Assembly: GCF_001512285.1 (NCBI RefSeq)
Contig: NZ_LNUV01000006.1
Location: 2,340,809 to 2,404,808 of the forward strand
Direction: 5' to 3'
Source: Arthrobacter sp. EpRS71
Lineage (GTDB): Bacteria; Actinomycetota; Actinomycetes; Actinomycetales; Micrococcaceae
Length of the DNA stretch: 64,000 nucleotides
The notes under the pieces are model-generated. The model was not told the DNA's origin. It searched no databases and saw nothing but the letters and a program-made list of their open reading frames with translations. Both the position numbers and the translations under genes were made by a program. Each line of letters begins with the position of its first letter. The stretch's first letter is position 1. This document shows, one piece after another, positions 1-64,000 of the stretch.

Positions 1-224
1 GAATCCTTGCCGCCGGAAAACAGCAGCGCAGGCTTCTCGAACTCAGCAACAACCTCGCGGATGATGTGAATGGCTTCGGACTCGAGGGTGTCCAAGCTGG
101 AGAGACGCTCGGCAGAGGATCCGCCGTGCCCGCTTCGCGATGCCCGCCACGCCGCGGCGGATTCCTCGGCCTCGCTCTGCAACTGGTTCAACTCGAGGTC
201 CTCGCTGGTTGTTTGGGTGCTCAT
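1..224 (-). CDS. cysD: Sulfate adenylyltransferase subunit 2, N-terminal part
   Basis: This gene runs off the left edge of the window; about 75 N-terminal residues are visible. CysD is the ATP-pyrophosphatase-type subunit that, with CysN, makes adenylylsulfate (APS) from sulfate and ATP in the cytoplasm. The visible part reads [19 protein letters not shown] and then [14 protein letters not shown], the SGGKDS PP-loop that binds ATP. The ATG overlaps the cysH stop codon (ATGA), so the two genes are translationally coupled. The rest of the protein, and presumably cysN, lie outside the window. Confidence 0.93.
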
Positions 225-973
225 GTGTGTAGTCCGCATTCTGTCTTGTCGGATCCTGCCCAGCGGCCTGCGCGGGGGTCTTCACCCGGGGCCACTTTGC
301 GCGTGCAGGGCTGGCAGCCGATGGACGGGTAGCCCTGGCTCAGGAGGGGGTTGACGGGAAGGATGTTGTCCTCGGAATACTCGATCAGCTGATCGAAGGT
401 CCAGTCCACCATCGGGTTCACCTTGACCAGGCCAAAGCCGTCATCCCAGGTGACCACCGGCGTGTTGGTGCGGGTGGGGCCCTCGTCGCGTCGCACCCCG
501 GTGAACCAGACTTCGTATCCGGTCAGCGAACGGCGCAGCGGCTGCACCTTACGCAGTGCACAGCACTGGGCGGGGTCGCGGGCGAACAAGTCCTTGCCCA
601 GCAAACGATCCTGTTGTTCCACAGTGGTTTCGGGAAGGACGTCCACCACGTTGACGCGGAGGTTCGCTGCGACTTCGTCGCGCGTCTCGTACGTTTCCTT
701 GAAGTGGTAGCCGGTTTCCAGGAACAAGACGTCGACGCCGGGAAGCTGGTCCGCCACCAAGGCGGGCAGGACGGCGTCGGCCATGGAGCAGGCCACGGTT
801 ACGGTGGGCAGCTCGAAGTTACGGGCCACCCAGGCGATGATGTCCCGGGCAGGGGCGTTCCAGCCAAGCTCCGCAGCACCTTGTTCAGCCAGGGCCTTGA
901 GTTCTTCCTTGGACCGCAACGCCGGCCGCGCTGCCGCGCTGGCGAGGTTGGTGATAGTGACGGGATCTGTCAT
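221..973 (-). CDS. cysH: Adenylylsulfate (APS) reductase, CysH family
   Basis: A 250-residue thioredoxin-dependent reductase that converts APS to sulfite. Cys137-Cys138 and Cys220/Cys223 (GCQPC) match the four ligands of the [4Fe-4S] cluster found in APS-type rather than PAPS-type enzymes, and the C-terminal ECGLHT carries the catalytic Cys246. The cluster cysteines and the absence of a PAPS-only pattern are seen directly; the preference for APS is inferred from family knowledge. Its ATG overlaps the end of the sulfite reductase gene, and its stop overlaps the cysD start, so sir-cysH-cysD is one tight operon. Confidence 0.95.
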
Positions 974-2706
974 TGGAGATCTCCTTCATCTGCCGAGTGT
1001 GCCCACTCTGCGAACGTCTGGCCTTCGGCGCCTACGGCGACGAACTTGCGGACCACGCGCTCCACATAATCGGGCAGGTCTTCCACAGTGACTTTGAGGC
1101 CGCGGACGGTACGTCCCAAACCGGCTTCCTCGCGCTCGTTGTTCGCCAGCCCGCCACCGAGGTGGACCTGGAAACCCGGGGTGGGGTCGCCGTCGGGCGT
1201 TGGCAGCATCATGCCCTTCAGGCCAATATCGGCCGTCTGGATACGTGCGCAGGAGTTCGGGCAACCGTTGATGTGGAGGGACAGTGCCGACGGCAGCTGC
1301 TTGGATTCCACGAGGTCGGCCAAGCGGCGCTCCAGCTCAGCGATGGCCGTAGCTGCCGTGACCTTGGTTTCCACGATGGCCAACTTGCAGAACTCGATGC
1401 CCGTGCAAGCGATGGTGCCGCGGCGGAACACGGACGGACGGGCGGAAAGGCCCAAAGTGTCCAATTCGGCGATGAGCGGCTCCACCTGCTCCTTGGCCAC
1501 GTCCAGGATGACCAGCTTCTGGTGAGGAGTAGTACGGAGGCGGTAGCTGCCGTGCTTCTCCAGGGTGTCAGCCAGCGTCACGAGTGCTTCGCCGGACGTG
1601 CGGCCAACAGTGGGTGTGACGCCGATGAAGAACTTGCCGTCCTTCTGCTCGTGAACACCGATGTGGTCGCCGGGAGACGTGGGCTTGGGAGCGGCGGGTC
1701 CGTCCGGGAGCTTGAAGCCGAGGTATTCGTCCTCAAGGATCTGGCGGAACTTGGCCGGGCCCCAGTCGTTCATGAGGAACTTCAGGCGGGCTTTGGTGCG
1801 CATGCGGCGGTAGCCGTAGTCGCGGAAGATGCTGGTAACGCCCAGCCATACTTCAGCGGCAACGTCCGCGGAGACGAACACGCCGAGGCGTTCGGCCAGG
1901 CGCGGGTTGGTGGACAAGCCGCCGCCAACCCAGAGGTCGTAGCCGGCGCCGAGCTCAGGGTGAACCACGCCCACCAGGGCGAAGTCGTTGATCTCGTGCA
2001 CCACGTCCTGGGACGGGTGGCCTGTGATGGCGGTCTTGTACTTGCGCGGCAGGTTGGCCAGCTCGGGATCGCCAATGAAACGCTCGGCGAGCTCGTGGAT
2101 CAGCGGAGTGGGATCAATGATCTCGTCCTTGGCGATGCCCGCAACCGGGGAGCCGAGGATAACGCGGGGAACGTCACCGCAAGCTTCTGTGGTGGACAGT
2201 CCAATACCTTCAAGGCGGCGCCAGATCTCCGGCACGTCCTCAACACGGATCCAGTGCAGCTGGATGTTCTGACGGTCCGTCAGGTCAGCCGAGCCGCGGG
2301 CGAAGTCCACGGAGATCTGGCCGATGACCCGGAGTTGCTCAGTGGTGAGTGCGCCGCCGTCGATGCGCACGCGCAGCATGAAGTACTTGTCTTCGAGCTC
2401 GTGCGGTTCAAGCGTTGCGGTCTTGCCGCCGTCGATCCCGGGCTTGCGCTGGGTGTAGAGACCCCACCAACGGAACCGGCCGTGAAGGTCCGTGCCGTCG
2501 ATCGAATCAAAGCCTTCTTTGGAATAGACAGACTCAATGCGCTCACGGACGTTCAGCCCGTTGTCTTCCTGCTTCCAGGTTTCGTTGGCATTGAGGGGCT
2601 CGGTGCCGTCAACCTTCCACTGGCCGTGGGGCTTGGCGGCAGGGCGGGTGCGTGCCGGACGCTTGGTGGTCTCAGCCGACGCACCGGCTACAGCTGTATC
2701 TGTCAT
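970..2706 (-). CDS. sir: Ferredoxin-dependent sulfite reductase (nitrite/sulfite reductase family)
   Basis: This 578-residue siroheme enzyme reduces sulfite to sulfide with six electrons from ferredoxin. Two paired ferredoxin-like and siroheme domains are recognisable, and the [4Fe-4S]/siroheme cysteines are Cys434 and Cys440 (ACTGIEFC) and Cys482 and Cys486 (GCPNSC). The start at ATG 2706 (MTDTAVAG) is chosen over an in-frame upstream start at 2742 because family members begin with a short low-complexity tail. The same fold catalyses nitrite reduction. The cysH and cysD neighbours make sulfite the likely substrate. The spacing (4-bp overlaps downstream) indicates one transcript. Confidence 0.93.
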   Translation of the reverse strand: MTDTAVAGASAETTKRPARTRPAAKPHGQWKVDGTEPLNANETWKQEDNGLNVRERIESVYSKEGFDSIDGTDLHGRFRWWGLYTQRKPGIDGGKTATLEPHELEDKYFMLRVRIDGGALTTEQLRVIGQISVDFARGSADLTDRQNIQLHWIRVEDVPEIWRRLEGIGLSTTEACGDVPRVILGSPVAGIAKDEIIDPTPLIHELAERFIGDPELANLPRKYKTAITGHPSQDVVHEINDFALVGVVHPELGAGYDLWVGGGLSTNPRLAERLGVFVSADVAAEVWLGVTSIFRDYGYRRMRTKARLKFLMNDWGPAKFRQILEDEYLGFKLPDGPAAPKPTSPGDHIGVHEQKDGKFFIGVTPTVGRTSGEALVTLADTLEKHGSYRLRTTPHQKLVILDVAKEQVEPLIAELDTLGLSARPSVFRRGTIACTGIEFCKLAIVETKVTAATAIAELERRLADLVESKQLPSALSLHINGCPNSCARIQTADIGLKGMMLPTPDGDPTPGFQVHLGGGLANNEREEAGLGRTVRGLKVTVEDLPDYVERVVRKFVAVGAEGQTFAEWAHSADEGDLQ

Positions 2707-2859
2707 ACATCGACTGTAGGTCTGGCCAGTTTTCGCCAGCAAAGGTCCGGAAACGCGAAGTCACCTAGGGAAACATTTCGTCACGAACACGCCAGCGGCC
2801 TTGTCTGAAGGCCCTGTTTTATGCAGGTCCGTTTTGTCCCATTTCCGCGTGAATAAAGG

Positions 2860-3564
2860 TTAGGAGAGCCTTTCCAGCACAGCGTCGTATCTTTCGAGAG
2901 CGATCTCGGCGAGCACCTTCGACGGCAGTAATGGAGCCGCCACAATGTCCGCGCCCGCTTTGACCAACTGGTCGTGGAAATAGCCGGTTGCCAGCAGGTA
3001 CGAGGCAATGAAGACCCGGCCTGTCCCACCGTCTTCGGCGAGTTCGGCACGCAAGGAGGCGACGCCGTCGGGCACTGTTGGCTGAGCACTGGCGCCATAG
3101 GCGACGCGCACCTTATTCGGCAGCAGCTCGGCGAGGAGCCGCGCCTGCTCTTCCGAGTCCACCGAACCGTCCGGCAGGGACGATCCCGCGGCAGCCAGCA
3201 GCACGCCGTCGTTCTCCTGCAACCCAGCCGCACGAAGGTGGGTGGCTAGCAGCTCAGCCAGCCGCGGGTCCGGGCCCAACGGCCTGGCGGCCACTACTTC
3301 GGGCCGGGGCTTGATGGCTTTTGGAACGTCCACTTTGATGTGGAAGCCGGTAGAGAGCAAAAGCGGTACGACGACGGCGGGAGTCCCCTCAGGCAGGCCC
3401 TCCACCACACCGCCCAGCTCGGGTTCCTGGACGTCCACGTAGGCCTCAACCACGCGCAACCCGGGGCGGAGTGCTTCGATTTCGGCCATGACCTGGCGAA
3501 TGGCCGCCTGGCCTTCGGCGTTCCGGGTTCCGTGGGCGCAAGCGATCAAAACGGGGCTGTTCAT
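2860..3564 (-). CDS. Sirohydrochlorin chelatase-like protein (CbiX family)
   Basis: A 234-residue protein beginning MNSPVLIACAHGTRNAEGQ; the AHGTR segment contains the metal-binding histidine typical of CbiX/SirB chelatases, and a second half repeats the fold (AYGASAQPTVPDGVASLRAEL). CbiX/SirB proteins insert Fe2+ or Co2+ into sirohydrochlorin. Here it sits 153 bp upstream of the siroheme-dependent sulfite reductase on the same strand, so ferrochelation for siroheme is the likely role. The ATG at 3564 is preferred to in-frame starts further upstream because the conserved N-terminus begins there. Confidence 0.85.
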   Translation of the reverse strand: MNSPVLIACAHGTRNAEGQAAIRQVMAEIEALRPGLRVVEAYVDVQEPELGGVVEGLPEGTPAVVVPLLLSTGFHIKVDVPKAIKPRPEVVAARPLGPDPRLAELLATHLRAAGLQENDGVLLAAAGSSLPDGSVDSEEQARLLAELLPNKVRVAYGASAQPTVPDGVASLRAELAEDGGTGRVFIASYLLATGYFHDQLVKAGADIVAAPLLPSKVLAEIALERYDAVLERLS

Positions 3565-3627
3565 GGGAGCTAGCGTAACGTTGAGCCAGCACCTGTTGTT
3601 AAGCGCGTTAAGAAAGAACCCGTCCAC

Positions 3628-4299
3628 TTGATTTCCTTTGACATTGTTCTTCTTTGGCTTGACCTCATCGGCGTGTTCTTTTTTGCTGTGTCAGGCTCGT
3701 TGTTGGCGGCCCGGAAGCAGTTCGACTTCGTGGGTTCCATACTTCTCGCGTCCATCGCGGCACTGGGCGGTGGCGTCATCCGTGACATCGTGATCAACGC
3801 CGGTCCCCCTATCGCTTTCACCAATCCCGCGTACCTGGCCCCGCCGTTGCTGGCTGCGCTACTGGTTTACTACTTGTTCTCCTCCGTGCAGCGCTTCACC
3901 TCTCTGCTGACCCTGTTCGACGCCGGCGGGCTGGCCTTGTTCTGCATCACGGGCACGCTGAAGGCAATCGGCGCGGGCATGAATCCGGTGGCCGCGATCC
4001 TGCTGGGGGTCACCACTGCCGTGGGCGGTGGCCTGCTCCGTGACATCACCGCAAATGAAATACCTACCTTGTTCAACAACCGCGACATCTATGCGCTGCC
4101 GGCCTTCGCGGGTGCCGGCCTGACCACGTTGTTGTGGAGCTTTGGCCTGTTCAACGGAGTTACCGCTTGCGTCATTGCGGGCGTGGTCTTCGCTTTCCGT
4201 GTGACCGCGTGGCGGCGCAGTTGGTACGTGCCGTTGGCTGTGCGCGGATGGCATCGAGCAGCCACCGGTGGGGGCGCAATTTCAGGTCCCCGGGATTAG
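3628..4299 (+). CDS. TRIC/UPF0126 family membrane protein
   Basis: A 223-residue integral membrane protein with about seven hydrophobic segments. The two glycine-rich signatures GGGVIRDIV and GGGLLRDITA, placed in two related halves, are the hallmark of UPF0126 proteins, now grouped with the trimeric intracellular cation (TRIC) channels. Function in bacteria is probably monovalent cation conduction, which is known for a few homologues and only inferred here. The first usable start is TTG 3628. It diverges from the chelatase gene with 63 bp between starts, and the next gene begins 13 bp after its stop. Confidence 0.88.
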   Translation: MISFDIVLLWLDLIGVFFFAVSGSLLAARKQFDFVGSILLASIAALGGGVIRDIVINAGPPIAFTNPAYLAPPLLAALLVYYLFSSVQRFTSLLTLFDAGGLALFCITGTLKAIGAGMNPVAAILLGVTTAVGGGLLRDITANEIPTLFNNRDIYALPAFAGAGLTTLLWSFGLFNGVTACVIAGVVFAFRVTAWRRSWYVPLAVRGWHRAATGGGAISGPRD

Positions 4300-4312
4300 C
4301 TAGGATAAGAGC

Positions 4313-4738
4313 ATGACTGACATGTTCCTCGAGAAGTTCCGCGCGCTGGTCCCAAAGTATCTCGAGGATGAATGGCAGGAAGAAGACGGCCTCACGCCGG
4401 CCGAGCTGGACGACGCCCTGGCCGATCACTCCTTCACCATCCCGCTGGTTCTACGCGAGTTCTACCTTGCAATCGGCGGCTGCGAGGACCTCATGGAGGC
4501 TTACCACTACTTCTGGGACCCTGAGGAACTCGAAGTTGATGACGAAGGCTTCCTCATGTTCCTTGAGGACGAGGACGAGCAATTCACGTGGGGTTTCCGC
4601 ACCGCCGATCTCAGCATCCCGGACCCCATCGTCTGGCGCCGCAATAACGCCCGCGGCCAGTGGAAGAGCGAAGAAGGTACGTTCTCCGAGTTCGTGTTCG
4701 ACATGTTCGAGTGGGCATTCAACGACGACGAAGACTAA
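4313..4738 (+). CDS. SMI1/KNR4 (SUKH)-like protein
   Basis: A 141-residue, very acidic cytoplasmic protein (FLEDEDEQFTW, C-terminus NDDED). The pattern PLVLREFYLAIGGCEDLMEAYHYF, followed by acidic and aromatic strands, resembles the SUKH fold, in which a helix ends with 'L..FY...GG' before a beta-sheet. SUKH proteins often act as immunity proteins against secreted toxins, but no toxin gene is adjacent, so no such function is claimed. It follows the TRIC gene by 13 bp and ends just before a clear intrinsic terminator. Family assignment is moderate. Confidence 0.65.
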   Translation: MTDMFLEKFRALVPKYLEDEWQEEDGLTPAELDDALADHSFTIPLVLREFYLAIGGCEDLMEAYHYFWDPEELEVDDEGFLMFLEDEDEQFTWGFRTADLSIPDPIVWRRNNARGQWKSEEGTFSEFVFDMFEWAFNDDED

Positions 4739-4752
4739 GTGTCACTTTTCCG

Positions 4753-4795
4753 CAGCCCCTTCTTGGCCTTCGTGGTCAGGGAGGGGCTGTTTTTT
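4753..4795 (+). terminator. Intrinsic terminator of the TRIC/SMI1 unit
   Basis: CAGCCCCT (4753-4760) pairs with AGGGGCTG (4782-4789), with an internal partly paired loop, followed directly by six T residues. It lies 15 bp after the SMI1-like gene stop. Confidence 0.85.
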
Positions 4796-4809
4796 GTGGC
4801 CTGTGTGCG

Positions 4810-4905
4810 GCCACCACCCACATTGATTCCGGAACAACCCTGACACGCCCTTCGCGGGGCGTGTCGCCTGAGTTTTTCGGTCAAAGTTGGTGGTGGCGAT
4901 ACCAC
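4810..4905. repeat. 95-bp palindromic element, copy 1
   Basis: Outer arms CCACCACCCACATTGA (4811-4826) and TCAAAGTTGGTGGTGG (4881-4896) are imperfect inverted repeats. Nested inside is a perfect 9-bp stem GACACGCCC/GGGCGTGTC with a 6-base loop (4842-4865). Related copies occur at 5858-5956 and 6178-6274, all in the same orientation. This copy lies 12 bp from the stop codon of the DUF559 gene. Confidence 0.8.
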
Positions 4906-4916
4906 AGTTAGGCGGC

Positions 4917-5786
4917 TCACGACGGCGGAACCCACCCGGGAGCGTACCGTGCCGGAGCGTATCGGCCGACTTCCCTGTTGAGCAGTACTGTCAGGACTTC
5001 TTCGACCATTCTCTCCGGATGATGTACGACGTCCACGTAGTAATAGCGGAGAGTCAAAAGGCCTCCCCGCATGCCCGCGTTGTTCCTGTACTGGTCCTTC
5101 TTGACCTGCTTTCCCTCAAGGTGAGTCCCGCCGTCGAGTTCTACGATCAGGCATTCATTGACCAGACAGTCCACCTCTCCCACACCGGGCACGTCCACGT
5201 GCATACGGACTCGCAGACCTGCCCGCGTGAAGTGTGTATGGGCCAGCACCTCCAAGAGGGAATCGGCACGAGGTAGAACCAAAAGCAGTGTCTCCCGGAC
5301 CTTACCGTTCCGGTTGCCCGGAAGCTTCGATCTCAGGAATTCCGCTGACAGGAGCGCCTGGCTAACTGCGCTCTGCACCATGACTAGTGCTTCAAGTTCC
5401 GGTAGGCATCTGAGGGCGTGGATCACCACATCGGCTACCCCTGCAACTGGCAGATATGGGTGGGCCGGGTGCAGGCAGACTCCGTGGTGGACTACGCCCC
5501 GTCTCGCTAGTCCAGTACTGCAACTGAGATGAAGCGGCTCAGCTGCCCCTAGGGTCCACAGGCGATAGAAGCGCGCTGCCGAGATGCAGGTAAGTAGTCC
5601 GTCGGATCGAAAGGCGGCCACGACGTCGGGATCTGAGTCCTTGGACATATAGACGCCACGATGAAGGCGGGTCACGCGGCCGTCCCTCACAGCATTTGCG
5701 AGCATGCGGCGACTAAAGCCGGCAATCAACAGGCTCCGAGTGGTCGCTGCTCCGCTCCGGCTTCGGAGGAAATCCTCGATGTTCAT
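4917..5786 (-). CDS. DUF559-type nuclease-like protein with AbiEi-like N-terminus
   Basis: A 289-residue protein starting MNIEDFLRSRSG (ATG 5786, chosen because upstream in-frame sequence belongs to a palindromic repeat). Residues 1-50 look like the winged-helix segment of type IV AbiEi antitoxin-like proteins (GFSRRMLANAVRDGRVTRLHRGVY). Residues ~175-275 match the DUF559/Vsr-like PD-(D/E)xK pattern: Glu179, Asp206 (GEVDCLVN) and Glu216 (IVELDGGTH) fit a catalytic triad. The two-domain architecture is recurrent in Micrococcales, but its role is not established. The gene has no AbiEii-type toxin partner. It is bracketed by three copies of a ~95-bp palindrome, which may point to mobility or DNA recognition. 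Confidence 0.78.
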   Translation of the reverse strand: MNIEDFLRSRSGAATTRSLLIAGFSRRMLANAVRDGRVTRLHRGVYMSKDSDPDVVAAFRSDGLLTCISAARFYRLWTLGAAEPLHLSCSTGLARRGVVHHGVCLHPAHPYLPVAGVADVVIHALRCLPELEALVMVQSAVSQALLSAEFLRSKLPGNRNGKVRETLLLVLPRADSLLEVLAHTHFTRAGLRVRMHVDVPGVGEVDCLVNECLIVELDGGTHLEGKQVKKDQYRNNAGMRGGLLTLRYYYVDVVHHPERMVEEVLTVLLNREVGRYAPARYAPGWVPPS

Positions 5787-5857
5787 CCAGCCATGCTGGC
5801 TTCGGCGGGGAGCCTGCGGTTGCTGAGAAGTCCCGTATGTGGACAACTCCGTGTACC

Positions 5858-5956
5858 TCCACCACCCTCTTTGAACACTTTGAAGGCTGCACCACACCTT
5901 TAAATCGGCGTGTCCGTCGCTTCCGAAATTCGAAGTTGGTGGCGAAGGACCGGCGA
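5858..5956. repeat. 95-bp palindromic element, copy 2 (diverged)
   Basis: Begins CCACCACCCTCTTTGAA, contains a central CGGCGTGTCCGTCGC, and ends TTCGAAGTTGGTGGCGAAGG. Arms and central GTGTC match copies 1 and 3 in order and orientation, though the centre is more diverged. It lies about 70 bp upstream of the DUF559 start codon and so overlaps its likely promoter region. Confidence 0.7.
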
Positions 5957-6177
5957 TTGGCTGTAAATCGTGCTGCACCATCACGAAAACCGTTGACCTA
6001 GAGAGTTGCATATGTGACAGGATTGTCATAAACTTTTCACGGATCCACTAAATGCCTCCGGTGGGTCTGATGCGAACGGAGATTGTGGTCCCGGTTCGGT
6101 GCAGCGTATGACTCGTAACGTTGCAGCGAGCCGGGGCCATTCCGTTTTTCACGGAGGTTGTGCGTCGAGCCGAGAAC

Positions 6178-6274
6178 GCCCACCACCCACTTTGATTCCA
6201 CAAACCGCCCAACACGCCGCATCCATCAGTGTGTCGCCACACCTGGAGCCGCAAAGTAGGTGATGACGGTACCA
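6178..6274. repeat. 95-bp palindromic element, copy 3
   Basis: Begins CCCACCACCCACTTTGATTC, centre ACACGCCGCATCCATCAGTG followed by TGTCGCC, end GCAAAGTAGGTGATGACGG. Over the first 20 bases it differs from copy 1 at only a few positions. Same orientation as the other two copies. Confidence 0.78.
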
Positions 6275-6308
6275 GGCACAAGACCGCCTGCGCCCAAGTC
6301 GCCGCAAC

Positions 6309-6348
6309 AAAAAGCAGGCGCCCGGACTACGAGAGTCCGGACGCCTGC
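6309..6348 (-). terminator. Intrinsic terminator of the polyprenyl synthase transcript
   Basis: GCAGGCGCCCGGACT (6314-6328) pairs with AGTCCGGACGCCTGC (6334-6348) with one mismatched pair and a 5-base loop. On the minus strand it is followed by TTTTTGTTG. Confidence 0.88.
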
Positions 6349-6364
6349 GAAAGGTAAGAAGAAC

Positions 6365-7468
6365 CTAGCTGCTGCGGTCCACCACAGCATGCGCGAAGTT
6401 GGTCAGCGACGCCTTCACGACGCCCTCCGGCAGCGGGTCCAGGGCCGCAACGGCTTCGGAGGACCACTGGCGGGCGATCTTCCAGGACTCGTTGGTGACA
6501 GGGTGCTCGCGCAGTCCGGCCACTGCCTCGGCAAGGGCAGCATCCGAGGACAAGTCGCCGTCGATCAATTCGAGGAGGGCGGCAGCCGAGGCATCCCCCG
6601 CAGCAGCATCCCGGCGAAGCAACAGGACAGGCAGGGTGGGTACCCCTTCGCGGAGATCGGTGCCCGGGGACTTGCCGGACTTGACCTTTACACCGGTGAC
6701 ATCAATGACGTCGTCGGCAAGCTGGAAGGCCACGCCAACTTTCTCGCCGTATTCCACCAGCAGGTCCTCGTAGGACTCGTCGGCACCGGCGAAGATCGCA
6801 CCCAGCTGACCGGATGCTGCTACCAGCGAGCCGGTCTTGTCTGCGATGACGGACAGGTAGTGCTCTACGGGATCTTCGTCTTCCCGCGGTCCAACAGTTT
6901 CGTGGAGTTGGCCAAGGCACAGCCGCTCGAAGGTACGCGCCTGAATACCCAGAGCGCGGGAACCGAGCTCGGACACCAGGATGGAGGCGCGGGCAAAGAT
7001 GAGGTCGCCGGTAAGGATGGCCACCGAGTTGCCCCATACTTCGTGGGCAGTGGGAGCGCCGCGGCGGAAGGGAGCGGAGTCCATCACATCGTCGTGGTAC
7101 AGAGTGGCAAGGTGTGTCAGTTCCACTACAACAGCGGCCTGAACAACCTCGGGGCGTGAGGCATCACCAAGGTGGGCGCACAGCAGAGTCAGCAGCGGAC
7201 GAATGCGCTTTCCACCGGCTTCCACCAGGTGACGGGACGTGGCGTCGGCCAGAGGGTCCGAGTTGGAGATCGCTTCGCGGAGCTTCTTCTCCACCCTGGC
7301 GAGGTTGGTGGTGATGGCCGGGCCCAGCTCGGCATCGCCGGCAATGGCAGCGAATCCGGCGGGCAGCTGGAGTCCCGTTGCGATCGCTGTGGTGTTGGGA
7401 GCAGGCTCAACAGCCTGCGGCAAGCCGTGCCCGGCATGCGTCCAGCTGTGTTCGGCAGAGTTCGTCAC
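6365..7468 (-). CDS. Polyprenyl diphosphate synthase (menaquinone side chain)
   Basis: A 367-residue trans-prenyltransferase that chain-elongates isopentenyl diphosphate. GGKRIRP (85-91), the first aspartate-rich motif DDVMD (126-130) and the second, LADDVIDVTG, are all intact. The residue before the first motif is preceded by small side chains (LATLYH), which usually allows long (C30-C45) products. The surrounding menG/menF/menD/menC genes make the menaquinone tail the probable destination, though chain length cannot be fixed from sequence by eye. Start is GTG 7468; the gene follows the geranylgeranyl reductase-family gene by 9 bp, so the two share a transcript. Confidence 0.93.
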   Translation of the reverse strand: MTNSAEHSWTHAGHGLPQAVEPAPNTTAIATGLQLPAGFAAIAGDAELGPAITTNLARVEKKLREAISNSDPLADATSRHLVEAGGKRIRPLLTLLCAHLGDASRPEVVQAAVVVELTHLATLYHDDVMDSAPFRRGAPTAHEVWGNSVAILTGDLIFARASILVSELGSRALGIQARTFERLCLGQLHETVGPREDEDPVEHYLSVIADKTGSLVAASGQLGAIFAGADESYEDLLVEYGEKVGVAFQLADDVIDVTGVKVKSGKSPGTDLREGVPTLPVLLLRRDAAAGDASAAALLELIDGDLSSDAALAEAVAGLREHPVTNESWKIARQWSSEAVAALDPLPEGVVKASLTNFAHAVVDRSS

Positions 7469-7477
7469 GGGTTAACC

Positions 7478-8821
7478 CTAACTAGTTGTTGCGGAAACCG
7501 CGGTGTTGGTGCCTGCCGGCGTAAGGGCGCGGGCAGAGGAAGTGTTGGAGGTGGCCGGAACCAGCATCTCGAGGACGCGGATAACGCGGTCTTCGAAGCC
7601 TTTCGCGGACGGATCCGTGAGGTTGGCCAGCATGCGAACCACAAAGCGCATGAGCACGGGGATGGGCATGCCCGTGCGCAGTGCCAGCTTCATCACGGCG
7701 GGCTTCCCAATCAGCGAGGCAAACATACGGCCCAAGGTGAAGTGTGAACCCCACTGGTCCCGCACATAGTCCGCGTACCGCGAAAGGTGAGCATCGGCGT
7801 CGTGCGTGGACCATCCGGCAGAAGCCGAGCGCGACGAAGCGTCAATCAGGAACTCAGCGGCAAACCGGGCCGATTCCATCGCGTAGGAAATGCCTTCGCC
7901 GTTGAACGGGGACACCATGCCACCGGCATCGCCCAGCAGGAGCAGGCCGGGCGAGTAGTGCGGTGTGCGGTTGAAGCCCATGGGCAGTGCTGCGCCGCGG
8001 ATCTCCCCCACCTGGTTTTCCGGCGTGAAGCCCCACTCGGACGGCATGCCGGCGGTCCATTCACGCAGGACCTGTTTGTAGTCGAGCTTGCCGAATTCCT
8101 TGGAAGAGTTCAGGATGCCCAGGCCCACGTTGGAGGTGCCGTCGCCAACGCCGAACACCCAGCCGTAGCCGGGCAGCGGCTTACCGGATTTGCCGGGGAG
8201 TTCCAGCCAGCCTTCCATCCAGTCGTCGTCGTGCCGGGGCGAAGTGAAGTAGGTGCGCACAGCGACGCCCAGCGGACGGTCGTCGCGTTTGTGCATCCCC
8301 AGCGACACCGCAGTTCGCGTTGAGTTGCCGTCTGCGGCGAGGACGACGTCGGCGTGGAAGTCGCGCGTTTCGCCCGTCTTGCGTCCGGACTCGTCCAGGA
8401 TGGCAGCCTGGGCGCCAATGACGCGGCCATCCTCTGCAGTCAGTGCGGAGGTGACGCTGTGGCGTTCAAGCACGACGGCGCCCGCGGACTCAGCGTGGCG
8501 GGCCAGGTCCTCGTCAAAACCGAGTCGGGTCCGGATGAGGCCGTAGGTGGGAAAGTCGGCCACTTCGGGCCATGGCAGTTCGATGGTGCGGCCGCCGGCA
8601 ATAAGGCGAAGGCCCTTGTTGCGCCGCCAACCCTCCGAAACAGCATGCGGCAGTCCGAGCTTCTGGATTTCGCGGACGGCCCTGGGAGTGAGGCCGTCAC
8701 CGCAGACTTTTTCACGGGGGAAGGAGGTCTTTTCCAGCACCGTGACATCGATGCCCTGCTGGGCGAGGTAATACGCAGCGGTGGACCCGGCCGGGCCCGC
8801 GCCAACAATCAGTACTTTCAC
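7478..8821 (-). CDS. Geranylgeranyl reductase-family FAD enzyme
   Basis: A 447-residue flavoprotein. The N-terminus VLIVGAGPAGSTAAYYLAQ is the FAD-binding Rossmann motif (GxGxxG) and GLLLLGDAGGMVSPFNGEGI is the conserved GD motif that contacts the FAD ribityl chain. In actinobacteria such enzymes (MenJ type) saturate one double bond of the menaquinone side chain; others act on archaeal-type lipids or chlorophyll. Placement between menG and the polyprenyl synthase supports the menaquinone role. GTG start at 8821; 27 bp separate it from menG upstream. Confidence 0.87.
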   Translation of the reverse strand: MKVLIVGAGPAGSTAAYYLAQQGIDVTVLEKTSFPREKVCGDGLTPRAVREIQKLGLPHAVSEGWRRNKGLRLIAGGRTIELPWPEVADFPTYGLIRTRLGFDEDLARHAESAGAVVLERHSVTSALTAEDGRVIGAQAAILDESGRKTGETRDFHADVVLAADGNSTRTAVSLGMHKRDDRPLGVAVRTYFTSPRHDDDWMEGWLELPGKSGKPLPGYGWVFGVGDGTSNVGLGILNSSKEFGKLDYKQVLREWTAGMPSEWGFTPENQVGEIRGAALPMGFNRTPHYSPGLLLLGDAGGMVSPFNGEGISYAMESARFAAEFLIDASSRSASAGWSTHDADAHLSRYADYVRDQWGSHFTLGRMFASLIGKPAVMKLALRTGMPIPVLMRFVVRMLANLTDPSAKGFEDRVIRVLEMLVPATSNTSSARALTPAGTNTAVSATTS

Positions 8822-8848
8822 GACGTCCTCATCAACAGGCTGTGCTTG

Positions 8849-9610
8849 TTAGCCGGCTTGGTGGCGCGGCTTAATCTGGCGGCGGAGCTTGGCCACGGGA
8901 ACACTTTCGCGGTGCTCGGCGGGCTTTTGCGCACGGTGCACTGCAACGATGCCGCCACTGAGGTTCCGGTAGGTAACGTCCGTCCAGCCGGCGTCGCTGA
9001 GCCACTGGGCCAGGTGGTCCTGGTCCGGCCAGGCGCGGATGGACTCGGCGAGGTAAACGTAGGCGTCCGGGTTGGAGGAGACCTTGGTGGCGATGGCCGG
9101 GAGCGCGCGCATCAGGTACTCGGTATAGAGGTTGCGCCACAGGGGAACCACGGGGTGGGAGAACTCGGCGATGACCAGGCGGCCGCCAGGCTTGGTGACG
9201 CGCAGCATTTCCTCGAGGGCTTTCTTGGGTTCAACCACGTTGCGAAGGCCGAAGGAGATGGTGGAAGCGTCGAAGCTGTTGTCAGCGAACGGCAGGTTGG
9301 TGGCGTCCCCGGCAATGAAGTCGATGTCCGGGCGGCGGCGTTTGCCTACTTTGAGCATGCCCAGGGAGAAGTCGCATGCCACCACGTCCACGCCGGCGTC
9401 GGCGTAAGGTTCGCTGGATGTTCCCGTTCCGGCGGCGAGGTCCAGGACCTTCTGACCCACCTTGACGTCCATGGCGTCAACCACGATCCGGCGCCAACGC
9501 CGTGTCTGCCCCATGGACAGGACATCATTGACGACATCGTATTTTGGGGCGACATCATCAAACATCGTCGCAACTTCGTCCGGACGCTTTTCCAAGGATG
9601 CTCGGTTCAC
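8849..9610 (-). CDS. menG: Demethylmenaquinone methyltransferase
   Basis: A 253-residue SAM-dependent methyltransferase of the UbiE/MenG family that methylates demethylmenaquinone in the last step of the pathway. [18 protein letters not shown] near the N-terminus and [12 protein letters not shown] (SAM-binding motif I) are diagnostic, followed by FGLRNV, a family motif. Start is GTG 9610. It diverges from menF with 91 bp between start codons and heads the menG-reductase-polyprenyl synthase operon. Confidence 0.94.
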
Positions 9611-9701
9611 CCTGTAATTGTCTCAGACATTCACGCGACTTTGCTGCGCTGTAGAAGTCGGCTCAGATTCTGGCTGAACTCGGGAGTACTGTTGTTCCAT
9701 C

Positions 9702-11057
9702 ATGACGAGCACGCTCCGCACCTTGACAGTCCCCCTCGATGTTGAAACATCCTCCGGGGGGCTGCCGTCGTTTCTGGTGCGGGACGACGTCCTGTGCTGG
9801 TCCCGCCGCGAGGCCGGCCTGGTGGGTTACGGCGAGCTGACCCGCTTCAACGCCACGGGCCCCGAGCGATTCCTGGAGGCCGACATCTGGTGGCGGCACC
9901 TCATTATTGAGGCGGAAATCACGGATTTCGTGGAGGTCCCGGGCACCGGTCCGGTGGCCTTCGGCTCGTTTGCCTTCTCAAAAACCTCCCCGCACGTGTC
10001 GCGCTTGATCCTCCCCGAACTCGTGATCGGCATCCGCGACGGCCGCGCCTGGGCCACACAGCTGACGTTCGACGACGGCCCCCTCACCGAGGCGGGCGTC
10101 CTCGCCTCAGTTGACCGCTGGCTCACTGAGCCCGAGCCCAACGGCAACGGTTCAGCCAGCGGAGGGCCCGACGTCGGACTCTCACCGGACGCTGTTGCGG
10201 CGGACGGTTCGGCCGGTCACCTCAGCCACGGTTCCTTAAGCGAGACGGCGTGGATGCAGGCCGTTTCCAACGGCGTGCAGGAAATCCGCGCAGGAAAGCT
10301 GGAGAAGCTGGTGTTAGCGCGCGACGTCGTCGCTAACCTTCCGGAGGGCGTCAACGCTGCGGAGGTTCTTCGCCAGCTTGCTGCGAGGTACCGCGAATGC
10401 TGGACCTACGGCGTCGACGGACTGGTGGGTGCGACGCCGGAGATGCTGATTCAGGTGGAGGGCCGCACTGCGCAGGCGCGCGTGCTGGCTGGAACCTTGG
10501 ATCGCCGCGACGCGGACGGCATGGACGGCTCCCCCATGGAATATGCGGAACGGGTCCTTGCTGGTTCCGAAAAACAGCGCCACGAGCACGAGATCGCCAT
10601 TGATTCACTGACCCGGCAGCTCGCCCCTTTCTCCGAGGCGATGAATTCCCACAGCGAGCCCTTCATTCTGGAGCTGCCCAATGTGTGGCATCTGGCCTCG
10701 GACGTGAAGGCGGAGCTGGCTGACATCGAGGGACACGTTCCTACTTGCTTGGCGCTGATCAACGCCCTGCATCCCACAGCCGCCGTGTGTGGGACGCCCA
10801 CGTTGGTAGCCGGGGCACTGATCCGCAAACTGGAACATTTGGACCGCGGCCCATACGCCGGGCCGGTGGGTTGGCTGGACGCTGCCGGCAATGGCGAGTG
10901 GGGCATCGCACTCCGTGGCGCTGTCATTGAGGATGCCAACACGGTGCGCTTGTACGCGGGCTGCGGGATTGTGGAAGGTTCCGTGCCGGAGGCCGAATTG
11001 GCGGAAACGTGGGCTAAATTCCGGCCGATGCTGGAGGCGCTGGGCATCCAGCGTTAA
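9702..11057 (+). CDS. menF: Isochorismate synthase
   Basis: A 451-residue chorismate-utilising enzyme converting chorismate to isochorismate, the entry step to menaquinone. Family motifs seen: KLVLARDVV, GATPEMLIQ, LAGTLDRR, and near the C-terminus LHPTAAVCGTP and YAGPVGWLDAAGNGEW. The same fold occurs in salicylate synthases and in siderophore isochorismate synthases, but the men context makes MenF the best reading. ATG start; divergent from menG. Confidence 0.93.
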   Translation: MTSTLRTLTVPLDVETSSGGLPSFLVRDDVLCWSRREAGLVGYGELTRFNATGPERFLEADIWWRHLIIEAEITDFVEVPGTGPVAFGSFAFSKTSPHVSRLILPELVIGIRDGRAWATQLTFDDGPLTEAGVLASVDRWLTEPEPNGNGSASGGPDVGLSPDAVAADGSAGHLSHGSLSETAWMQAVSNGVQEIRAGKLEKLVLARDVVANLPEGVNAAEVLRQLAARYRECWTYGVDGLVGATPEMLIQVEGRTAQARVLAGTLDRRDADGMDGSPMEYAERVLAGSEKQRHEHEIAIDSLTRQLAPFSEAMNSHSEPFILELPNVWHLASDVKAELADIEGHVPTCLALINALHPTAAVCGTPTLVAGALIRKLEHLDRGPYAGPVGWLDAAGNGEWGIALRGAVIEDANTVRLYAGCGIVEGSVPEAELAETWAKFRPMLEALGIQR

Positions 11058-11215
11058 TTCTGGGATTCCAGACACTGGGTCTCCTGCGATGGTTGATTAG
11101 CGCGTAAACTTGTTATCCAATAGTGAAACTTAGTTTCCTGTGATGCACATCTCACGTTCGGCGCTACACTAAAACCGACTCAGTTCAGCATCCACCGCAA
11201 CAAAAGGTAAACAAC

Positions 11216-12013
11216 ATGCAGATCTCCCGTTCGGTTCTGTCCGGCACCAAGATTGCCGCCGTGCTCGCAGCCGGCGCCCTGGCCCTGACCGCCTGTGGTG
11301 GTTCCTCCACCCCGGCCGCGTCCTCGGAGTCAGGTCTCAAGCTCATCAATGCCGGCAAACTCACGGTGTGCTCGGACGTCCCCTACGAGCCCTTCGAATT
11401 CCAGAAGGACGGCAAGATCGTCGGCTTCGACATGGACATCGCGGCCGAAATCGCCAAGGACACCAAGACCGAACTCAACGTGGTGGACAGCTCCTTCGAA
11501 GCAATCGAGACCGGCACCGCACTGACCGGTTGCGACGTTTCCATCTCCTCGATCTCCATCACGGACGTCCGCAAGAGCGTCATGGACTTCTCCACCCCGT
11601 ACCTGGACGACGACCTGACCCTCGTGGCCACCTCGTCCTCCGGCATCTCCAACATCGACGGCGCCAAGGGCAAGAAGGTGGGCGTCCAGCAGGCCACCAC
11701 CGGCGCCCAGTACGCCAAGGACAAGGGAATCGACGCACAGCAGTTCGAAGACTCCGGCCTCCTGGTCCAGGCCCTCAAGGCCGGCACCATCGATGCTGCC
11801 GTCGGTAACCAGTCCGTCCTTGGCTACGCCATCAAGGACGACTCCAACCTCAAGCGCGTTGAAGACTACGCAACGGGTGAGAAGCTGGGCATCTCCATCA
11901 AGAAGGGCAACACCGCCATGGCGGATGCCGTGAACGCCACCCTGAAGCGCATCACCGATGACGGCACCCTGAAGAAGTTCGAGACCACCTGGTTCGGCGA
12001 AGCCACCAAGTAG
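11216..12013 (+). CDS. Amino-acid ABC transporter substrate-binding lipoprotein
   Basis: A 265-residue periplasmic-binding-protein type II (SBP family 3). The signal peptide ends in a lipobox, LALTACGG, so the mature protein is anchored by Cys27 to the outer face of the membrane. KLTVCSDVPYEPFEF and IVGFDMDIAAEIAKD are typical of polar amino-acid binders. The ligand is not determinable by eye; glutamine, glutamate or cystine are all possible. First gene of a three-gene importer (permease, ATPase downstream). The hairpin after it should favour a higher level of this subunit. Confidence 0.92.
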   Translation: MQISRSVLSGTKIAAVLAAGALALTACGGSSTPAASSESGLKLINAGKLTVCSDVPYEPFEFQKDGKIVGFDMDIAAEIAKDTKTELNVVDSSFEAIETGTALTGCDVSISSISITDVRKSVMDFSTPYLDDDLTLVATSSSGISNIDGAKGKKVGVQQATTGAQYAKDKGIDAQQFEDSGLLVQALKAGTIDAAVGNQSVLGYAIKDDSNLKRVEDYATGEKLGISIKKGNTAMADAVNATLKRITDDGTLKKFETTWFGEATK

Positions 12014-12041
12014 TTCGAGCCCCGGCTCCCAAGATCACGTA

Positions 12042-12087
12042 GGCGGGCCCCGAGACGATCTGTTCAGGTCCTTTCGGGGCCCCACCT
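12042..12087 (+). terminator. Intra-operon hairpin (attenuator-like)
   Basis: GGGCCCCGA (12045-12053) pairs perfectly with TCGGGGCCC (12074-12082), extended by AGG/CCT pairs. No clear U-tract follows. It sits between the binding-protein gene and the permease gene. Confidence 0.6.
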
Positions 12088-12111
12088 GCGCAACATGAAT
12101 GTGAGAACCCC

Positions 12112-12903
12112 ATGGCAATGACTGCACGTCAACGAGCCAAAGTCAGTTTGTACGTCCAGGCCGGAATATTCGTCGTGGCCGTGGCCGCAGTGATCCTTGC
12201 GGTGGACTGGAAGACGATTGGCACCAGCGTCTTCAACTTCTCCAAGATCGGGCCGATGTTCCCGGACATCTTCCTGGTGGGACTCAAAAACACCCTCATC
12301 TACACAGCCCTGGCCTTCGTGGTGGGTTTGTCAGGCGGCCTCCTGCTGGCCCTGATGAAGCTCTCCTCGTTCCCGCTGTACCGCTGGCTCGCCACCGGAT
12401 ACATCGAGTTCTTCCGAGGCGTTCCTGCGCTGCTGGTCTTCATCGCTTTCGGCTACGGCGTTCCTCTGGCGTTCGGTGTCCAGTGGGACGTCAACATCGT
12501 GGTCATGGTTTCGCTGGGCATGGTGGCTTCGGCCTACATCGCCGAAACCTTGCGCGCCGGCCTGCAGGCTGTGCCCAAAGGACAGATGGAAGCAGCCCGT
12601 TCGCTGGGCATGCCGCACTGGCGGGCCATGATCTCAATCGTCATCCCGCAGGCATTCAAGATTGTCCTGCCGCCACTGACCAACGAGATCATCCTGCTCA
12701 CCAAGGACTCCTCGCTGATCTACGTCCTTGGCCTCACCGCTTCCCAGTACGAGCTCACCAAGTTCGGCCGCGACGGCATCTCCAGCCTCGGTGCCGGCCT
12801 CACGCCGCTGCTCGTTGCCGGTGCCTTCTACCTGGTCATCACCATCCCGTTGAGCCTCCTGGCACGGAAGTTCGAAAGCCGCTCCGCGCGGACTAAGCGA
12901 TAG
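12112..12903 (+). CDS. Amino-acid ABC transporter permease
   Basis: A 263-residue HisM/GlnP-type inner-membrane permease. It has about five transmembrane segments and the cytoplasmic EAA loop that docks the ATPase ([20 protein letters not shown]). [18 protein letters not shown] is also characteristic. A single permease gene suggests that it forms a homodimer. ATG start 98 bp after the binding-protein gene and 11 bp before the ATPase gene. Confidence 0.93.
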
Positions 12904-12914
12904 GCAGGACAGTC

Positions 12915-13709
12915 ATGAATAACTCCACTGGGAGCACGTCCACCGTTCAAGCCGCCGGTGTAAACATCAAGGATCTGCGCAAGTCCTACGGCAGCAACGA
13001 GGTCCTCAAAGGCATCTCGCTGACCGTTGAACCGGGTCAGGTTGTTTGCCTGATCGGGCCTTCGGGTTCGGGCAAATCCACCCTCCTCCGCTGCGTCAAT
13101 CTGCTTGAGCAGCCTAACGGCGGCACCATCAACGTGGGCGAGTTCGAGGCAACCGACCCGGACGTGGACCTCAACCGGATGCGCCGGAACGTTGGAATGG
13201 TGTTCCAGCACTTCAACCTGTTCCCGCACCTGAGCGTCCTGGACAACTGCACCATCTCGCAAATAAAGGTCCTCAAGCGCTCCAAGTCCGAGGCCGCAGA
13301 GGTGGCGCGACACAACCTGGAACGCGTTGGCCTGGGACACCTCGCCGACCGTTTCCCGGACCAGCTCTCCGGTGGCCAGCAGCAGCGTGTGGCCATCGCG
13401 CGCGCTCTGTCCATGGACCCGCAGCTGATGCTTTTCGATGAGCCCACATCCGCGCTCGACCCCGAGACCGTGGGCGACGTCCTGGCTGTCATGCGCAAGC
13501 TGGCCCATGAAGGCATGACCATGTTGGTGGTGACGCACGAGATGGGCTTCGCACGCGAAGTTGCTGACCGTGTGGTGTTCATGGACGCCGGTGTTGTGGT
13601 GGAAGAAGGGCCCGCGGAAAACGTGATCAGCGCCCCCACCCAGCCGCGCACCAAGGAGTTCCTGCGCCGCGTCCTCGACCCCACGCACATTGACGTGGTG
13701 GAGGACTAA
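12915..13709 (+). CDS. Amino-acid ABC transporter ATP-binding protein
   Basis: A 264-residue ATPase of the GlnQ/HisP type. Walker [10 protein letters not shown] (48-56), Q-loop FQHFNLF, signature LSGGQQQR, Walker [13 protein letters not shown] and the switch histidine (VVTHEMGF) are all intact, so it should be active. It powers the importer encoded by the two genes upstream. A strong terminator follows 43 bp after the stop. Confidence 0.94.
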
Positions 13710-13751
13710 CCCTTACTGGACTGACGCCGCGCATAGTCTTTAGCGCCACCC

Positions 13752-13795
13752 AAACGGGAGGGTGACACCCATCTTCGGGTGTCACCCTCCCGTTT
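13752..13795 (+). terminator. Strong intrinsic terminator (possibly bidirectional)
   Basis: A perfect 19-bp stem: 13752-13770 (AAACGGGAGGGTGACACCC) pairs with 13777-13795, with loop ATCTTC. A-rich and T-rich ends on the two sides could let it work in both directions. Confidence 0.92.
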
Positions 13796-13854
13796 CTGCG
13801 TCACCTAGGAATGTGGGTGCCCCTAGATTTGGCTGTCCTAGTGAAGTACGACGG

Positions 13855-13975
13855 CGGCGGCGCTCCCCTTCGCGCCCGGCGCACCACTCCTTCCCCCCGC
13901 GGCGCACCCTTTCGCGCCATTCGCACCAGCGGCCACGGGTGCGATCGGCGGCAACGGTAGCGAGGTGGGGCGGAC
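13855..13975. repeat. GC-rich intergenic repeat, locus 1
   Basis: Contains GGCGCACCCTTTCGCGCCAT, then TCGCACCAGCGGCCACGGGT, GCGATCGGCGG and ACGGTAGCGAGGTGGG. The same order of words recurs at 28910-29020 and 33160-33265. Confidence 0.6.
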
Positions 13976-13980
13976 CGGGG

Positions 13981-15690
13981 TTAGCCCGCCGTCAGGACTT
14001 GGCCCACCGCGGCCGAGATGGCTTCCTTGATCCGCGCATGGAGTGCCCTCAAACCCGCCCGGTCCACGCGCACTTCCACAATGGTGCGCCCCTTCAGTGG
14101 TGACTTGAGAGCCGCGGCGAGTTCCGCCGTCGTGGTTACTGCTTGGTGTCCGACGCCGTAAGCCGCCGCGAGTGCCGCAATGTCCACTGAGTGCGGGGTA
14201 GCGAAGAGGCGCTCGACGGCGGCGCCGTAGGCCCCGGAGTCCTCCACCACACCATGTTCGAGAAGGCTGAAAATGGCACCGCCGGAGTCGTTGAGCACCA
14301 CGATCCGGAGGTCCGGCACGGGTTCTCCGTGACCGATAAGGAGTCCCCCGGCGTCGTGAAGGAAGGTGACGTCGCCGAGTAGGACCGTGGTTTCGCGGCC
14401 GCTACCCAGGGCGATTCCGGTGGCTGTGGCGATGGTTCCGTCGATGCCTGCGAGGCCGCGGTTGGCGTAAACCGTGGCGATGGGTTGGGTGTGAGGTTGG
14501 CCAGCGAGGTCTACGTCGCGGATGCCGTTGGAGGAACCGAGCACCAGCTGTCCGCGGGAGTGCTCCCAGACCGTGGCGCCCACTGACGGACCGTTCGCGA
14601 GGCTCTCCCCCACCAGCACCCCATCAAGTCCGTGCTGGGCGGCCGCACCGGCGAGGAGCCAGGAATCGAGCCAGTCGGCAGAGCCACGGCCAGCGAAATC
14701 GGCGAGCTCCGGCAGGGTTTCGATGGGGGTTTCGCGGCGCCGACCTTCTGCATACCAAGCAACAGGGACGGGCTGGTAAATGGCGGATTCAACAGATTCA
14801 CGCGCCAGCAGGGCAGCCACGGGGCGGGACAGGGTCGCCCGCCCGAACAGGACAACCCGCTCGATTGGCGCAGGCGACCCAGGACCGAAATGCGCCAGCA
14901 GGACCCGGTACGGCCCAACAGCGTTTGGCCCGAAGCGGGCGTTGGATGAAGGTTCTGCCAGCAGGGGCAGTCCGTGGGCGCGGGCAAAGGCTTCGGCCAC
15001 GGGCCCGGCGTCGTGGCCGGCGAGGACCACAGTACGTCGCTCGGCAAGTTCGCTTGATGCCGCCGGAAGTTCAAGCGCCTGGGGTCCGGCGTCGTAATGG
15101 AACACGCCCCGACCCGCTTCTGCGGGAAGGGAGTCGCCGTCGGCCGGTACCAAGGGATCGCGGAAGGCGAGGTTCACTTGGACAGGGCCGGGAGGGGTAT
15201 TCTCGAGGGCGCCGGTGGCCGCGTAGAGCGCAGTAGCAAGGGCCTTTTGGGGATGGTCGCCTGCGGGGACGTCGACGGCGAATCTCACGTGGTCGCCGAA
15301 AAGGTCCAGTTGGATGGTGGTCTGGTTTGCCCCGGTGCCGTGGAGTTCTTCGGGACGGTCAGCCGAGATCACCACCACGGGGACGGCTGAATGGTTGGCT
15401 TCCATGACCGAGGGCAGGAGATTGCCTACCGCCGTACCGGAAGTGGTCACCACTGCCACGGGAGCTTGGGTGGAAAGTGCGAGTCCCAGCGCGGTGAATC
15501 CAGCATCCCGCTCGTCGATGCGGACGTGGAGCCGGACGCGGCCTGCGGTTTCAGCTTCCGCGAGCGCGTAGGCCATGGGGGCGGAACGTGAACCGGGCGC
15601 TACCACCACGTGCCGCACACCGCCGTCGAGCAGTGCCGTAACGGCGATCCGTGCGGCACCGATGGATGTCAGAGAGTCCTGGGAAGTCAC
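13981..15690 (-). CDS. menD: SEPHCHC synthase (menaquinone pathway)
   Basis: A 569-residue thiamine-diphosphate enzyme that joins isochorismate and 2-oxoglutarate to give 2-succinyl-5-enolpyruvyl-6-hydroxy-3-cyclohexene-1-carboxylate. VVVAPGSRSAPMAYALA and HVRIDERDAGFTALGLAL are typical of MenD, including the cofactor-activating glutamate of the ThDP family; LLGDVTFLHDAGGLL with DSGGAIFSLLEH is the Mg-ThDP binding segment. GTG start at 15690. Unusually it is separated from menF by the amino-acid transporter operon and is transcribed toward it. Confidence 0.95.
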   Translation of the reverse strand: MTSQDSLTSIGAARIAVTALLDGGVRHVVVAPGSRSAPMAYALAEAETAGRVRLHVRIDERDAGFTALGLALSTQAPVAVVTTSGTAVGNLLPSVMEANHSAVPVVVISADRPEELHGTGANQTTIQLDLFGDHVRFAVDVPAGDHPQKALATALYAATGALENTPPGPVQVNLAFRDPLVPADGDSLPAEAGRGVFHYDAGPQALELPAASSELAERRTVVLAGHDAGPVAEAFARAHGLPLLAEPSSNARFGPNAVGPYRVLLAHFGPGSPAPIERVVLFGRATLSRPVAALLARESVESAIYQPVPVAWYAEGRRRETPIETLPELADFAGRGSADWLDSWLLAGAAAQHGLDGVLVGESLANGPSVGATVWEHSRGQLVLGSSNGIRDVDLAGQPHTQPIATVYANRGLAGIDGTIATATGIALGSGRETTVLLGDVTFLHDAGGLLIGHGEPVPDLRIVVLNDSGGAIFSLLEHGVVEDSGAYGAAVERLFATPHSVDIAALAAAYGVGHQAVTTTAELAAALKSPLKGRTIVEVRVDRAGLRALHARIKEAISAAVGQVLTAG

Positions 15691-15728
15691 CGTTCCAGTC
15701 TATTGGCGCATCCGGACCCAAACGCTCG

Positions 15729-15799
15729 CTCACATCACTAGCCCTTCCGGCCAACCGTCTCTCACATCACTAGCCCTTCCGGCCAACCGTCTCTCACCC
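15729..15799. repeat. 32-bp tandem repeat, locus A
   Basis: CTCACATCACTAGCCC starts at 15729 and again at 15761, and a partial third copy (CTCACCC) starts at 15793, giving an exact 32-bp period. On the minus strand each unit reads GTGATGTGAGAGAC followed by GGTTGGCCGGAAGGGCTA. Two further loci with the same period and GATGTGAGAGA core lie at 16430-16513 and 51354-51431. Confidence 0.85.
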
Positions 15800-15807
15800 A
15801 GCTGCCG

Positions 15808-16383
15808 TTAGGCTTCCTTGACGTCCAGGACTACCTCGTTATGTCGGAGGAACCAGGGCTTGAAGGGAGGGTCGAAGCGCGCGAACCTGGGCGAACCGAC
15901 CGGTGTTAAATCAGCCAGCTGAAGTGCCTCCGTCAGCGCTACTGTATGGCGCTGAAAGGCCGCGGCCGATCCGTTGCCCGTGAACCGTGCTACTGCGGAT
16001 AGCGCCCCTGGTACGTCACGGATCTTGACCCTGGGGTCGTCGGGCACAGGGGCAGTCTCCGCTGTCACTCCGACTGGCAAGACGAAGGCAACAACGTAGG
16101 CTTCATCGGCATCTCCCGGGATGGGCCCGCTCTGCAGGACAGGTGCCGTCATGACCAGCTCCCCTGACGTTCCGCTCTCTTGAATGACCGGCGCAGTCAT
16201 GGACAGCTTCTGCTTGGTGGTGTTGCTGCCGCTGATGTAGTTGAAGAGAGAACGGAATGCCTCGTTTCCGGCGCGATCAAACGCGGCGTGGACGTGCACC
16301 TCTGCGAGTACATGCGCGGGATAACGACGCAGCTCGAAGTGTGGATACTGCTGGACCAGATCGTACGGCTGCTGTTCTGTCAT
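15808..16383 (-). CDS. SOUL family heme-binding-like protein
   Basis: A 191-residue protein of the SOUL/HBP fold. YDLVQQYPHFELRRYPAHVLAEV at the N-terminus, FNYISGSNTTKQKLSMTAPVIQ in the middle and KPWFLRHNEVVLDV at the end are hallmarks. Eukaryotic relatives bind heme; the role of bacterial ones is unknown, so heme binding is only a family-level expectation. No signal peptide. It stands alone, flanked on both sides by the 32-bp tandem repeats. Confidence 0.85.
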   Translation of the reverse strand: MTEQQPYDLVQQYPHFELRRYPAHVLAEVHVHAAFDRAGNEAFRSLFNYISGSNTTKQKLSMTAPVIQESGTSGELVMTAPVLQSGPIPGDADEAYVVAFVLPVGVTAETAPVPDDPRVKIRDVPGALSAVARFTGNGSAAAFQRHTVALTEALQLADLTPVGSPRFARFDPPFKPWFLRHNEVVLDVKEA

Positions 16384-16429
16384 GGTTCAAACGACCCTAC
16401 GCCGCCGTGCCACAAGCCGTCAGAGAGCC

Positions 16430-16513
16430 GCAAATGATAGAGCGTTCGGTTCCAAGCACGCGGGATGTGAGAGAGGGACCGGCCCAAGCACGCGGGATGT
16501 GAGAGAGCGTGGA
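16430..16513. repeat. 32-bp tandem repeat, locus B
   Basis: AAGCACGCGGGATGTGAGAG begins at 16454 and again at 16486 (32-bp period), preceded by a degraded unit starting near 16430. Lies between the SOUL gene start and the PhoX terminator. Confidence 0.85.
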
Positions 16514-16516
16514 AAC

Positions 16517-16560
16517 GAAAATGCTCCCCCTCCCGGGATGCCGGTAGGGGGAGCATTTTC
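16517..16560 (-). terminator. Intrinsic terminator downstream of the PhoX gene
   Basis: GAAAATGCTCCCCCT (16517-16531) pairs perfectly with AGGGGGAGCATTTTC (16546-16560); the minus strand then reads TTTTC at the stem foot. Confidence 0.88.
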
Positions 16561-16581
16561 GTCAACTTCTGGGAAAAGGTG

Positions 16582-18669
16582 TTACTTGCGGAATACCTGC
16601 ACTACGGAGGGACGGGGTGCCCGCACTGCACCGGCGGCGGGTGTGGCTCCGGCCGGAACGTAGTCCGGGAAGAAGGAGTTCTGGGCTGCAAACGTGCCAT
16701 CCTCACCAGGGTGCTGGACGGCGACGAAAACGGTCCGTTCTTCGTCGTGAATGATGGGCCCACAGGTTTCGGCGTCGCGCGGGACAGCGAGGAACTGCTC
16801 CACCTTCCCGCGCTCAGGGCCCTCCAAAGTGACTTTGAACAGCCCGTCCGCGTAGCCGATGGTGCCGGGGGCACCGTCGGTTGAGATCCAGAGGTTGCCC
16901 ACGGAGTCGAAGGCAACATTGTCCGGGCAGGAGATAGGCGAAACCTTATCGGCCGGGAATCCGGAGAAGTAGGTGGACGTGTTCTTGGCGGGGTCTCCGG
17001 CAACCAAAAGGAGGTTCCAGTTGAACTTGGTGCCCGTTTGCTCGCGTCCTTCGGTGATTTCCACGACGTGGCCGTCACGGTTCAGGTTGCGCGGGTTAAC
17101 CTCGGTGGCGCCTTCTTTGCCCGGCTTGCCGCGGTCCGTGTTGTTGGTGCAGGCGACGTAAACCTTGCCCGTCCGCGGATTGGGCTCCACGTCCTCGCAA
17201 CGGTCCATCTTGGTGGGGCCAACCTTGTCAGCGGCGAGGCGGGTGTAGACCAGAACTTCCGGCACGGTCATGCCCGGCACAGCCGAGGTTCCGTTGACCA
17301 CCAGCGGAAGCCATTCACCGGTGCCATCGAATGAGCCGTCGGCGGGGAGCTTGCCCGTGCCGTCGATGTCTGCGGGAGAGTCACCCGTGAAGCGAGCTAC
17401 GTAGAGGTCGCCTTCGGAAAGCAGGTTCATGTTGTTCTTGCGGGCTTCTTTTGAGTCACCAGCCTGGTACTTGCCCTTGGAGACGAACTTGTACAGGTAG
17501 TCAAAGCGCTCGTCATCGCCCATGTAAGCCACTACGCGGCCGGAAGGAGCGACGATGACGTTGGCGCCCTCGTGCTTGAAGCGGCCCATGGCGGAGTGCT
17601 TCTTGGGAGTGGAGGTGGGATCAAACGGGTCCACTTCCACAATCCAGCCGAAGCGGTTGGTCTCGTTGGCATAGCCGGCGTTGCGGGTATCGAAGCGCGG
17701 CTCGTCGAGCTCCCACTGGCGTGTGGTGGCTTTGGCGGAAATGCCGTAGCGCTTGTCGCCTTCGCTGGTGCCTGGGGCAGCGAAGTAGCCGTTGAAGTTC
17801 TCTTCGCCGGAAAGGATGGTTCCCCACGGGGTGGTGCCGCCTGCGCAGTTACCGAGGGTGCCCTTGATCCAGCGGCCAGCGGGGTCGTCGATGGTCTTGA
17901 CCAGGTTGGTGCCGGCCGCGGCTCCGGTCAGCTCATAAGTAGTGTCCGTGAGGAAGCGTCGGTTCAACGGTGCGCCCTGAACGTAGTTCCACGGCTTGTT
18001 CTTGTTCTTGCGTTCCAGTTCCACCACGGCCAACCCATGCCCTGCGCGACCGATCGCGCGAGCCTCGGCGGGGTCGAAGCCTTCCGGGAGCATGATGTTC
18101 TCGTTGGTGTACTCGTGGTTGCTGAACAGGACGGCACGGCGATCTTTGGAACCGGGAATCGGCAGAATGTCCGTGTAGTCGTTGTTGTAACCGAACTGGC
18201 GTGCCTGCGCCGCAGCGGTCTGGGCGTTGAGGTCAAATGCCGGTGAATCGGCGAAGAGGGGGTCGCCCCAGCGGATCACCGGCTTCCAGTCAAACCCTTC
18301 AGGCACGGTGAAGGCATCCACCGCTGCGTCAACGGGCTTGATGGCGGTGAACTTCAGCTTGGACTTGTCGAAGCCCTTCTTAGCGGCATCGGAGAGCCCG
18401 TTGCCCGAATCAGCCACGGCGGCGTCTCCACCAGTAACAGCACCACCAAGCACGATCGCGAGTGCTCCTGCTGCGCCGAGCCCCAGGGCAGCGCGACGGG
18501 ACATGGCCGTTGAAGCGATGTCGCGGAAGTAACCGTTGGCGCTGGTATTGCAGACATCGCCCGAGCAGGCGTTGTCGCATTTCAGTGCGCACGTCACGGG
18601 GCTGCGCTTGCCCTTGGTGTGGCCAAGCATGGGGAGCAACGGAAACGTGCGTCCGGTGGTTTCAGACAT
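16582..18669 (-). CDS. PhoX-family phosphatase (DUF839)
   Basis: A 695-residue protein of the PhoX family, Ca/Fe-dependent phosphomonoesterases released by the Tat route. The N-terminal ~70 residues include a twin-arginine-like SRRAALGLGAAGALAIVLGG. Before it lies a cysteine-containing segment (CALKCDNACSGDVC) also seen in long actinobacterial homologues. Characteristic stretches are AVLFSNHEYTNENIMLPEGF, GNCAGGTTPWGTILSGEENF, YVACTNNTDRG and NLWISTDGAPGTIGYADGLF. Likely releases phosphate from organic phosphate outside the cell. No PHO box could be confirmed by eye in the 78 bp upstream. Confidence 0.88.
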   Translation of the reverse strand: MSETTGRTFPLLPMLGHTKGKRSPVTCALKCDNACSGDVCNTSANGYFRDIASTAMSRRAALGLGAAGALAIVLGGAVTGGDAAVADSGNGLSDAAKKGFDKSKLKFTAIKPVDAAVDAFTVPEGFDWKPVIRWGDPLFADSPAFDLNAQTAAAQARQFGYNNDYTDILPIPGSKDRRAVLFSNHEYTNENIMLPEGFDPAEARAIGRAGHGLAVVELERKNKNKPWNYVQGAPLNRRFLTDTTYELTGAAAGTNLVKTIDDPAGRWIKGTLGNCAGGTTPWGTILSGEENFNGYFAAPGTSEGDKRYGISAKATTRQWELDEPRFDTRNAGYANETNRFGWIVEVDPFDPTSTPKKHSAMGRFKHEGANVIVAPSGRVVAYMGDDERFDYLYKFVSKGKYQAGDSKEARKNNMNLLSEGDLYVARFTGDSPADIDGTGKLPADGSFDGTGEWLPLVVNGTSAVPGMTVPEVLVYTRLAADKVGPTKMDRCEDVEPNPRTGKVYVACTNNTDRGKPGKEGATEVNPRNLNRDGHVVEITEGREQTGTKFNWNLLLVAGDPAKNTSTYFSGFPADKVSPISCPDNVAFDSVGNLWISTDGAPGTIGYADGLFKVTLEGPERGKVEQFLAVPRDAETCGPIIHDEERTVFVAVQHPGEDGTFAAQNSFFPDYVPAGATPAAGAVRAPRPSVVQVFRK

Positions 18670-18747
18670 GGGGGTAGACCTTCCAGAAAATGTACGAGGT
18701 TCCCGCTGAGCCTTTCAGCGGAATCCAAAGTCGAGAGGTCTCTCTGG

Positions 18748-19764
18748 TTAATCTCCGGTGAACAAACTATGCTGGTTTTGCGCCAACACTGAGTGCACGC
18801 GGCGGAGCCGGTCCAGCCACCAGTCCCGGCGGTCCCCCGGTGCCGCATACTGCTCAAGCAGGCCAGGATCGGCAACGGTATCGCGCAACTGGATGGCACC
18901 GTCGTCGGCCACCAGCGGGTCCAGCGTGATGTCCGAAGCGAACAGCGAAACGGTGCCAAGGCCGCAGGCATAAGGGAGTGACGGCAGCGCGGCTGCGAGC
19001 GCCAGGCCGGCACGGATGCCCACGGAGGTGTCCAAGGCGGAACTTACGACGGCGGGCAGCCCGGCCTGCTCCACAATGTCCAGTGCACGCGCAACTCCCC
19101 CGAGCGGGGCGACCTTAACTACGATCAGGTCAGCCGCACCTGCCCGGGCAACACGAAGGGGGTCCTCTTCCTTGCGGACGCTCTCGTCCGCGGCGATCAG
19201 GACTGGCGTACCTGCAGCACTCAGCCGACGCCGGACCTCAGCGAGGCCCTCGATGGTGGGAACGGGTTGTTCGGCATACTCGAGGCCAACCGCGGAGAGT
19301 TTACTCAACGCTTCCACGGCCTGGTCGACGTCCCACCCACCGTTGGCATCCACCCGGACGGCAGCGTCAGGCAGGGCCTCGCGTACCGCATTCACTCTGG
19401 CGAGGTCGTCCGCCAGTTCTTGTCCCCGCTCTGCAACTTTGATCTTGACGGCGTCCACCCGCCCGAAGCGAGCCAGCACCTCAGGCACGCGCTCTGCAGT
19501 GACGGCGGGAACGGTGGCGTTGACCGGGATCCTGTCCCGCAACGGCGAGGGGAAACCGAGCCAGCCCGCTTCCAGTGCTGCGGCCAGCCACCGGGAGGAT
19601 TCGTCGTCGTCGTATTCGGGGAAGGGACAGAACTCGCCCCAGCCGAGTGGTCCCCGTAAAAGGAGGGTCTCGCGCTCCATGATGCCGCGGAATTTCACGC
19701 GCATGGGCAGCGAGACTACGTGGGCGGAATCGAGGAGTTCTTCGAGGGAGGGAAGTGCAGGCAT
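18748..19764 (-). CDS. menC: o-Succinylbenzoate synthase
   Basis: A 338-residue enolase-superfamily enzyme that dehydrates SHCHC to o-succinylbenzoate. VDAVKIKVAE contains the KxK catalytic lysine pair, RVDANGGWDVDQA, EYAEQPVP and IAADESVR carry the three metal ligands (Asp, Glu, Asp). The second lysine falls in LIVVKVAPLGG. ATG 19764 (MPALPSLEELLDSA) is chosen over a much longer upstream frame because it matches the usual short N-terminus. Another step of the same menaquinone pathway as menD and menF nearby. Confidence 0.93.
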   Translation of the reverse strand: MPALPSLEELLDSAHVVSLPMRVKFRGIMERETLLLRGPLGWGEFCPFPEYDDDESSRWLAAALEAGWLGFPSPLRDRIPVNATVPAVTAERVPEVLARFGRVDAVKIKVAERGQELADDLARVNAVREALPDAAVRVDANGGWDVDQAVEALSKLSAVGLEYAEQPVPTIEGLAEVRRRLSAAGTPVLIAADESVRKEEDPLRVARAGAADLIVVKVAPLGGVARALDIVEQAGLPAVVSSALDTSVGIRAGLALAAALPSLPYACGLGTVSLFASDITLDPLVADDGAIQLRDTVADPGLLEQYAAPGDRRDWWLDRLRRVHSVLAQNQHSLFTGD

Positions 19765-19825
19765 ATTGCCACTGTACCGGCGGCCTCCCACCCAACAAGC
19801 AGCCCGTTTCGGCAATGTGGAAAAG

Positions 19826-20434
19826 CTACTCACTCCAGTACTTTTGCACCCCGCCCAGTGCGTCAGCCAGCTGCTGTGCGGAGAGGACGAGCAAACTTTC
19901 CGGCATGCCCAGCGCATCCCATTTGGCCACCAACGCCGTATCCCCCTCAACCGGCAACGGCCACAACCAGTACCGGCCGGTGAACTGGGCAAACTCGGAG
20001 TTGTTGCTTCCTCCACCCCCGCCCAGAGTTGTCAGCACAGGGCCGGTGACGTCGGCGGCGTCTTCGAAGGCCAACGGCCCGTGGATAGCTGCCACAGCTT
20101 TGCGTCCGTCCGCCAAAGCAACACCTAATTCCAGACCGGTCCTGGCGTCCATGCTGGACCGCGGATGGTTATAGCTCTCCTCCACGATCTCCCGCCATTC
20201 CTGGTCCGATTCGCTGCCCCGCCGCACGGACCAGACCAGGTCCAACAGGCAACCAGTGGAGTGCACCTCCACCAGTTTCAGCACCAGGACCATCCGCTGG
20301 CTCTTGAAAACAAACCCACCAACTCGCGCGATGCCAGGCATCTCGTCCGACGGCGGGCCGAACCATCCGGGCTGGGCAGGCTGCGGTTCACGCGGACGCG
20401 ATGGCTGTTGAGGACGGTCATCGAAAAAGCTCAT
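19826..20434 (-). CDS. Conserved hypothetical protein
   Basis: A 202-residue protein beginning MSFFDDRPQQPSRPREPQP, with a proline-rich first 35 residues and then a soluble alpha/beta domain (FVFKSQRMVLVLKLVEVHST, LVWSVRRGSESDQEW). I do not recognise the family. There is no signal peptide or membrane segment. It is upstream of menC on the same strand (61 bp gap) and diverges from the first DUF2510 gene with 103 bp between starts. Confidence 0.75.
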   Translation of the reverse strand: MSFFDDRPQQPSRPREPQPAQPGWFGPPSDEMPGIARVGGFVFKSQRMVLVLKLVEVHSTGCLLDLVWSVRRGSESDQEWREIVEESYNHPRSSMDARTGLELGVALADGRKAVAAIHGPLAFEDAADVTGPVLTTLGGGGGSNNSEFAQFTGRYWLWPLPVEGDTALVAKWDALGMPESLLVLSAQQLADALGGVQKYWSE

Positions 20435-20537
20435 GTTCCATCCATACACCGCCATGTGGCGTCTGGGGAGGGGCTCTTTGCAAGCGAGAGGCCGCAATCG
20501 CGATATTCTCAGAACCACGACTCAATGCGGGGGAATA

Positions 20538-21179
20538 ATGACTCAATCCATGCCTGGCTCCACAACACCTCCCGGCTGGTACCCGGACCCTTCGGACTCA
20601 CGTTTCGTCCGGTGGTGGGACGGACGCGCGTGGACACCCAACCAAGCACCCGCCCAGTTCCAGGCGCCCGCCCAGTTCCAGGCGCCCATCCAGCAGCCAC
20701 GTCCCGAGCTCAGCCCGGACACGCCGGTGTACAACCCGTTCATCTGGGCAATCACCTTGTTGCCGTTGCTCTCCGTCCTGCTCCTTCTCACGTGGCAGCC
20801 GGAATTCAGGATGATCACCACGCGGCAGGGCGTTACAACCATGGATCCCTTCTCCATGTACACCCCCGGCTATTTCGTGCTGATGGGCGCCGGTTTCCTG
20901 TCCTACGGGCTGTCGGTATTCTTCGCTTTCCTGGACCGTCAACGCCTGCTCAAGTCCGGCGTCGTCCGTCCCTTCCACTGGGCTTGGGCGTTCCTCAGCT
21001 CACTGGTGTACGTGATCGGCCGCTCTGTGATCGTCAACAAAGTGGCGCCAAAGCGGGGGCTTTGGCCGGTGTGGGCCAGCATCGCCGTGATTGTTATCAG
21101 CCTGGTGGTTACCGGTATTTGGATGTCCAACTTCATGCAGTCGATGTACTCGCAGTTTGGGTACTCGGTCAACGCATGA
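20538..21179 (+). CDS. DUF2510 membrane protein 1
   Basis: A 213-residue protein. Residues ~10-35 (PPGWYPDPSDSRFVRWWDGR) are the DUF2510 motif, a short WYPDP...RWWDG beta-element common in actinobacterial membrane proteins. A glutamine/proline linker with the repeated QAPAQF follows, then four hydrophobic segments. The role of DUF2510 is unknown. ATG 20538 is used; it has a purine-rich GGGGGAATA just upstream. Its stop overlaps the start of a clear paralogue. Confidence 0.85.
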   Translation: MTQSMPGSTTPPGWYPDPSDSRFVRWWDGRAWTPNQAPAQFQAPAQFQAPIQQPRPELSPDTPVYNPFIWAITLLPLLSVLLLLTWQPEFRMITTRQGVTTMDPFSMYTPGYFVLMGAGFLSYGLSVFFAFLDRQRLLKSGVVRPFHWAWAFLSSLVYVIGRSVIVNKVAPKRGLWPVWASIAVIVISLVVTGIWMSNFMQSMYSQFGYSVNA

Positions 21180-21760
21180 CAGCAGCGCCCGGCTGGTATC
21201 CAGACGCTCGAGACCCCCACAGCCTCCGTTGGTGGAATGGCACCGAGTGGGTAGACCACGTCGTGCCTCCGGTGATCCTGCCTCCAGAAATTCAGCGCCC
21301 AATGCTTCGAAGAGACCAGAACGTGGTGAATCCGTATATCTGGCTTATTGCCGTGCTGCCTTTCCTGCCGGGCCTGCTGATGCTGACGTGGCATATCGAG
21401 GTTCGTACCTACACCAGGAACGGCACCCTCACCTTGGACCCCGCGACAATCTTCAGCACTGGCTACTTCTTGATCTGGTGCGGGTTGGTCTCCACCTACT
21501 GCACCACAGTGGTGCTGGCGCTGTTTGATACCCGACGCCTGGCGAGATCGGGCGTTGTCCGGCCGTTCCATTGGGCCTGGTCGTTCCTTGGCGGTGTGCC
21601 CTATGTCATTGGGCGAGCCGTGGTGATTCACAAGGTGGCACCACGAAAAGGTCTGTGGCCGATCGCTGCCATCGTTGCCGGGTGGGGTCTCTACTTTGTG
21701 GCTGGGATCGCCAAAACGCTGCCCTTCATGCAGTCGGTGTTCTACGAACTGGGGTACTGA
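21176..21760 (+). CDS. DUF2510 membrane protein 2 (tandem paralogue)
   Basis: A 194-residue protein, paralogue of the gene just upstream: APGWYPDARDPHSLRWWNGT is the DUF2510 motif, and SGVVRPFHWAWSFLGGVPYV and KVAPRKGLWPIAA closely match the same parts of the neighbour. Four membrane segments. Its ATG overlaps the preceding stop (ATGA), so the pair is co-translated and probably forms a complex or arose by recent duplication; both readings are inference. Confidence 0.85.
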   Translation: MTAAPGWYPDARDPHSLRWWNGTEWVDHVVPPVILPPEIQRPMLRRDQNVVNPYIWLIAVLPFLPGLLMLTWHIEVRTYTRNGTLTLDPATIFSTGYFLIWCGLVSTYCTTVVLALFDTRRLARSGVVRPFHWAWSFLGGVPYVIGRAVVIHKVAPRKGLWPIAAIVAGWGLYFVAGIAKTLPFMQSVFYELGY

Positions 21761-21771
21761 AAGCCCGATTC

Positions 21772-21787
21772 CCTCACACGCGTTAGG
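21772..21787. promoter_or_regulatory. Probable LacI operator (autoregulation)
   Basis: CCTCACACGCGTTAGG matches the perfect palindrome at 27839-27854 at 14 of 16 positions. It lies 35 bp upstream of the LacI gene start. Confidence 0.75.
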
Positions 21788-21822
21788 TAGAATGCTGACT
21801 TATCGGCAGGAGAGGAAGCACC

Positions 21823-22875
21823 ATGAACCGCAAGGCCACCGCGCTGGACGTCGCCAAGAAGGCGGGTGTGTCCAGAAGCGCGGTTTCGCTGGTTTTGAAC
21901 GGTCGTGGCGACGGGAACGTGGCCAAGGAGAGCCAAGACCGGATCCGGCAGGCGGCTGAGGAGCTCAATTACTCCCCCAATGCCATCGCCTTGAGCCTCC
22001 GAAATCAGCGGTCACGCGTGATCGGCATCTTGTCCGACGAGGTGGTGGTCAGCCCATTCGACGGCAACATCATCGGTGGCGCCGACGACGTTGCCCGCGC
22101 CCGCGGATTCGTCACGGTGGTGATGGACACTGAACGCGATACCGCCAGGGATGCGAGCGCCATTGAAACCCTTTTGGACCGGCAGGTTGATGGGCTCATG
22201 TACGTGACCGTGGGCCTGAAACCGATCGAGGTTCCACACGGGATGCTCCGTGTTCCCTCAGTCCTGGCCAATTGCTACGACGAGCACCCCCAGCCGCAAT
22301 TGCATCACGTGATTCCGGACGAGGTCACCGGCGGCCGGGAGGCCACTGAGCACATGTTGGAGCTTGGCCACCGGGACATCGCACTTCTTGCCGGGTCGGA
22401 GGATTCGCCTGCGGCCCCTCTGCGCGTTCAGGGCTACCGGGATGCACACGCCGCGGCCCGGCTACCGGTCCATGAGGACCGGATCTTCATGGCCGGCTGG
22501 GACATCGACGCCGGCTTCCACGGCGCCATGAAAGTGCTCGACGGCGTGTCCCCCAGCGAGCGGCCCACAGCCATCATGTGCGCGAACGATCGCCTGGCGG
22601 TGGGCGTAACCCTCGCCGCCGCGCGTTTGGGACTGAGAGTCCCTGAGGACCTGTCCATCATGGGCTACGACGACGAAACCCGGATCGCCGACACCATGGT
22701 TCCCTCCCTCACCACCATGGCGTTGCCCCTACGGGAAATCGGCCGCGCCGCAATGACCACGCTGCTGGACGCGATCGAGGGCACCGGCGAAACGGGGAGC
22801 GGGGCTCCGGTCGAAACGATGGTTCCCTGCCGATTGGTGGTTCGCGAGTCGACCGGCCCCGCGCCCACCCGCTGA
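21823..22875 (+). CDS. LacI-family transcriptional repressor
   Basis: A 350-residue regulator. The N-terminal helix-turn-helix (TALDVAKKAGVSRSAVSLVL, residues ~5-26) and hinge region (YSPNAIALSLRNQRS) are followed by a sugar-binding periplasmic-protein-like domain; AIMCANDRLAVGVTLAAARL and LSIMGYDDETRIAD are typical. It is convergent with the GH32 sugar operon that it probably controls; matching operators precede both this gene and the binding-protein gene at 27.8 kb. The inducer is presumably sucrose, fructose or a fructo-oligosaccharide (inference). Confidence 0.92.
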   Translation: MNRKATALDVAKKAGVSRSAVSLVLNGRGDGNVAKESQDRIRQAAEELNYSPNAIALSLRNQRSRVIGILSDEVVVSPFDGNIIGGADDVARARGFVTVVMDTERDTARDASAIETLLDRQVDGLMYVTVGLKPIEVPHGMLRVPSVLANCYDEHPQPQLHHVIPDEVTGGREATEHMLELGHRDIALLAGSEDSPAAPLRVQGYRDAHAAARLPVHEDRIFMAGWDIDAGFHGAMKVLDGVSPSERPTAIMCANDRLAVGVTLAAARLGLRVPEDLSIMGYDDETRIADTMVPSLTTMALPLREIGRAAMTTLLDAIEGTGETGSGAPVETMVPCRLVVRESTGPAPTR

Positions 22876-22885
22876 CACACGCCTC

Positions 22886-23099
22886 CGTTGCGAGGCCCAC
22901 TCTGCGCCCCAAAACAACCCACAAACACGCAAAGCAGGCCCCACAACGCACCCCACCCACGTTGCGAGGCCCACTCTGCGCCCCAAATCAACCCGCAAAC
23001 ACGCAAAGCAGGCCCCACAACGCACCCCACCCTCGTTGCGAGGCCCACTCTGCGCCCCAAAACAACCCACAAACACGCAAAGCGGGCCCCACAACGCAA
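22886..23099. repeat. 74-bp tandem repeat, three copies
   Basis: CGTTGCGAGGCCCACTCTGC begins at 22886, 22960 and 23034, an exact 74-bp period with few substitutions. Within each unit CGTTGCGAGGCC near the left end is complementary, with mismatches, to GGCCCCACAACG near the right end, so each copy can fold as a long hairpin. It fills the gap between the convergent LacI and GH32 genes. Confidence 0.92.
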
Positions 23100-23119
23100 G
23101 TACGACGCCGGCCTGCCGC

Positions 23120-24532
23120 CTACTCGGGCAGCGTCAACTCCCAGACGTCGGCAGTCGCGCCGTCGGGCAACGTGAGCTGCCATTCCTCCCCCGGAGCCGG
23201 GTAGGACCGGAGGGTGGTGGCGACTGAGCCTGAACGGTACACCTCCACAAGGGATGCATCGATGAAGATTCGCAGCTCTTCGCCGGGGGCCAGGGAGCCC
23301 GAGTAAACCACCTGAGCGTCGGCTCCCAAACCAAGCACCAACTCCACGGAACCGGAACCAGCACCATCACCACCCCGCACCAGCACCTCGGCAAACCCCG
23401 GAAGCTCAACGGAACCGGCAGCACCCGTAGCCACAGAAGCACCCCGGTATGCCCCAACCTCGGGCGCAGGAGTGACAACCAGGGAACCATCAACCACCGA
23501 CACAACGCGGGGATGAGTCAGCACACCCGACCACCCGGCGTCGTCGATTTCCTCTTGTGCACGCCCCCGGCGGCCATCACGTCCGGGACCTTCGTTGGCC
23601 CAACCCCACAGCAGCGCCGCAGGCTCAGCAACAGCAGCAGAAGACTCAGCCGAACCATACGCGAGCTGCACAATCTGAGGTGCGTAGAAATCGCGGCCAA
23701 GATCGGACTTCCCACCCGAGGTAGGCGTAAATACCGGCAACCCGGTCTCGGGATCTATGGTCAGGGAACCGATCAGGTGCCCTACCCCGTTGGCGTGCTC
23801 GTGGTCGTCGCCCGAGAGCCACAGGGAGAACATCATGACCCAGCTGGACCCACCGGAAGAAGAAGGCACTTCCACCAGCTGCGGGCATTCCCAGATTTCG
23901 GCCGGAGTATGGGCTGCGGCCACGGGGTGGTCGCTGGTGAGCCAGATCCCCTTGTATTCCCAGGAATTCAGATCCGAAACGGAGTACAGCAGCAAGGCGG
24001 CGCGGCCGTCGGCAAGACCCGCCCCCTGCATGGCGTAACGTGCACCGCCAAACCAGAAAATAAAAGGGTCCCGCACGGCGGTAACCAGCGGATCTTCGGG
24101 CATGGACGCAGCAACGTGCCCGTCCTGCTCCCAGGAAACAAGATCGGCGGAGCCGCGCGCGATCACCACCTGCGAGTGCCCGCCGTGGTCCTGGATACCC
24201 GAATAACATGCGGTTGGCACGCCATCATCCAACGTCACCACACCGGTCCAGCATCCGGCGGAGTCCGGCCCGCCTGCCTGGGGCGAGAGCGCTACGGGGT
24301 GTTCTTCCCAACGCACTAAGTCCGGGGAGCTGACATGTCCCCAGTTGATGTGCGAGTGCCGCGCGGACGAGGGGTTGTACTGGAAGAACACGTGGTAGCG
24401 GCCGTTGATGTAGCTGATGCCGTTGGGATCGTTGATCCAGCCCTGCGCGGGCCGCGGGTGGAAGCGCGGAAACGCCGGGTCCGCGTGCAACGAGGCGGAG
24501 ACAAGAGAGGAAGAGAGTGCAAGGTCCGTCAA
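23120..24532 (-). CDS. Glycoside hydrolase family 32 (sucrase/fructanase)
   Basis: A 470-residue cytoplasmic beta-fructosidase. WINDPNG near residue 35 contains the catalytic nucleophile Asp; AVRDPFIFW is the RDP transition-state motif; IWECPQL carries the acid/base Glu. A C-terminal beta-sandwich ends with LRIFIDASLVEVYRSG, where such enzymes have a conserved 'DxSxxEVF-like' strand. No signal peptide, so it acts on imported sugar. Start TTG 24532 follows AAAGGGG at good spacing. Sucrose, sucrose-6-phosphate or short fructans are all possible. The binding protein and permeases upstream are transcribed in the same direction with small gaps. Confidence 0.88.
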   Translation of the reverse strand: MTDLALSSSLVSASLHADPAFPRFHPRPAQGWINDPNGISYINGRYHVFFQYNPSSARHSHINWGHVSSPDLVRWEEHPVALSPQAGGPDSAGCWTGVVTLDDGVPTACYSGIQDHGGHSQVVIARGSADLVSWEQDGHVAASMPEDPLVTAVRDPFIFWFGGARYAMQGAGLADGRAALLLYSVSDLNSWEYKGIWLTSDHPVAAAHTPAEIWECPQLVEVPSSSGGSSWVMMFSLWLSGDDHEHANGVGHLIGSLTIDPETGLPVFTPTSGGKSDLGRDFYAPQIVQLAYGSAESSAAVAEPAALLWGWANEGPGRDGRRGRAQEEIDDAGWSGVLTHPRVVSVVDGSLVVTPAPEVGAYRGASVATGAAGSVELPGFAEVLVRGGDGAGSGSVELVLGLGADAQVVYSGSLAPGEELRIFIDASLVEVYRSGSVATTLRSYPAPGEEWQLTLPDGATADVWELTLPE

Positions 24533-24563
24533 CGGAGCCCCTTTCAAAATGATGAAGCAGAAA

Positions 24564-25436
24564 CTATTTGCCTGTGCCCGCGGTGAGTCCGTCCTGCAGC
24601 GCACGCTGGCCGAACATGAACACCACCAGCGCGGGAATCATGGAGAGGACAACGCCGGCCAGGACTACGGAGATGCTTCCGGTGCCGAGGTTGCCTTGGA
24701 GCGAGACCAGGCCCAGGGGCAGGGTGAAGTTCTGCTCGGAGATGGTCATGATCAGTGGCCGGAAGAATTCGTTCCAGTGGAAGTTGAACGCCAGGATGCC
24801 CACAATTGCCAGGCCGGGCATGGCCAGCGGTGCGTACACGGAACGGAACGTCCGCCACGGCGAGGCGCCGTCGATCGCCGCCGCTTCAGCGAGCTCACCC
24901 GGCAACCCCATGAAGTACTGGCGCATCAGGAAGGTGCCGAACGCCGTCGGGATGGCCGGAATGATCAGCGCCAGCAGTGTGTCGGAGAGCCCAACGCCGC
25001 GGATCAGCATGAACACGGGAACTATGGTGACCTGCGCCGGGACCATCATGGTGGCCAGCACGATCGAGAACAGCGCTCCCTTGCCCTTGAAGCGAAGGTG
25101 CGCAAACGCGTAGCCGGCCAACGCGGCGGTGATCATTTGGCCCACCGCGATCAAACCGGTCACTAACGCACTGTTCACCACCAGCGCCACGATGTTGAGC
25201 TGCTTGAACACTTGCTCGTAGGAGGTCAGGTCCGGGTTCAGCGGCAGGAAGGCGGGCGGCAGCTGGAAGGATTCCGACGGCGGTCGCAGCGAGGTGGACA
25301 GCGTCCACAACACCGGGCCGAGGATAAACACGGACGCGATCAGCAAGACAACGACGCGGATGGCCACGGACCAGTCGCGCTTCTTCCGCTTCACCACAGG
25401 CGCCGTGGTGGTGACACGTTCTTGAATGGTAGTCAT
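24564..25436 (-). CDS. Sugar ABC transporter permease (MalG type)
   Basis: A 290-residue permease of the CUT1 family with six membrane segments. The EAA loop is LAEAAAIDGASPWRTFRSVYAPLAMPGLA. It forms a heterodimer with the permease encoded just upstream (8 bp gap), and with the binding protein imports the sugar cleaved by the GH32 enzyme. No ATPase gene is present; CUT1 importers in actinobacteria often share the housekeeping MsiK-type ATPase encoded elsewhere. Confidence 0.93.
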   Translation of the reverse strand: MTTIQERVTTTAPVVKRKKRDWSVAIRVVVLLIASVFILGPVLWTLSTSLRPPSESFQLPPAFLPLNPDLTSYEQVFKQLNIVALVVNSALVTGLIAVGQMITAALAGYAFAHLRFKGKGALFSIVLATMMVPAQVTIVPVFMLIRGVGLSDTLLALIIPAIPTAFGTFLMRQYFMGLPGELAEAAAIDGASPWRTFRSVYAPLAMPGLAIVGILAFNFHWNEFFRPLIMTISEQNFTLPLGLVSLQGNLGTGSISVVLAGVVLSMIPALVVFMFGQRALQDGLTAGTGK

Positions 25437-25444
25437 GGCGGGCC

Positions 25445-26410
25445 TTACTGGTAGAAGACGAATCGTTTGCTGAGCCGGAACTGCGCGGCGGTGATGGCCA
25501 TGATGATCAGCGTCAGGATCACTCCGATCGCCGAGGCTTGGCCGAATTCAAGGCGCTGGAACGCGGACTCGAAAATCACCATCACGGCTGTTCTCGTCGA
25601 ATCTCCCGGCCCACCGCGGGTTAGCACGTAGGGCTGGTCGAACACTTGCAGCGCGTTGATGATTGCCATGACCGAGGCCACCAACGTTGTGGGGCTCAGC
25701 AGTGGCAGGGTGACGAACCAGTGCTTGCGCCAACCCGTGGCACCATCAATCGACGCGGCCTCGTAGGTCTCCACGGGAATGGAGGCAAGGCCACCGATGA
25801 ACAGCAGGAACGAGAACCCGAAGTTCTGCCACACATAAACAAGAATTACGACGGCGGCAGACCCGGTTGGCGTTGTCAGCCACGGGACCGCTGGGATGCC
25901 AACGATGGACAGCAGCCAGTTCACCACGCCGAATTGCTCGTTGAAGAGGTACCGCATGAAGATCGATACCGAGGCTGCGGAGAGGATCAGCGGGAAGAAG
26001 AACGCGGAGCGGAAGAACACCCTGAGCCAGGCCGGGAGCTTCTCCTGCACCATGATGGCCAGGCCGAGAGCGAGTCCGAGCTGGAGGGCCACGGCCACCA
26101 CCACGAACACGATGGTGTTCAGGAAGGACACCCGGACGGTGGGGTCCTGGACTACCTCGGCGAAGTTGTCGAAGCCAACGAATGTTGGCGCCGTGATGAT
26201 GTCCCAGCGGAAGAATGCGAGGGCGATCGAAGCGACGATCGGCAGCAAGGTGAAGATGCCCATGCCCACGATGGTCGGCGCCAGGAAAGCCCAAGGTAGC
26301 CAGCGCTGCTGCACGCGGTCGCGCTTGGATCCTTGCACGTTTTTGTGAACAGCCTGGCGACGGCCTGGCTCGCTCCCTGTCCCCGTTGGCGTACTGGTTG
26401 CGGTGCTCAT
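25445..26410 (-). CDS. Sugar ABC transporter permease (MalF type)
   Basis: A 321-residue CUT1 permease. About 40 hydrophilic N-terminal residues precede six membrane segments; the EAA loop is ETYEAASIDGATGWRKHWFVTLPLL. TYVGFDNF-like (TFVGFDNFAEV) and VLTRGGPGDSTRTAVMVIFE are typical of MalF-type subunits. Its ATG overlaps the stop of the binding-protein gene (ATGA). Confidence 0.93.
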   Translation of the reverse strand: MSTATSTPTGTGSEPGRRQAVHKNVQGSKRDRVQQRWLPWAFLAPTIVGMGIFTLLPIVASIALAFFRWDIITAPTFVGFDNFAEVVQDPTVRVSFLNTIVFVVVAVALQLGLALGLAIMVQEKLPAWLRVFFRSAFFFPLILSAASVSIFMRYLFNEQFGVVNWLLSIVGIPAVPWLTTPTGSAAVVILVYVWQNFGFSFLLFIGGLASIPVETYEAASIDGATGWRKHWFVTLPLLSPTTLVASVMAIINALQVFDQPYVLTRGGPGDSTRTAVMVIFESAFQRLEFGQASAIGVILTLIIMAITAAQFRLSKRFVFYQ

Positions 26411-27825
26411 GGCTGCCTCCTCAGGGCCAATTCAAGATCGCGCTGCATGGATGTAAGGGCGTCCTTGAGTTGACGCTCGTCTCCACTGACAGCCAGGCTG
26501 ACGTTTTTCATGAGGGCGGTTTCGACGGCGGCCTGCTGGGGTGGCGCTGGAATGGGACCCGTGGTGGGGAACCTGTCCAAGGTGTCGTAGAAGACCTTCC
26601 AGTTCCGCGGGCCCTTTCCGGCGTAGAGCTGCTCGTTGACCATGGAGCGGCGTGCCGGCGTGGTATTCGGGGTGGGGAATACAATTTGCATGGCTTCACG
26701 GCTGGAGCTGAACTTCACCCATTCCCAGGCGGCGTCCTTATCCTTGGCGGTCTTCATGATCGCGTAGCCGGCCGTGCCGAACTGGTGGCGCTGTGTCCGC
26801 CACTTGGGGAAGAACTGGACGTCGAAGTCGTTCTCGGTCATCCCCGCCTCGTGGAGGCCTTGGACCCAATAGCCGCCCGCCGGCGTCGTACCTATTCTGT
26901 CTGAAGCGAAGAGGCCGATCAGTGCGCTGCCGCCGCCTTCCTCGGGCCGGACACCCAGCCCGTCCTTGACGAGACCGCGGAGGTAGTCGAAGGATTCGAA
27001 GACCCGGGGATCATCGGCGTTGGGTTCAAGCCACTGGTAGCCGCCGGACCGGAGGCTGCGCGAGGGGTCGTTGGCGTAGAAGCCGTCCCATAGCCACTCG
27101 CCGCCCGGGGACTTGGTTTCCTTGAGGAAGCTGGTGTCGTTGGCGTAGAGCCACGGAACCACTCCACCGAAGAGGCGGTTGGTCCAGTAGTACGGGGTGA
27201 AGTCTTTGGGGCTGGCCTTCTTCATGGCAGCGAGGGTGCTGCGGAAATCCGTGTGCGTCCAGTTGTCGGACGGCCGTTCCAGGCCTGCTTTGGTCAGTGC
27301 AGTGGTGTTGTAGTACATGTTGGCGGCGTTCCAGTCGATGGGGAGCTGGAACAGGCTGCCCTTGTACATGAACGCCTCGACCAGGCTGGGGTGGACGTCC
27401 TCGAAGTACTCACGCATATGGTCGGCGTCGCGGCGCAGGTACTCATCCAGCGGGTGGGCCAGTTTCTCTGCGAAGAGTTGGGCGCCTTCCGTGGCCACGT
27501 ACACCACGTCCGGCGGGGTGCCCGCTGCAACCATGGTGAGGATCTTGGTGAAGAAGTCCTTCCAGTCCACAGCTTGGATTGCCTGGACCTTGACCTTAAT
27601 TTCGGGGTGGACCTTGGCGAAAGCGTCAATGACCTTCTGGCGGGCTGCTGCGTCTGCGGCGGTGCCCATGATGGCGATGCTGAGGCTGTTGTCTCCGCGG
27701 CCTGGAATGTCGGCCCCGGTCAGGCGCGGCCACGACGCCGCGGTGACTCCGACAATTCCTGCGCCGAGGGCTGTGAGGGCACTCCTACGTGTGAATTCAC
27801 GCAAAGCTCCATTGGTTCCCGACAT
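26407..27825 (-). CDS. Sugar-binding protein of the CUT1 importer
   Basis: A 472-residue extracellular solute-binding protein family 1. The N-terminus REFTRRSALTALGAGIVGVT is a twin-arginine-like signal without an evident lipobox cysteine, so Tat export is possible. IKVKVQAIQAVDWKDFFTKI and the following AAGTPPDVVYVATEGAQ are typical. The ATG at 27825 is used. It is the first gene of the GH32 operon and is preceded by two operator-like palindromes. Ligand is inferred to be sucrose or a fructo-oligosaccharide from the operon. Confidence 0.9.
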   Translation of the reverse strand: MSGTNGALREFTRRSALTALGAGIVGVTAASWPRLTGADIPGRGDNSLSIAIMGTAADAAARQKVIDAFAKVHPEIKVKVQAIQAVDWKDFFTKILTMVAAGTPPDVVYVATEGAQLFAEKLAHPLDEYLRRDADHMREYFEDVHPSLVEAFMYKGSLFQLPIDWNAANMYYNTTALTKAGLERPSDNWTHTDFRSTLAAMKKASPKDFTPYYWTNRLFGGVVPWLYANDTSFLKETKSPGGEWLWDGFYANDPSRSLRSGGYQWLEPNADDPRVFESFDYLRGLVKDGLGVRPEEGGGSALIGLFASDRIGTTPAGGYWVQGLHEAGMTENDFDVQFFPKWRTQRHQFGTAGYAIMKTAKDKDAAWEWVKFSSSREAMQIVFPTPNTTPARRSMVNEQLYAGKGPRNWKVFYDTLDRFPTTGPIPAPPQQAAVETALMKNVSLAVSGDERQLKDALTSMQRDLELALRRQP

Positions 27826-27838
27826 GTAGATTTCCTTC

Positions 27839-27886
27839 CCTAACACGTGTTAGGAAGCCTATTCCCGCCACCTAACACGTGTCAAG
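27839..27886. promoter_or_regulatory. Pair of LacI operators before the sugar operon
   Basis: CCTAACACGTGTTAGG (27839-27854) is a perfect 16-bp palindrome. CCTAACACGTGTCAAG (27871-27886) matches 13 of its 16 positions, with centres 32 bp apart. They precede the binding-protein gene and resemble the site before the LacI gene at 21772. Confidence 0.85.
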
Positions 27887-27979
27887 CGTCACAGGGATGT
27901 TGCCGAGTACTCACTCCGGACCGCAGCGCTCGAGCAAACACACACGAGCCGCCCAGAGAACTGTGGCAGTCTAGTCAGA

Positions 27980-28891
27980 ATGAGTTCCCAGCAATTCCGC
28001 ACCAGCGGGAGGTCGAGCAAACGGCCGCTTCAAGGACGCGACGCCGGCGCAGGCACAGGATTCCTGTTCTGCCTTGCCACCATCGGCAGCGCCGTCGGCT
28101 TGGCGGCCACCTACTACTTCTTTGTGCGCACCACTGCAGGCCAGTTCATCGACGAGTCGGCACTGGTCGAAGCTACGGTGCTGGCAGGAACAGCCGGCAG
28201 GGCATCCACCGAATTCCTGGACATGCTCCCCATGCTCTCGCTGGCCATCGCCACCATCACGGTGCTCTTTGTGACCGTGGCCCGCCGGCGTTGGACTGCC
28301 GCCGGAATCGCCGTGGCAGCGTGCATAGCCGCCAACGCGGCCACCCAAATCCTCAAGCTCCTCATCCCGGACCGGCCCGACCGCGGCGTACAAACACTCG
28401 TACTGAACTCACTCCCCTCCGGACACACCACATTGGCAGCATCGGCCGCGGCAGCGGTGTTCCTCATGGTTTCGCCCCGCTGGCGCCCCCTGGCGGGCTT
28501 CCTCGGGAGCACCTTTGCCGTAGCTACGGGCGTCTCAACGCTCATCAATCAATGGCACCGCCCCGCCGACGTCGTGGCTGCGTTCCTGGTGGTGTCCGCC
28601 GTGATGCTCCCGGCAGGCTGGCTCGTCCTTCGCAACGGCAACAGCTGGAATGCGTGGAAGGGGTACGGCGAACATTGGGCAGCCTCGCGCCTATGGGTCT
28701 GGCTCACTGTAACGGGACTGGTGATCGCCGGCTTCGTGGCAGCATATTCACTGCTCCAAGTCATGCCCGGCCTCAGCACCGACAGCACCATTGACTACTT
28801 CTGGGCCGGCACCGCGTTCATTGTGATAGCCGGGTACCTGTCTGCGCTTGGCGGCACGTGGCTGTTTGGCTTGGCGGCGCGTAAGGGCTGA
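27980..28891 (+). CDS. PAP2-family membrane phosphatase
   Basis: A 303-residue polytopic protein. The three phosphatase motifs of the PAP2 superfamily are seen: KLLIPDRPDRG, SLPSGHTTLAAS and NQWHRPADVVAA (final catalytic His, with the usual SR replaced by ST...NQW). Substrates of such enzymes include undecaprenyl pyrophosphate and phosphatidic acid; none can be chosen by eye. GC-rich repeats follow. ATG 27980 diverges from the sugar operon. Confidence 0.87.
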   Translation: MSSQQFRTSGRSSKRPLQGRDAGAGTGFLFCLATIGSAVGLAATYYFFVRTTAGQFIDESALVEATVLAGTAGRASTEFLDMLPMLSLAIATITVLFVTVARRRWTAAGIAVAACIAANAATQILKLLIPDRPDRGVQTLVLNSLPSGHTTLAASAAAAVFLMVSPRWRPLAGFLGSTFAVATGVSTLINQWHRPADVVAAFLVVSAVMLPAGWLVLRNGNSWNAWKGYGEHWAASRLWVWLTVTGLVIAGFVAAYSLLQVMPGLSTDSTIDYFWAGTAFIVIAGYLSALGGTWLFGLAARKG

Positions 28892-28909
28892 CGCTCTTAC
28901 TTGGGACGA

Positions 28910-29020
28910 CGACGGCGGCGCACCCGCACGCGCCCCACGCACCAGTCCCGCGTCGGTAGCGCACCCGCACGCGCCCCACGCACCAGTGGTTACTGGAGCG
29001 ATCAGCGCTAAGGGGTGCGC
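28910..29020. repeat. GC-rich intergenic repeat, locus 2 (internal duplication)
   Basis: GCGCACCCGCACGCGCCCCA followed by CGCACCAGT occurs twice, starting near 28919 and 28959. The second copy continues GGTTACTGGAGCGATCAGCG, matching the word order of the loci at 13.9 and 33.2 kb. Confidence 0.65.
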
Positions 29021-29032
29021 CGCTGCAGAGGC

Positions 29033-29293
29033 TTAGTCCTTCGGACCGACCGAGTCGAAGAACTGGGGCTCTTCGCCAGAAGCAGTTCCACGTCCCCGGG
29101 CCCGCTCCTGGATGAAATGCTGATCTTCATGCGTGAGCACCGTGCCACCATGCGCGTCCACGGTGTCACCCTCCCCCGTCTCCCCGTTGATGATCGCGGT
29201 GACGGTCCTCGGCACAATCATGGTTCCCGGATTATCGATGAGCCATTGCTGTGTGTCCGGAGATAGCTGGTGCCAAAATTCTTTGATGTGCAT
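29033..29293 (-). CDS. Small conserved-looking protein of unknown function
   Basis: An 86-residue soluble protein, MHIKEFWHQLSPDTQQWLID at the start and a charged middle (INGETGEGDTVDAHGG). No membrane segment, signal or recognised domain. Codon usage matches neighbours, and it lies convergent to the PAP2 gene with its own 230-bp upstream gap. No strong ribosome-binding site is visible before ATG 29293, so the call rests on composition and length. Confidence 0.6.
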   Translation of the reverse strand: MHIKEFWHQLSPDTQQWLIDNPGTMIVPRTVTAIINGETGEGDTVDAHGGTVLTHEDQHFIQERARGRGTASGEEPQFFDSVGPKD

Positions 29294-29523
29294 AGTGTTT
29301 ATCGCTGCCGTTCATTGGTGGGGTGGACTGCACGGAACTTGAATGCGCTTTGCGGCAAACACGCGGGGTTTTGAGACTTGCCCGCTCTTCTCAGGTTACG
29401 CCTGCCCAACCATTCCTGACCCGGATTCAGCAACCTTTCTGGGAATGACGTCGACTGCCCGCTCTTCATGCGTTACAGTTAGTCCAATCGATGGATAAAC
29501 AGTGGCTAATCCGAGGAGTTCCC

Positions 29524-30876
29524 ATGTCATCCACCCTTAGGTCTGACACCCGCAAGTCCGCTTCGCGGCGGAGCACTACCCCGACTGTCGCCGTACCCGC
29601 TTCCCGCGATCTGGTGGTGGACTTCATCCGTGTGGCCTGCATGTTTGCCGTGGTTGCGGTTCATTTGCTCATGATGGGGATCAGCGTGACTGATTCCGGC
29701 ATCGGCGTAGGCAATCCCCTCACGTCCCTGAGCTGGTTCGCGCAGGGTACGTGGTTCGGCCAAGTCATGCCGCTGTTCTTCATCGTCGGCGGTTTCGCTT
29801 CACTCACGTCGTGGCGCAGCCTTAAACGCAAGGGCGGCGATGGCGGCGACTACCTCAGGAACCGGGTGCTGCGGCTGGTCCGGCCTACGGTTGCCTTGTA
29901 CATCTTTCTCGCCCTTGCTTTGTGGAGTGCGACGGCGGCCGGAGTCCCTGGCGATCTTCTATCAGTGATCGCTGTGGGCGCCGGAGTTCAGCTCTGGTTC
30001 CTGGCTGCCTACCTGATCTGCCAGGCCATGGTTCCCACCATGGCCAAATTCCACGAGGCAGCGCCGTACCGGACCATCGCAGCGCTGGCCGCGGGCGCCG
30101 TCGTCGTTGATGTCCTTCGCATGGGCTTGGAGCGCAACCCGTGGGGCTTCGATTCGAACCCCATCGGCCTGCTGAACCTGGTGTTCGTGTGGGGGCTTCT
30201 GCAACAGCTGGGATTCTTTTACGCCGACGGGTTCTTTGACCGTTTCGCCAAGTGGAAGCTGGTTCTTGCTGCTGCCGGCTGCTACGCCGTGATGGTTCCG
30301 CTCACGCATGCCGGGCCATACCCCGTGGACATGCTGACCAGCCAGAACCCACCCATGCTCCCGTTGATCCTGGTAGGGCTGGCACACATTCTGTTGGTGA
30401 AAGCCGTGTATCCAGCACTACAGCGATGCGTCCACGTTGCTTGGGTGCAGAAGGTGATGTTTGTGGTGGGCAGCCGGGCCATGACCATTTACCTGTGGCA
30501 CCTGCCGTTGATCATCGCCATGTTTGGCATTGCGCTGGTTCTTCGCCTGCCGTTCCCCGAACCCGCCAGCACTGAGTGGTGGCTGAGTCGTCCACTGTTC
30601 TATGGAGCAGCGTGGGCACTGGTGCTGTTGGTTTCCACCCCGCTGGTCCGGTTGGAACTCGCCAGCACTGCGCTGGCACCGGGTTCGGCCAGGCCGGCCA
30701 TGTGGCGCATCGCTGCCGGAACAGTGCTGGCGATCATTCCGCCGTTCGTGGTGATGCGGAGCGGTCTGGATACCGCCAACGCCACGTGGGGCCTGGTTCT
30801 CTTGGTGGTGGCTGTGGCGTTGGTGACCGGGAAAGTGGCTGGGCGGACGTGGAAGACGCCGCGGACGGTGGCTTAG
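29524..30876 (+). CDS. Acyltransferase family 3 membrane protein
   Basis: A 450-residue integral membrane protein with about ten hydrophobic segments. DLVVDFIRVACMFAVVAVHLLM at residues ~30-50 carries the RxxH-type motif (R..CM.....VH) of the OafA/acyltransferase-3 family, which O-acylates cell-surface sugars, lipids or peptidoglycan. ATG 29524 is chosen because CGAGGAG sits 5-6 bp upstream. The stop overlaps the end of the convergent hydrolase-like gene by 4 bp. Confidence 0.87.
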   Translation: MSSTLRSDTRKSASRRSTTPTVAVPASRDLVVDFIRVACMFAVVAVHLLMMGISVTDSGIGVGNPLTSLSWFAQGTWFGQVMPLFFIVGGFASLTSWRSLKRKGGDGGDYLRNRVLRLVRPTVALYIFLALALWSATAAGVPGDLLSVIAVGAGVQLWFLAAYLICQAMVPTMAKFHEAAPYRTIAALAAGAVVVDVLRMGLERNPWGFDSNPIGLLNLVFVWGLLQQLGFFYADGFFDRFAKWKLVLAAAGCYAVMVPLTHAGPYPVDMLTSQNPPMLPLILVGLAHILLVKAVYPALQRCVHVAWVQKVMFVVGSRAMTIYLWHLPLIIAMFGIALVLRLPFPEPASTEWWLSRPLFYGAAWALVLLVSTPLVRLELASTALAPGSARPAMWRIAAGTVLAIIPPFVVMRSGLDTANATWGLVLLVVAVALVTGKVAGRTWKTPRTVA

Positions 30877-31796
30877 CCCGCCGCGGCGGGAGCGGTGTCC
30901 ATCACCCGACGCCGGACGTCCTGTCGCGTGGTTTCCGGCTGAAAGCCTGCGGCTGCAAGCCCGGCAGCCCAGTCTCCACTGCACGCCCCCAGCGCTTCGA
31001 AGCACTCCCGGAGAAGTTCTTTGGGGGGTGGGATGTGCCCATCACCGGTGTCCGGTCCCCAGCGATCCATCAACATGTACAGGTCCGGGGAATCGCCGAT
31101 TGCATCCACGAACGGCAGTTGGTGGTTCTGGATGTGGAACCAGTCCTTGGCGTTCTGAATAATGGCGACCGTATGGTCGAAACCCGCCGAATAAGCCGGA
31201 ATCAGATCGTGGGCAACGGATGAAGGCAACCCGGACATGTCGTTGCCCGCGATGTCCCACGCGTGGGTGAGGTATCGCTCCACAGCCCCAGGATAGAACT
31301 TGGAGATGGACGTCTGAGGATTCACCGCCAAGGCCAACGACGTCGGGAAGAACCGCGAAAGCGCCAGGCTGGCGTAGCCCCCGGCGGAACTGCCAAAGAA
31401 CACCACGTTATATCCCCCGGTCTCCCGGACGATCCTGCGAATCACATCCGCCAGGATCTCCTGCAAATCCGGTTGCTCCCTGGAGCCTGCGTACCAACCG
31501 ATATTGAAGTTCTTTGACTTACGCAGGCTCGGGTCAGAGATGAAGATCCGATTGACCGGCAAGCCAGCCGTGACACCCTGACCCAGGAACCATGGCAGCC
31601 GGACATCGTTTTCTGCCGCCCCGTGGAAACACACCAAGGTGGTGTCCGAGCCTGCGGGGACGTTGAGGATCTCCAGAGGCAAACCGTTGTGCTGGATATC
31701 AATCCGGCCCTCAGGTACCTCCATGGACCCAAGGAATGAAGCGAGGTCCGGGTACTTTGAGGGCACGGGCACGTCAGCTGCTGATTTATCTGGCAC
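30873..31796 (-). CDS. Alpha/beta-hydrolase-like protein, paralogue 1
   Basis: A 307-residue protein. GSSAGGYASLALSRFFP has a nucleophile-elbow pattern (GxSxGG), LVCFHGAAEN resembles the oxyanion strand, and GDGHIPPPKELL near the C-terminus provides a probable catalytic histidine. A paralogue at 60457-61338 shares all three stretches plus NPQTSISKF/NPQTDLSKF and NRIFISDP/NRIFVSDP. No signal peptide. I cannot name a substrate. It stands next to an acyltransferase, and the other copy is in a glycan-related region, which suggests surface-polymer chemistry (inference). Confidence 0.75.
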   Translation of the reverse strand: MPDKSAADVPVPSKYPDLASFLGSMEVPEGRIDIQHNGLPLEILNVPAGSDTTLVCFHGAAENDVRLPWFLGQGVTAGLPVNRIFISDPSLRKSKNFNIGWYAGSREQPDLQEILADVIRRIVRETGGYNVVFFGSSAGGYASLALSRFFPTSLALAVNPQTSISKFYPGAVERYLTHAWDIAGNDMSGLPSSVAHDLIPAYSAGFDHTVAIIQNAKDWFHIQNHQLPFVDAIGDSPDLYMLMDRWGPDTGDGHIPPPKELLRECFEALGACSGDWAAGLAAAGFQPETTRQDVRRRVMDTAPAAAG

Positions 31797-31854
31797 CCCG
31801 GTAGTCTAGCTGCGGAAGCAGCACTGCCCGGAATGCTACCCCTGCGGAAGGACC

Positions 31855-33081
31855 CTAATAGTTCCGCCGGTGCTTCAACCGCGGAATGGCGACGGCGAAC
31901 ACCACTGCCGCTGCGAAGCCCAGCACGCCTGTGGCCCAGACTCCCGCCGACAACGAGAATGCAGCCGTCAAGCCGGAGAGCAGCACTGGTCCTCCCGTGC
32001 CACCCGAATCGGCCATGAATCGCCAGATTCCCAAAAAGTGGCTCCGCCCGTTGTCCGGTGAAAAGTCAGCGCCGAGCGTCATAATGAGCCCGGAACTGAT
32101 GCCGTTGCCGAACCCGATCAGCAAAGCAACCAAGAGGAGCGGGACGAATCCGGCAGTGAAGGGAATCAAGATCAGCGCGGTTCCCATGATCAACGTTGAC
32201 GGGATGGCCACCCATTGACGCCCCTTCCTGTCCATGAGTTTCCCCGCAGGGTAAAACACCAGCATGTCGATCGCTCCGGACAATCCGAAGATCAAGGAAG
32301 CATGGGTGGCGTCGAGCCCCAGATGATCGGCCCACAACGGGATGACCACCTGCCGCGATGCTCGCAAGGCACTCAGCAAGAGAATGCCGAAGCCCACTGT
32401 CAGGAACACGCCGGCATGGGAAACCGCGACGCTCCGCAAGGTGGACGCAGGAGGCCGGGGACCGCCGTCGGACGTTCCGGGGGCCACCAGGTCCGGAATG
32501 GTGAGCGACAAAACAGCCGCAGCCAGCATGCCCCCAAAGCCCACCCAGTAAGCACCGCTGATACCGGCGAACTGCATCACGCCTGCCCCCACGAAGGGCC
32601 CTATGAACAAGCCGATCCTGGTAACGCCGCCCAGCGTTGATAGGGCTCGGGCGCGAAACATGACGGGCACGGCCTCGGTGAGGAATTTCTGCCGTGCAAG
32701 GTTGAAGACGCTGGCCGACATACCCACCAACGTCATGGAGGCGGCCAGCAACCACAGGCCATGGTCCATTTGCGGGGCGAAAGCTGCCGCGCCAAGGGCA
32801 ATGGCACCCACAGCTCCGGCCCCCACAATCGACCAACGCTCACCGAATTTTTCCGTGATGATCGACGCCGGGATGTTGAACAACCACGAGCCCAAACCGA
32901 TCAACGTCACGATCAATGCCGATACTGCCACCGACGCGCCGAGGTCGCGTGCTGAGAGGGCAATGACCGGAAGGACAGCCCCCTCGCCGACACAGAAGAG
33001 CACAGCTGGCCCGAATGCCGGAACCGCTACGCTGCGAAGGCTGAAGTTTTTGTCTGCTTGGGTGGTGGTCATCCCTTTCAT
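31855..33081 (-). CDS. MFS transporter
   Basis: A 408-residue major facilitator with about twelve membrane segments. The loop 2-3 signature is degenerate, whereas loop 8-9 shows PAGKLMDRKGRQWVAIPS, a clear MFS motif A copy. Probably a drug or metabolite exporter; substrate unknown. Start ATG 33081 (MKGMTTTQADK) is used; ATG 33072 is an equally possible start. Confidence 0.87.
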   Translation of the reverse strand: MKGMTTTQADKNFSLRSVAVPAFGPAVLFCVGEGAVLPVIALSARDLGASVAVSALIVTLIGLGSWLFNIPASIITEKFGERWSIVGAGAVGAIALGAAAFAPQMDHGLWLLAASMTLVGMSASVFNLARQKFLTEAVPVMFRARALSTLGGVTRIGLFIGPFVGAGVMQFAGISGAYWVGFGGMLAAAVLSLTIPDLVAPGTSDGGPRPPASTLRSVAVSHAGVFLTVGFGILLLSALRASRQVVIPLWADHLGLDATHASLIFGLSGAIDMLVFYPAGKLMDRKGRQWVAIPSTLIMGTALILIPFTAGFVPLLLVALLIGFGNGISSGLIMTLGADFSPDNGRSHFLGIWRFMADSGGTGGPVLLSGLTAAFSLSAGVWATGVLGFAAAVVFAVAIPRLKHRRNY

Positions 33082-33159
33082 CCTATGACCGCCGTCCCTG
33101 GGTTCGGGCGGCATGACGTTGCGTGCTGGTACGCAGGGCCCGGCTGCGCTACCCGTTCC

Positions 33160-33265
33160 GCCCAGCGCCCCCTTTCGTGGTCCGGACCGCACCACTACGC
33201 GCCAAGCGCACCAGAGGTAACAGGGGCGAACGGCGGGTACGGTAGCGACGAAGTGGGAAAGCGCC
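33160..33265. repeat. GC-rich intergenic repeat, locus 3
   Basis: Contains ACCGCACCACTACGCGCCAA, GCGCACCAGAGGTAACAGGG, GCGAACGGCGG and ACGGTAGCGACGAAGTGGG, in the same order as the locus at 13.9 kb. Confidence 0.6.
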
Positions 33266-33276
33266 GAGATGCTCGC

Positions 33277-33314
33277 AGTTGTTGCGGCTCCGGAACGTCG
33301 GAGCCGCAACAACT
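33277..33314 (-). terminator. Hairpin downstream of the chaplin-like gene
   Basis: AGTTGTTGCGGCTCCG (33277-33292) pairs perfectly over 16 bp with 33299-33314, loop GAACGT. It lies 29 bp beyond the stop codon; there is no strong U-tract. Confidence 0.78.
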
Positions 33315-33342
33315 ACATGCGAAGTGAGATTAATTCCTCGGC

Positions 33343-34980
33343 TTAACGGCTGTTGGCTGCTGCCTTGCGGCGACCGACTAGTGCGAGCACGAGCCCCATC
33401 AGGAGAAGGCCTCCTGCCAAGAGAATCCACTGACCGTTCAGGCCGGTGTTGGCCAACGTGTTGGCACTTCCGACGGCGGTGGGAGCTGCCGCGGTCCATG
33501 CACCTTGCGCGGCACTTTGGGCCATCACATTGCTGGCTTGGGTGCCGACGCCGGTGCTAACTCCGATACTGGCGGGAGGATTCACAACCGGCGGGTTCAC
33601 AACCGGAGGATTCACAACCGGCGGGTTCACAACCGGAGGATTCACAACCGGCGGATTCACCACCGGAGGATTCACAACCGGCGGATTCACCACCGGAGGA
33701 TTCACAACCGGCGGATTCACAACCGGAGGATTCACCACAGGCGGGTTGACCGTGGCTGTAGAACCTCCACCAATTCCCACCGAGGTGGAACCAAGAGTGA
33801 CAGGCGCCGTGATCGGGACGATCAGCTGGGTGCCGGAAAGGATTCCGTCGCTGCCGGAGGTGGTGCTGCCGGTGTTCGTGCCCGTCGGGGCACCTCCGCC
33901 GGTCGAGCCCGAAGTACCGGTACCCGTGTTCGTGGCGGATGAGTCACCCAGCAGGCCAGCAGAGGTGGCACCCAGGTTGATCGGAGCCGTTACCGGAGCA
34001 ACAACCTGCGTCCCCGAACCAATGCCATCCGAACCCGAGGTAGTGCTGCCGTTGTTCGTGCCCGTCGGGGCATTTCCGCCGGTCGAGCCTGAAGTACCGG
34101 CGCCGGTGTTCGTGGCGGATGAGTCACCCAACAGACCAGCTGAGGTCGAACCCAGGTTGATCGGAGCCGTAATCGGAGCAACAACCTGCGTTCCCGAACC
34201 AATGCCATCCGAACCCGATGTGGAAGCACCGGAAGCGGCAGGAGCCGATGTACCCGAGGAAGCAGCCGAGCCCGAGGTAGCGGCGGAATCTCCGCCAACA
34301 CCCACGGCAGTGGCTCCGATGTTAACAGGGACCGAAATCGGAGCCACTACCTGAGCGCCGGACGCGATACCCTCTCCCCCCGACGTCGTTGCCTGCGCCG
34401 GAGCCGCAACAGGAGCCTGGGCCGGTGCAGGAGTTGAAGATGTAGCAGCCGAGTCGCCAAGGACACCGGCGGATGTGGCTCCCAGTGTGATGGGCACCGT
34501 CACCGGAGCCACTACTTGGGTTCCCGAGGCGATCCCATTGGAACCGCTGGTGCTGGCTGCCGGCGAAGGAGCCGCGGGTGCGGCAGGTGTGGCTGAGCTC
34601 GCCGCAGTGGAGCCCCCCAGCAGACCCACTGACGACGAGCCCAGGTTGATGGGCACCGTTACCGGAGCAACTATTTGCGTTCCGGAGCCGATGCTGTTGG
34701 AACCGCTGGTGCTCGCAGCCGGAGTTGCGCCCGAACCAGCCGCACTCGAACCTGCAGCAGGTGCCGGCGCGGACGTCGTAGCTGCTGAATCCCCCAACAG
34801 TCCAAGTGATGTTCCGCCGATGCTGATCGGCGCTGTTACTGGCGCCACCACTTGCGTACCGGACAGGAGTCCGTCCTTGCCGCTGGTGGTGTCCGCGGCG
34901 TTTGCCGCAGTGGCGCTGAGGACGATCATGCCCCCGGCAAAGCATGTGCCGATGAGGCACTTGCGTATGGTCGTGTTCAT
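33343..34980 (-). CDS. Chaplin-like repeat surface protein with LANTG sortase anchor
   Basis: A 545-residue secreted protein. A signal peptide (MNTTIRKCLIGTCFAGGMIV to ANAA) is followed by seven ~50-residue repeats, each with the core GSGTQVVAPVTAPINLG then TSAGLLGDS. The core resembles streptomycete chaplin domains (SGNxxxxPVxxPVNVCGNxxxxxG), but the cysteines are absent. Next comes an array of about eleven PVVNP pentapeptides, then SANTLANTG, a hydrophobic segment (WILLAGGLLLMGLVLALVG) and a basic tail (RRKAAANSR). That end is a sortase signal of the LAxTG class used by actinobacterial sortase E. It should therefore be displayed on the wall, lifted by the proline array. The chaplin comparison is from memory and moderate. 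Confidence 0.8.
   Translation of the reverse strand: MNTTIRKCLIGTCFAGGMIVLSATAANAADTTSGKDGLLSGTQVVAPVTAPISIGGTSLGLLGDSAATTSAPAPAAGSSAAGSGATPAASTSGSNSIGSGTQIVAPVTVPINLGSSSVGLLGGSTAASSATPAAPAAPSPAASTSGSNGIASGTQVVAPVTVPITLGATSAGVLGDSAATSSTPAPAQAPVAAPAQATTSGGEGIASGAQVVAPISVPVNIGATAVGVGGDSAATSGSAASSGTSAPAASGASTSGSDGIGSGTQVVAPITAPINLGSTSAGLLGDSSATNTGAGTSGSTGGNAPTGTNNGSTTSGSDGIGSGTQVVAPVTAPINLGATSAGLLGDSSATNTGTGTSGSTGGGAPTGTNTGSTTSGSDGILSGTQLIVPITAPVTLGSTSVGIGGGSTATVNPPVVNPPVVNPPVVNPPVVNPPVVNPPVVNPPVVNPPVVNPPVVNPPVVNPPVVNPPASIGVSTGVGTQASNVMAQSAAQGAWTAAAPTAVGSANTLANTGLNGQWILLAGGLLLMGLVLALVGRRKAAANSR
33581..33746. repeat. 15-bp in-frame tandem array coding PVVNP
   Basis: About eleven consecutive 15-bp units of the type TTCACAACCGGCGGA, alternating two variants, inside the chaplin-like gene. 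The length is a multiple of three throughout, so copy-number changes would keep the frame. Confidence 0.95.
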
Positions 34981-35078
34981 TGTGATTCTCTCCTGAAGAG
35001 GTTGTTCCCAAAGGCGTCCGAGTGACGGATCGCCCGAATGACCATCTACCGCGAAGAGCTGCGCGGCTGGCTGGGGAA

Positions 35079-36173
35079 CTAGTCAGGAGAGGAACCGGGG
35101 TCGAAGCACACCGGCTTTGGATGTTGCTCAGTCGCGGCCGACGCCACACCGGGCAGTGCGTCAACGGGAATGATCAGGGCGCCCTGCAGGAACGCTGCTG
35201 CGGGGCTGGGTGGGCCGTTTTGGGAGCTGCCGGAGCCAGCACCAGTCAGGCTGCCGGGCACTGCGGCGGGGTCGGAAGGGAGTTCCGCAGGTGACGTGGG
35301 ATCGACGGGTGCAGAGGAGGCTCTCAGCACAGCGGTGATCCCCGTGGGACCAAAATTTCGAGCGGGATTCAGGAGCGCTGATGCGCCGGCGTTCACGCCT
35401 GACGAAGCCCCGCTGGAGTTCAGTGTGCCGGGCTCGGGAACCGTTGAGTTTGTGGAATGTACGACGCCGGTAGTCGCCGGAGCGCCAGCGTTCACCGCGG
35501 CCTGACCACCAGCAGCGTCAGTTCCCGGCTCGCTGGGAACCTCAACCGCGGGTGCTGTGACCGGGGGTGTTGTGACTGGCGGTGCAACGGCCGGCGGTGC
35601 AACGACTGGCGGAACCGGCGGAGCTACCACCGGCGGAATGACGGTTTCAACGGGAGCCAGCACGGTGTCCACCACGCCAACAATGGGATCCACAACCGGG
35701 TTCACCACGTTGGTGATGGGTTCAAGCCGAGCCGGTTCCAAAACTTGATTCACCGGCGGCACAACCACGTTGACGGTGTGATCCACGACGTTGGTGACAG
35801 GAGCCACCACCGTGTTCACCACAGTCCCCGTGGTGTCCGGCGGAACCACCTGGTTGACCACGGGCACCGCTGCAACCACCTGATCAACCGTACCGCCAAG
35901 ATGTTCCACAAGGGGTGTTACGGCAGGCACATTGACGTTGATCTGATTGGTGGTTATTACACCTTTGACCACGTTTGGCAGCGGTACGTTCGGCACCGGA
36001 ACACTGATGGATGTTGAGGACGTGACACTGCCCAAGAGGTTGTTTTCAGGGGTTCCGGTGTCTGCGCTTGCCGCCGAGGCGGAGAGAGCCATCCAGATTG
36101 CGGTTCCGGCGCCCGCGACCATGACGGAGCGGAGAATGCTGGTAGCACGCGGGAATACGCGTGAACCCTTCAT
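35079..36173 (-). CDS. Secreted valine/proline-rich protein
   Basis: A 364-residue protein with a signal peptide (SVMVAGAGTAIWMALSASA, cleavage near ASADT). Residues ~45-210 are built of short VxPV/NxVV strands (NVPLPNVVKGVITTNQINVN, TNVVDHTVNVVVPPVNQVLE), then a proline-rich stretch and a less ordered C-terminal part ending KPVCFDPGSSPD. No sortase signal or membrane anchor. I do not recognise a domain. It is upstream of the chaplin-like gene on the same strand (98 bp gap) and shares its composition, so the pair may function together on the surface. Confidence 0.78.
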   Translation of the reverse strand: MKGSRVFPRATSILRSVMVAGAGTAIWMALSASAASADTGTPENNLLGSVTSSTSISVPVPNVPLPNVVKGVITTNQINVNVPAVTPLVEHLGGTVDQVVAAVPVVNQVVPPDTTGTVVNTVVAPVTNVVDHTVNVVVPPVNQVLEPARLEPITNVVNPVVDPIVGVVDTVLAPVETVIPPVVAPPVPPVVAPPAVAPPVTTPPVTAPAVEVPSEPGTDAAGGQAAVNAGAPATTGVVHSTNSTVPEPGTLNSSGASSGVNAGASALLNPARNFGPTGITAVLRASSAPVDPTSPAELPSDPAAVPGSLTGAGSGSSQNGPPSPAAAFLQGALIIPVDALPGVASAATEQHPKPVCFDPGSSPD

Positions 36174-36287
36174 CTCGACACCCCCAGGTAGTCGCGAACC
36201 ATTGGTCGCCTTCATCCTAGGACGGCATCACGCGGTTAGTCCATGGTTGGGAGTAAACAAAATGACAAATTTGTAAGGAACCTTGTT

Positions 36288-37178
36288 TTACGAAGGGTAA
36301 AAGCCTGTCTTTTCCGGTCCAAAGTCCGGAGTGGCCACAGAAGGACGCCCTTGAGCATTGGTTTCCTGAAGCCTCTTAATGAACCAACGTGACTGTTCCG
36401 GTCCGTAAGGCAGCACCGGGATGGCCTTGGTGGCGTCGGACGGCATGTCCCGAATGGACTGCGTCGCTTGCCGGACCGCCGTGCCCATGGTGTCAGCCAT
36501 GGTTTTGACGAACTCATCGCTGGCAGGTTCACCGTGACCGGGGACCAGGAATTCGTAGCGGTGGCGCAGGGCCGAGATGTGCCGCAGGGCATCGGCCCAT
36601 TCCTCCGGATACGAGTCTTCAAACGACGGATGCGCACCCTGCTCCACCAGGTCACCCACGAACAGGGTGGAGCTGGTTCCAACAAGGAGGTCGCCGTCCG
36701 TGTGTGCGCGGCCCAGGTAGAAGAGCGTAGCGGTGATGCCGCCCAGATCAACGAGGACAGGCTGATCGTGCACCAAGGCGTTGGGGACAACGATGTCCAC
36801 CGCGTCACCCTCTCCCGCTGCCATCTCGGGTTCGTTGGTGGCTACGAAGCGTCGCTGATTGTCGGCGTCGCGTTCAATAGCGGCCGCACAGTTGGCGTGC
36901 GCCCAGAACTCTGTGACGCCGTCGTCGGCAAATACTGCGTTGCCAAAGAAGTGGTCGTAGTGGGCGTGGGTGTTCACCACAACCAGCGGAAGCTGGGTCT
37001 TTTCGCGGACTGCTGCGAGGATCTCGCGGCCTTGGCGCGGGCCGCAGCCGGTGTCGATGACCATGGCGAGCTCAGAGCCCACCACCAGGCCGGTATTGAG
37101 TAACGATCCCTCGGTTTCCAAGACGTAGTTGTCCTGTCCGAGTTCTAGCCAAGCTGACAATTCGTGCTCCGTATCCAC
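36288..37178 (-). CDS. MBL-fold metallo-hydrolase
   Basis: A ~296-residue metallo-beta-lactamase-fold protein. THAHYDH (HxHxDH, about residues 71-76) is the zinc/iron site; later ligands fit GRAHTDGDLLVG, LFVGDLVEQGAH and VPGHGEPA. No signal peptide. Start is uncertain: GTG 37178 is used, and TTG 37160 after ACGGAG is a good alternative. Longer frames run through the terminator of the neighbouring protease gene and are rejected. Substrate unknown. A possible role as quinoprotein-relative or thioesterase-type hydrolase cannot be distinguished. Confidence 0.85.
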   Translation of the reverse strand: MDTEHELSAWLELGQDNYVLETEGSLLNTGLVVGSELAMVIDTGCGPRQGREILAAVREKTQLPLVVVNTHAHYDHFFGNAVFADDGVTEFWAHANCAAAIERDADNQRRFVATNEPEMAAGEGDAVDIVVPNALVHDQPVLVDLGGITATLFYLGRAHTDGDLLVGTSSTLFVGDLVEQGAHPSFEDSYPEEWADALRHISALRHRYEFLVPGHGEPASDEFVKTMADTMGTAVRQATQSIRDMPSDATKAIPVLPYGPEQSRWFIKRLQETNAQGRPSVATPDFGPEKTGFYPS

Positions 37179-37247
37179 TGCAATCCGGCGATCTTCAGGC
37201 CTCCACTCTACCCACGGAACCCGTGCGGACGCTGGAAGGAAACGAAA

Positions 37248-37280
37248 GCGGCCCGGAAGCAAACAATGCTTCCGGGCCGC
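37248..37280 (-). terminator. Intrinsic terminator of the subtilase gene
   Basis: GCGGCCCGGAAGCA (37248-37261) pairs with TGCTTCCGGGCCGC (37267-37280), perfect 14 bp with a 5-base loop; the minus strand then reads TTTCGTTTCC. Confidence 0.9.
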
Positions 37281-37291
37281 CGCATCCAGTG

Positions 37292-39514
37292 TTACAGGAA
37301 GGCGTTCATGGTATTCCAGCCGACGCCGACCTGCTCGGAGTACAACCACCAGCTGTAGCCGTTGCCGGCGTACAGGACCAGTTCTCCGCCGCTGTTGCGT
37401 CCAAGAACGTCCACCTTTCCGTCGCCGTCGAAGTCGCCCGGCGCTTCAATGGCGTTGAAGATGTTCCAACCGGTTCCCACCTGGCTGGCTGCAAGCCACC
37501 CACCGGAGCCGTTGCCCGGGTAGAGCAGCAAGGCTCCTGATCCGTTGCGGGCAATGACGTCAGCTTTGCCGTCGCCATTGAAGTCGCCTACGCCGTCGAT
37601 GGCGGTCATCACGTTCCAGCCGGCACCAATCTGGCGCGGCTGGAGCCAGCCACCGGTTCCATTGCCCGCGTACAGCCACAGAACACCATTGCCATCGCGG
37701 GCAATAACATCGGCAGTCGCATCGCCGTTGAAATCACCCGTTGATTTGATGGACGTCATCACGTTCCAGCCGGCACCGATCTGGGTGCGGCCGAGCAAGC
37801 CACCCCATCCGTTGCCCGGGTACAGCCACAGAACACCGTTGCCGTCACGGGCAATGACGTCGGCATAACCGTCGCCGTTGAAGTCGCCCGGCGCTTCGAC
37901 GGCGGTCATAACGTTCCAGCCGACGCCGATTTGGGTGCGGCCGCCCCTCCAGTTGCCGTAGCCGGTTCCCTTGTAGAGCCACAAGGCGCCGTTGGCGTCA
38001 CGAGCAACAACGTCGCTGGTGCCGTCGCCATTGAAATCGGTGAGCTTTTGGTGCGGTGCAGGGAGAGGAGCGGCGCCACCGAACTTTTTCAACGCCTTCG
38101 TGGCGTCTACCAAACCCGCACCACAGCCAGCGGAGCAACCGGCCGGAAGGGGCCGAGCTGATTCCTTGAGCTGCTGTTCGAGCAGCTGGGGCGTGAGCGT
38201 GCTGCCTTCAGCCGAGAAGAGCAGAGCCGCGATGCCTGCAACGTGAGGAGACGCCATGGACGTGCCCTGCATGAACGCAAAAGCGGGTTCATTCGGCGTG
38301 GTGGTGCCGTAGTTCAACGTGGACAAAATGCCACCGGCGACATCTGTTGTCATGTCGCCGCCAGGCGCCGTCACGTCAATGGCACTTCCGTAGTTGGAAT
38401 ACGCTGCGCGCGCGCCGGCCTTGGTGCTCGCCGCCACGGTGATGACGTTTTGGCAGTTACCCGGGCTGACGTCAGCGGCAGGTCGGTCGGAGTTTCCTGC
38501 AGAGACCACCACAGCGGCACCTGCGTTGTACGCAAAGTTGATGGCGTTCTGGTAGGTGGCGGAGCATGTTGCCACGCCACCGAGGCTGATGTTGATGACC
38601 TTTGCCGGATGGGGGTTGACGGGAAGGTCAGTCACCACCCCGCCAGCTGCCCAGATGATGGAGTCAGCGATGTCGGAGCTGTACCCTCCACAGACGCCCA
38701 ACGCCCGCACCGGAAGGATCTTTGCCTTGGGCGCTACGCCACTGATGCCAATGCTGTTGTTTCCAACGGCGGCCACAATTCCTGCCACGTGCGTTCCGTG
38801 CCATGAAGAATTTTCAGCGGGGCTTTTGTCCTCACATTCCCCTGCTGGAACCCAGTCGCCTTGGTCGGTGGGGTCCGGATCGCGGCCGTTTCCGTCCCGC
38901 GCGTCAGCTGCGCTGGAGATCATGTCGTAGCCGGGCAGCACGTTCGCGTTGAGCTCCGGGTGGCTGGTGATGCCGGTGTCAACGATTGCCACCACCACGC
39001 CCTCGCCCTGGTTGTAGTTCCAGGCGCTGGGAGTGCGGACGCCGGCGAAGTTATCCCACAGGTTCCATTGCTCCGTGTAGCCGTAATCCTTGGAATGGAC
39101 CGTGGGGTGCATGATGACGTCCGGCTCCGCGTAAGCGACGGCCGGGTCAGCGCGGAGCATCTCCACGAAGACTGCAGCTTCCGACGGTGTGAGGGCTTCG
39201 TCGAGCTTGATGATGTGCCCGCCCGCGGCGTTTTGGCGCGAGCTTTCCCTCGAGACACCCAGCTTGGCAGCTGCTTGGTCGGCCGCCTTCTCGGCTTTCA
39301 CCGCAGCTGTTTGAGCAGCGTTGTCCCGAAGGCCAACAATGAACTGGTCCGTAGCCGTTTCGGGTGTCGGCTGGAGGGCTTGCGGGGTGCTCGGAACGAT
39401 GTCATTGAGATCGGCCGCGGCCGCTGGCTGAACGGCCAGTCCCCCGCTGACAAGAAGTGTGGTTACTGCTATGCCTATGGAACTTAGCGGGCGCAGTCGG
39501 AAGTTTTTCACCAT
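37292..39514 (-). CDS. Secreted S8 serine protease with FG-GAP repeats
   Basis: A 740-residue exported subtilase. Signal peptide residues 1-34, then an I9-type propeptide (DQFIVGLRDNAAQ, residues ~56-135) that should be removed on maturation. Catalytic Asp179 (VDTGI), His239 (WHGTHVAG) and Ser419 (GTSMASPHVAG) with oxyanion Asn341 (SAGN) are intact. Residues ~515-740 are six ~45-residue repeats (DFNGDGYADVIARDGNGVLW type), FG-GAP/VCBS blades with DxNGDG calcium sites. No anchor, so it is released to the medium. ATG 39514 chosen at the start of the signal peptide. Confidence 0.95.
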   Translation of the reverse strand: MVKNFRLRPLSSIGIAVTTLLVSGGLAVQPAAAADLNDIVPSTPQALQPTPETATDQFIVGLRDNAAQTAAVKAEKAADQAAAKLGVSRESSRQNAAGGHIIKLDEALTPSEAAVFVEMLRADPAVAYAEPDVIMHPTVHSKDYGYTEQWNLWDNFAGVRTPSAWNYNQGEGVVVAIVDTGITSHPELNANVLPGYDMISSAADARDGNGRDPDPTDQGDWVPAGECEDKSPAENSSWHGTHVAGIVAAVGNNSIGISGVAPKAKILPVRALGVCGGYSSDIADSIIWAAGGVVTDLPVNPHPAKVINISLGGVATCSATYQNAINFAYNAGAAVVVSAGNSDRPAADVSPGNCQNVITVAASTKAGARAAYSNYGSAIDVTAPGGDMTTDVAGGILSTLNYGTTTPNEPAFAFMQGTSMASPHVAGIAALLFSAEGSTLTPQLLEQQLKESARPLPAGCSAGCGAGLVDATKALKKFGGAAPLPAPHQKLTDFNGDGTSDVVARDANGALWLYKGTGYGNWRGGRTQIGVGWNVMTAVEAPGDFNGDGYADVIARDGNGVLWLYPGNGWGGLLGRTQIGAGWNVMTSIKSTGDFNGDATADVIARDGNGVLWLYAGNGTGGWLQPRQIGAGWNVMTAIDGVGDFNGDGKADVIARNGSGALLLYPGNGSGGWLAASQVGTGWNIFNAIEAPGDFDGDGKVDVLGRNSGGELVLYAGNGYSWWLYSEQVGVGWNTMNAFL

Positions 39515-39854
39515 ATGCAGGCATCCTAGGGAAAGCGCGGGCAGCCTCAACGGGGCTGATCGCGGGCAACTGGAGACCACCAGCTGACCCCCAGGAAATT
39601 GTAAGCTGACTATCGGCTGTAAAAGCTACACATCGCCGTTTATGACAGTGGTCCGAAATCCTCATTGTTGAACCACTCAGCTAACGCGCTCGAACACCAT
39701 GGGCCCGGATACGGTCACCGCCGCCGATCACTCCCATACTCCTGCCGCTGGCAGTTGCACCACTTCCATCCATTGTTGGCCGGCCGCACGTCTGTTGGGC
39801 GGTTGCGTGCAAGGCTACTCGACGCCGGCGGGGAATTTTTCGCGGGCGAAGCGC
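39515..39854. other. 340-bp gap, no gene seen
   Basis: Between the starts of the subtilase transcript and the end of the VOC gene. It should contain the subtilase promoter; I see no convincing reading frame or strong repeat. Confidence 0.6.
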
Positions 39855-40223
39855 CTAGGCGCGGTCGTGAAGCGTCACGTGATACCCGTCAGGATCGGCG
39901 AACGTGAACGTCCGGCCGAACGGGCCGTCGATGGGGCCTGTGATGATGGCGTGGCCGTCGCCGACCAACGCGTCATGGATGGCTTGGACATCCGTGGCGT
40001 GGAGCCAGATCGCGGCGCCGATTCCCGGCTGTTCAACGGACGTCAGGTCCGTCCCGGGAGCGATGGTGCGGAGTGCGAAGGCGATCGGCTTCGTGTCGAA
40101 CACGACGGCGTGGGGAGGACCCGCTTGCGAGCGGACCAGGCCTAGGTACTGCTCGTAGAACGCTTGGGATGCGTCGAGGTCGCGCGTTTGGAGGGAGATG
40201 AAGTCGGGGCCGGTGACGGGCAT
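39855..40223 (-). CDS. VOC-family (glyoxalase-fold) protein
   Basis: A 122-residue protein of one vicinal-oxygen-chelate unit: DFISLQTRDLDASQAFYEQY at the start and FTFADPDGYHVTLHD at the end, where metal-binding or substrate residues usually sit. Such proteins include glyoxalases, dioxygenases and antibiotic-binding proteins; the activity is not determinable. It diverges from a MarR gene across two operator palindromes, so it is the probable regulated target. Confidence 0.87.
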   Translation of the reverse strand: MPVTGPDFISLQTRDLDASQAFYEQYLGLVRSQAGPPHAVVFDTKPIAFALRTIAPGTDLTSVEQPGIGAAIWLHATDVQAIHDALVGDGHAIITGPIDGPFGRTFTFADPDGYHVTLHDRA

Positions 40224-40243
40224 GTGATGCTCCTTCGAATCTT

Positions 40244-40287
40244 TGTCAGTTATCTGACACGAATAACCTATGTCAGAATACTGACAT
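40244..40287. promoter_or_regulatory. Two MarR-type operators
   Basis: TGTCAGTTATCTGACA (40244-40259) and ATGTCAGAATACTGACAT (40270-40287) are both perfect TGTCAG-N4-CTGACA palindromes with centres 27 bp apart. They fill the divergent promoter between the VOC and MarR genes, and the second overlaps the MarR start codon. Confidence 0.88.
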
Positions 40288-40753
40288 GAGTCAACGCGGG
40301 ATCGACCTCACCACGTCGCTGGGGTATCTGCTCAAAGAAGCCTCCAGTGCCCTACGCGCCGCCATGGAATCAGCGCTTCGGCCGCTCGGAATGACCATCA
40401 CCCATTACTCCTGCTTGGAACTCCTGGCCCAGCGCCCGGGCTTATCCAACTCCGAGCTGGCCCGTGGAGCGTTCGTCACCCGCCAATCCATGAACGTGCT
40501 GCTCCAGGCCCTGGAACGCGACGGCTATGTGACCCGCCCGGAGGAGGCCCGCGTGGGGAAAGTCCTTCCCACGCAGCTGACTCCCCTGGGTCGAAGCAGC
40601 CTGGCCACAGCGAGCGCTGCCGTCCGCGACGTCGAGGTCAAGATGCTCGGCGGCATGACCCAAGACGAACAGGTCACGGCTTTTAAGGCGCTGCGAAGCA
40701 TGATCGTCTCCCTACGCGACGACACACACGAGGCAACCAATGACCATCACTAA
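40286..40753 (+). CDS. MarR-family regulator
   Basis: A 155-residue winged-helix regulator. YSCLELLAQRPGLSNSELAR is the first part of the DNA-binding domain, FVTRQSMNVLLQALERDGYV the recognition helix, and VLPTQLTPLGRS the wing. It faces the VOC gene and two perfect palindromes. The ATG lies within one operator, so strong autorepression is likely. The last 14 bp overlap the start of the following lipoprotein gene. Confidence 0.92.
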   Translation: MSQRGIDLTTSLGYLLKEASSALRAAMESALRPLGMTITHYSCLELLAQRPGLSNSELARGAFVTRQSMNVLLQALERDGYVTRPEEARVGKVLPTQLTPLGRSSLATASAAVRDVEVKMLGGMTQDEQVTAFKALRSMIVSLRDDTHEATNDHH

Positions 40754-41258
40754 AACCATCCGGCTCGGCGTCGCCGCTGTAGCAATCGCTACGTTGCTGA
40801 ACGGCTGCGTCACTGAGAACCACACCACTCCCCTGGCGGCCTCATCAAGCACCGCCGCCCCGCGATCAATGGAGGCAGCGGAGGCAGCAGTGGCCCGAAT
40901 CCCGGGAGCGGAGTTTAAGGCGGCCCGCGCGTGGGACGGCACCACCGCATACGTCATCGCGACCCTCTCCGTGACAGATGCCTTCTCCGGTGACCCGGCA
41001 GCTCTGATTGACTACTCGTTGGCGCAGCTCGGTTCCCAGAATGAGGTGGATCGGGGACGCTTGGTGCGCTTCAGCTTCGAAGGCCCAGGACAGAACGCAG
41101 ATACCACCAAGGCGCTCCTGGCATCGTTGGGCATCGACTCTGCCCGGTATGCCGGCGGGTCCTCCTTGGAACTCGCCAATCAGGACCTGGATGACCGATA
41201 CGGTCCGTGGCCAGCAGCGGTTCCCGAGCCCCCGGCGTCGCTCATTACCAACGGCTGA
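40740..41258 (+). CDS. Small lipoprotein, paralogue 1
   Basis: A 172-residue protein with signal peptide and lipobox (TLLNGCVTEN, Cys22). A paralogue is encoded at 42037-42537: DAFSGDPAALIDYSLAQLGS corresponds to EAFTGDEAALLDSVLAQVWS, and DRYGPWP to ARYGEWP. Unknown family. Start overlaps the MarR gene, so it may be co-transcribed with it. Confidence 0.8.
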   Translation: MTITKTIRLGVAAVAIATLLNGCVTENHTTPLAASSSTAAPRSMEAAEAAVARIPGAEFKAARAWDGTTAYVIATLSVTDAFSGDPAALIDYSLAQLGSQNEVDRGRLVRFSFEGPGQNADTTKALLASLGIDSARYAGGSSLELANQDLDDRYGPWPAAVPEPPASLITNG

Positions 41259-41353
41259 ATACCGGATGGGTTGCGGTGCCCATCGCAGCCTCCCCACTTC
41301 ACCCCTAGGGTTGAAGGTGCCCGGGAAAAGTTCGGGCTACTTTGGGGGATTTA

Positions 41354-42037
41354 ATGCGCGGCACAGAATTACGACGGCGGCACCACCGATTGCTTTCGGC
41401 TACAGCGGTGATGGTGCTCGCCGCAGTTACGGCCGGTGGGCTTTCGGGATGCCGGGTTGTAAAGCGGCCAGCGCCGCCGTACCCGACCGTCGAGTGGCAA
41501 GGGGCCGAACCCAGCGGACCGCTTGAGGCCGACCCTTGGGTGCAGGCCACCCGGAAGTTTCTTGAGGCAGAGGCCGTGGCGCGCAACATCAACGATTTCT
41601 CCATACCTGAGCTGGCCAAAACCGCCAGTAGGGACGCGCGGAGCCGTGCTGCGAGGCCGGCAATCGATGACGTCAAACAGGGACGGCGCCCGGACATTCT
41701 TCCCGGGCCAACACCGTTCCTGCCGCTCAGCGTGACGCCCACTTTCCGGGGTGACCCTGACCGGGCAGCCGTGAGGGGCTGCAAGGCAACGGAGTGGTCC
41801 TCGGAGGAAGGAAAAGTGCCGGCCGAGTTGAAGGGCTACAGCGTGGAGTACCGGATGGAGCGGCTGCCCGACGGAACCATGCGGGTGGAGTCCACGGTCG
41901 GGATTCCAGCTTTGGAATGCTCGGACGCCACCCTTCCCATAGCCTTGTTTGTGCCGGCGCCGGAACCGTCGGACGTTACGGACGTCAAAGACATTGTGAT
42001 TGCCGAGCGCACCGACCTCGATCCTGTGGGCAAGTGA
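41354..42037 (+). CDS. Lipoprotein of unknown function
   Basis: A 227-residue protein with lipobox LSGCRVVK (Cys~33). The body is rich in proline and charged residues, with RAAVRGCKATEWSSEEGKVP and VESTVGIPALECSD in the second half. I do not recognise the family. ATG 41354 follows GGGGGA. It lies between two paralogous lipoprotein genes and its stop overlaps the second one's start (TGATG). Confidence 0.75.
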   Translation: MRGTELRRRHHRLLSATAVMVLAAVTAGGLSGCRVVKRPAPPYPTVEWQGAEPSGPLEADPWVQATRKFLEAEAVARNINDFSIPELAKTASRDARSRAARPAIDDVKQGRRPDILPGPTPFLPLSVTPTFRGDPDRAAVRGCKATEWSSEEGKVPAELKGYSVEYRMERLPDGTMRVESTVGIPALECSDATLPIALFVPAPEPSDVTDVKDIVIAERTDLDPVGK

Positions 42038-42537
42038 TGGCGAGACGCCCACGTGCGGGCATCACCGTCCTGTTGCTCTGCTCTGCGTTGCTCGCCGGAT
42101 GCACGGTGCCCGACGACAATTCGGAACCGCATCGCAGCACTGCCGCAGCCGAAGCTGACATCGCCAAAACCCCCGGCGTCACGGCGCGTATCGGCAGGGC
42201 ATACGACGGCCTAACCCCGTACTTATCCGTGAATGTGGAGCTCACCGAGGCCTTCACTGGTGATGAGGCTGCACTTCTGGACTCCGTCTTGGCGCAGGTG
42301 TGGTCCCAGGACGAGTATGCGCCGAAGAAATACGTCACGCTGGGGGTAAGCGGTGCGGGTCGCACCGCAGAGACAACCTCGGCGGCCCTGACCAGCCTTG
42401 GACTCAGCTCCATGAAGTACGCCGGCTCGGCGGTCAGCGTGATAGGGGCTGATCTTGTGGCCCGATACGGCGAGTGGCCTGGGTCGGTGCCGACGGTTGG
42501 GCAGGAACTGGTTCAGGGCACCCCGAGCGCCGGGTAG
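42037..42537 (+). CDS. Small lipoprotein, paralogue 2
   Basis: A 166-residue lipoprotein (LLAGCTVPDD, Cys22) paralogous to the gene at 40740-41258. The shared part covers most of the mature protein (AALLDSVLAQV, TSLGLSSMKYAGS, ARYGEWP). Start ATG overlaps the preceding stop, so it is coupled to the middle gene. Function unknown. Confidence 0.78.
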   Translation: MARRPRAGITVLLLCSALLAGCTVPDDNSEPHRSTAAAEADIAKTPGVTARIGRAYDGLTPYLSVNVELTEAFTGDEAALLDSVLAQVWSQDEYAPKKYVTLGVSGAGRTAETTSAALTSLGLSSMKYAGSAVSVIGADLVARYGEWPGSVPTVGQELVQGTPSAG

Positions 42538-42691
42538 GGCAGCATCGGTAATGAGGGCTCCTCCCGGACTGGGTGTAAAGCGTTGAGGGCAGTTTTGCGG
42601 GCGGGTATTACGGGAATCGTGAGCCCGGAGATTGGCCGTATGCCTTTCAGCCATGAACGGCGGCGTTATTACAGCACTTTCGGCGCACGGC

Positions 42692-43063
42692 CTAACGGCA
42701 CAAGGCCGGAACATCATCGATCGAGCGAATTTCGGAGCCGCCTCTGCCCCCGGGTTGATATTCGCACCACTCCTCGGCGGAGGCTTGTATGGCAACCCAA
42801 ACAATGGGGGCGGATGCTGCTACAACGAGGATGATGGCCAAGCCCGCCCATACCCACGTTTTACGGGCGGTGACGCTCCGACGCATCATCACGAATGCCA
42901 CTACGCCGGCCAAAAAGGTTGCCAGAACGGCGCTTACTTGCAGCGCCTGGTTCGACGTAGCCCCCGCCCCGGTGAGTACGGACATCATGGTGGCCCCAGC
43001 GATAAAAGCGGAAAGAATCGCGGGCAGAACTGCCAGTGAGCAGAAGATCGTAGCCAGGACCAC
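42692..43063 (-). CDS. Small membrane protein of unknown function
   Basis: A 123-residue protein with three hydrophobic segments (LATIFCSLAVLPAILSAFIA, QALQVSAVLATFLAGVVAFV, VWAGLAIILVVAASAPIVW) and a cysteine-containing tail. GTG 43063 is the first start codon, yet the frame stays open and looks coding for ~45 further codons upstream (GRWSGSVGQRTLGGILDTEF) without any ATG, GTG or TTG. The N-terminus may have been lost, so this may be a decayed gene. Confidence 0.5.
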   Translation of the reverse strand: MVLATIFCSLAVLPAILSAFIAGATMMSVLTGAGATSNQALQVSAVLATFLAGVVAFVMMRRSVTARKTWVWAGLAIILVVAASAPIVWVAIQASAEEWCEYQPGGRGGSEIRSIDDVPALCR

Positions 43064-43524
43064 GGCTAGATGTGGTCGATCAGGCCTTACCCTGGCAAAT
43101 TCGGTGTCCAGTATTCCCCCAAGTGTTCGTTGCCCGACGCTACCAGACCACCGCCCACGCGGTTCTGAATCAGGCAGCTCACTTCGTCCCGAAAGCGGTG
43201 GCTAACAAGCTCGGCACGCCCGCGGAACCGTTATGCCGCACACGTATGACACCAATCATTCCGGACCATCATGTGGCACATCGCTTCCACGACGATCCTC
43301 ATTAGCGGCAGGCGTTAGCTATGCGTTTATGGGACCTGCGTTGTCCACGGACTTTACGCACAGTTTGGCTTTAACGAATTGGCTGAGCTGCCGGCCTCCT
43401 CTGCGGCCTCTGACGTTTTGCTCGACAATGAGAGGTCTCGAATCCGAAGGGTGAGGAACGGCCGGGCCGCAGCAGTTCAGGCAATACTTGACTCTGACAC
43501 TGTGGAAGGCGGGAGAACTGAGAC
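43064..43524. other. 461-bp gap upstream of the MerR gene
   Basis: Holds the start-less upstream extension of the small membrane-protein frame and, at its right end, the MerR promoter. TTGACT at 43488-43493 is followed by a gapped dyad (CTGACACTGTGG), resembling promoters bound by MerR regulators. No other gene is seen. Confidence 0.5.
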
Positions 43525-44334
43525 ATGTTATCCATCGGAGCTTTCGCGCAGATCGGGCAGGTGACCCATCGGATGCTGCGGCATTGGGACACTGCAGGTC
43601 TGCTCGTGCCAGCCCATGTTGACGAGTTCAGTGGCTACCGATCCTATGATCCATCTCAACTAGAGCGCCTGCATCGAATTGTTGCACTGCGCCAGTTGGG
43701 CTTCGGCCTTGACGATATTTCGTCGATTCTTGACCAGGGCGTCGAGGCCGATCGCATCGCAGCTCTGTTGCGGATTCGCCGCGCAGAGGTTGAGCAGGAA
43801 CACCGGATCGCTGCTGGCCGCCTCGCAGACGTGCAACGCAGGCTCCATCTCATCGAGAAAGAGAACCACATGTCCCAGATCGAGATCATCGAGAAGCCCC
43901 TGCCCTCTATCCGCCTCGCAGCCCGCCGCATGGTCGTAGCAGACCAACCTGAGGTCGCGGGCGCAGTGGGTCCCGCCTTTGACGCTGTTTCCCGGATCAT
44001 CGGTGATGAGCGCGGAACCCTGGATACTCCAGTCGCACTGTACGAGACGGTTGAAGACGGCCTGCAAATCATCGCCGGCTACGCCTACACCGGCCCGCCC
44101 CGCGACGGCTTCGAAGTCATCGAGCTGCCAGCTGTCGAAACTGCCGCCTGCGGCGTCCATCTCGGTTCCATGGAGCACATTGCGGAAAGTTGGCAAGCAC
44201 TCCACTCAGAGATCTTCGCTCGAGGGCTCCTCCATTCAGGGCCGTGCCGGGAACTCTACGTCAGAGCAATTTCAGAGGACCAATCCGACTGGGTGACGGA
44301 GCTGCAGCAGCCCGTCACCCGTCCGAGTTTGTGA
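43525..44334 (+). CDS. MerR-family regulator with GyrI-like effector domain
   Basis: A 269-residue regulator. Residues 1-70 (MLSIGAFAQIGQVTHRMLRH, DEFSGYRSYDPSQLERLHRI) are the MerR winged helix, followed by a coiled-coil dimerisation helix to ~110. Residues ~120-269 resemble the GyrI/Bmr C-terminal ligand-binding domain (IEIIEKPLPSIRLAARRM, GFEVIELPAVETAACGVHLG). This architecture (BltR/BmrR-like) commonly senses hydrophobic or cationic drugs. No transporter adjoins it. A TTGACT-based promoter lies 30 bp upstream. Confidence 0.88.
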   Translation: MLSIGAFAQIGQVTHRMLRHWDTAGLLVPAHVDEFSGYRSYDPSQLERLHRIVALRQLGFGLDDISSILDQGVEADRIAALLRIRRAEVEQEHRIAAGRLADVQRRLHLIEKENHMSQIEIIEKPLPSIRLAARRMVVADQPEVAGAVGPAFDAVSRIIGDERGTLDTPVALYETVEDGLQIIAGYAYTGPPRDGFEVIELPAVETAACGVHLGSMEHIAESWQALHSEIFARGLLHSGPCRELYVRAISEDQSDWVTELQQPVTRPSL

Positions 44335-44557
44335 TGCCATCCGGAAATCCGAACTGGCAGCGCGTCGTCAGATAGACAGTGTTCCCGCGACATACCCGGC
44401 ACGCTCATTGGAGGAGTTTGCCGGGTATCGCTGTCTTCCCGGGGCATACCTTTACAAGTCGTTAAACTTTTTCTCCAGTTATGTAAGAAACACCGATTCC
44501 CGGGACACTAAGTGGTTGGAACATCACATCGCACTAGCCCGGGGGAACAGAACAAGG

Positions 44558-45064
44558 ATGTTGGCTACCAGAGAGCAGGAACTGATTGCTCTTCACGCTG
44601 AACACTTCAGCCGCATCTACCAGTACATCGCGTACCGGATCAACGACCGCGAACGGGCCGAGGAACTGGCCAATGACGTGTTCCGGATCGTGTGGGAAAA
44701 ACAACCGCCCGAGCCGCCCGGCATCGGATGGCTGATTGCTACAGCCAGGAATGTTCTGGGCAACGAGTACAAAGGCCGGAGCCGTCGCGATCAACTCATG
44801 CAGCGCCTGGCTGAAGAAGCCCGAATCCAAGCCGTCACCAGCAACGATGATGAACAGCAGGCCAGCGTTGCGGAGATTCTCTCCAAGCTCAAGGACCGTG
44901 ATCGGGAAATCCTGATGCTCACCTACTGGGACGACCTCACCACCGCGGAACTGGCCGAAAGCCTTGGATGCACAGCCTCCGCCGCCGGGGTCAGGCTCCA
45001 CCGGGCCCGTAAAGCCTTCGCGAAAGCCTCACCACAACACCTCATGACAGGACGGGAAGTCTAA
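44558..45064 (+). CDS. ECF-type RNA polymerase sigma factor
   Basis: A 168-residue extracytoplasmic-function sigma factor. Sigma-2 is seen as RERAEELANDVFRIVWEK and sigma-4 as LTTAELAESLGCTASAAGVRLHRARKAF. ATG 44558 (MLATREQELIALH) follows AACAAGG; upstream frames are rejected as too long for the family. It is 2 bp from the start of a single-pass membrane protein, the place where an anti-sigma factor usually lies. Confidence 0.9.
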   Translation: MLATREQELIALHAEHFSRIYQYIAYRINDRERAEELANDVFRIVWEKQPPEPPGIGWLIATARNVLGNEYKGRSRRDQLMQRLAEEARIQAVTSNDDEQQASVAEILSKLKDRDREILMLTYWDDLTTAELAESLGCTASAAGVRLHRARKAFAKASPQHLMTGREV

Positions 45065-45066
45065 CC

Positions 45067-45948
45067 ATGGACCGCATCGAACAACTCATGAAAAACGCCA
45101 AACCAAACGTCCCCGAGCCCGGCACCACCCCCGGTGTTCTGCCGGGCCAGTCCCACGTCTTCTCCGAAGATCCCAACATCATTTCCCTGGCTGAGCGCAA
45201 ATCCAAGCGGACCGGTTGGGCAGCAACAACGGGGGTCGTGCTTGCCGCCGCAGCAGTCGTCGGAGCAATCGTCGTCGCAGACAACCTGGTCCCCCAATCG
45301 GCACCGGCACCAGCCACCACCGATGCCCCCAGCATCACGGCCACACCCACCCCAACGCCGACCGCGTCACCAACGGTATCCCCTTCAGCGACGCCCAGCA
45401 CCACCCCCACTACCACCCCGACGGAAACCCCGGTATGGAGCGCTGAACCAACCCCGACAGCGGTCATCACCCCGCCCCCGCCGGCGGACACTGCACCAGC
45501 AGCCCCGCCAGCAACAGTTCCTGCCGGCCCCGCCGCAGGCGCATGCACCCCGGCGAATATCGACATCCGGCGGAACGACCAAGTCCGGGCCATCAAACCC
45601 ATCCCGGCCAATGAGCAGCAGTACTACACCGTCCTAGGATGCGCAGAAGGCTGGCTCGCATACGCCATCTCAGACGAGGGCATCAGGGCCATCGGCCTCG
45701 ACGGCGGCAACGCCTGGTACGGAGTCGCCACACTCCAAAGCAACGGACGATACCTCGATGACAACCAACAAATTTACTCCAGCATCTACAACTGGGAATT
45801 CCTCGCCTATGACGTCCAGAACGGCAAATACGCCACCGTGCAAGAGGGTATGGACGCCCAGTTTGCCACTTATGGCATTCCTGTCCGGCTCAGGCCGCAA
45901 CTTGTCGGCCCAGGACCAGCCGCTCCAACAGGAACCAGCACGCCGTGA
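45067..45948 (+). CDS. Single-pass membrane protein, possible anti-sigma factor
   Basis: A 293-residue protein starting 2 bp after the ECF sigma gene. Residues 1-50 are cytoplasmic, AATTGVVLAAAAVVGAIVVA is the membrane segment, then a ~75-residue Thr/Pro linker (TATPTPTPTASPTV type) reaches an outside domain (CTPANIDIRRNDQVRAIKPI to the end). There is no ZAS zinc motif (HxxxCxxC). Position suggests sigma control; the outside domain may sense the wall or a ligand. Function is inferred only from the gene pair. Confidence 0.75.
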   Translation: MDRIEQLMKNAKPNVPEPGTTPGVLPGQSHVFSEDPNIISLAERKSKRTGWAATTGVVLAAAAVVGAIVVADNLVPQSAPAPATTDAPSITATPTPTPTASPTVSPSATPSTTPTTTPTETPVWSAEPTPTAVITPPPPADTAPAAPPATVPAGPAAGACTPANIDIRRNDQVRAIKPIPANEQQYYTVLGCAEGWLAYAISDEGIRAIGLDGGNAWYGVATLQSNGRYLDDNQQIYSSIYNWEFLAYDVQNGKYATVQEGMDAQFATYGIPVRLRPQLVGPGPAAPTGTSTP

Positions 45949-45954
45949 AAAGCG

Positions 45955-45990
45955 CCTGCAGTAGCCGTATATCCTGCAGTAGCCGTATAT
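45955..45990. repeat. 18-bp direct tandem repeat
   Basis: CCTGCAGTAGCCGTATAT occurs twice without a gap, just after the membrane-protein stop codon. Confidence 0.9.
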
Positions 45991-46062
45991 GAGGTCGCCG
46001 TAGGGTTAGGTAGCATCGGATGACTGGAGGCTCGTTTGTTGCCAACATCGATGAGGACGAAC

Positions 46063-46635
46063 ATGGGCAAAGTAGCTTGGGGTTTCACGTGTTCACTCGA
46101 CGGCTTCATCGCGGGACCTGATCATGACATGAGCTGGTTGGCCGCTGCGGAGCCCCTGGCCGAGGGTGTCACTGAACGCTTGGCCGGGGAAGTCGAAGTG
46201 ATCATCGCCGGCAGAAACGGCTACGACGCCGCACAAGCCCAACGCAACGAGCGGGACGAAATGACGTCCGAGGCGTACGGCGGCGCATGGTCGGGAACCG
46301 AGATCATCCTTACCCACCGACCCCACGAGATAGCCCACGATCCTTCGATCATCGCGATGAACTGCGGAATAGTCGAGGCGATTGATCGCGCTCAGCAGAT
46401 CGCCGGTGACCGGAACATACAAATCATCAGCGCGGACATCGCCCGCCAAGCCCTCGAACACAACCTCATCGATGAGCTGCAGGTCTTCGTCGCACCAGTG
46501 TTCCTCGGTGATGGCACCCGGATCTTCGAGGTATCCGGCGGCTACCGGTACGACTGGGAACTCGCAGAAACCTACGAGGGCGCCGAACGCAGCTTCGGCC
46601 GCACGTATCGCCCGAGACGTCACCGCCCGGGCTAG
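46063..46635 (+). CDS. Dihydrofolate reductase/RibD-family protein
   Basis: A 190-residue protein of the RibD C-terminal (DHFR-like) fold: WGFTCSLDGFIAGPDHDMSW at the start and DELQVFVAPVFLGDGTRIFE near the end are typical. Probably an NADPH-binding reductase; the substrate is unknown. ATG 46063 (MGKVAW) has GAGGAC at good spacing, so it is preferred over ATG 46051. Confidence 0.87.
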   Translation: MGKVAWGFTCSLDGFIAGPDHDMSWLAAAEPLAEGVTERLAGEVEVIIAGRNGYDAAQAQRNERDEMTSEAYGGAWSGTEIILTHRPHEIAHDPSIIAMNCGIVEAIDRAQQIAGDRNIQIISADIARQALEHNLIDELQVFVAPVFLGDGTRIFEVSGGYRYDWELAETYEGAERSFGRTYRPRRHRPG

Positions 46636-46692
46636 CGTTAAGTCTCGCCAAACATCGCCCAGCCCGTTTGGGCGTCCAAAAAGTCTTAGGAA

Positions 46693-46977
46693 TCAGGGCC
46701 GCAACTCGCCGCCCCAGGATGCCAGCGCACCGATCGCCTCGCGCAAGGCGAACCCCCTGTCGGTCAGCGCGTAGGCCCGGGTGTTGTGCCGGAGGGGCAG
46801 GCGGATCAGTACACCGGCGGTCTCGAGCTCGCGGAGACGGGTCGCGAGCATGTTGGTAGGTACTCCGAGGTCGCGCTGCAGATCACCGTAGCGCTGTGGC
46901 CCGTCGAGCAACCGCTCAACGATGAGCAGGGCCCACCGCGATCCGACGATGTCGAGGGCCGCGGCGAGGTTGCTCAC
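46693..46977 (-). CDS. HxlR-type winged-helix regulator
   Basis: A 94-residue regulator: DIVGSRWALLIVERLLDGPQ, RYGDLQRDLGVPTNMLATRL and TRAYALTDRGFALREAI follow the HxlR pattern. GTG 46977 is chosen because GTGA overlaps the stop of the VOC gene, giving tight coupling; TTG 47007 is possible. It lacks the N-terminal redox cysteine typical of HypR/YodB-like members. It probably binds the palindrome upstream of the VOC gene. Confidence 0.82.
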   Translation of the reverse strand: MSNLAAALDIVGSRWALLIVERLLDGPQRYGDLQRDLGVPTNMLATRLRELETAGVLIRLPLRHNTRAYALTDRGFALREAIGALASWGGELRP

Positions 46978-47387
46978 GCGGTCGGATCGGCGTCCGGCTT
47001 CATCCAAAACGGTGAGTAGTGGTAGCCGTCGGGGTCGTCGAATTGGCGCTGGTACATGAAGGGGTAGTCGTCGGTATCACCGATCCGCCCGCCGGCTGCG
47101 CCCGCACGTTCGGTGAGTTCGTCGACCGCCTCGCGGCTGCCGAGGTCGAACGACACCGTGACTTTCGAGGGGGTGTCGGGTCCGCCGATCAGCTCCTCGG
47201 CGCCGCCGACGCTTGCGTACATCTCGCGGCTGCCGAGCATGACGTACTGCTCAGGCGCGATAGCGAAGCATGACACGTTGTGATCGGACATCTCGGTGTT
47301 GAGGGTCCAGCCGAGGGCGGTATAGAAGGAGGTGGAACGTTCGACGCTTTCAACAGGGCAGGTGATAAAGAGGCTCATGTGGCTCAT
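46974..47387 (-). CDS. VOC-family protein
   Basis: A ~137-residue glyoxalase-fold protein: LFITCPVESVERSTSFYTAL at the N-terminus, YVMLGSREMY in the middle and FDDPDGYHYSPFWM at the end are typical of the 'extradiol-like' VOC proteins. Start ATG 47387 directly abuts the palindrome; ATG 47378 is an alternative. Co-transcribed with and coupled to the HxlR regulator gene. Substrate unknown. Confidence 0.85.
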   Translation of the reverse strand: MSHMSLFITCPVESVERSTSFYTALGWTLNTEMSDHNVSCFAIAPEQYVMLGSREMYASVGGAEELIGGPDTPSKVTVSFDLGSREAVDELTERAGAAGGRIGDTDDYPFMYQRQFDDPDGYHYSPFWMKPDADPTA

Positions 47388-47404
47388 ACTTGCAAAATGC
47401 AAGT
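47388..47404. promoter_or_regulatory. HxlR-type operator
   Basis: ACTTGCAAAATGCAAGT is a perfect 7-bp inverted repeat with a 3-bp centre, directly before the VOC start codon. Confidence 0.8.
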
Positions 47405-47546
47405 AAGGCGTCAAGGGTTTGGCACTTTACTTTGGCAGCCCCATATTCCCGGGCGGCCATCCGAAGAGTAAGGTGGGCCACCCCACCATCAGGCGTTCGC
47501 GTGCAAGGTCCGTTTGTAGCCGGTGGAGCTCGAGCGAGGCGGCATC

Positions 47547-50500
47547 ATGGCATCATTCAGCTCTTCAGTGCCGGCGCATCTGGGCATTTTCGTCACGGAT
47601 CCGGACACGGGACGCCCGGTCCAGCGCCTGCCGCTCTATGCGGAAGTTGCGGTTCCGCGGATAATTCCACCACCGCCGATCAACGAACGGTATCGGGAGC
47701 CCCTGCGCGCAGCCATAATAAGCGTGGACTCCTCCGCCACCGGTCCCAGTCGCGACAGGGTGGAGAATGCGGCCCTACGGGCTCTGGCTTCCACCATAAG
47801 TAAGGAAAGCCGCGAGCGACTGATAACTCAAGGTCCGGTCGTGAAAGACCTGTTCCAAGAAGCTCTCAAGAGTGTGTTGGAGGCGGCGGGCCGTGAGCGC
47901 CTTTCAGAGATTCCCGTGGCTGACTTGGAACGCCTCATGGCGGACGCGGTACGGACATCGGCTTCTCGACGAGGTCTTGAAACTGAGTCTGAGGTTCCGG
48001 ACCAAGGCGCGTTGTGGGCGGAGCCGCTAGGTGTACTGGCCACCGACCACATGGGGTACGTGTCGTTCGATCTTCGGAGACTGGGAACTGACGTCCAGTT
48101 GATGCTCTCGGAGGCCATTGAAGCCCGCCAGCTGGGCAAAGGACCATCATCCAACTTAGCCATTTGGATCTATCCCAGCGGCCATTCGGGCAGGTTCGAT
48201 GCGCTGGATCAGGCCCGCTTTTCCTCCGACGCCATACTCGCCCGGCTGAAAGTATCGTGGCATACCCTGCCGCCCTCGCTGATCAACATGGGCCCGCGCG
48301 CACTCCAAAATCCCAGCCTCACAGACTGGAGGCTCTCACCCGCCTCGTTTGCAGCAACTCCCACCACGCTCCTCGGAGCAGACGGTTGCGAGGAGATGGT
48401 TCCCTCGAACCTGGCGCTGCAGGAATTCGTCCTCCGCCAAGTGGTGCGACTGGTGGAAGTACCCCCAAATTTCGGCGTTCCGCAGGAGTTTAAGGCCGCC
48501 TACGTAGACGACTACAAAGTCACTTGGTTCTCCCTCGGTCATTCCCTCGGCGAGATTCTCTACAGCTTGCCGCTGGCACCTGGGGAGAGCGTGAAGCTGG
48601 CCGTGATCGACTGGTCCTGGGACAGCCTCGCAAAGCGTGACGAGAAAACTAGAATGACCGAAGAGTTGCTGCATCAGACCCACCGAGACCGCACCATTTC
48701 CGAGACGGTCAAGGCCGGGCTCAAAGAACTTCAACACGGGAGCTCGTTTATGGCGGGCGCCGCTGGATCATCGGGTGCCACAGGAGGCGCCAATCTGGGG
48801 GTCGTGGGGCTGGGTGCCGCCGTGGGAAACACCTGGAGCTTGGGAGGATCCACGGCTACCAGCGACGGAAGCAGGGATCTAGCGGCGGAGAACGTCCAAC
48901 GGCTGAACGACAGCTTTTCGCAGGCCAGCTCATCTCAGCGTGAAATCAACTCAACAGTTGTCATCCAGGCCCGCCAGGAGGAAAAGGAAAGTATCCAGAC
49001 CCGCACCTTCTCGAACTATAACCACAGCCACACCTTGACGATCCTCTACTACGAGGTGCTGCGGCACTACCGGGTGACTGTTGAGTGGGTCCGCCGTCGC
49101 CCCTCCGTGCTGGTCCAGATGTCGCTAAGCCTCCCTCAGGTTCTGACGCCGAAAGCACTTCTCCTCAGAAGATTCCAACTCGAACCCTTCCTTCTCGATC
49201 AAAAGCTGTCGGCAGCTTTCGACGCTGTCGCTCGAGTGGTATTGGGTGAGGAAAAACTGAAGCGCGAAGTGGAGAAGTGGGGTGCGAACACCCAGACGAC
49301 CGACCCGGGTGCAAAGCTCTTCGTCAAGCTCATTGCCCAGTTCACCACCACCTCCGACGATACGTCGGAACCGGTCTTCGTGGTACTCCATCTACTCGAC
49401 GGACGGATTTTCGAGTTCCAATGCGATGGTGCTGGCGAGGAGGGAACCTCCCCCGAATTCGAGAAAACCCTACCTGTCGCTATCCCTTGGAAAGACATCA
49501 GAGGCATCGAAGTAAAACTTAAGGACATCAACTCGGGCGGTGACTGGCAAGAGTCGAACATCCTGGTGACGATGCTGACGGTCGAGAACGAGCGAATCAA
49601 TATACTCGCTGATTCCGGCACCCGGACTTTGGATGATGCCGGTGGGAGCACCGGGTTGCTCCCTTCGAAACAATCTCCTTCAGCGACCACAACCACTGTG
49701 GGACTCAAACCAAACCGTAATGACTTCGTTTCGGCCGAAGACGATGTGGCTTTGCAGAATCTAGTCGCCCACTTGGATACGAACCGTGGCTACTACAACA
49801 GCGTCCTTATGCTCGGAACGGATGCAAACACGATCGCCAAGGATTTCGAGAAGAAGCAATGGTCGCCAGGGCAGGTCATGTCCGACCACGTCGACCCCAC
49901 ACCCTTGGAAGTGTTCGGAAGCTACGTGGCCTATGGGCTGGCCAAGCAAACCTCCGCAGTGGACGACGCCACGGTGGTGGACATCGCCGCGGCACTGAAC
50001 GGCACCGACCCTACCCGACGCCAATGGGCCACCTCCGTTCTTGCAGCGTTGAGTGAGCAGGACCGGCAGACTGTACTTGAGCGGTTGCCGCTGGCCTCGG
50101 CGAAGTCCGAGCGGCTGATATCCATGCCAACCCGGGGAGTCTTCGCTGAAGGCAAGCTCGGCCACTGCAACGTCTCAGAAGAGATCGATAACACACGCTT
50201 CTGGAAGTGGGACGAGCACCCCATACCTATCGATGCGCCGGGCATCAACCCGGTCACGCCTATTCAACCTCAACCGGAGCAACCCGGCGTGGCGCCCACA
50301 CCATTCCCACCTGCAGTAGTGAACATCGTCAGTCCCAGCCCGGCTCCTGATCCCGGCGGACTCGCGGCGGCGCTATCTCTCCTGGGGACGCCGAACATCT
50401 TCCGTGACATGTCAGGGCGCCAAGAAGTAGCGGACCTGTTGAAGAAGCTTTCCGACAACACCATTGCGATCGCAGAGGCTGCCAATAAGGCCCGGGACAT

Positions 50501-51302
50501 CCAGGCCAAATACGGGATGGGGCTGGATAAGCAGGAGAAAGACGCCGAATTGGGTACAACGCAAGCCGGGGCTGAGGTTGCCAAAGAATTGATCAGGCAA
50601 CGGCGGGATGAAGCACAACAAGTCTCGCCCAGCCAGGCGCAGGACGCCATCAAACTGTCTGAGTCCGAGACGCGCAAGGGCAATAAGTCACCAGAAGAGC
50701 ACCAGGACTACAGCAAACAGGTCCAGCAAAATGTCCAAGGCGCCAAACCAGTCCGCAAGTCCAAGAGCACCATCAAACTCAACGTCGATCTCAAGGGCTA
50801 TGGCAACAATCTCCTGATCGGCCGGTTCGGCATTGATGTCAGACAACGTGGAGCCTCGGTAGGTTTTCTGACAGCCACGGATTACTCGAGGCAGGGCCAG
50901 CTGGAAGTTGGAGTCACCAATGAATACGACGACCCGCGTTACTCTCTTGAGATCAACGGCGAAGTTCTAGGCGGCGTAGGCATCAACGCCGAGCTCCGAG
51001 GTCGGGGCGTAGTCCAGATCCCCCGCGAAGACTTCGACCTGTACGACTACTTCTATCTTGTGGCCACGGCAGAGTATGGCGAGTTCGACGTCGAGACGAC
51101 CAAGAGCGACGAGGTGTCCGAGGAAGTGGCCAAGAAGTTGGGCGGCGGAGTGGATCTCGCCTACAAACAGATCATCACGATGAAGACCGAGGGCGGCATC
51201 GAATGGAAGGACGGCAAAAAGCACACTTCTGCCTCTGCCGTGAAAGTGAAGGTGGTCTATTACACGGGTGGAATCACTGTGAGCTATAGCAAAAAGCCTT
51301 AG
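47547..51302 (+). CDS. Large protein of unknown function (1251 aa)
   Basis: The largest gene of the window, with no signal peptide and no transmembrane segment. An N-terminal ~130 residues are helical. ADGCEEMVPSNLALQEFVLR, SLGHSLGEILYSLPLAPGES and a NYNHSHTLTILYYEVLRHYR segment follow, around a glycine/serine-rich stretch that could look like a short membrane-interacting segment (MAGAAGSSGATGGANLGVVG). After a Thr-rich linker, GVFAEGKLGHCNVSEEIDNT and RFWKWDEHPIPIDAP are striking aromatic motifs. A proline linker, a coiled-coil-prone region (~990-1080) and a beta-rich C-terminus (IKLNVDLKGYG onward) complete it. I do not recognise a named family. Start ATG 47547 follows GAGG; GTG 47523 is possible. 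Confidence 0.85.
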   Translation: MASFSSSVPAHLGIFVTDPDTGRPVQRLPLYAEVAVPRIIPPPPINERYREPLRAAIISVDSSATGPSRDRVENAALRALASTISKESRERLITQGPVVKDLFQEALKSVLEAAGRERLSEIPVADLERLMADAVRTSASRRGLETESEVPDQGALWAEPLGVLATDHMGYVSFDLRRLGTDVQLMLSEAIEARQLGKGPSSNLAIWIYPSGHSGRFDALDQARFSSDAILARLKVSWHTLPPSLINMGPRALQNPSLTDWRLSPASFAATPTTLLGADGCEEMVPSNLALQEFVLRQVVRLVEVPPNFGVPQEFKAAYVDDYKVTWFSLGHSLGEILYSLPLAPGESVKLAVIDWSWDSLAKRDEKTRMTEELLHQTHRDRTISETVKAGLKELQHGSSFMAGAAGSSGATGGANLGVVGLGAAVGNTWSLGGSTATSDGSRDLAAENVQRLNDSFSQASSSQREINSTVVIQARQEEKESIQTRTFSNYNHSHTLTILYYEVLRHYRVTVEWVRRRPSVLVQMSLSLPQVLTPKALLLRRFQLEPFLLDQKLSAAFDAVARVVLGEEKLKREVEKWGANTQTTDPGAKLFVKLIAQFTTTSDDTSEPVFVVLHLLDGRIFEFQCDGAGEEGTSPEFEKTLPVAIPWKDIRGIEVKLKDINSGGDWQESNILVTMLTVENERINILADSGTRTLDDAGGSTGLLPSKQSPSATTTTVGLKPNRNDFVSAEDDVALQNLVAHLDTNRGYYNSVLMLGTDANTIAKDFEKKQWSPGQVMSDHVDPTPLEVFGSYVAYGLAKQTSAVDDATVVDIAAALNGTDPTRRQWATSVLAALSEQDRQTVLERLPLASAKSERLISMPTRGVFAEGKLGHCNVSEEIDNTRFWKWDEHPIPIDAPGINPVTPIQPQPEQPGVAPTPFPPAVVNIVSPSPAPDPGGLAAALSLLGTPNIFRDMSGRQEVADLLKKLSDNTIAIAEAANKARDIQAKYGMGLDKQEKDAELGTTQAGAEVAKELIRQRRDEAQQVSPSQAQDAIKLSESETRKGNKSPEEHQDYSKQVQQNVQGAKPVRKSKSTIKLNVDLKGYGNNLLIGRFGIDVRQRGASVGFLTATDYSRQGQLEVGVTNEYDDPRYSLEINGEVLGGVGINAELRGRGVVQIPREDFDLYDYFYLVATAEYGEFDVETTKSDEVSEEVAKKLGGGVDLAYKQIITMKTEGGIEWKDGKKHTSASAVKVKVVYYTGGITVSYSKKP

Positions 51303-51353
51303 GTCGCCCCGCCCAACTGGCGGGCAACCCGAACTGGGAAGCCCGCCTGTGGG

Positions 51354-51431
51354 CAGATGAGAGACCGTCCGACTCAAGCCCGAGGGATGTGAGAGACCGT
51401 CCGGCTCAAGCCCGAGGGATGTGAGAGACGG
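51354..51431. repeat. 32-bp tandem repeat, locus C
   Basis: CGAGGGATGTGAGAGACC begins at 51381 and again at 51413 (32-bp period), preceded by a partial unit at 51354. It lies between convergent genes and follows a GGCGGGC/GCCCGCC hairpin (51319-51347). Confidence 0.87.
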
Positions 51432-52907
51432 TTACATGTCCGCGAGCGCGCCGCCGGGGTTCTCGATTGCGTCGGCCACGTACCGGAGGAAGCCGGCCGC
51501 GGTTTCTCCGTCGCAAACGCGGTGGTCGAAAGCGAGGGTCAGTTCGGTAACCTTGCGGACGGCCAGCTCACCGTTGACCACCCAGGGCTTGTCGATGATG
51601 CGGCCCACTCCCAGCATCGCCACCTCAGGGTAGTTGATGATTGCAGCGGAGCCGTCCACACCGAACACACCGTAGTTGTTCAGCGTGAAGGTGCCCGAGC
51701 CCAGTTCCGCGGGGGTCGCCTTACCGTCACGTGCGACGGCGGTGAGCCGGCGGATCTCTGCGTCCAGTTCGCGGGCACTCAACTCGTGGGCGTTGCGTAC
51801 GGACGGGACCACGAGTCCGCGGTCTGTCTGGGCCGCGAAGCCGAGGTTGATCCCTTCGAATCCGACGATCTCCTGCGAGCCGTCCGAGGCAGTTTCGAAG
51901 CGCGTGTTCAAGGCCGGGTATTTTTTTAACCCAGCCGTGACAAAACGGGCGATGAAGGCCAGCAGGCCAGGGGTGTCGTGCGGTGCACGCTTCTTGAGCT
52001 CGGCCCGCATGTCCAACAGCGCGGTCGCGTCCACATCCACCCACACGGTGGCTTCGGGGATCTCCGAGCGGCTGCGGGTCATGTTCGCAGCTACGGCCTT
52101 TCGTACCCCACGGACGGGCGTCCGCGCCGAGACGCCCAAGCCAGTCCGGCTATCAACGGCCCCCGCATCAGCGGAAGCGGCAACAGGAGCAGAAACGGCA
52201 GGAGCTTCAACAGAGGGTGCAGCAACAGCAGGCGAAGCAATCACAGCTTCCACATCCCTGCGCATGATCAGTCCGCTGGCACCCGAACCTTCAATCGTTT
52301 CGAGGGAGACCCCGTGGTCGCGTGCCATCTTGCGGACCAGCGGCGAGATGACTGCACTGAGCTTGCCGGGAATGCGGGTCCCCGCCACAGCCGGCTCCAT
52401 CACCGGCACAGCAGCAGGCTCAACAACAGAAGAAGCTACAGCAGCACTCGCCTTCCGCGGTCGGGTCCGGCCACCGGTGGCTCCCCCGGGCGTACCGTAC
52501 CCAATCAGCACGTTGCCCGAGCCAGCCTTCTCCTCGGTCCGGTACGTCTCGGCGGCGGCTTCCACCGCAGACGAAACGTCGAGACCTGAGGACACCGGCG
52601 AAGGATCAACAGACCCAGCCGGAACAGGAGCCGCGGCAGCGGGCGAACCCGCCGAAGAACCCACGCGAGCGATCGAGATCAGCGGCTTGCCGACGTCGAG
52701 CGTTTGACCGGCTTCACCGTGCAGCTCGGCAACGGTGCCGGCGTAAGGCGAGGGCACCTCAACCATGGACTTGGCGGTCTCAACCTCGGCGATGGGCTGG
52801 TCAACCACAATCTCGTCGCCCACGGCAACGAGCCAGTTCACCAGTTCGGCCTCGGTGAGGCCCTCTCCCAGGTCGGGCAGTTTGAAGACCTGCATATCTG
52901 AGCTCAT
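51432..52907 (-). CDS. 2-oxo acid dehydrogenase E2 (lipoyl acyltransferase)
   Basis: A 491-residue E2 component. A single N-terminal lipoyl domain (EVETAKSMVEVPSPYAGTV; lysine lipoylation site), a linker rich in Ala/Pro, a peripheral subunit-binding domain (ISPLVRKMARDHGVSLETIE), then the catalytic domain ending LAFDHRVCDGETAAGFL, with the DHRxxDG active site. The downstream end lies beside tandem repeats. Forms the core of a branched-chain 2-oxo acid or pyruvate dehydrogenase complex; no E3 gene is present here. Start ATG 52907 follows GGGAGGA. Confidence 0.93.
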   Translation of the reverse strand: MSSDMQVFKLPDLGEGLTEAELVNWLVAVGDEIVVDQPIAEVETAKSMVEVPSPYAGTVAELHGEAGQTLDVGKPLISIARVGSSAGSPAAAAPVPAGSVDPSPVSSGLDVSSAVEAAAETYRTEEKAGSGNVLIGYGTPGGATGGRTRPRKASAAVASSVVEPAAVPVMEPAVAGTRIPGKLSAVISPLVRKMARDHGVSLETIEGSGASGLIMRRDVEAVIASPAVAAPSVEAPAVSAPVAASADAGAVDSRTGLGVSARTPVRGVRKAVAANMTRSRSEIPEATVWVDVDATALLDMRAELKKRAPHDTPGLLAFIARFVTAGLKKYPALNTRFETASDGSQEIVGFEGINLGFAAQTDRGLVVPSVRNAHELSARELDAEIRRLTAVARDGKATPAELGSGTFTLNNYGVFGVDGSAAIINYPEVAMLGVGRIIDKPWVVNGELAVRKVTELTLAFDHRVCDGETAAGFLRYVADAIENPGGALADM

Positions 52908-52909
52908 GG

Positions 52910-53998
52910 TCAGTCCTCCCATTGAAGGTCGTCGACGGCGTCGAGGATGCGGTCGACGCTTGGCAAGTAGTAGTGCTCCAGCTTGGGAGACGGGAAGGGG
53001 ACGTCGAAGCCGGTCACCCTCAATACAGGCGCGGCGAGGTAGTGGAACGCGCGTTCCTGGACGCGGGCCACAATCTCGGAGGACACGGAGGCGAATCCGT
53101 GGGCTTCGGCGATCACGACGGCGCGTCCCGTCTTGCGTACGGACGCGCAGACGGTTTCGTCGTCGAAGGGGACGAGGGTGCGGACGTCGATGACTTCGAG
53201 TGAGCGGCCCTCTTCGGCGGCGGCAGCTGCAGCGGCCAGCGCGGTGGGGACGGACGGTCCGTAGGCGATGAGCGTTGCGTCTGTGCCGGGACGGGCAACA
53301 GCTGCGCGGCCCTCGGTGGAGGTTCCGGCGTCGTGCTCTGCGCGCAAGGCACCCAAGTCAACCTGGTCCTTGGACCAGTAGAGCTTTTTGGGTTCCATGA
53401 ACATGACGGGGTCGTCGGAGTCGATTGCTTCGCGGAGCATGCGGTAGCCGTCGGCCACGGTGGCGGGGGTGTAGACCTTGAGGCCGGCGGTGTGGGCGTA
53501 GTAGGACTCGGAGGAGTCGCAGTGGTGCTCCACTCCCCCGATGCCGCCGGCGTAGGGAACACGGATGACCATGGGCATTTTGAGCTTGCCCTTGGTGCGG
53601 TTGTGCATTTTGGCTACGTGGCTGACGATCTGTTCGAAGGCGGGGTAGGCGAAGGCGTCGAACTGCATTTCGATGACGGGGCGCATGCCGTTGATGGCCA
53701 TGCCCACAGCCATGCCGACGATTCCGGATTCGGCCAGCGGGGTGTCGAAGCAGCGCTGTTCGCCGAATTCGGCCATGAGGCCGTCGGTAATGCGGAAGAC
53801 GCCGCCCAGCATTCCGACGTCTTCGCCGAATACCAGGACGGAGGAGTCTGCGCGCATGGCGTCGGCCATGGCGGTGTTCAGCGCTTTGGCCATGGTGAGG
53901 CTTTGCGGGCCGGTGGCTTCGGCAGTGGCCGCAGCGGAAGCGGCGGCGCTGGCGGTGGCTGCGCTGACGTTCCCATTGAGCGTTGTAGTGACGGTCAT
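52910..53998 (-). CDS. 2-oxo acid dehydrogenase E1 beta subunit
   Basis: A 362-residue E1 beta. VLVFGEDVGMLGGVFRITDG, FDTPLAESGIVGMAVGMAIN, EMQFDAFAYPAFEQIVSHVA and VPYAGGIGG are typical of the alpha2beta2-type E1 enzymes. The N-terminus carries an ~30-residue alanine-rich tail. It pairs with the alpha subunit encoded upstream, with ATGA overlap. Confidence 0.94.
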   Translation of the reverse strand: MTVTTTLNGNVSAATASAAASAAATAEATGPQSLTMAKALNTAMADAMRADSSVLVFGEDVGMLGGVFRITDGLMAEFGEQRCFDTPLAESGIVGMAVGMAINGMRPVIEMQFDAFAYPAFEQIVSHVAKMHNRTKGKLKMPMVIRVPYAGGIGGVEHHCDSSESYYAHTAGLKVYTPATVADGYRMLREAIDSDDPVMFMEPKKLYWSKDQVDLGALRAEHDAGTSTEGRAAVARPGTDATLIAYGPSVPTALAAAAAAAEEGRSLEVIDVRTLVPFDDETVCASVRKTGRAVVIAEAHGFASVSSEIVARVQERAFHYLAAPVLRVTGFDVPFPSPKLEHYYLPSVDRILDAVDDLQWED

Positions 53999-55188
53999 TT
54001 TGCGCTCTCCTCCCGGGCGAGTTCGCTGGCGAGCAGCTCGGACTGTTCTTTCAACTGCGGGGTTTGCTTGGCGAAGACGTATTTGAAGAGGTCCAGTGGC
54101 TGGACGGGGACGTCCTCGCCCAGGCCTTCGCGGAGCTGGGTAGCGACGGTTTCGGCGTGCTCAGCGATCCTGGTGCTGGCCTCCTCGTCGAGGAGACCCT
54201 TGTCCGTGAGATACGACTTCATGCGCGCCAGCGGATCCTTGGCCTGCCATTCGGCAACTTCGCTGTCCGGGCGGTAGCGGGTGGCGTCGTCGGCGTTGGT
54301 GTGGGCCTGCATGCGGTAGGTGTGCGCTTCGATCAGGAGCGGTCCGGAGCCTTCGCGGGCCAGCTTCACGGCCCTATCCATCACGGCGAGCAGCGCCACG
54401 AGGTCGTTACCGTCAACGCGCTCACCGGCCATGCCGTAGCCAACAGCCTTGTGGGCCAGCGAGGGTGCCACAGACTGGTGGCTGAGCGGTACGGAGATGG
54501 CGTATTTGTTGTTCTGCACGAAGAAGATGACGGGCAGGTGGAAGACTGCGGCGAAGTTCAGGGCCTCGTGGAAGTCGCCTTCGCTGGTGGCGCCGTCGCC
54601 GCACATGGCCATCACAACGGTGTTTTCGCCGCGCAGTTTGGCTGCGTGGGCAACGCCCACAGCGTGCAGCAGCTGGGTGGTGAGCGGGGTGCATTGGATG
54701 CCCACATTGTGCTCGGTGGGGTCGTATCCGCCGTGCCAGTCACCGCGGAAAATGGTCATCACCTCAACGGGGTCCACCCCGCGGGTCATGATGGCGACGG
54801 CGTCACGGTAGGTGGGGAACAGCCAGTCACCTTCGCTGAGGCACATGGCGGCTGCAACTTGGCAGGCTTCCTGGCCGTGGCTTGAGGGGTAGACGGCCAT
54901 GCGGCCCTGCCGGACCAGCGCGGAGTTCTGATCGTTGACGCGACGCCCGACGACGAGTTGCTCGTACGCGGCCATCAGTTCAGCATCATCGGGGGTGGGG
55001 TATTCGTGTCCGGGTTCGGTGCCTTGCTCGTCATGGGAGCGGAGGGTGCCGTCCGGGTTCACCATTTGAATCTGGTGCCGGGCTGGGAGCATGTAGTCCT
55101 CAACGCTGATGCCGAATTTGGTCCGAACGTCAGCAGCTTGGTCCTCTACAGCCGTTTCCGGCGCAGATTGATCTGCGTGGATCGTCAT
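53995..55188 (-). CDS. 2-oxo acid dehydrogenase E1 alpha subunit
   Basis: A 397-residue ThDP-binding subunit. GDGATSEGDFHEALNFAAVF followed by FFVQNNKYAIS is the Mg-ThDP motif (GDG...N). LIEAHTYRMQAHTNADDATR includes the phosphorylation-loop-like region. The alpha/beta organisation and the divergent Lrp regulator resemble branched-chain keto-acid dehydrogenase (bkd) loci, but pyruvate specificity cannot be excluded by eye. Confidence 0.94.
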   Translation of the reverse strand: MTIHADQSAPETAVEDQAADVRTKFGISVEDYMLPARHQIQMVNPDGTLRSHDEQGTEPGHEYPTPDDAELMAAYEQLVVGRRVNDQNSALVRQGRMAVYPSSHGQEACQVAAAMCLSEGDWLFPTYRDAVAIMTRGVDPVEVMTIFRGDWHGGYDPTEHNVGIQCTPLTTQLLHAVGVAHAAKLRGENTVVMAMCGDGATSEGDFHEALNFAAVFHLPVIFFVQNNKYAISVPLSHQSVAPSLAHKAVGYGMAGERVDGNDLVALLAVMDRAVKLAREGSGPLLIEAHTYRMQAHTNADDATRYRPDSEVAEWQAKDPLARMKSYLTDKGLLDEEASTRIAEHAETVATQLREGLGEDVPVQPLDLFKYVFAKQTPQLKEQSELLASELAREESAK

Positions 55189-55359
55189 TGGTCCATCCTT
55201 CTCTAGCCACTATGTGCTTCCAGTATGTTCTTCCAGCTTGTTTCGTATCCAGCTTTCGGCGAAATCATGGAAAGCATTGCCCGTAATGGGTATTCTGAAA
55301 GACGAATTGCAATTGTGAGCTGGGTAACGTGCCCGAGCTTTGGACGAATTGGAGCGCCA

Positions 55360-55824
55360 GTGAGCGAGGCCGAGGCGGAGCAGACCGCCATACCGCTGGA
55401 CAGTGTTGACCGGGACATCATCCGCGAGCTGACCACCGATGGGCGCATGTCCATCACCCAAGTGGCGGAGAACGTCCACATCAGCCGCGCCCATGCCTAC
55501 TCCCGGATAGCCCGGCTCACGGGTGAGGGCGTGCTGACCAAGTTCACGGCGCTGGTGGATCCCATCAAGGCCGGGCTGCGATCCTCGGCGTACGTGACGT
55601 TGAAGGTTCAGCAGCACTCGTGGCGTGAGTTGAAGGAACAGCTGCGGGCCATCCCGGAGATCCATCACATCGCGTTGGTGGGCGGCGACTTTGACGTCAT
55701 CCTCCTGGTCCGCGCAACAGACAACATCCATCTGCGCCGTGTGATCTTCGACCAATTGCAGTCCATGGACGGTGTGCTGGATACGCAGACTTTCCTTGTT
55801 TTCGAGGACGTTGATACCCGGTAG
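55360..55824 (+). CDS. Lrp/AsnC-family regulator (BkdR-like)
   Basis: A 154-residue regulator: LDSVDRDIIRELTTDGRMSI with VHISRAHAYSRIARLTGEGV is the helix-turn-helix domain; VGGDFDVILLVRATDNIHLR is the RAM ligand-binding domain. It diverges from the E1 alpha gene with a 171-bp interval and very probably controls the complex in response to an amino acid or keto acid (inference). GTG 55360 is used because GGAG is correctly placed before it. Confidence 0.9.
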   Translation: MSEAEAEQTAIPLDSVDRDIIRELTTDGRMSITQVAENVHISRAHAYSRIARLTGEGVLTKFTALVDPIKAGLRSSAYVTLKVQQHSWRELKEQLRAIPEIHHIALVGGDFDVILLVRATDNIHLRRVIFDQLQSMDGVLDTQTFLVFEDVDTR

Positions 55825-56452
55825 GAGTCCGTTCCCGGATTTCCTGAGGGGGAACGGCCATTTCCGGACTTTAGACTTTCCCCGTGCCCTCCAAAAAGTC
55901 TCCGCCACCCGCGCCTTGGGCATCGCTGCCGGAACTTGCCTTTTGGTTTTTTTGCTGTGGCTCATTGCCGCTTTCCAGTTCTTCTACAATCCCCCGCAAG
56001 CCAAACCACACAAAACCGACGCGATCGTTGTTTTGGGCGGCATGAGTAAAGAACGGTTGCCCGTGGCCCAAGAGCTGCAGCACGAGCTGGATATCCCCGT
56101 GCTTGTGGTCTCAACGACCGGCTTGTCCGGCAATGTTGAGGGCGACAAACTCTGCGATGAGAACCAAGGTGATTCCGACTTGGTGTGTTTCCGTCCTTCG
56201 CCGCTGAATACGAGGGGTGAGGCTGACGCTTTGCGCGGGTTGATTGCCGACCATGGCTGGAAGTCCGTGACCGTGGTGACCTCGGAATATCACGTGATTC
56301 GGGCAGGCACACTGATTGGCCAGTGCACATCCGTCGAGGTCCAGATGGTTGGGTCCCAGCCGGACCTCTCAGCGGGCTCTTGGCTGGACCGGTTTGTGGT
56401 GGAAACTGGCGGGCTGCTGGACGTCTGGGTGCAGCCGGAGTGCACGTCCTGA
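55811..56452 (+). CDS. YdcF/SanA-like (DUF218) membrane protein
   Basis: A ~213-residue protein. One membrane segment (GIAAGTCLLVFLLWLIAAFQ) precedes an outside DUF218 domain: DAIVVLGGMSKERLPVAQEL, NTRGEADALRGLIADHG and VTVVTSEYHVIRAGTLI. Members are linked to envelope barrier or cell-wall functions. The start is uncertain; TTG 55811 after GAGGA overlaps the Lrp gene by 14 bp. Confidence 0.8.
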   Translation: MIPGRSPFPDFLRGNGHFRTLDFPRALQKVSATRALGIAAGTCLLVFLLWLIAAFQFFYNPPQAKPHKTDAIVVLGGMSKERLPVAQELQHELDIPVLVVSTTGLSGNVEGDKLCDENQGDSDLVCFRPSPLNTRGEADALRGLIADHGWKSVTVVTSEYHVIRAGTLIGQCTSVEVQMVGSQPDLSAGSWLDRFVVETGGLLDVWVQPECTS

Positions 56453-56657
56453 TCCACCAACAGACGTTCCACATGCATGACAGAGACGGTAAATGTCCGG
56501 TCAGGCTTGCGCACTTGGGATGTCACTAAATTACAGCGGAACGTATTACCACTTTGGCGGTTGAAGAATCCTGTCAAGTCATTGAGTTCGGCGTCCATTC
56601 ACGCCATTCTTTTGCCATAGGTCCAAGGTCTCACCCTACGAGCCCCAAGGATCACCC

Positions 56658-58301
56658 GTGGAAAGAATCGATTCTCAATCGTTCCACCCCATCAGCCACC
56701 ACGCCCGGCGTTTCGCATTCGCCCTACTGGCCGCCTTCATCCTCATAGCAAGCTTCCTGCACGCCCCGGCAGCAAAAGCAGCACCGGCCCCTGTGTATCC
56801 CATCAGCGGGTTCTTCATCTACGGCAGCACCAGCGACGCAGTAAATATGACGAAGCTAAGTGATATCAAATCCGTCGGGGGCGATACGGTCATCACGTTC
56901 GGCTCCCGCCTGAAGCCCACAACGCTCTCCGCCATCCCCGCTGCCTGCACTATATCCGGGGTCAATTGCGCCACGGCAGCTGCCTCCGGGGTCAAAGTAA
57001 AACGGTACTTCACCTATTCAGACGGCAACTCATGGGGCACACCTGCATTCCTCTGCGCAAGGGACAGAACCGTCACCAGTGGCTCCACGATTTACACCAT
57101 ATTTGTGCTCCCCACCGAGGGAAGCGGGTGCAACTCGCCCAGCGGCACCTACGACGTTGTTTTGGTTACTGGAGGAACCAACTCCATGTCAGTGTCTCTG
57201 GGAAAGGCAGCCACCAGTCTGGGAATGAAGTACTACGCAGGTCTGCCGGCACCGGTGATGCGAACCGATGTCACCTACCTTCCGGATCTCTCCTATCAGG
57301 CAACCCTGTCCGTCTTCACCTCCAGGTTCCTCATCTACCAAGGCAAAGTTAACAACGTGGCCGGTCTTGCAGGCTTCTACCACCACACCGAGATGCCGCT
57401 GAGCGACGGCTCAGTATGGGACTCTGTCCTGTCGCTCTACAGGATGCAGAATGCCAGGATCGCCCAGTACCAACCGGGACGGGACGCAGTGGTTTCCCCC
57501 TACATCGACTCCCGAACTTCATTCGGCGGGCGAGTGACCGTGGATCAGGCACGGAACGCCGTGGCCAATATCGCTGACACAGCCGGCAGTGTCCACCTTG
57601 CCATAGCTGTTCAGGATGGCATGGGGACCGGAAAGGGCGGCTCATTCTTTGGAAGTGAGAGCAGCAACAACGTGGATCAGTATGCGGCCTCCATTGTTGG
57701 CAGCGGGTCATGGGGCAGCAAGTACCTCGCACCCACCAGAGACTACTTCTGGGCACTGGCCGAAGGAATTGACGGGACAGGCGCAGAACTATGGGCAAAC
57801 TTGGAAGGCATGGCCCCCGCAACCAGCCAGAATCCGTGTGATGGAAGCCTGAGAGGTCAGACCACTAAGGCCCGGATAGACAAGCAGCTCCAACAGATGG
57901 GTAACACCAACACGAAAATCATCTCCTTCATGTGGGACCCCTACTTCACGTGCTCGGGTACGTGGACTCCCATGCTTGACCGGTTCAAGGCCGGAAACAT
58001 GACTCCGGTGATCACCGATTCAATATTCAACAACGGCAATGTCCTGGTGACAGGTTTCAACCTTAGCGGGGGGACAGTCCGAATAAGGTGGTCCGACCCC
58101 AACGGGCGGGTCTTCGACAAGACTGTCACTGCAACCAACTACAACCCCAACTACGGCAAACAACAGGGAATCAACCCCCGGATGGAGTCTGTGACAGCGA
58201 ACATCGGGAGCGCTTCGCTCGCCTCCGGGAAGAACTATTTCATAGACGTGGTGAACGGTTCCGGAGTCAAAAACGACGCCTTGTACTCCGACCGCGGGTG
58301 A
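56658..58301 (+). CDS. Secreted protein, possible TIM-barrel glycoside-hydrolase-like (DUF4434-like)
   Basis: A 547-residue exported protein with a signal peptide (FALLAAFILIASFLHAPAAK, cleavage near AKAAP). The main domain (~45-430) alternates strands and helices: ISGFFIYGST, VGGDTVITFGSR, LGMKYYAGLPAPV, GFYHHTEMPL, AVVSPYIDSR, LWANLEGM and IISFMWDPYF, a pattern that fits a TIM barrel such as DUF4434. This is moderate and from memory. A beta-rich C-terminal domain follows (ITDSIFNNGNVLVTGFNLSG). GTG 56658 follows AAGGA. The neighbours (WecB, DUF218) suggest surface polysaccharide work. Confidence 0.78.
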   Translation: MERIDSQSFHPISHHARRFAFALLAAFILIASFLHAPAAKAAPAPVYPISGFFIYGSTSDAVNMTKLSDIKSVGGDTVITFGSRLKPTTLSAIPAACTISGVNCATAAASGVKVKRYFTYSDGNSWGTPAFLCARDRTVTSGSTIYTIFVLPTEGSGCNSPSGTYDVVLVTGGTNSMSVSLGKAATSLGMKYYAGLPAPVMRTDVTYLPDLSYQATLSVFTSRFLIYQGKVNNVAGLAGFYHHTEMPLSDGSVWDSVLSLYRMQNARIAQYQPGRDAVVSPYIDSRTSFGGRVTVDQARNAVANIADTAGSVHLAIAVQDGMGTGKGGSFFGSESSNNVDQYAASIVGSGSWGSKYLAPTRDYFWALAEGIDGTGAELWANLEGMAPATSQNPCDGSLRGQTTKARIDKQLQQMGNTNTKIISFMWDPYFTCSGTWTPMLDRFKAGNMTPVITDSIFNNGNVLVTGFNLSGGTVRIRWSDPNGRVFDKTVTATNYNPNYGKQQGINPRMESVTANIGSASLASGKNYFIDVVNGSGVKNDALYSDRG

Positions 58302-58381
58302 GCCGGATGTTGCAGCTCGCCGGTGAAATGCAAGAATTGGAGGTGCCCTAGCAACGGCCAGCCCAACCCTGAGGAGTAGAA

Positions 58382-58663
58382 GTGACGGACCACGTCCGCC
58401 CGGCGACACCCTTGTCGCCTGCACCTCGACACCTGCGCAAACAGGCATTCCGCCGGGAAATTCCAGTGAGCCTTATGGGCGGATTCCCCGGGCCTGGTGG
58501 GGTCCATGAGACGCAGGAACCACTTCGGACTGCAGTTTCAAGCCCGAGTCCAGCGGACGTTGATGGTGACCGCCGACGCAAGCGAAGAATAGCTCTGGTC
58601 ATTGTGATCCTCGTCGCGATAACTGTTCCTGCTCTAACGTTGGCTCTGATTTTCGGCCAGTAG
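58382..58663 (+). CDS. Small C-terminally anchored membrane protein
   Basis: A 93-residue protein with about 70 polar residues, then a basic stop (RRRKRR) and a C-terminal membrane helix (IALVIVILVAITVPALTLAL). GTG 58382 is preceded by GAGGAG at good distance. Unknown family. It lies between the DUF4434-like gene and wecB and may be an accessory envelope protein. Confidence 0.65.
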   Translation: MTDHVRPATPLSPAPRHLRKQAFRREIPVSLMGGFPGPGGVHETQEPLRTAVSSPSPADVDGDRRRKRRIALVIVILVAITVPALTLALIFGQ

Positions 58664-58753
58664 CCAAGCCTACGGAGGGTGTAGCAATTAAAGGCTGCGG
58701 TGCGGCGTGGGATAACATCGGGAGGTCACTCCACGCCACCCCGGGGGAAATCC

Positions 58754-59893
58754 ATGCCCAGCGTCATGCCAATTTTTGGCACCCGTCCCGAAGCCATCAA
58801 GATGGCTCCGATTGTCAGCGCCTTCCAAGCGTCTCCTGATTTTGACTGCATTGTGACCGTAACCGGCCAGCACCGCGAGATGCTCGACCAGGTTAACGAA
58901 CTGTTCGGAATCAAGCCGGACCACGATCTGAACATCCTTCAGCAGCGTCAATCACTTTCCTCCATCATGACCCGCACCATTGACGGGTTGGACAAGCTGT
59001 TCGCGGAGAAGAAGCCGGACGTAGTCATCGTCCAGGGCGATACCACCACGTCTACCGCCGGAGCCATCGCCGCCTTCTATCACGGCATCCCCGTGGTTCA
59101 CGTTGAAGCCGGCCTCCGCAGCGGAGATCTTTTCTCGCCGTTCCCCGAAGAGGCGAATCGTAAGATTACAAGTCAGATTTCGAGCCTTCACTTGGCGCCG
59201 ACAAGCGTCAGTAAAGCCAATTTGCTGGCTGAAGGAATCGCTGAGAAAGACATCGTTGTCACTGGCAACTCAGTCATTGATGCACTCCTCACCACCGTGG
59301 ACAAGCACATCCCGTTCTCCGACCCCCAGCTGGAAGAGCTCGCGGCGACTGGACGCAAAATTCTCTTGGTGACTACCCACCGCAGGGAAAACCAAGGCGA
59401 CGCAATGCGCGGAGTCGGGCGGGCGCTTGCCCGGATAGCGGAGGCCGAACCTGATCTGGTGATAGTCCTCCCCGCGCACAAGAACCCCGTGGTGCGGGAA
59501 GCGGTCCTTCCCGCACTCGAAGGAAAAGACAACGTGGTTGTCACCGAGCCGCTGGCCTACGGTGAGTTCACAAGGCTCCTTTCCCTGGCGCACATCGTTC
59601 TTACCGACTCAGGCGGAGTTCAGGAAGAAGCACCTAGCCTCGGGAAGCCTGTCCTTGTGATGCGCGACAACACTGAACGCCCAGAGGCAGTCGACGCAGG
59701 AACAGTCGCCCTTATTGGCACCGACGAGGAAACCATAGTTAAAGAAGTCGACCGTCTCCTGAACCAGCAGGACGCCTTCGACGCCATGGCAAACGCCGTC
59801 AACCCCTACGGCGACGGTAAAGCTGCAGCGCGTACCGTCGCAGCAGTTGCGGAGCTGTTGGGGATTGGCAAACGTATTGCCAGTTTCAAGTAA
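58754..59893 (+). CDS. wecB: UDP-N-acetylglucosamine 2-epimerase
   Basis: A 379-residue non-hydrolysing epimerase that interconverts UDP-GlcNAc and UDP-ManNAc. GTRPEAIKMAPIVSAF, TGQHREMLDQV, VHVEAGLRSGDLFSPFPEE (catalytic acids) and LTDSGGVQEEAPSLGKPVL are all intact. UDP-ManNAc feeds teichuronic acid, capsule or teichoic linkage units. ATG 58754 follows GGGGGAA. Confidence 0.94.
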   Translation: MPSVMPIFGTRPEAIKMAPIVSAFQASPDFDCIVTVTGQHREMLDQVNELFGIKPDHDLNILQQRQSLSSIMTRTIDGLDKLFAEKKPDVVIVQGDTTTSTAGAIAAFYHGIPVVHVEAGLRSGDLFSPFPEEANRKITSQISSLHLAPTSVSKANLLAEGIAEKDIVVTGNSVIDALLTTVDKHIPFSDPQLEELAATGRKILLVTTHRRENQGDAMRGVGRALARIAEAEPDLVIVLPAHKNPVVREAVLPALEGKDNVVVTEPLAYGEFTRLLSLAHIVLTDSGGVQEEAPSLGKPVLVMRDNTERPEAVDAGTVALIGTDEETIVKEVDRLLNQQDAFDAMANAVNPYGDGKAAARTVAAVAELLGIGKRIASFK

Positions 59894-60200
59894 GGATCAC
59901 TGTGGCGTGGGTTGAATGGGGAGTCTCAATCGGTCACTGCAACTACGGCCTGACAAACATCGAGGTCTACCTTAGCCATTCTCTGCTTGAGGCGCTTTCA
60001 AAAGAGCTGATTCCGTAAAGACAGTCACGCTCAACCTGGCTGGACTCGTGCCAAATAACCGTGGCCCCTCTCCGTTCGAGAGGGGCCACAGGTCTTGCTT
60101 CCGCGCTTTCATCAGAAGATGATCCTCCAGTTTTGGAGTCCAGCGCTTATCCGATTATGTGAAAAATTGGATTATTCACGTACGCCGCCGGGCTCAGGAG
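59894..60200. other. 307-bp gap after wecB
   Basis: No gene seen. GTGGCCCCTCT (60061-60071) pairs perfectly with AGAGGGGCCAC (60079-60089), a likely terminator for either wecB or the convergent small acidic gene. Confidence 0.65.
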
Positions 60201-60446
60201 CTATTGCAAGTCGTTATCCCAGTCTTCCGCCATCAACTCCTCTGAGGTGTGCAGACCGGTACCGTCTTCATCGGGGGACGGATCATCGTTGTCCTCGATC
60301 TGCATCTCGGGGGAACCAGCGTCCATTGAATTCTCCGAACCGGGATCCACCTCGAAGTCTCCACTCGGTTCGTCCACCTTTAGTGCTTCGCCCGTGAAGT
60401 CGTAATACTCATCATTTTCAAATGTCGGCAATGGTTCCTCACTCAT
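60201..60446 (-). CDS. Small acidic protein of unknown function
   Basis: An 81-residue, strongly acidic protein (about a third Asp/Glu; DEYYDFTGEALKVDEP, EDNDDPSPDEDG). It has no membrane segment or recognised motif and may be disordered. It lies 10 bp after the stop of the hydrolase-like gene upstream, on the same strand, so it is likely co-transcribed. The ribosome-binding site is not strong. Confidence 0.55.
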   Translation of the reverse strand: MSEEPLPTFENDEYYDFTGEALKVDEPSGDFEVDPGSENSMDAGSPEMQIEDNDDPSPDEDGTGLHTSEELMAEDWDNDLQ

Positions 60447-60456
60447 GGCCGCTATG

Positions 60457-61338
60457 TTACAGCAGCACCGCGGACCCTAGGGAAAAATACTTCTCCCAGT
60501 CGCACGCCGGATCCGTTAGCGCAGCCAGGAACCCCCGTATTTCGTCAGGTGGGGGCGCCACGTGACCGACGCCCCAATCATGACTAGTGATGGTCCGGAC
60601 CCTCGCTAGAGAATCAAGCGAGTCCAAGAACGGGCGCATATGGTGTTCAACGTGTGTATCCGTACTGTTTTGGACATACAAAATGAAGTTGTCTACGCGG
60701 CCACTGTAATGTTTGCGAAGGTCAGAGCAAATCACGTGAGCGAACACCGAGTCATGCTCTTCTGGAGTTTCAGCTGCGAATGCGGCGCGAGTATAGTTCC
60801 GCTGGTTTTGGTACCCAAACTTACTCAAGTCGGTTTGAGGATTTATCGGAACAGCCGTCGACCCGGGAAAGAATTTTGAGTAGAAAAGGGCGGCAAAGCC
60901 GCCAGCGGAAGGTCCCCAAAATAAAGTACGTCTTCCACCTGCGGAGTCAATGAGATGGCCAAGCACACCCGGCAAAATCTGTTGGAGGGGCAACTCCGCC
61001 GTCCCTGAGAACCACGCGATTCTGACATCGTCACCGCTGTAAAGCCCTGGGTCCGAAACGAAGATACGGTTCACTCCATGGTCTCCAGTCACTTTGGCAC
61101 CGGCGAACATCGGTAGGGGTGTCAGCTCGCGGGACAGCGCAGCGTGGAATGTCACCACAGTTGTTTCCCCGCCAGCGGGAAGGTACAGCAGCTCAATTGG
61201 TTGCGGACCGTCAATCTCGACAATCCCGGGCACAGGAGAAGCCGCGAGGAATTCGTTTACGCTCTTGTAGGTGTTTACCGTGCGCTGATAACGCTGAATA
61301 TCTCGGCGGGAAGGCGTGAAAGGTGCTGCAGAACTCAT
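60457..61338 (-). CDS. Alpha/beta-hydrolase-like protein, paralogue 2
   Basis: A 293-residue protein, paralogue of the gene at 30873-31796. WGPSAGGFAALFYSKFFPGS carries the nucleophile elbow (GxSAGG), VVTFHAALSRE the oxyanion strand and GVGHVAPPPDEIRGF the probable catalytic histidine; NPQTDLSKFGYQNQ is also shared. No signal peptide. The ATG lies directly against an opposite-strand ATG (CATATG). Substrate unknown; placement beside wecB suggests glycan chemistry. Confidence 0.75.
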   Translation of the reverse strand: MSSAAPFTPSRRDIQRYQRTVNTYKSVNEFLAASPVPGIVEIDGPQPIELLYLPAGGETTVVTFHAALSRELTPLPMFAGAKVTGDHGVNRIFVSDPGLYSGDDVRIAWFSGTAELPLQQILPGVLGHLIDSAGGRRTLFWGPSAGGFAALFYSKFFPGSTAVPINPQTDLSKFGYQNQRNYTRAAFAAETPEEHDSVFAHVICSDLRKHYSGRVDNFILYVQNSTDTHVEHHMRPFLDSLDSLARVRTITSHDWGVGHVAPPPDEIRGFLAALTDPACDWEKYFSLGSAVLL

Positions 61339-61529
61339 ATGAATAGCTTAGGCGAAGCCGGACCTCGGTCCGGAACACCCAGGGACAACCACAACAGCCA
61401 ACGAATCCAAGTCGAGGTTAACATTCTGCTAGATATTTTCGCCGGGCTGTCAGACCGCGCTAGCCGCGTCCTGCGGCACGGCAACCCAAAGGCTCACACA
61501 ACTTGGCTGGCGACCCCTCAGGAGGTTGC

Positions 61530-62778
61530 TGGTCGGATAGGTGAGAGTGATTAGTCACGCGGCTTGTGTGACCTGCGCGTTCATGATGGACTCGTATTCG
61601 ATGGAGGTATACGGCCGAGTGTGGTTGGCGTCTGCGCAGGTGGTAGGTGCGTTCGATCCAGGTCATGATCGCGATCCTCTAGAACTCCGTAATAACCCAG
61701 AAACGCCGGTCCAGGACGTTCTCTCGAAACCGGGCAAAGAACGATTCATTGCTGCATTGTCCCCGCACGCCCCGACCCGGCCCCTCGACCCGGTCATACC
61801 ATGACGATTCAGGACATGGGCGAGTTTCCGGCTCCGAAATTGAGACCCGGGATCGGTATGGAGAATGCAGCCGGCCACGTCACCGCGTCGGGCGACCGCA
61901 CTGTTCAATGCTGCCACGGCCCGGCGGTTTTCATCCGTGAGTAAATGGAGTAGCCGATAATCCTGTTGGAGTAAACGTCCTTGACCGCGCGCAGGTAGAG
62001 CTTGCCTTCGCCGGTGGCGTGCTCGGTGATGCCGGAGAACCAAAACCGGTTCGGTGCATCGGCGTTGAACTCGTGGCTGGCCCTGCCCTTGCTGTCGGTC
62101 ACGGCGCACAGGTCATCGTGGACTGGCGGGCCGGCTTTCTTGGTCTTGCCTTCTTTCCGAAGACTGACCACCAGCCGTTGTCCGCGCAGATCCGCCACGT
62201 GGTCCGCTCAGACATCGGCTCACCCGCCCTCACGGGCTTCATCGACCAGGAACCGGTACCCGAACTCGGGGTCCTCACGGTGGGCATCAAACAAGACGTT
62301 GGCCCGGTCGGCCTGCTCGTACTCAGCATCGGTGACCGGGGTGGCCAGCCAGCGGTAGTGGGGCTGACGGGCGATCTTCAGCACCCGGCACGTAACCGTG
62401 ACGGCAACACCGTCAGCGGCTAAGTGTTGGACGAGCGGGTAGCTCATTTTCCCGGCAGATGAGCTTGAGAGAAATACGCAGCAGCCTGACGAAAGCTTCA
62501 ACTTCCTGCTCCAAGGTCCTGATCCGCAGCTTCGCGGCCGCGAGTTCCGCCTGCTCACCAGTGGTCCCGGACCGGACCCGGCCTCTTTCATCCACCCATA
62601 CAACGTGGTGAAGTGGACTCCGAAATACTTCGCGATCTGGGCCAGCTCAACCCAGGACTCACGATTCAACGCGACCCGGACAACATCCTCCCGGAGTTCC
62701 TTTGGGTACGGCTTGGTAACAGTAGACATCCTCTCAGCCCAGTCCCATTGACTAGGCTCAACAGACGTCACCTATCCG
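61530..62778 (-). mobile_element. IS3-family insertion sequence, decayed
   Basis: A ~1.25-kb element with an IS3-type transposase on the minus strand. CGGATAGGTGA occurs near the left end (61534) and as its inverse (TCACCTATCCG, 62768-62778) at the right end. TGC at 61527-61529 and 62779-62781 could be the 3-bp target duplication. If ends are taken as TGGTCGG.../...CCGTGCA (to 62782), the duplication would be only GC; the exact edges remain uncertain. Confidence 0.78.
61555..62729 (-). pseudogene. IS3-type transposase, frameshifted (orfA + orfB)
   Basis: OrfA part: MSTVTKPYPKELREDVVRVA with a helix-turn-helix (WVELAQIAKYFGVHFTTLYG). OrfB part is scattered over at least three frames: ADGVAVTVTCRVLKIARQPH, EPMSERTTWRICADNG, RFWFSGITEHATGEGKLYLR, HTDPGSQFRSRKLAHVLNRH, AACGDNAAM-like (ACGDNAAM), and finally MNAQVTQAA. 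The usual TDIT segment that contains the first catalytic Asp reads SGIT here. With several frameshifts, this copy cannot transpose by itself. Confidence 0.85.
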
Positions 62779-63105
62779 TGCAGCAGTCCCGACCGCGCTG
62801 ATTGCGATTGGCGAAAATATACAGGCGACCCATTTGCGCCCACCTGACCAATCGGCATCAGTAAGTCGGAACTTCCAAGCAACGATAGATGGGTTGTCCG
62901 ACCCAGTTGAGACGGCGGCCTCCGCGGCGGTGAGCCTCAGCCTACAGGGCAGTGGCCTGACACTGGCAACAACGGACGTTGCATGGAGTTTGAACCTGCA
63001 AACGAAGTCGATTTTACAACAAACTCTCAACGAGCCACCCGCCATATAGCGCGCTACGGTATCCTACAGAACGGCCCCGCGCCTAAACAGAGCTGAACAA
63101 AGCCC

Positions 63106-63267
63106 CTAGGCCCGGACCAGCGCCAGGACGCGATCGCGGATCTTTTCCATCGTGGGGCGATCCTTGGCTTCTGCGTTCAGGCGCAGGAAAGGCTCCGTGT
63201 TGGATGGGCGGAGGTTGAACCACCAGCTGCCGTTGTGGTGCCATTCCACTCGTTGGTGCCGTTCCAT
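63106..63267 (-). pseudogene. C-terminal fragment of phosphomannomutase/phosphoglucomutase
   Basis: About 52 residues with the C-terminal phosphate-binding motif FNLRPSNTEPFLRLNAEA and the end MEKIRDRVLALVRA then stop. The rest of the enzyme (usually ~450 residues) is missing; upstream sequence does not continue the domain. A relic left by deletion or recombination. Confidence 0.8.
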
Positions 63268-63521
63268 AGCAACACCATAGGACCCTAACCCCCAAGTGAA
63301 CGTCACGTGCGACGAAAACGGCTTACTCCCGCCTCACGAATAACCGTGCATGCCAGTTGGTTAGGACGAGCGGAGGCTGGAAGGCACCTTCCAAACCCAC
63401 GAGAACGACAAGTCCAGTGCCATCTCCGACCCGCTGTCCACACGATGCGTAGCGCCTTCGTCGGCGATTTGCAGTCGAAACAAGCTGGACAATCAGGTGC
63501 TAGTGCACAGTGAGGCATGCC
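63268..63521. other. Degenerate region between gene fragments
   Basis: No intact gene. On the minus strand a frame ending at the stop 63361-63363 reads GSEMALDLSFSWVWKVPSSL, which looks coding and may be another C-terminal relic; its family is not recognised. Confidence 0.45.
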
Positions 63522-63715
63522 CTAATTGATGCCGGTGGTGGCGATGCCCTTGATGAGGAATCACTGGCCGAACAGGAACACCGGGAGCAGGGACACGACG
63601 GACATCGCGAAGAATGTCCCAGCTGGTGGCGGACTGCGAGTCAACGAAGGCGCGAAGGTCTACCGGAACGGTGAACATGGTCCGGGTCCGTGAGGTAAAT
63701 GAGTGCGCCGAAGAA
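63522..63715 (-). pseudogene. C-terminal fragment of a MalG-type sugar ABC permease
   Basis: Reading the minus strand over several frames gives ALIYLT, FTVPVDLRAFVDSQSATSWD, FFAMSVVSLLPVFLFG and LIKGIATTGIN then a stop, the standard end of CUT1 permeases. It has frameshifts and no N-terminal part, so it is non-functional. Confidence 0.75.
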
Positions 63716-63752
63716 GTCGCTCCAGGCCCGCTTTCCTTGGGGACCAGTCGCT

Positions 63753-64000
63753 TTAGAGGGAGTGCTGGCTGATGGTTGTAGGAACCGATTTGAGAGAATC
63801 AACTATCGTAGACCAGGCAGCTTCGAGGATCTCAGGAGCATTTTCATCGAGGGCCTGGATGGCAATAGTTGCCTTGATCTCAGGCAGGATTGCTAATATT
63901 TGGCTGAACATTCCTTCGGCGCGGTATGACCCGTCCGGATTTATCCAGAAACCGAATCCGTAGCCGGCAGTGAAGAACCTGCCATCGCTTTCAGATTGAG
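63753..64000 (-). CDS. Serine hydrolase (beta-lactamase family), C-terminal part
   Basis: The last 81 residues of a gene that continues past the window. GRFFTAGYGFGFWINPDGSY and AEGMFSQILAILPEIKATIA match the C-terminal part of class C beta-lactamase-like/esterase proteins, in which a 'GMFGQ' loop follows the third active-site motif. The catalytic SxxK lies outside the window, so neither intactness nor activity can be judged. Confidence 0.75.
   Translation of the reverse strand, partial: QSESDGRFFTAGYGFGFWINPDGSYRAEGMFSQILAILPEIKATIAIQALDENAPEILEAAWSTIVDSLKSVPTTISQHSL

Follow-up and report, generated by a model that had tools for sequence, protein, structure and literature searches.

A chaplin-related repeat protein with a sortase motif and its linked secreted-looking partner in Arthrobacter and other Micrococcales

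Organisation of the locus

The window analysed here, a stretch of 64,000 nucleotides, is part of contig C6 of the Arthrobacter sp. EpRS71 genome (4.85 Mb, 10 contigs). It harbours two adjacent genes, referred to below as VP and CHP, with the following features.

35079..36215, minus strand: VP (P0002), secreted-looking partner rich in Val and Pro, 378 aa
35082..35120, minus strand: C-terminal motif of VP, PKPVCFDPGSSPD, near-invariant in close relatives, with ..PD at the end in nearly all
34981..35078, minus strand: region between the two genes, holding two conserved hairpins and the CHP ribosome-binding site
33343..34980, minus strand: CHP (P0001), putatively anchored chaplin-like repeat protein, 545 aa
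34897..34980, minus strand: signal peptide region of CHP, residues 1-28, MNTTIRKCLIGTCFAGGMIVLSATAANA, assigned by eye and alignment
34786..34875, minus strand: CHP core 1, residues 36-65
34609..34698, minus strand: CHP core 2, residues 95-124
34450..34539, minus strand: CHP core 3, residues 148-177
34285..34374, minus strand: CHP core 4, residues 203-232
34120..34209, minus strand: CHP core 5, residues 258-287
33940..34029, minus strand: CHP core 6, residues 318-347
33760..33849, minus strand: CHP core 7, residues 378-407
33574..33747, minus strand: NPPVV stalk of CHP, about residues 412-469, low-complexity sequence
33442..33456, minus strand: LANTG sorting motif of CHP, residues 509-513, then a predicted helix (516-543) and the basic tail RRK

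The putative signal peptide of CHP, clear by eye, is strongly conserved across relatives and precedes seven cores of about 30 residues each, starting at about residues 36-40, 95-99, 148-152, 203-207, 258-262, 318-322 and 378-382. The mature protein lacks cysteine, both cysteines of the ORF being located in the signal peptide, in agreement with the initial annotation of this DNA, which had described seven cysteine-free cores of the chaplin type. The stalk and the LANTG-type wall-sorting end proposed there were likewise found, as (NPPVV)n and as the LANTG motif with its hydrophobic helix and RRK tail. The NCBIfam model LPXTG_anchor gave 15.3 bits on CHP, 0.6 below its cut-off of 15.9, and a Pfam match of the stalk to Extensin_1, below its cut-off and in low-complexity sequence, was set aside. 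The nearest named loci belong to Arthrobacter sp. MYb23, 9V and M2012083 and to one Paenarthrobacter MAG (identity of 97-99% within the N-terminal 70 residues), and the gene is present in P. aurescens TC1 as well. Judging from the names of its nearest relatives, the host is presumably a rod-coccus. The plasmid search returned no match.

Two sortases are encoded in the same genome, one of class C and one of class E, the latter class preferring LAXTG. The class E enzyme matched NF033747 with 250.5 bits (cut-off 160), which answers in the affirmative the check for such a gene named beforehand. Its presence is not discriminating, since a class E sortase scored above the cut-off in 52 of 59 genomes, the host included.

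For VP, an internal ATG at 36173 suits the relatives better as a start codon. Its tail is nearly invariant in the genus of the window (P.PVSFDPGSSPD) and reads FDPGSSPD or a variant elsewhere, and the body is poorly conserved, with a mean column identity of 28%. The AlphaFold2 model of VP is mostly disordered (mean pLDDT 55.8, pTM 0.31), with helices predicted at residues 22-47, 100-116, 126-162 and 175-185. VP thus represents a conserved family with no match above cut-off in Pfam (four members scanned) or NCBIfam (P0002 itself); two partner proteins gave sub-cut-off Pfam matches, to DUF6987 (12.7 bits, cut-off 26) and pAdhesive_17 (15.9 bits, cut-off 27), which were set aside.

The two hairpins between the genes are well preserved, 99% of the cells pairing across 14 close sequences. 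In these 14 gaps, changes on both sides of the stem occurred in 2 of 14 pairs, a figure equalled by 199 of 500 shuffles; in 21 more distant gaps they occurred in 3 of 10 pairs, a figure without shuffle control. A regulatory role of the hairpins was considered and left aside in view of this weak covariation support, and an Rfam scan of positions 33000-37000 of the window gave no match.

In four close relatives, some or all of the flanking genes are shared, with an MBL-fold gene adjoining the pair in all four. The window also encodes a secreted protease of the S8 type with FG-GAP-like repeats after it (37292-39580, minus strand; named by eye), and such a gene has stayed close to the pair in the nearby relatives G023, G033 and G008, with a weaker match on the opposite side in G034. 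An ORF of 1259 aa is located at 47523-51302 on the plus strand.

Relationship of the cores to the chaplin domain

A profile search against the chaplin family had been suggested from the outset. The Pfam family ChpA-C (PF03777) matched CHP over seven stretches with 64.9 bits (E 5.9e-18; cut-off 21), and the chaplin relationship claimed in the initial annotation is supported by this match, by a chaplin HMM tested against shuffled sequences and by a profile-profile comparison. In a genome-wide PF03777 scan at E up to 10, seven of the ten matches fell inside the CHP ORF (9.8-21 bits each) and the other three scored 10.3-12.1 bits; at the same threshold, matches were obtained in 5 of 14 control genomes, none of them above the cut-off. 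Because each single core scores weakly, no match remains in the host genome at E ≤ 0.001. For the same reason the survey at that threshold, in which 11 of the 296 sampled genomes of the phylum were positive (eight large genomes from a single genus, each having 6-15 matches, and three Micrococcales with partial domains), undercounts the Micrococcales type, the host genome included. Searches with P0001 itself gave matches in 23 of 59 genomes (the host and 58 relatives), some being merely stalk-like low-complexity matches.

The chaplin HMM was built from 15 distinct domains of large-genome actinomycetes, picked by a cysteine-containing pattern from loci of genomes with strong PF03777 matches. CHP scored 48.2 bits against it; the highest scores of shuffled sequences were 10.0 bits for 1000 composition shuffles (918 returning any score) and 12.8 bits for 1000 repeat-keeping shuffles (992 returning any score). 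Comparison by hhalign of Micrococcales cores with the chaplin domains gave a probability of 96.6 (E 6.7e-10, 27 columns, 44% identity), the core set, 187 cores from named relatives including the seven of the window, having been gathered by a motif which itself resembles the chaplin core and so favours the match.

In the alignment made by eye, the chaplin consensus reads SGNVVQVPVHVPVNVCGNTVDVIG, the Microbacterium core (L104) GGTQVTAPITAPVTVGGNAISLTG and the core of the window SGTQVVAPVTAPINLGATSAGLLG. From the chaplins to the window, the cysteine is replaced by glycine and the NPAFGN.C end is absent. PMC13251363 defines chaplins by three GN motifs spaced 12-13 residues apart; none of the three occurs in any of the seven CHP cores, the second being retained in the Microbacterium relatives. 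CHP is therefore filed as chaplin-like rather than as a strict chaplin, since it lacks the GN and cysteine features. Whole-protein PF03777 scores were 110-114 bits in the three Microbacterium proteins scanned, 77.6 in Arthrobacter sp. YD4, 62.8 in P. aurescens and 49.7 in Okibacterium, and the corresponding protein of Pseudarthrobacter polychromogenes obtained no score. Locus L013 (genome G027, same genus) encodes chaplin-like repeats in which a cysteine pair, placed much as in chaplins, occurs in the last repeat alone (VNVGCN...KNCGS); this protein is possibly an intermediate. By sequence comparison, then, CHP is a genuine, diverged member of the chaplin domain family.

Conservation and variation of the gene pair

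The named genomes were scanned with the first 70 residues of CHP (alignment A3, 21 rows) and the best 80 of 86 relatives were kept. Although these loci were fetched by CHP alone, a VP-type gene lies directly upstream in all 80 of them, which span Arthrobacter, Paenarthrobacter, Pseudarthrobacter, Microbacterium and Okibacterium (L099, titled Planococcus, is probably a mislabelled or mixed record), and it does so even where the CHP repeats have diverged beyond recognition. The first automatic rule, an open frame of more than 200 residues (more than 60 at a contig end) ending in PD or PG, recovered the partner at 76 of the 80; at L095, L104 and L123 it lies in other frames, and at L132 the match began inside the gene. 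Taking 79 loci together, the partner ends in PD in 78 and in PG in one, with SPD in 74, and the gap to CHP measures 81-125 nt. The signal peptide of L149, kept outside this list, is in a different frame from its match; there too a partner ending in FDPGSSPD is followed by the signal peptide.

The linkage holds in the reverse direction as well. Among 35 regions around partner or P0001 matches, the C-terminal motif of VP was present in 31, and by rule a CHP-type gene follows in 30 of these; in the exception, L075, a GTG-start frame of 1562 residues begins 80 nt after the partner gene (downstream of 9017). As for the four regions without the motif, L054 has a partner whose end reads differently, at L057 a diverged Val/Pro-rich gene ending in SPG precedes the repeat protein by 84 nt (36.6 bits against the partner profile, with a composition bias of equal size), L076 was fetched by a stalk-like match and L077 lies at a contig end. 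Ten further genomes matched the partner profile (G000, G052 and four weak distant genomes being left out), and in eight of them an anchored-type gene with a signal peptide lies 82-141 nt downstream; none was seen in the two weakest, G259 and G303.

A broad partner profile was positive in 32 of the 59 genomes; 37 of the 59, the host included, belong to the window's genus, and these account for 30 of the positives. Of 297 genomes from the order, a narrower profile matched 11. Across the phylum 8 of 396 genomes matched, four of them weakly and in incomplete genomes; these four, outside Micrococcales (<90% complete, E 1e-6 to 5e-4), were taken as compositional. The VP profile had no match in seven canonical-chaplin genomes, of eight such genomes. 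VP, which the initial annotation had overlooked, is the most constant element of the system. The larger finding, and the new one here, is that CHP is one half of a conserved two-gene unit.

By comparison, CHP varies considerably. According to the core model, the 15 closest named loci (L078-L092) have 6-9 cores, against 7 in the window, and the range over all loci in which any were counted is 1-12. The chaplin model detects cores in 50 of the 80 named loci; in the other 30, mostly of the Pseudarthrobacter type, the signal peptide is kept, a LAxTG-type tail is kept in most of the complete proteins, and the repeats, in those inspected, are DVNLG-like. The frame in the place of CHP ranges from 66 to 1562 aa. 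At L053 (8584-8781), L067 (7182-7412) and L068 (6993-7223), CHP is reduced to 66-77 aa, the signal peptide running straight into the membrane tail, with LANTG retained in L067 and L068 and absent in L053; the partner is intact in all three, and their genomes carry a second, long pair (L066, L058 and L064). Given the core-less loci and, in some loci, anchored-type genes of only 66-123 aa, it is not the cores that stay constant.

Contig ends truncate 11 of the 80 named proteins. In the whole set, 77 have no cysteine past residue 32 of the frame read (the exceptions being L096, L121 and L130). A LAxTG/LPxTG-type motif occurs in the last 70 residues of 60 of the 69 uncut proteins; at least two of the nine without it are frameshifted (L082, L149). 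The coding sequence of the putatively anchored protein changes frame in L044 (G033; 8787-9962 onward, in the repeats) and in L149 (just after the signal peptide), which may reflect assembly or sequencing errors.

The gene pair of the window was also compared with 10 of the 80 named relatives by a Nei-Gojobori-type script, the dN/dS values coming from pairwise alignments of partly low-complexity sequence. They were 0.09-0.20 for the cores and 0.23-0.37 for the linkers, the cores being lower in all 10 comparisons, so that the CHP cores are under purifying selection. The signal peptide gave 0-0.17 (0 in eight of ten), the partner body 0.18-0.28 and the last 14 partner codons 0-0.04 (9 computable pairs).

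Predicted fold, possible function and known systems

The AlphaFold2 model of CHP, built with 34 sequences, has a mean pLDDT of 57.5 and a pTM of 0.49 and gives each of the seven cores four strands, with a spacing that is the same from core to core. Inside the cores, 10-residue pLDDT means range from 64 to 81 in cores 1-5, with lower edge blocks, from 59 to 74 in core 6 and from 46 to 64 in core 7; the signal peptide, linkers and stalk are mostly at about 60 or lower. A Foldseek search of the PDB with this model returned nothing at E ≤ 0.001, the 20 chains listed being what we take to be largely stacked-strand proteins. When 22 chains were aligned by VIA-align, curli CsgA (8c50_A) ranked first (Z 9.6, rmsd 3.9 over 160 residues, range 48-413 of a low-confidence model), ahead of a runner-up with Z 8.1 and rmsd 10.6; for repeats, a Z under about 13 may reflect mere common arrangement. 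SufB/SufD, pectinase-like, ice-binding, antigen 43 and Awp1 chains (rmsd >10) were discarded as sharing the strand-stacking arrangement only. Structure predictors favour stacked strands in repeats, and the CsgA match to the modelled cores is regarded as suggestive.

The reading we prefer, which we hold to be about evenly balanced between right and wrong, is that CHP and VP constitute a two-gene surface unit of Micrococcales, in which a sortase-anchored, beta-rich and possibly amyloid coat or adhesin is accompanied by a dedicated secreted partner. The product of VP, the first gene, would be secreted with its fixed C-terminal tail, and the strict pairing together with that tail points to a role in the assembly or export of CHP. 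CHP, the second gene product, would itself be exported; the class E sortase, whose gene lies elsewhere in the genome, would cleave it at LANTG and link it to the wall, as the architecture of CHP and the enzyme gene suggest. The seven strand-forming cores, which are related to the chaplin domain but have diverged from it, would be held at a distance from the wall by the NPPVV stalk. Going by the structural model, these cores may stack on each other or on those of neighbouring molecules, giving a layer or fibre that is rich in beta structure and probably amyloid-like and would make the surface hydrophobic or sticky, by analogy with the long chaplins of Streptomyces. A more specific version, in which a widespread two-component system builds wall-linked fibres from cysteine-free, chaplin-derived cores folded into an intrachain, curli-like beta-solenoid that sortase E anchors, and in which the VP tail (FDPGSSPD or variants) nucleates, chaperones or caps the fibre, is put forward tentatively and considered rather unlikely.

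It is possible, if doubtful, that the chaplin-derived protein is no longer amyloid and serves as a flexible adhesin or spacer on the wall, rich in repeats; its cores would bind a different surface or polymer, and slippage would change the number of repeats. The loss of the GN motifs and cysteines, the low-complexity linkers and stalk with their low pLDDT, the core number varying from 6-9 among the closest loci to 1-12 overall, and the unrecognisable repeats of Pseudarthrobacter-type loci would all suit such a protein; the stronger purifying selection on cores than on linkers and the one predicted strand pattern common to all cores argue against it. The near-invariant C-terminus of VP next to a frame of 66 to 1562 aa, and the three loci that keep VP beside a CHP cut down to signal peptide and membrane tail, could also be taken to mean that VP is the functional product and CHP merely its wall tether or export companion. 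This we consider improbable, given the 28% column identity, the dN/dS of 0.18-0.28 and the mostly low-confidence model of the VP body.

Finally, short Val/Pro/Thr-rich repeats, single cores of which reach only 9.8-21 bits, might resemble chaplins by convergence or composition without common descent. Such an origin is very hard to reconcile with the 48.2 bits of CHP against at most 12.8 in 2000 shuffles of two kinds, with the hhalign E value of 6.7e-10 and with the graded series leading to Microbacterium, where the second GN is retained and scores reach 110-114 bits. Under the preferred two-gene surface unit, chaplin-type domains belong to the cell surface of bacteria of the Arthrobacter and Microbacterium types, which are not known for aerial hyphae. 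This bears on the open question of the role of chaplins before aerial growth, for which PMC4255298 suggests attachment as an older function, and the strictly linked VP gene offers a handle for testing it.

Earlier accounts of the pair or of chaplins in Micrococcales were looked for in a literature collection that largely excludes subscription journals; among the papers listed, only PMC4255298 concerned chaplins of Arthrobacter. In the part of PMC5043138 seen, "Chaplin" is an author name, and in that of PMC12520557 chaplins appear in a table only; both were discarded. The accessible text of PMC4255298 (2013) reports chaplin-like proteins in the non-sporulating rod-coccus Arthrobacter chlorophenolicus and describes no repeats, partner or anchor for them; they are possible counterparts of CHP.

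The predicted fold of CHP, a repeat of stacked strands, may resemble that of curli CsgA, its best structural match. CsgA is exported by the curli secretion route; CHP bears a wall-sorting signal, and no sequence relationship was seen, a search of solved structures (PDB) with P0001 giving no match up to E 1. Outside Streptomyces, CwpA and CwpB of Actinoplanes missouriensis are hydrophobic substrates of a class E sortase; according to PMC13251363, the authors detect no chaplin domains in the two proteins, and the sortase concerned seems to use LPVTG. As regards the cysteines, the initial annotation had proposed that a cysteine-free version would be a new type; the absence of cysteines stands, and the claim of novelty goes too far, since ChpE of S. 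coelicolor is, according to PMC3079736, already a cysteine-free amyloid, cysteines being dispensable for fibrils in vitro. Cysteines are thus not strictly defining for chaplins, but ChpE, unlike CHP, is short, unanchored and of a single domain.

The closest known counterparts are the long chaplins ChpA-C of S. coelicolor (PF03777), which likewise combine several chaplin-type domains and a C-terminal sorting signal with a class E sortase in the genome, and which have a signal peptide where CHP has a putative one. CHP differs from them in lacking the cysteines, the GN motifs and the NPAFGN.C domain end, and in belonging to a group not known for aerial hyphae, unlike the hosts of ChpA-C. It carries seven domains instead of two, has an added NPPVV stalk and is paired with the secreted-looking VP, a partner that went undetected in the seven (of eight) canonical-chaplin genomes mentioned above and accompanies CHP throughout the named Micrococcales loci.
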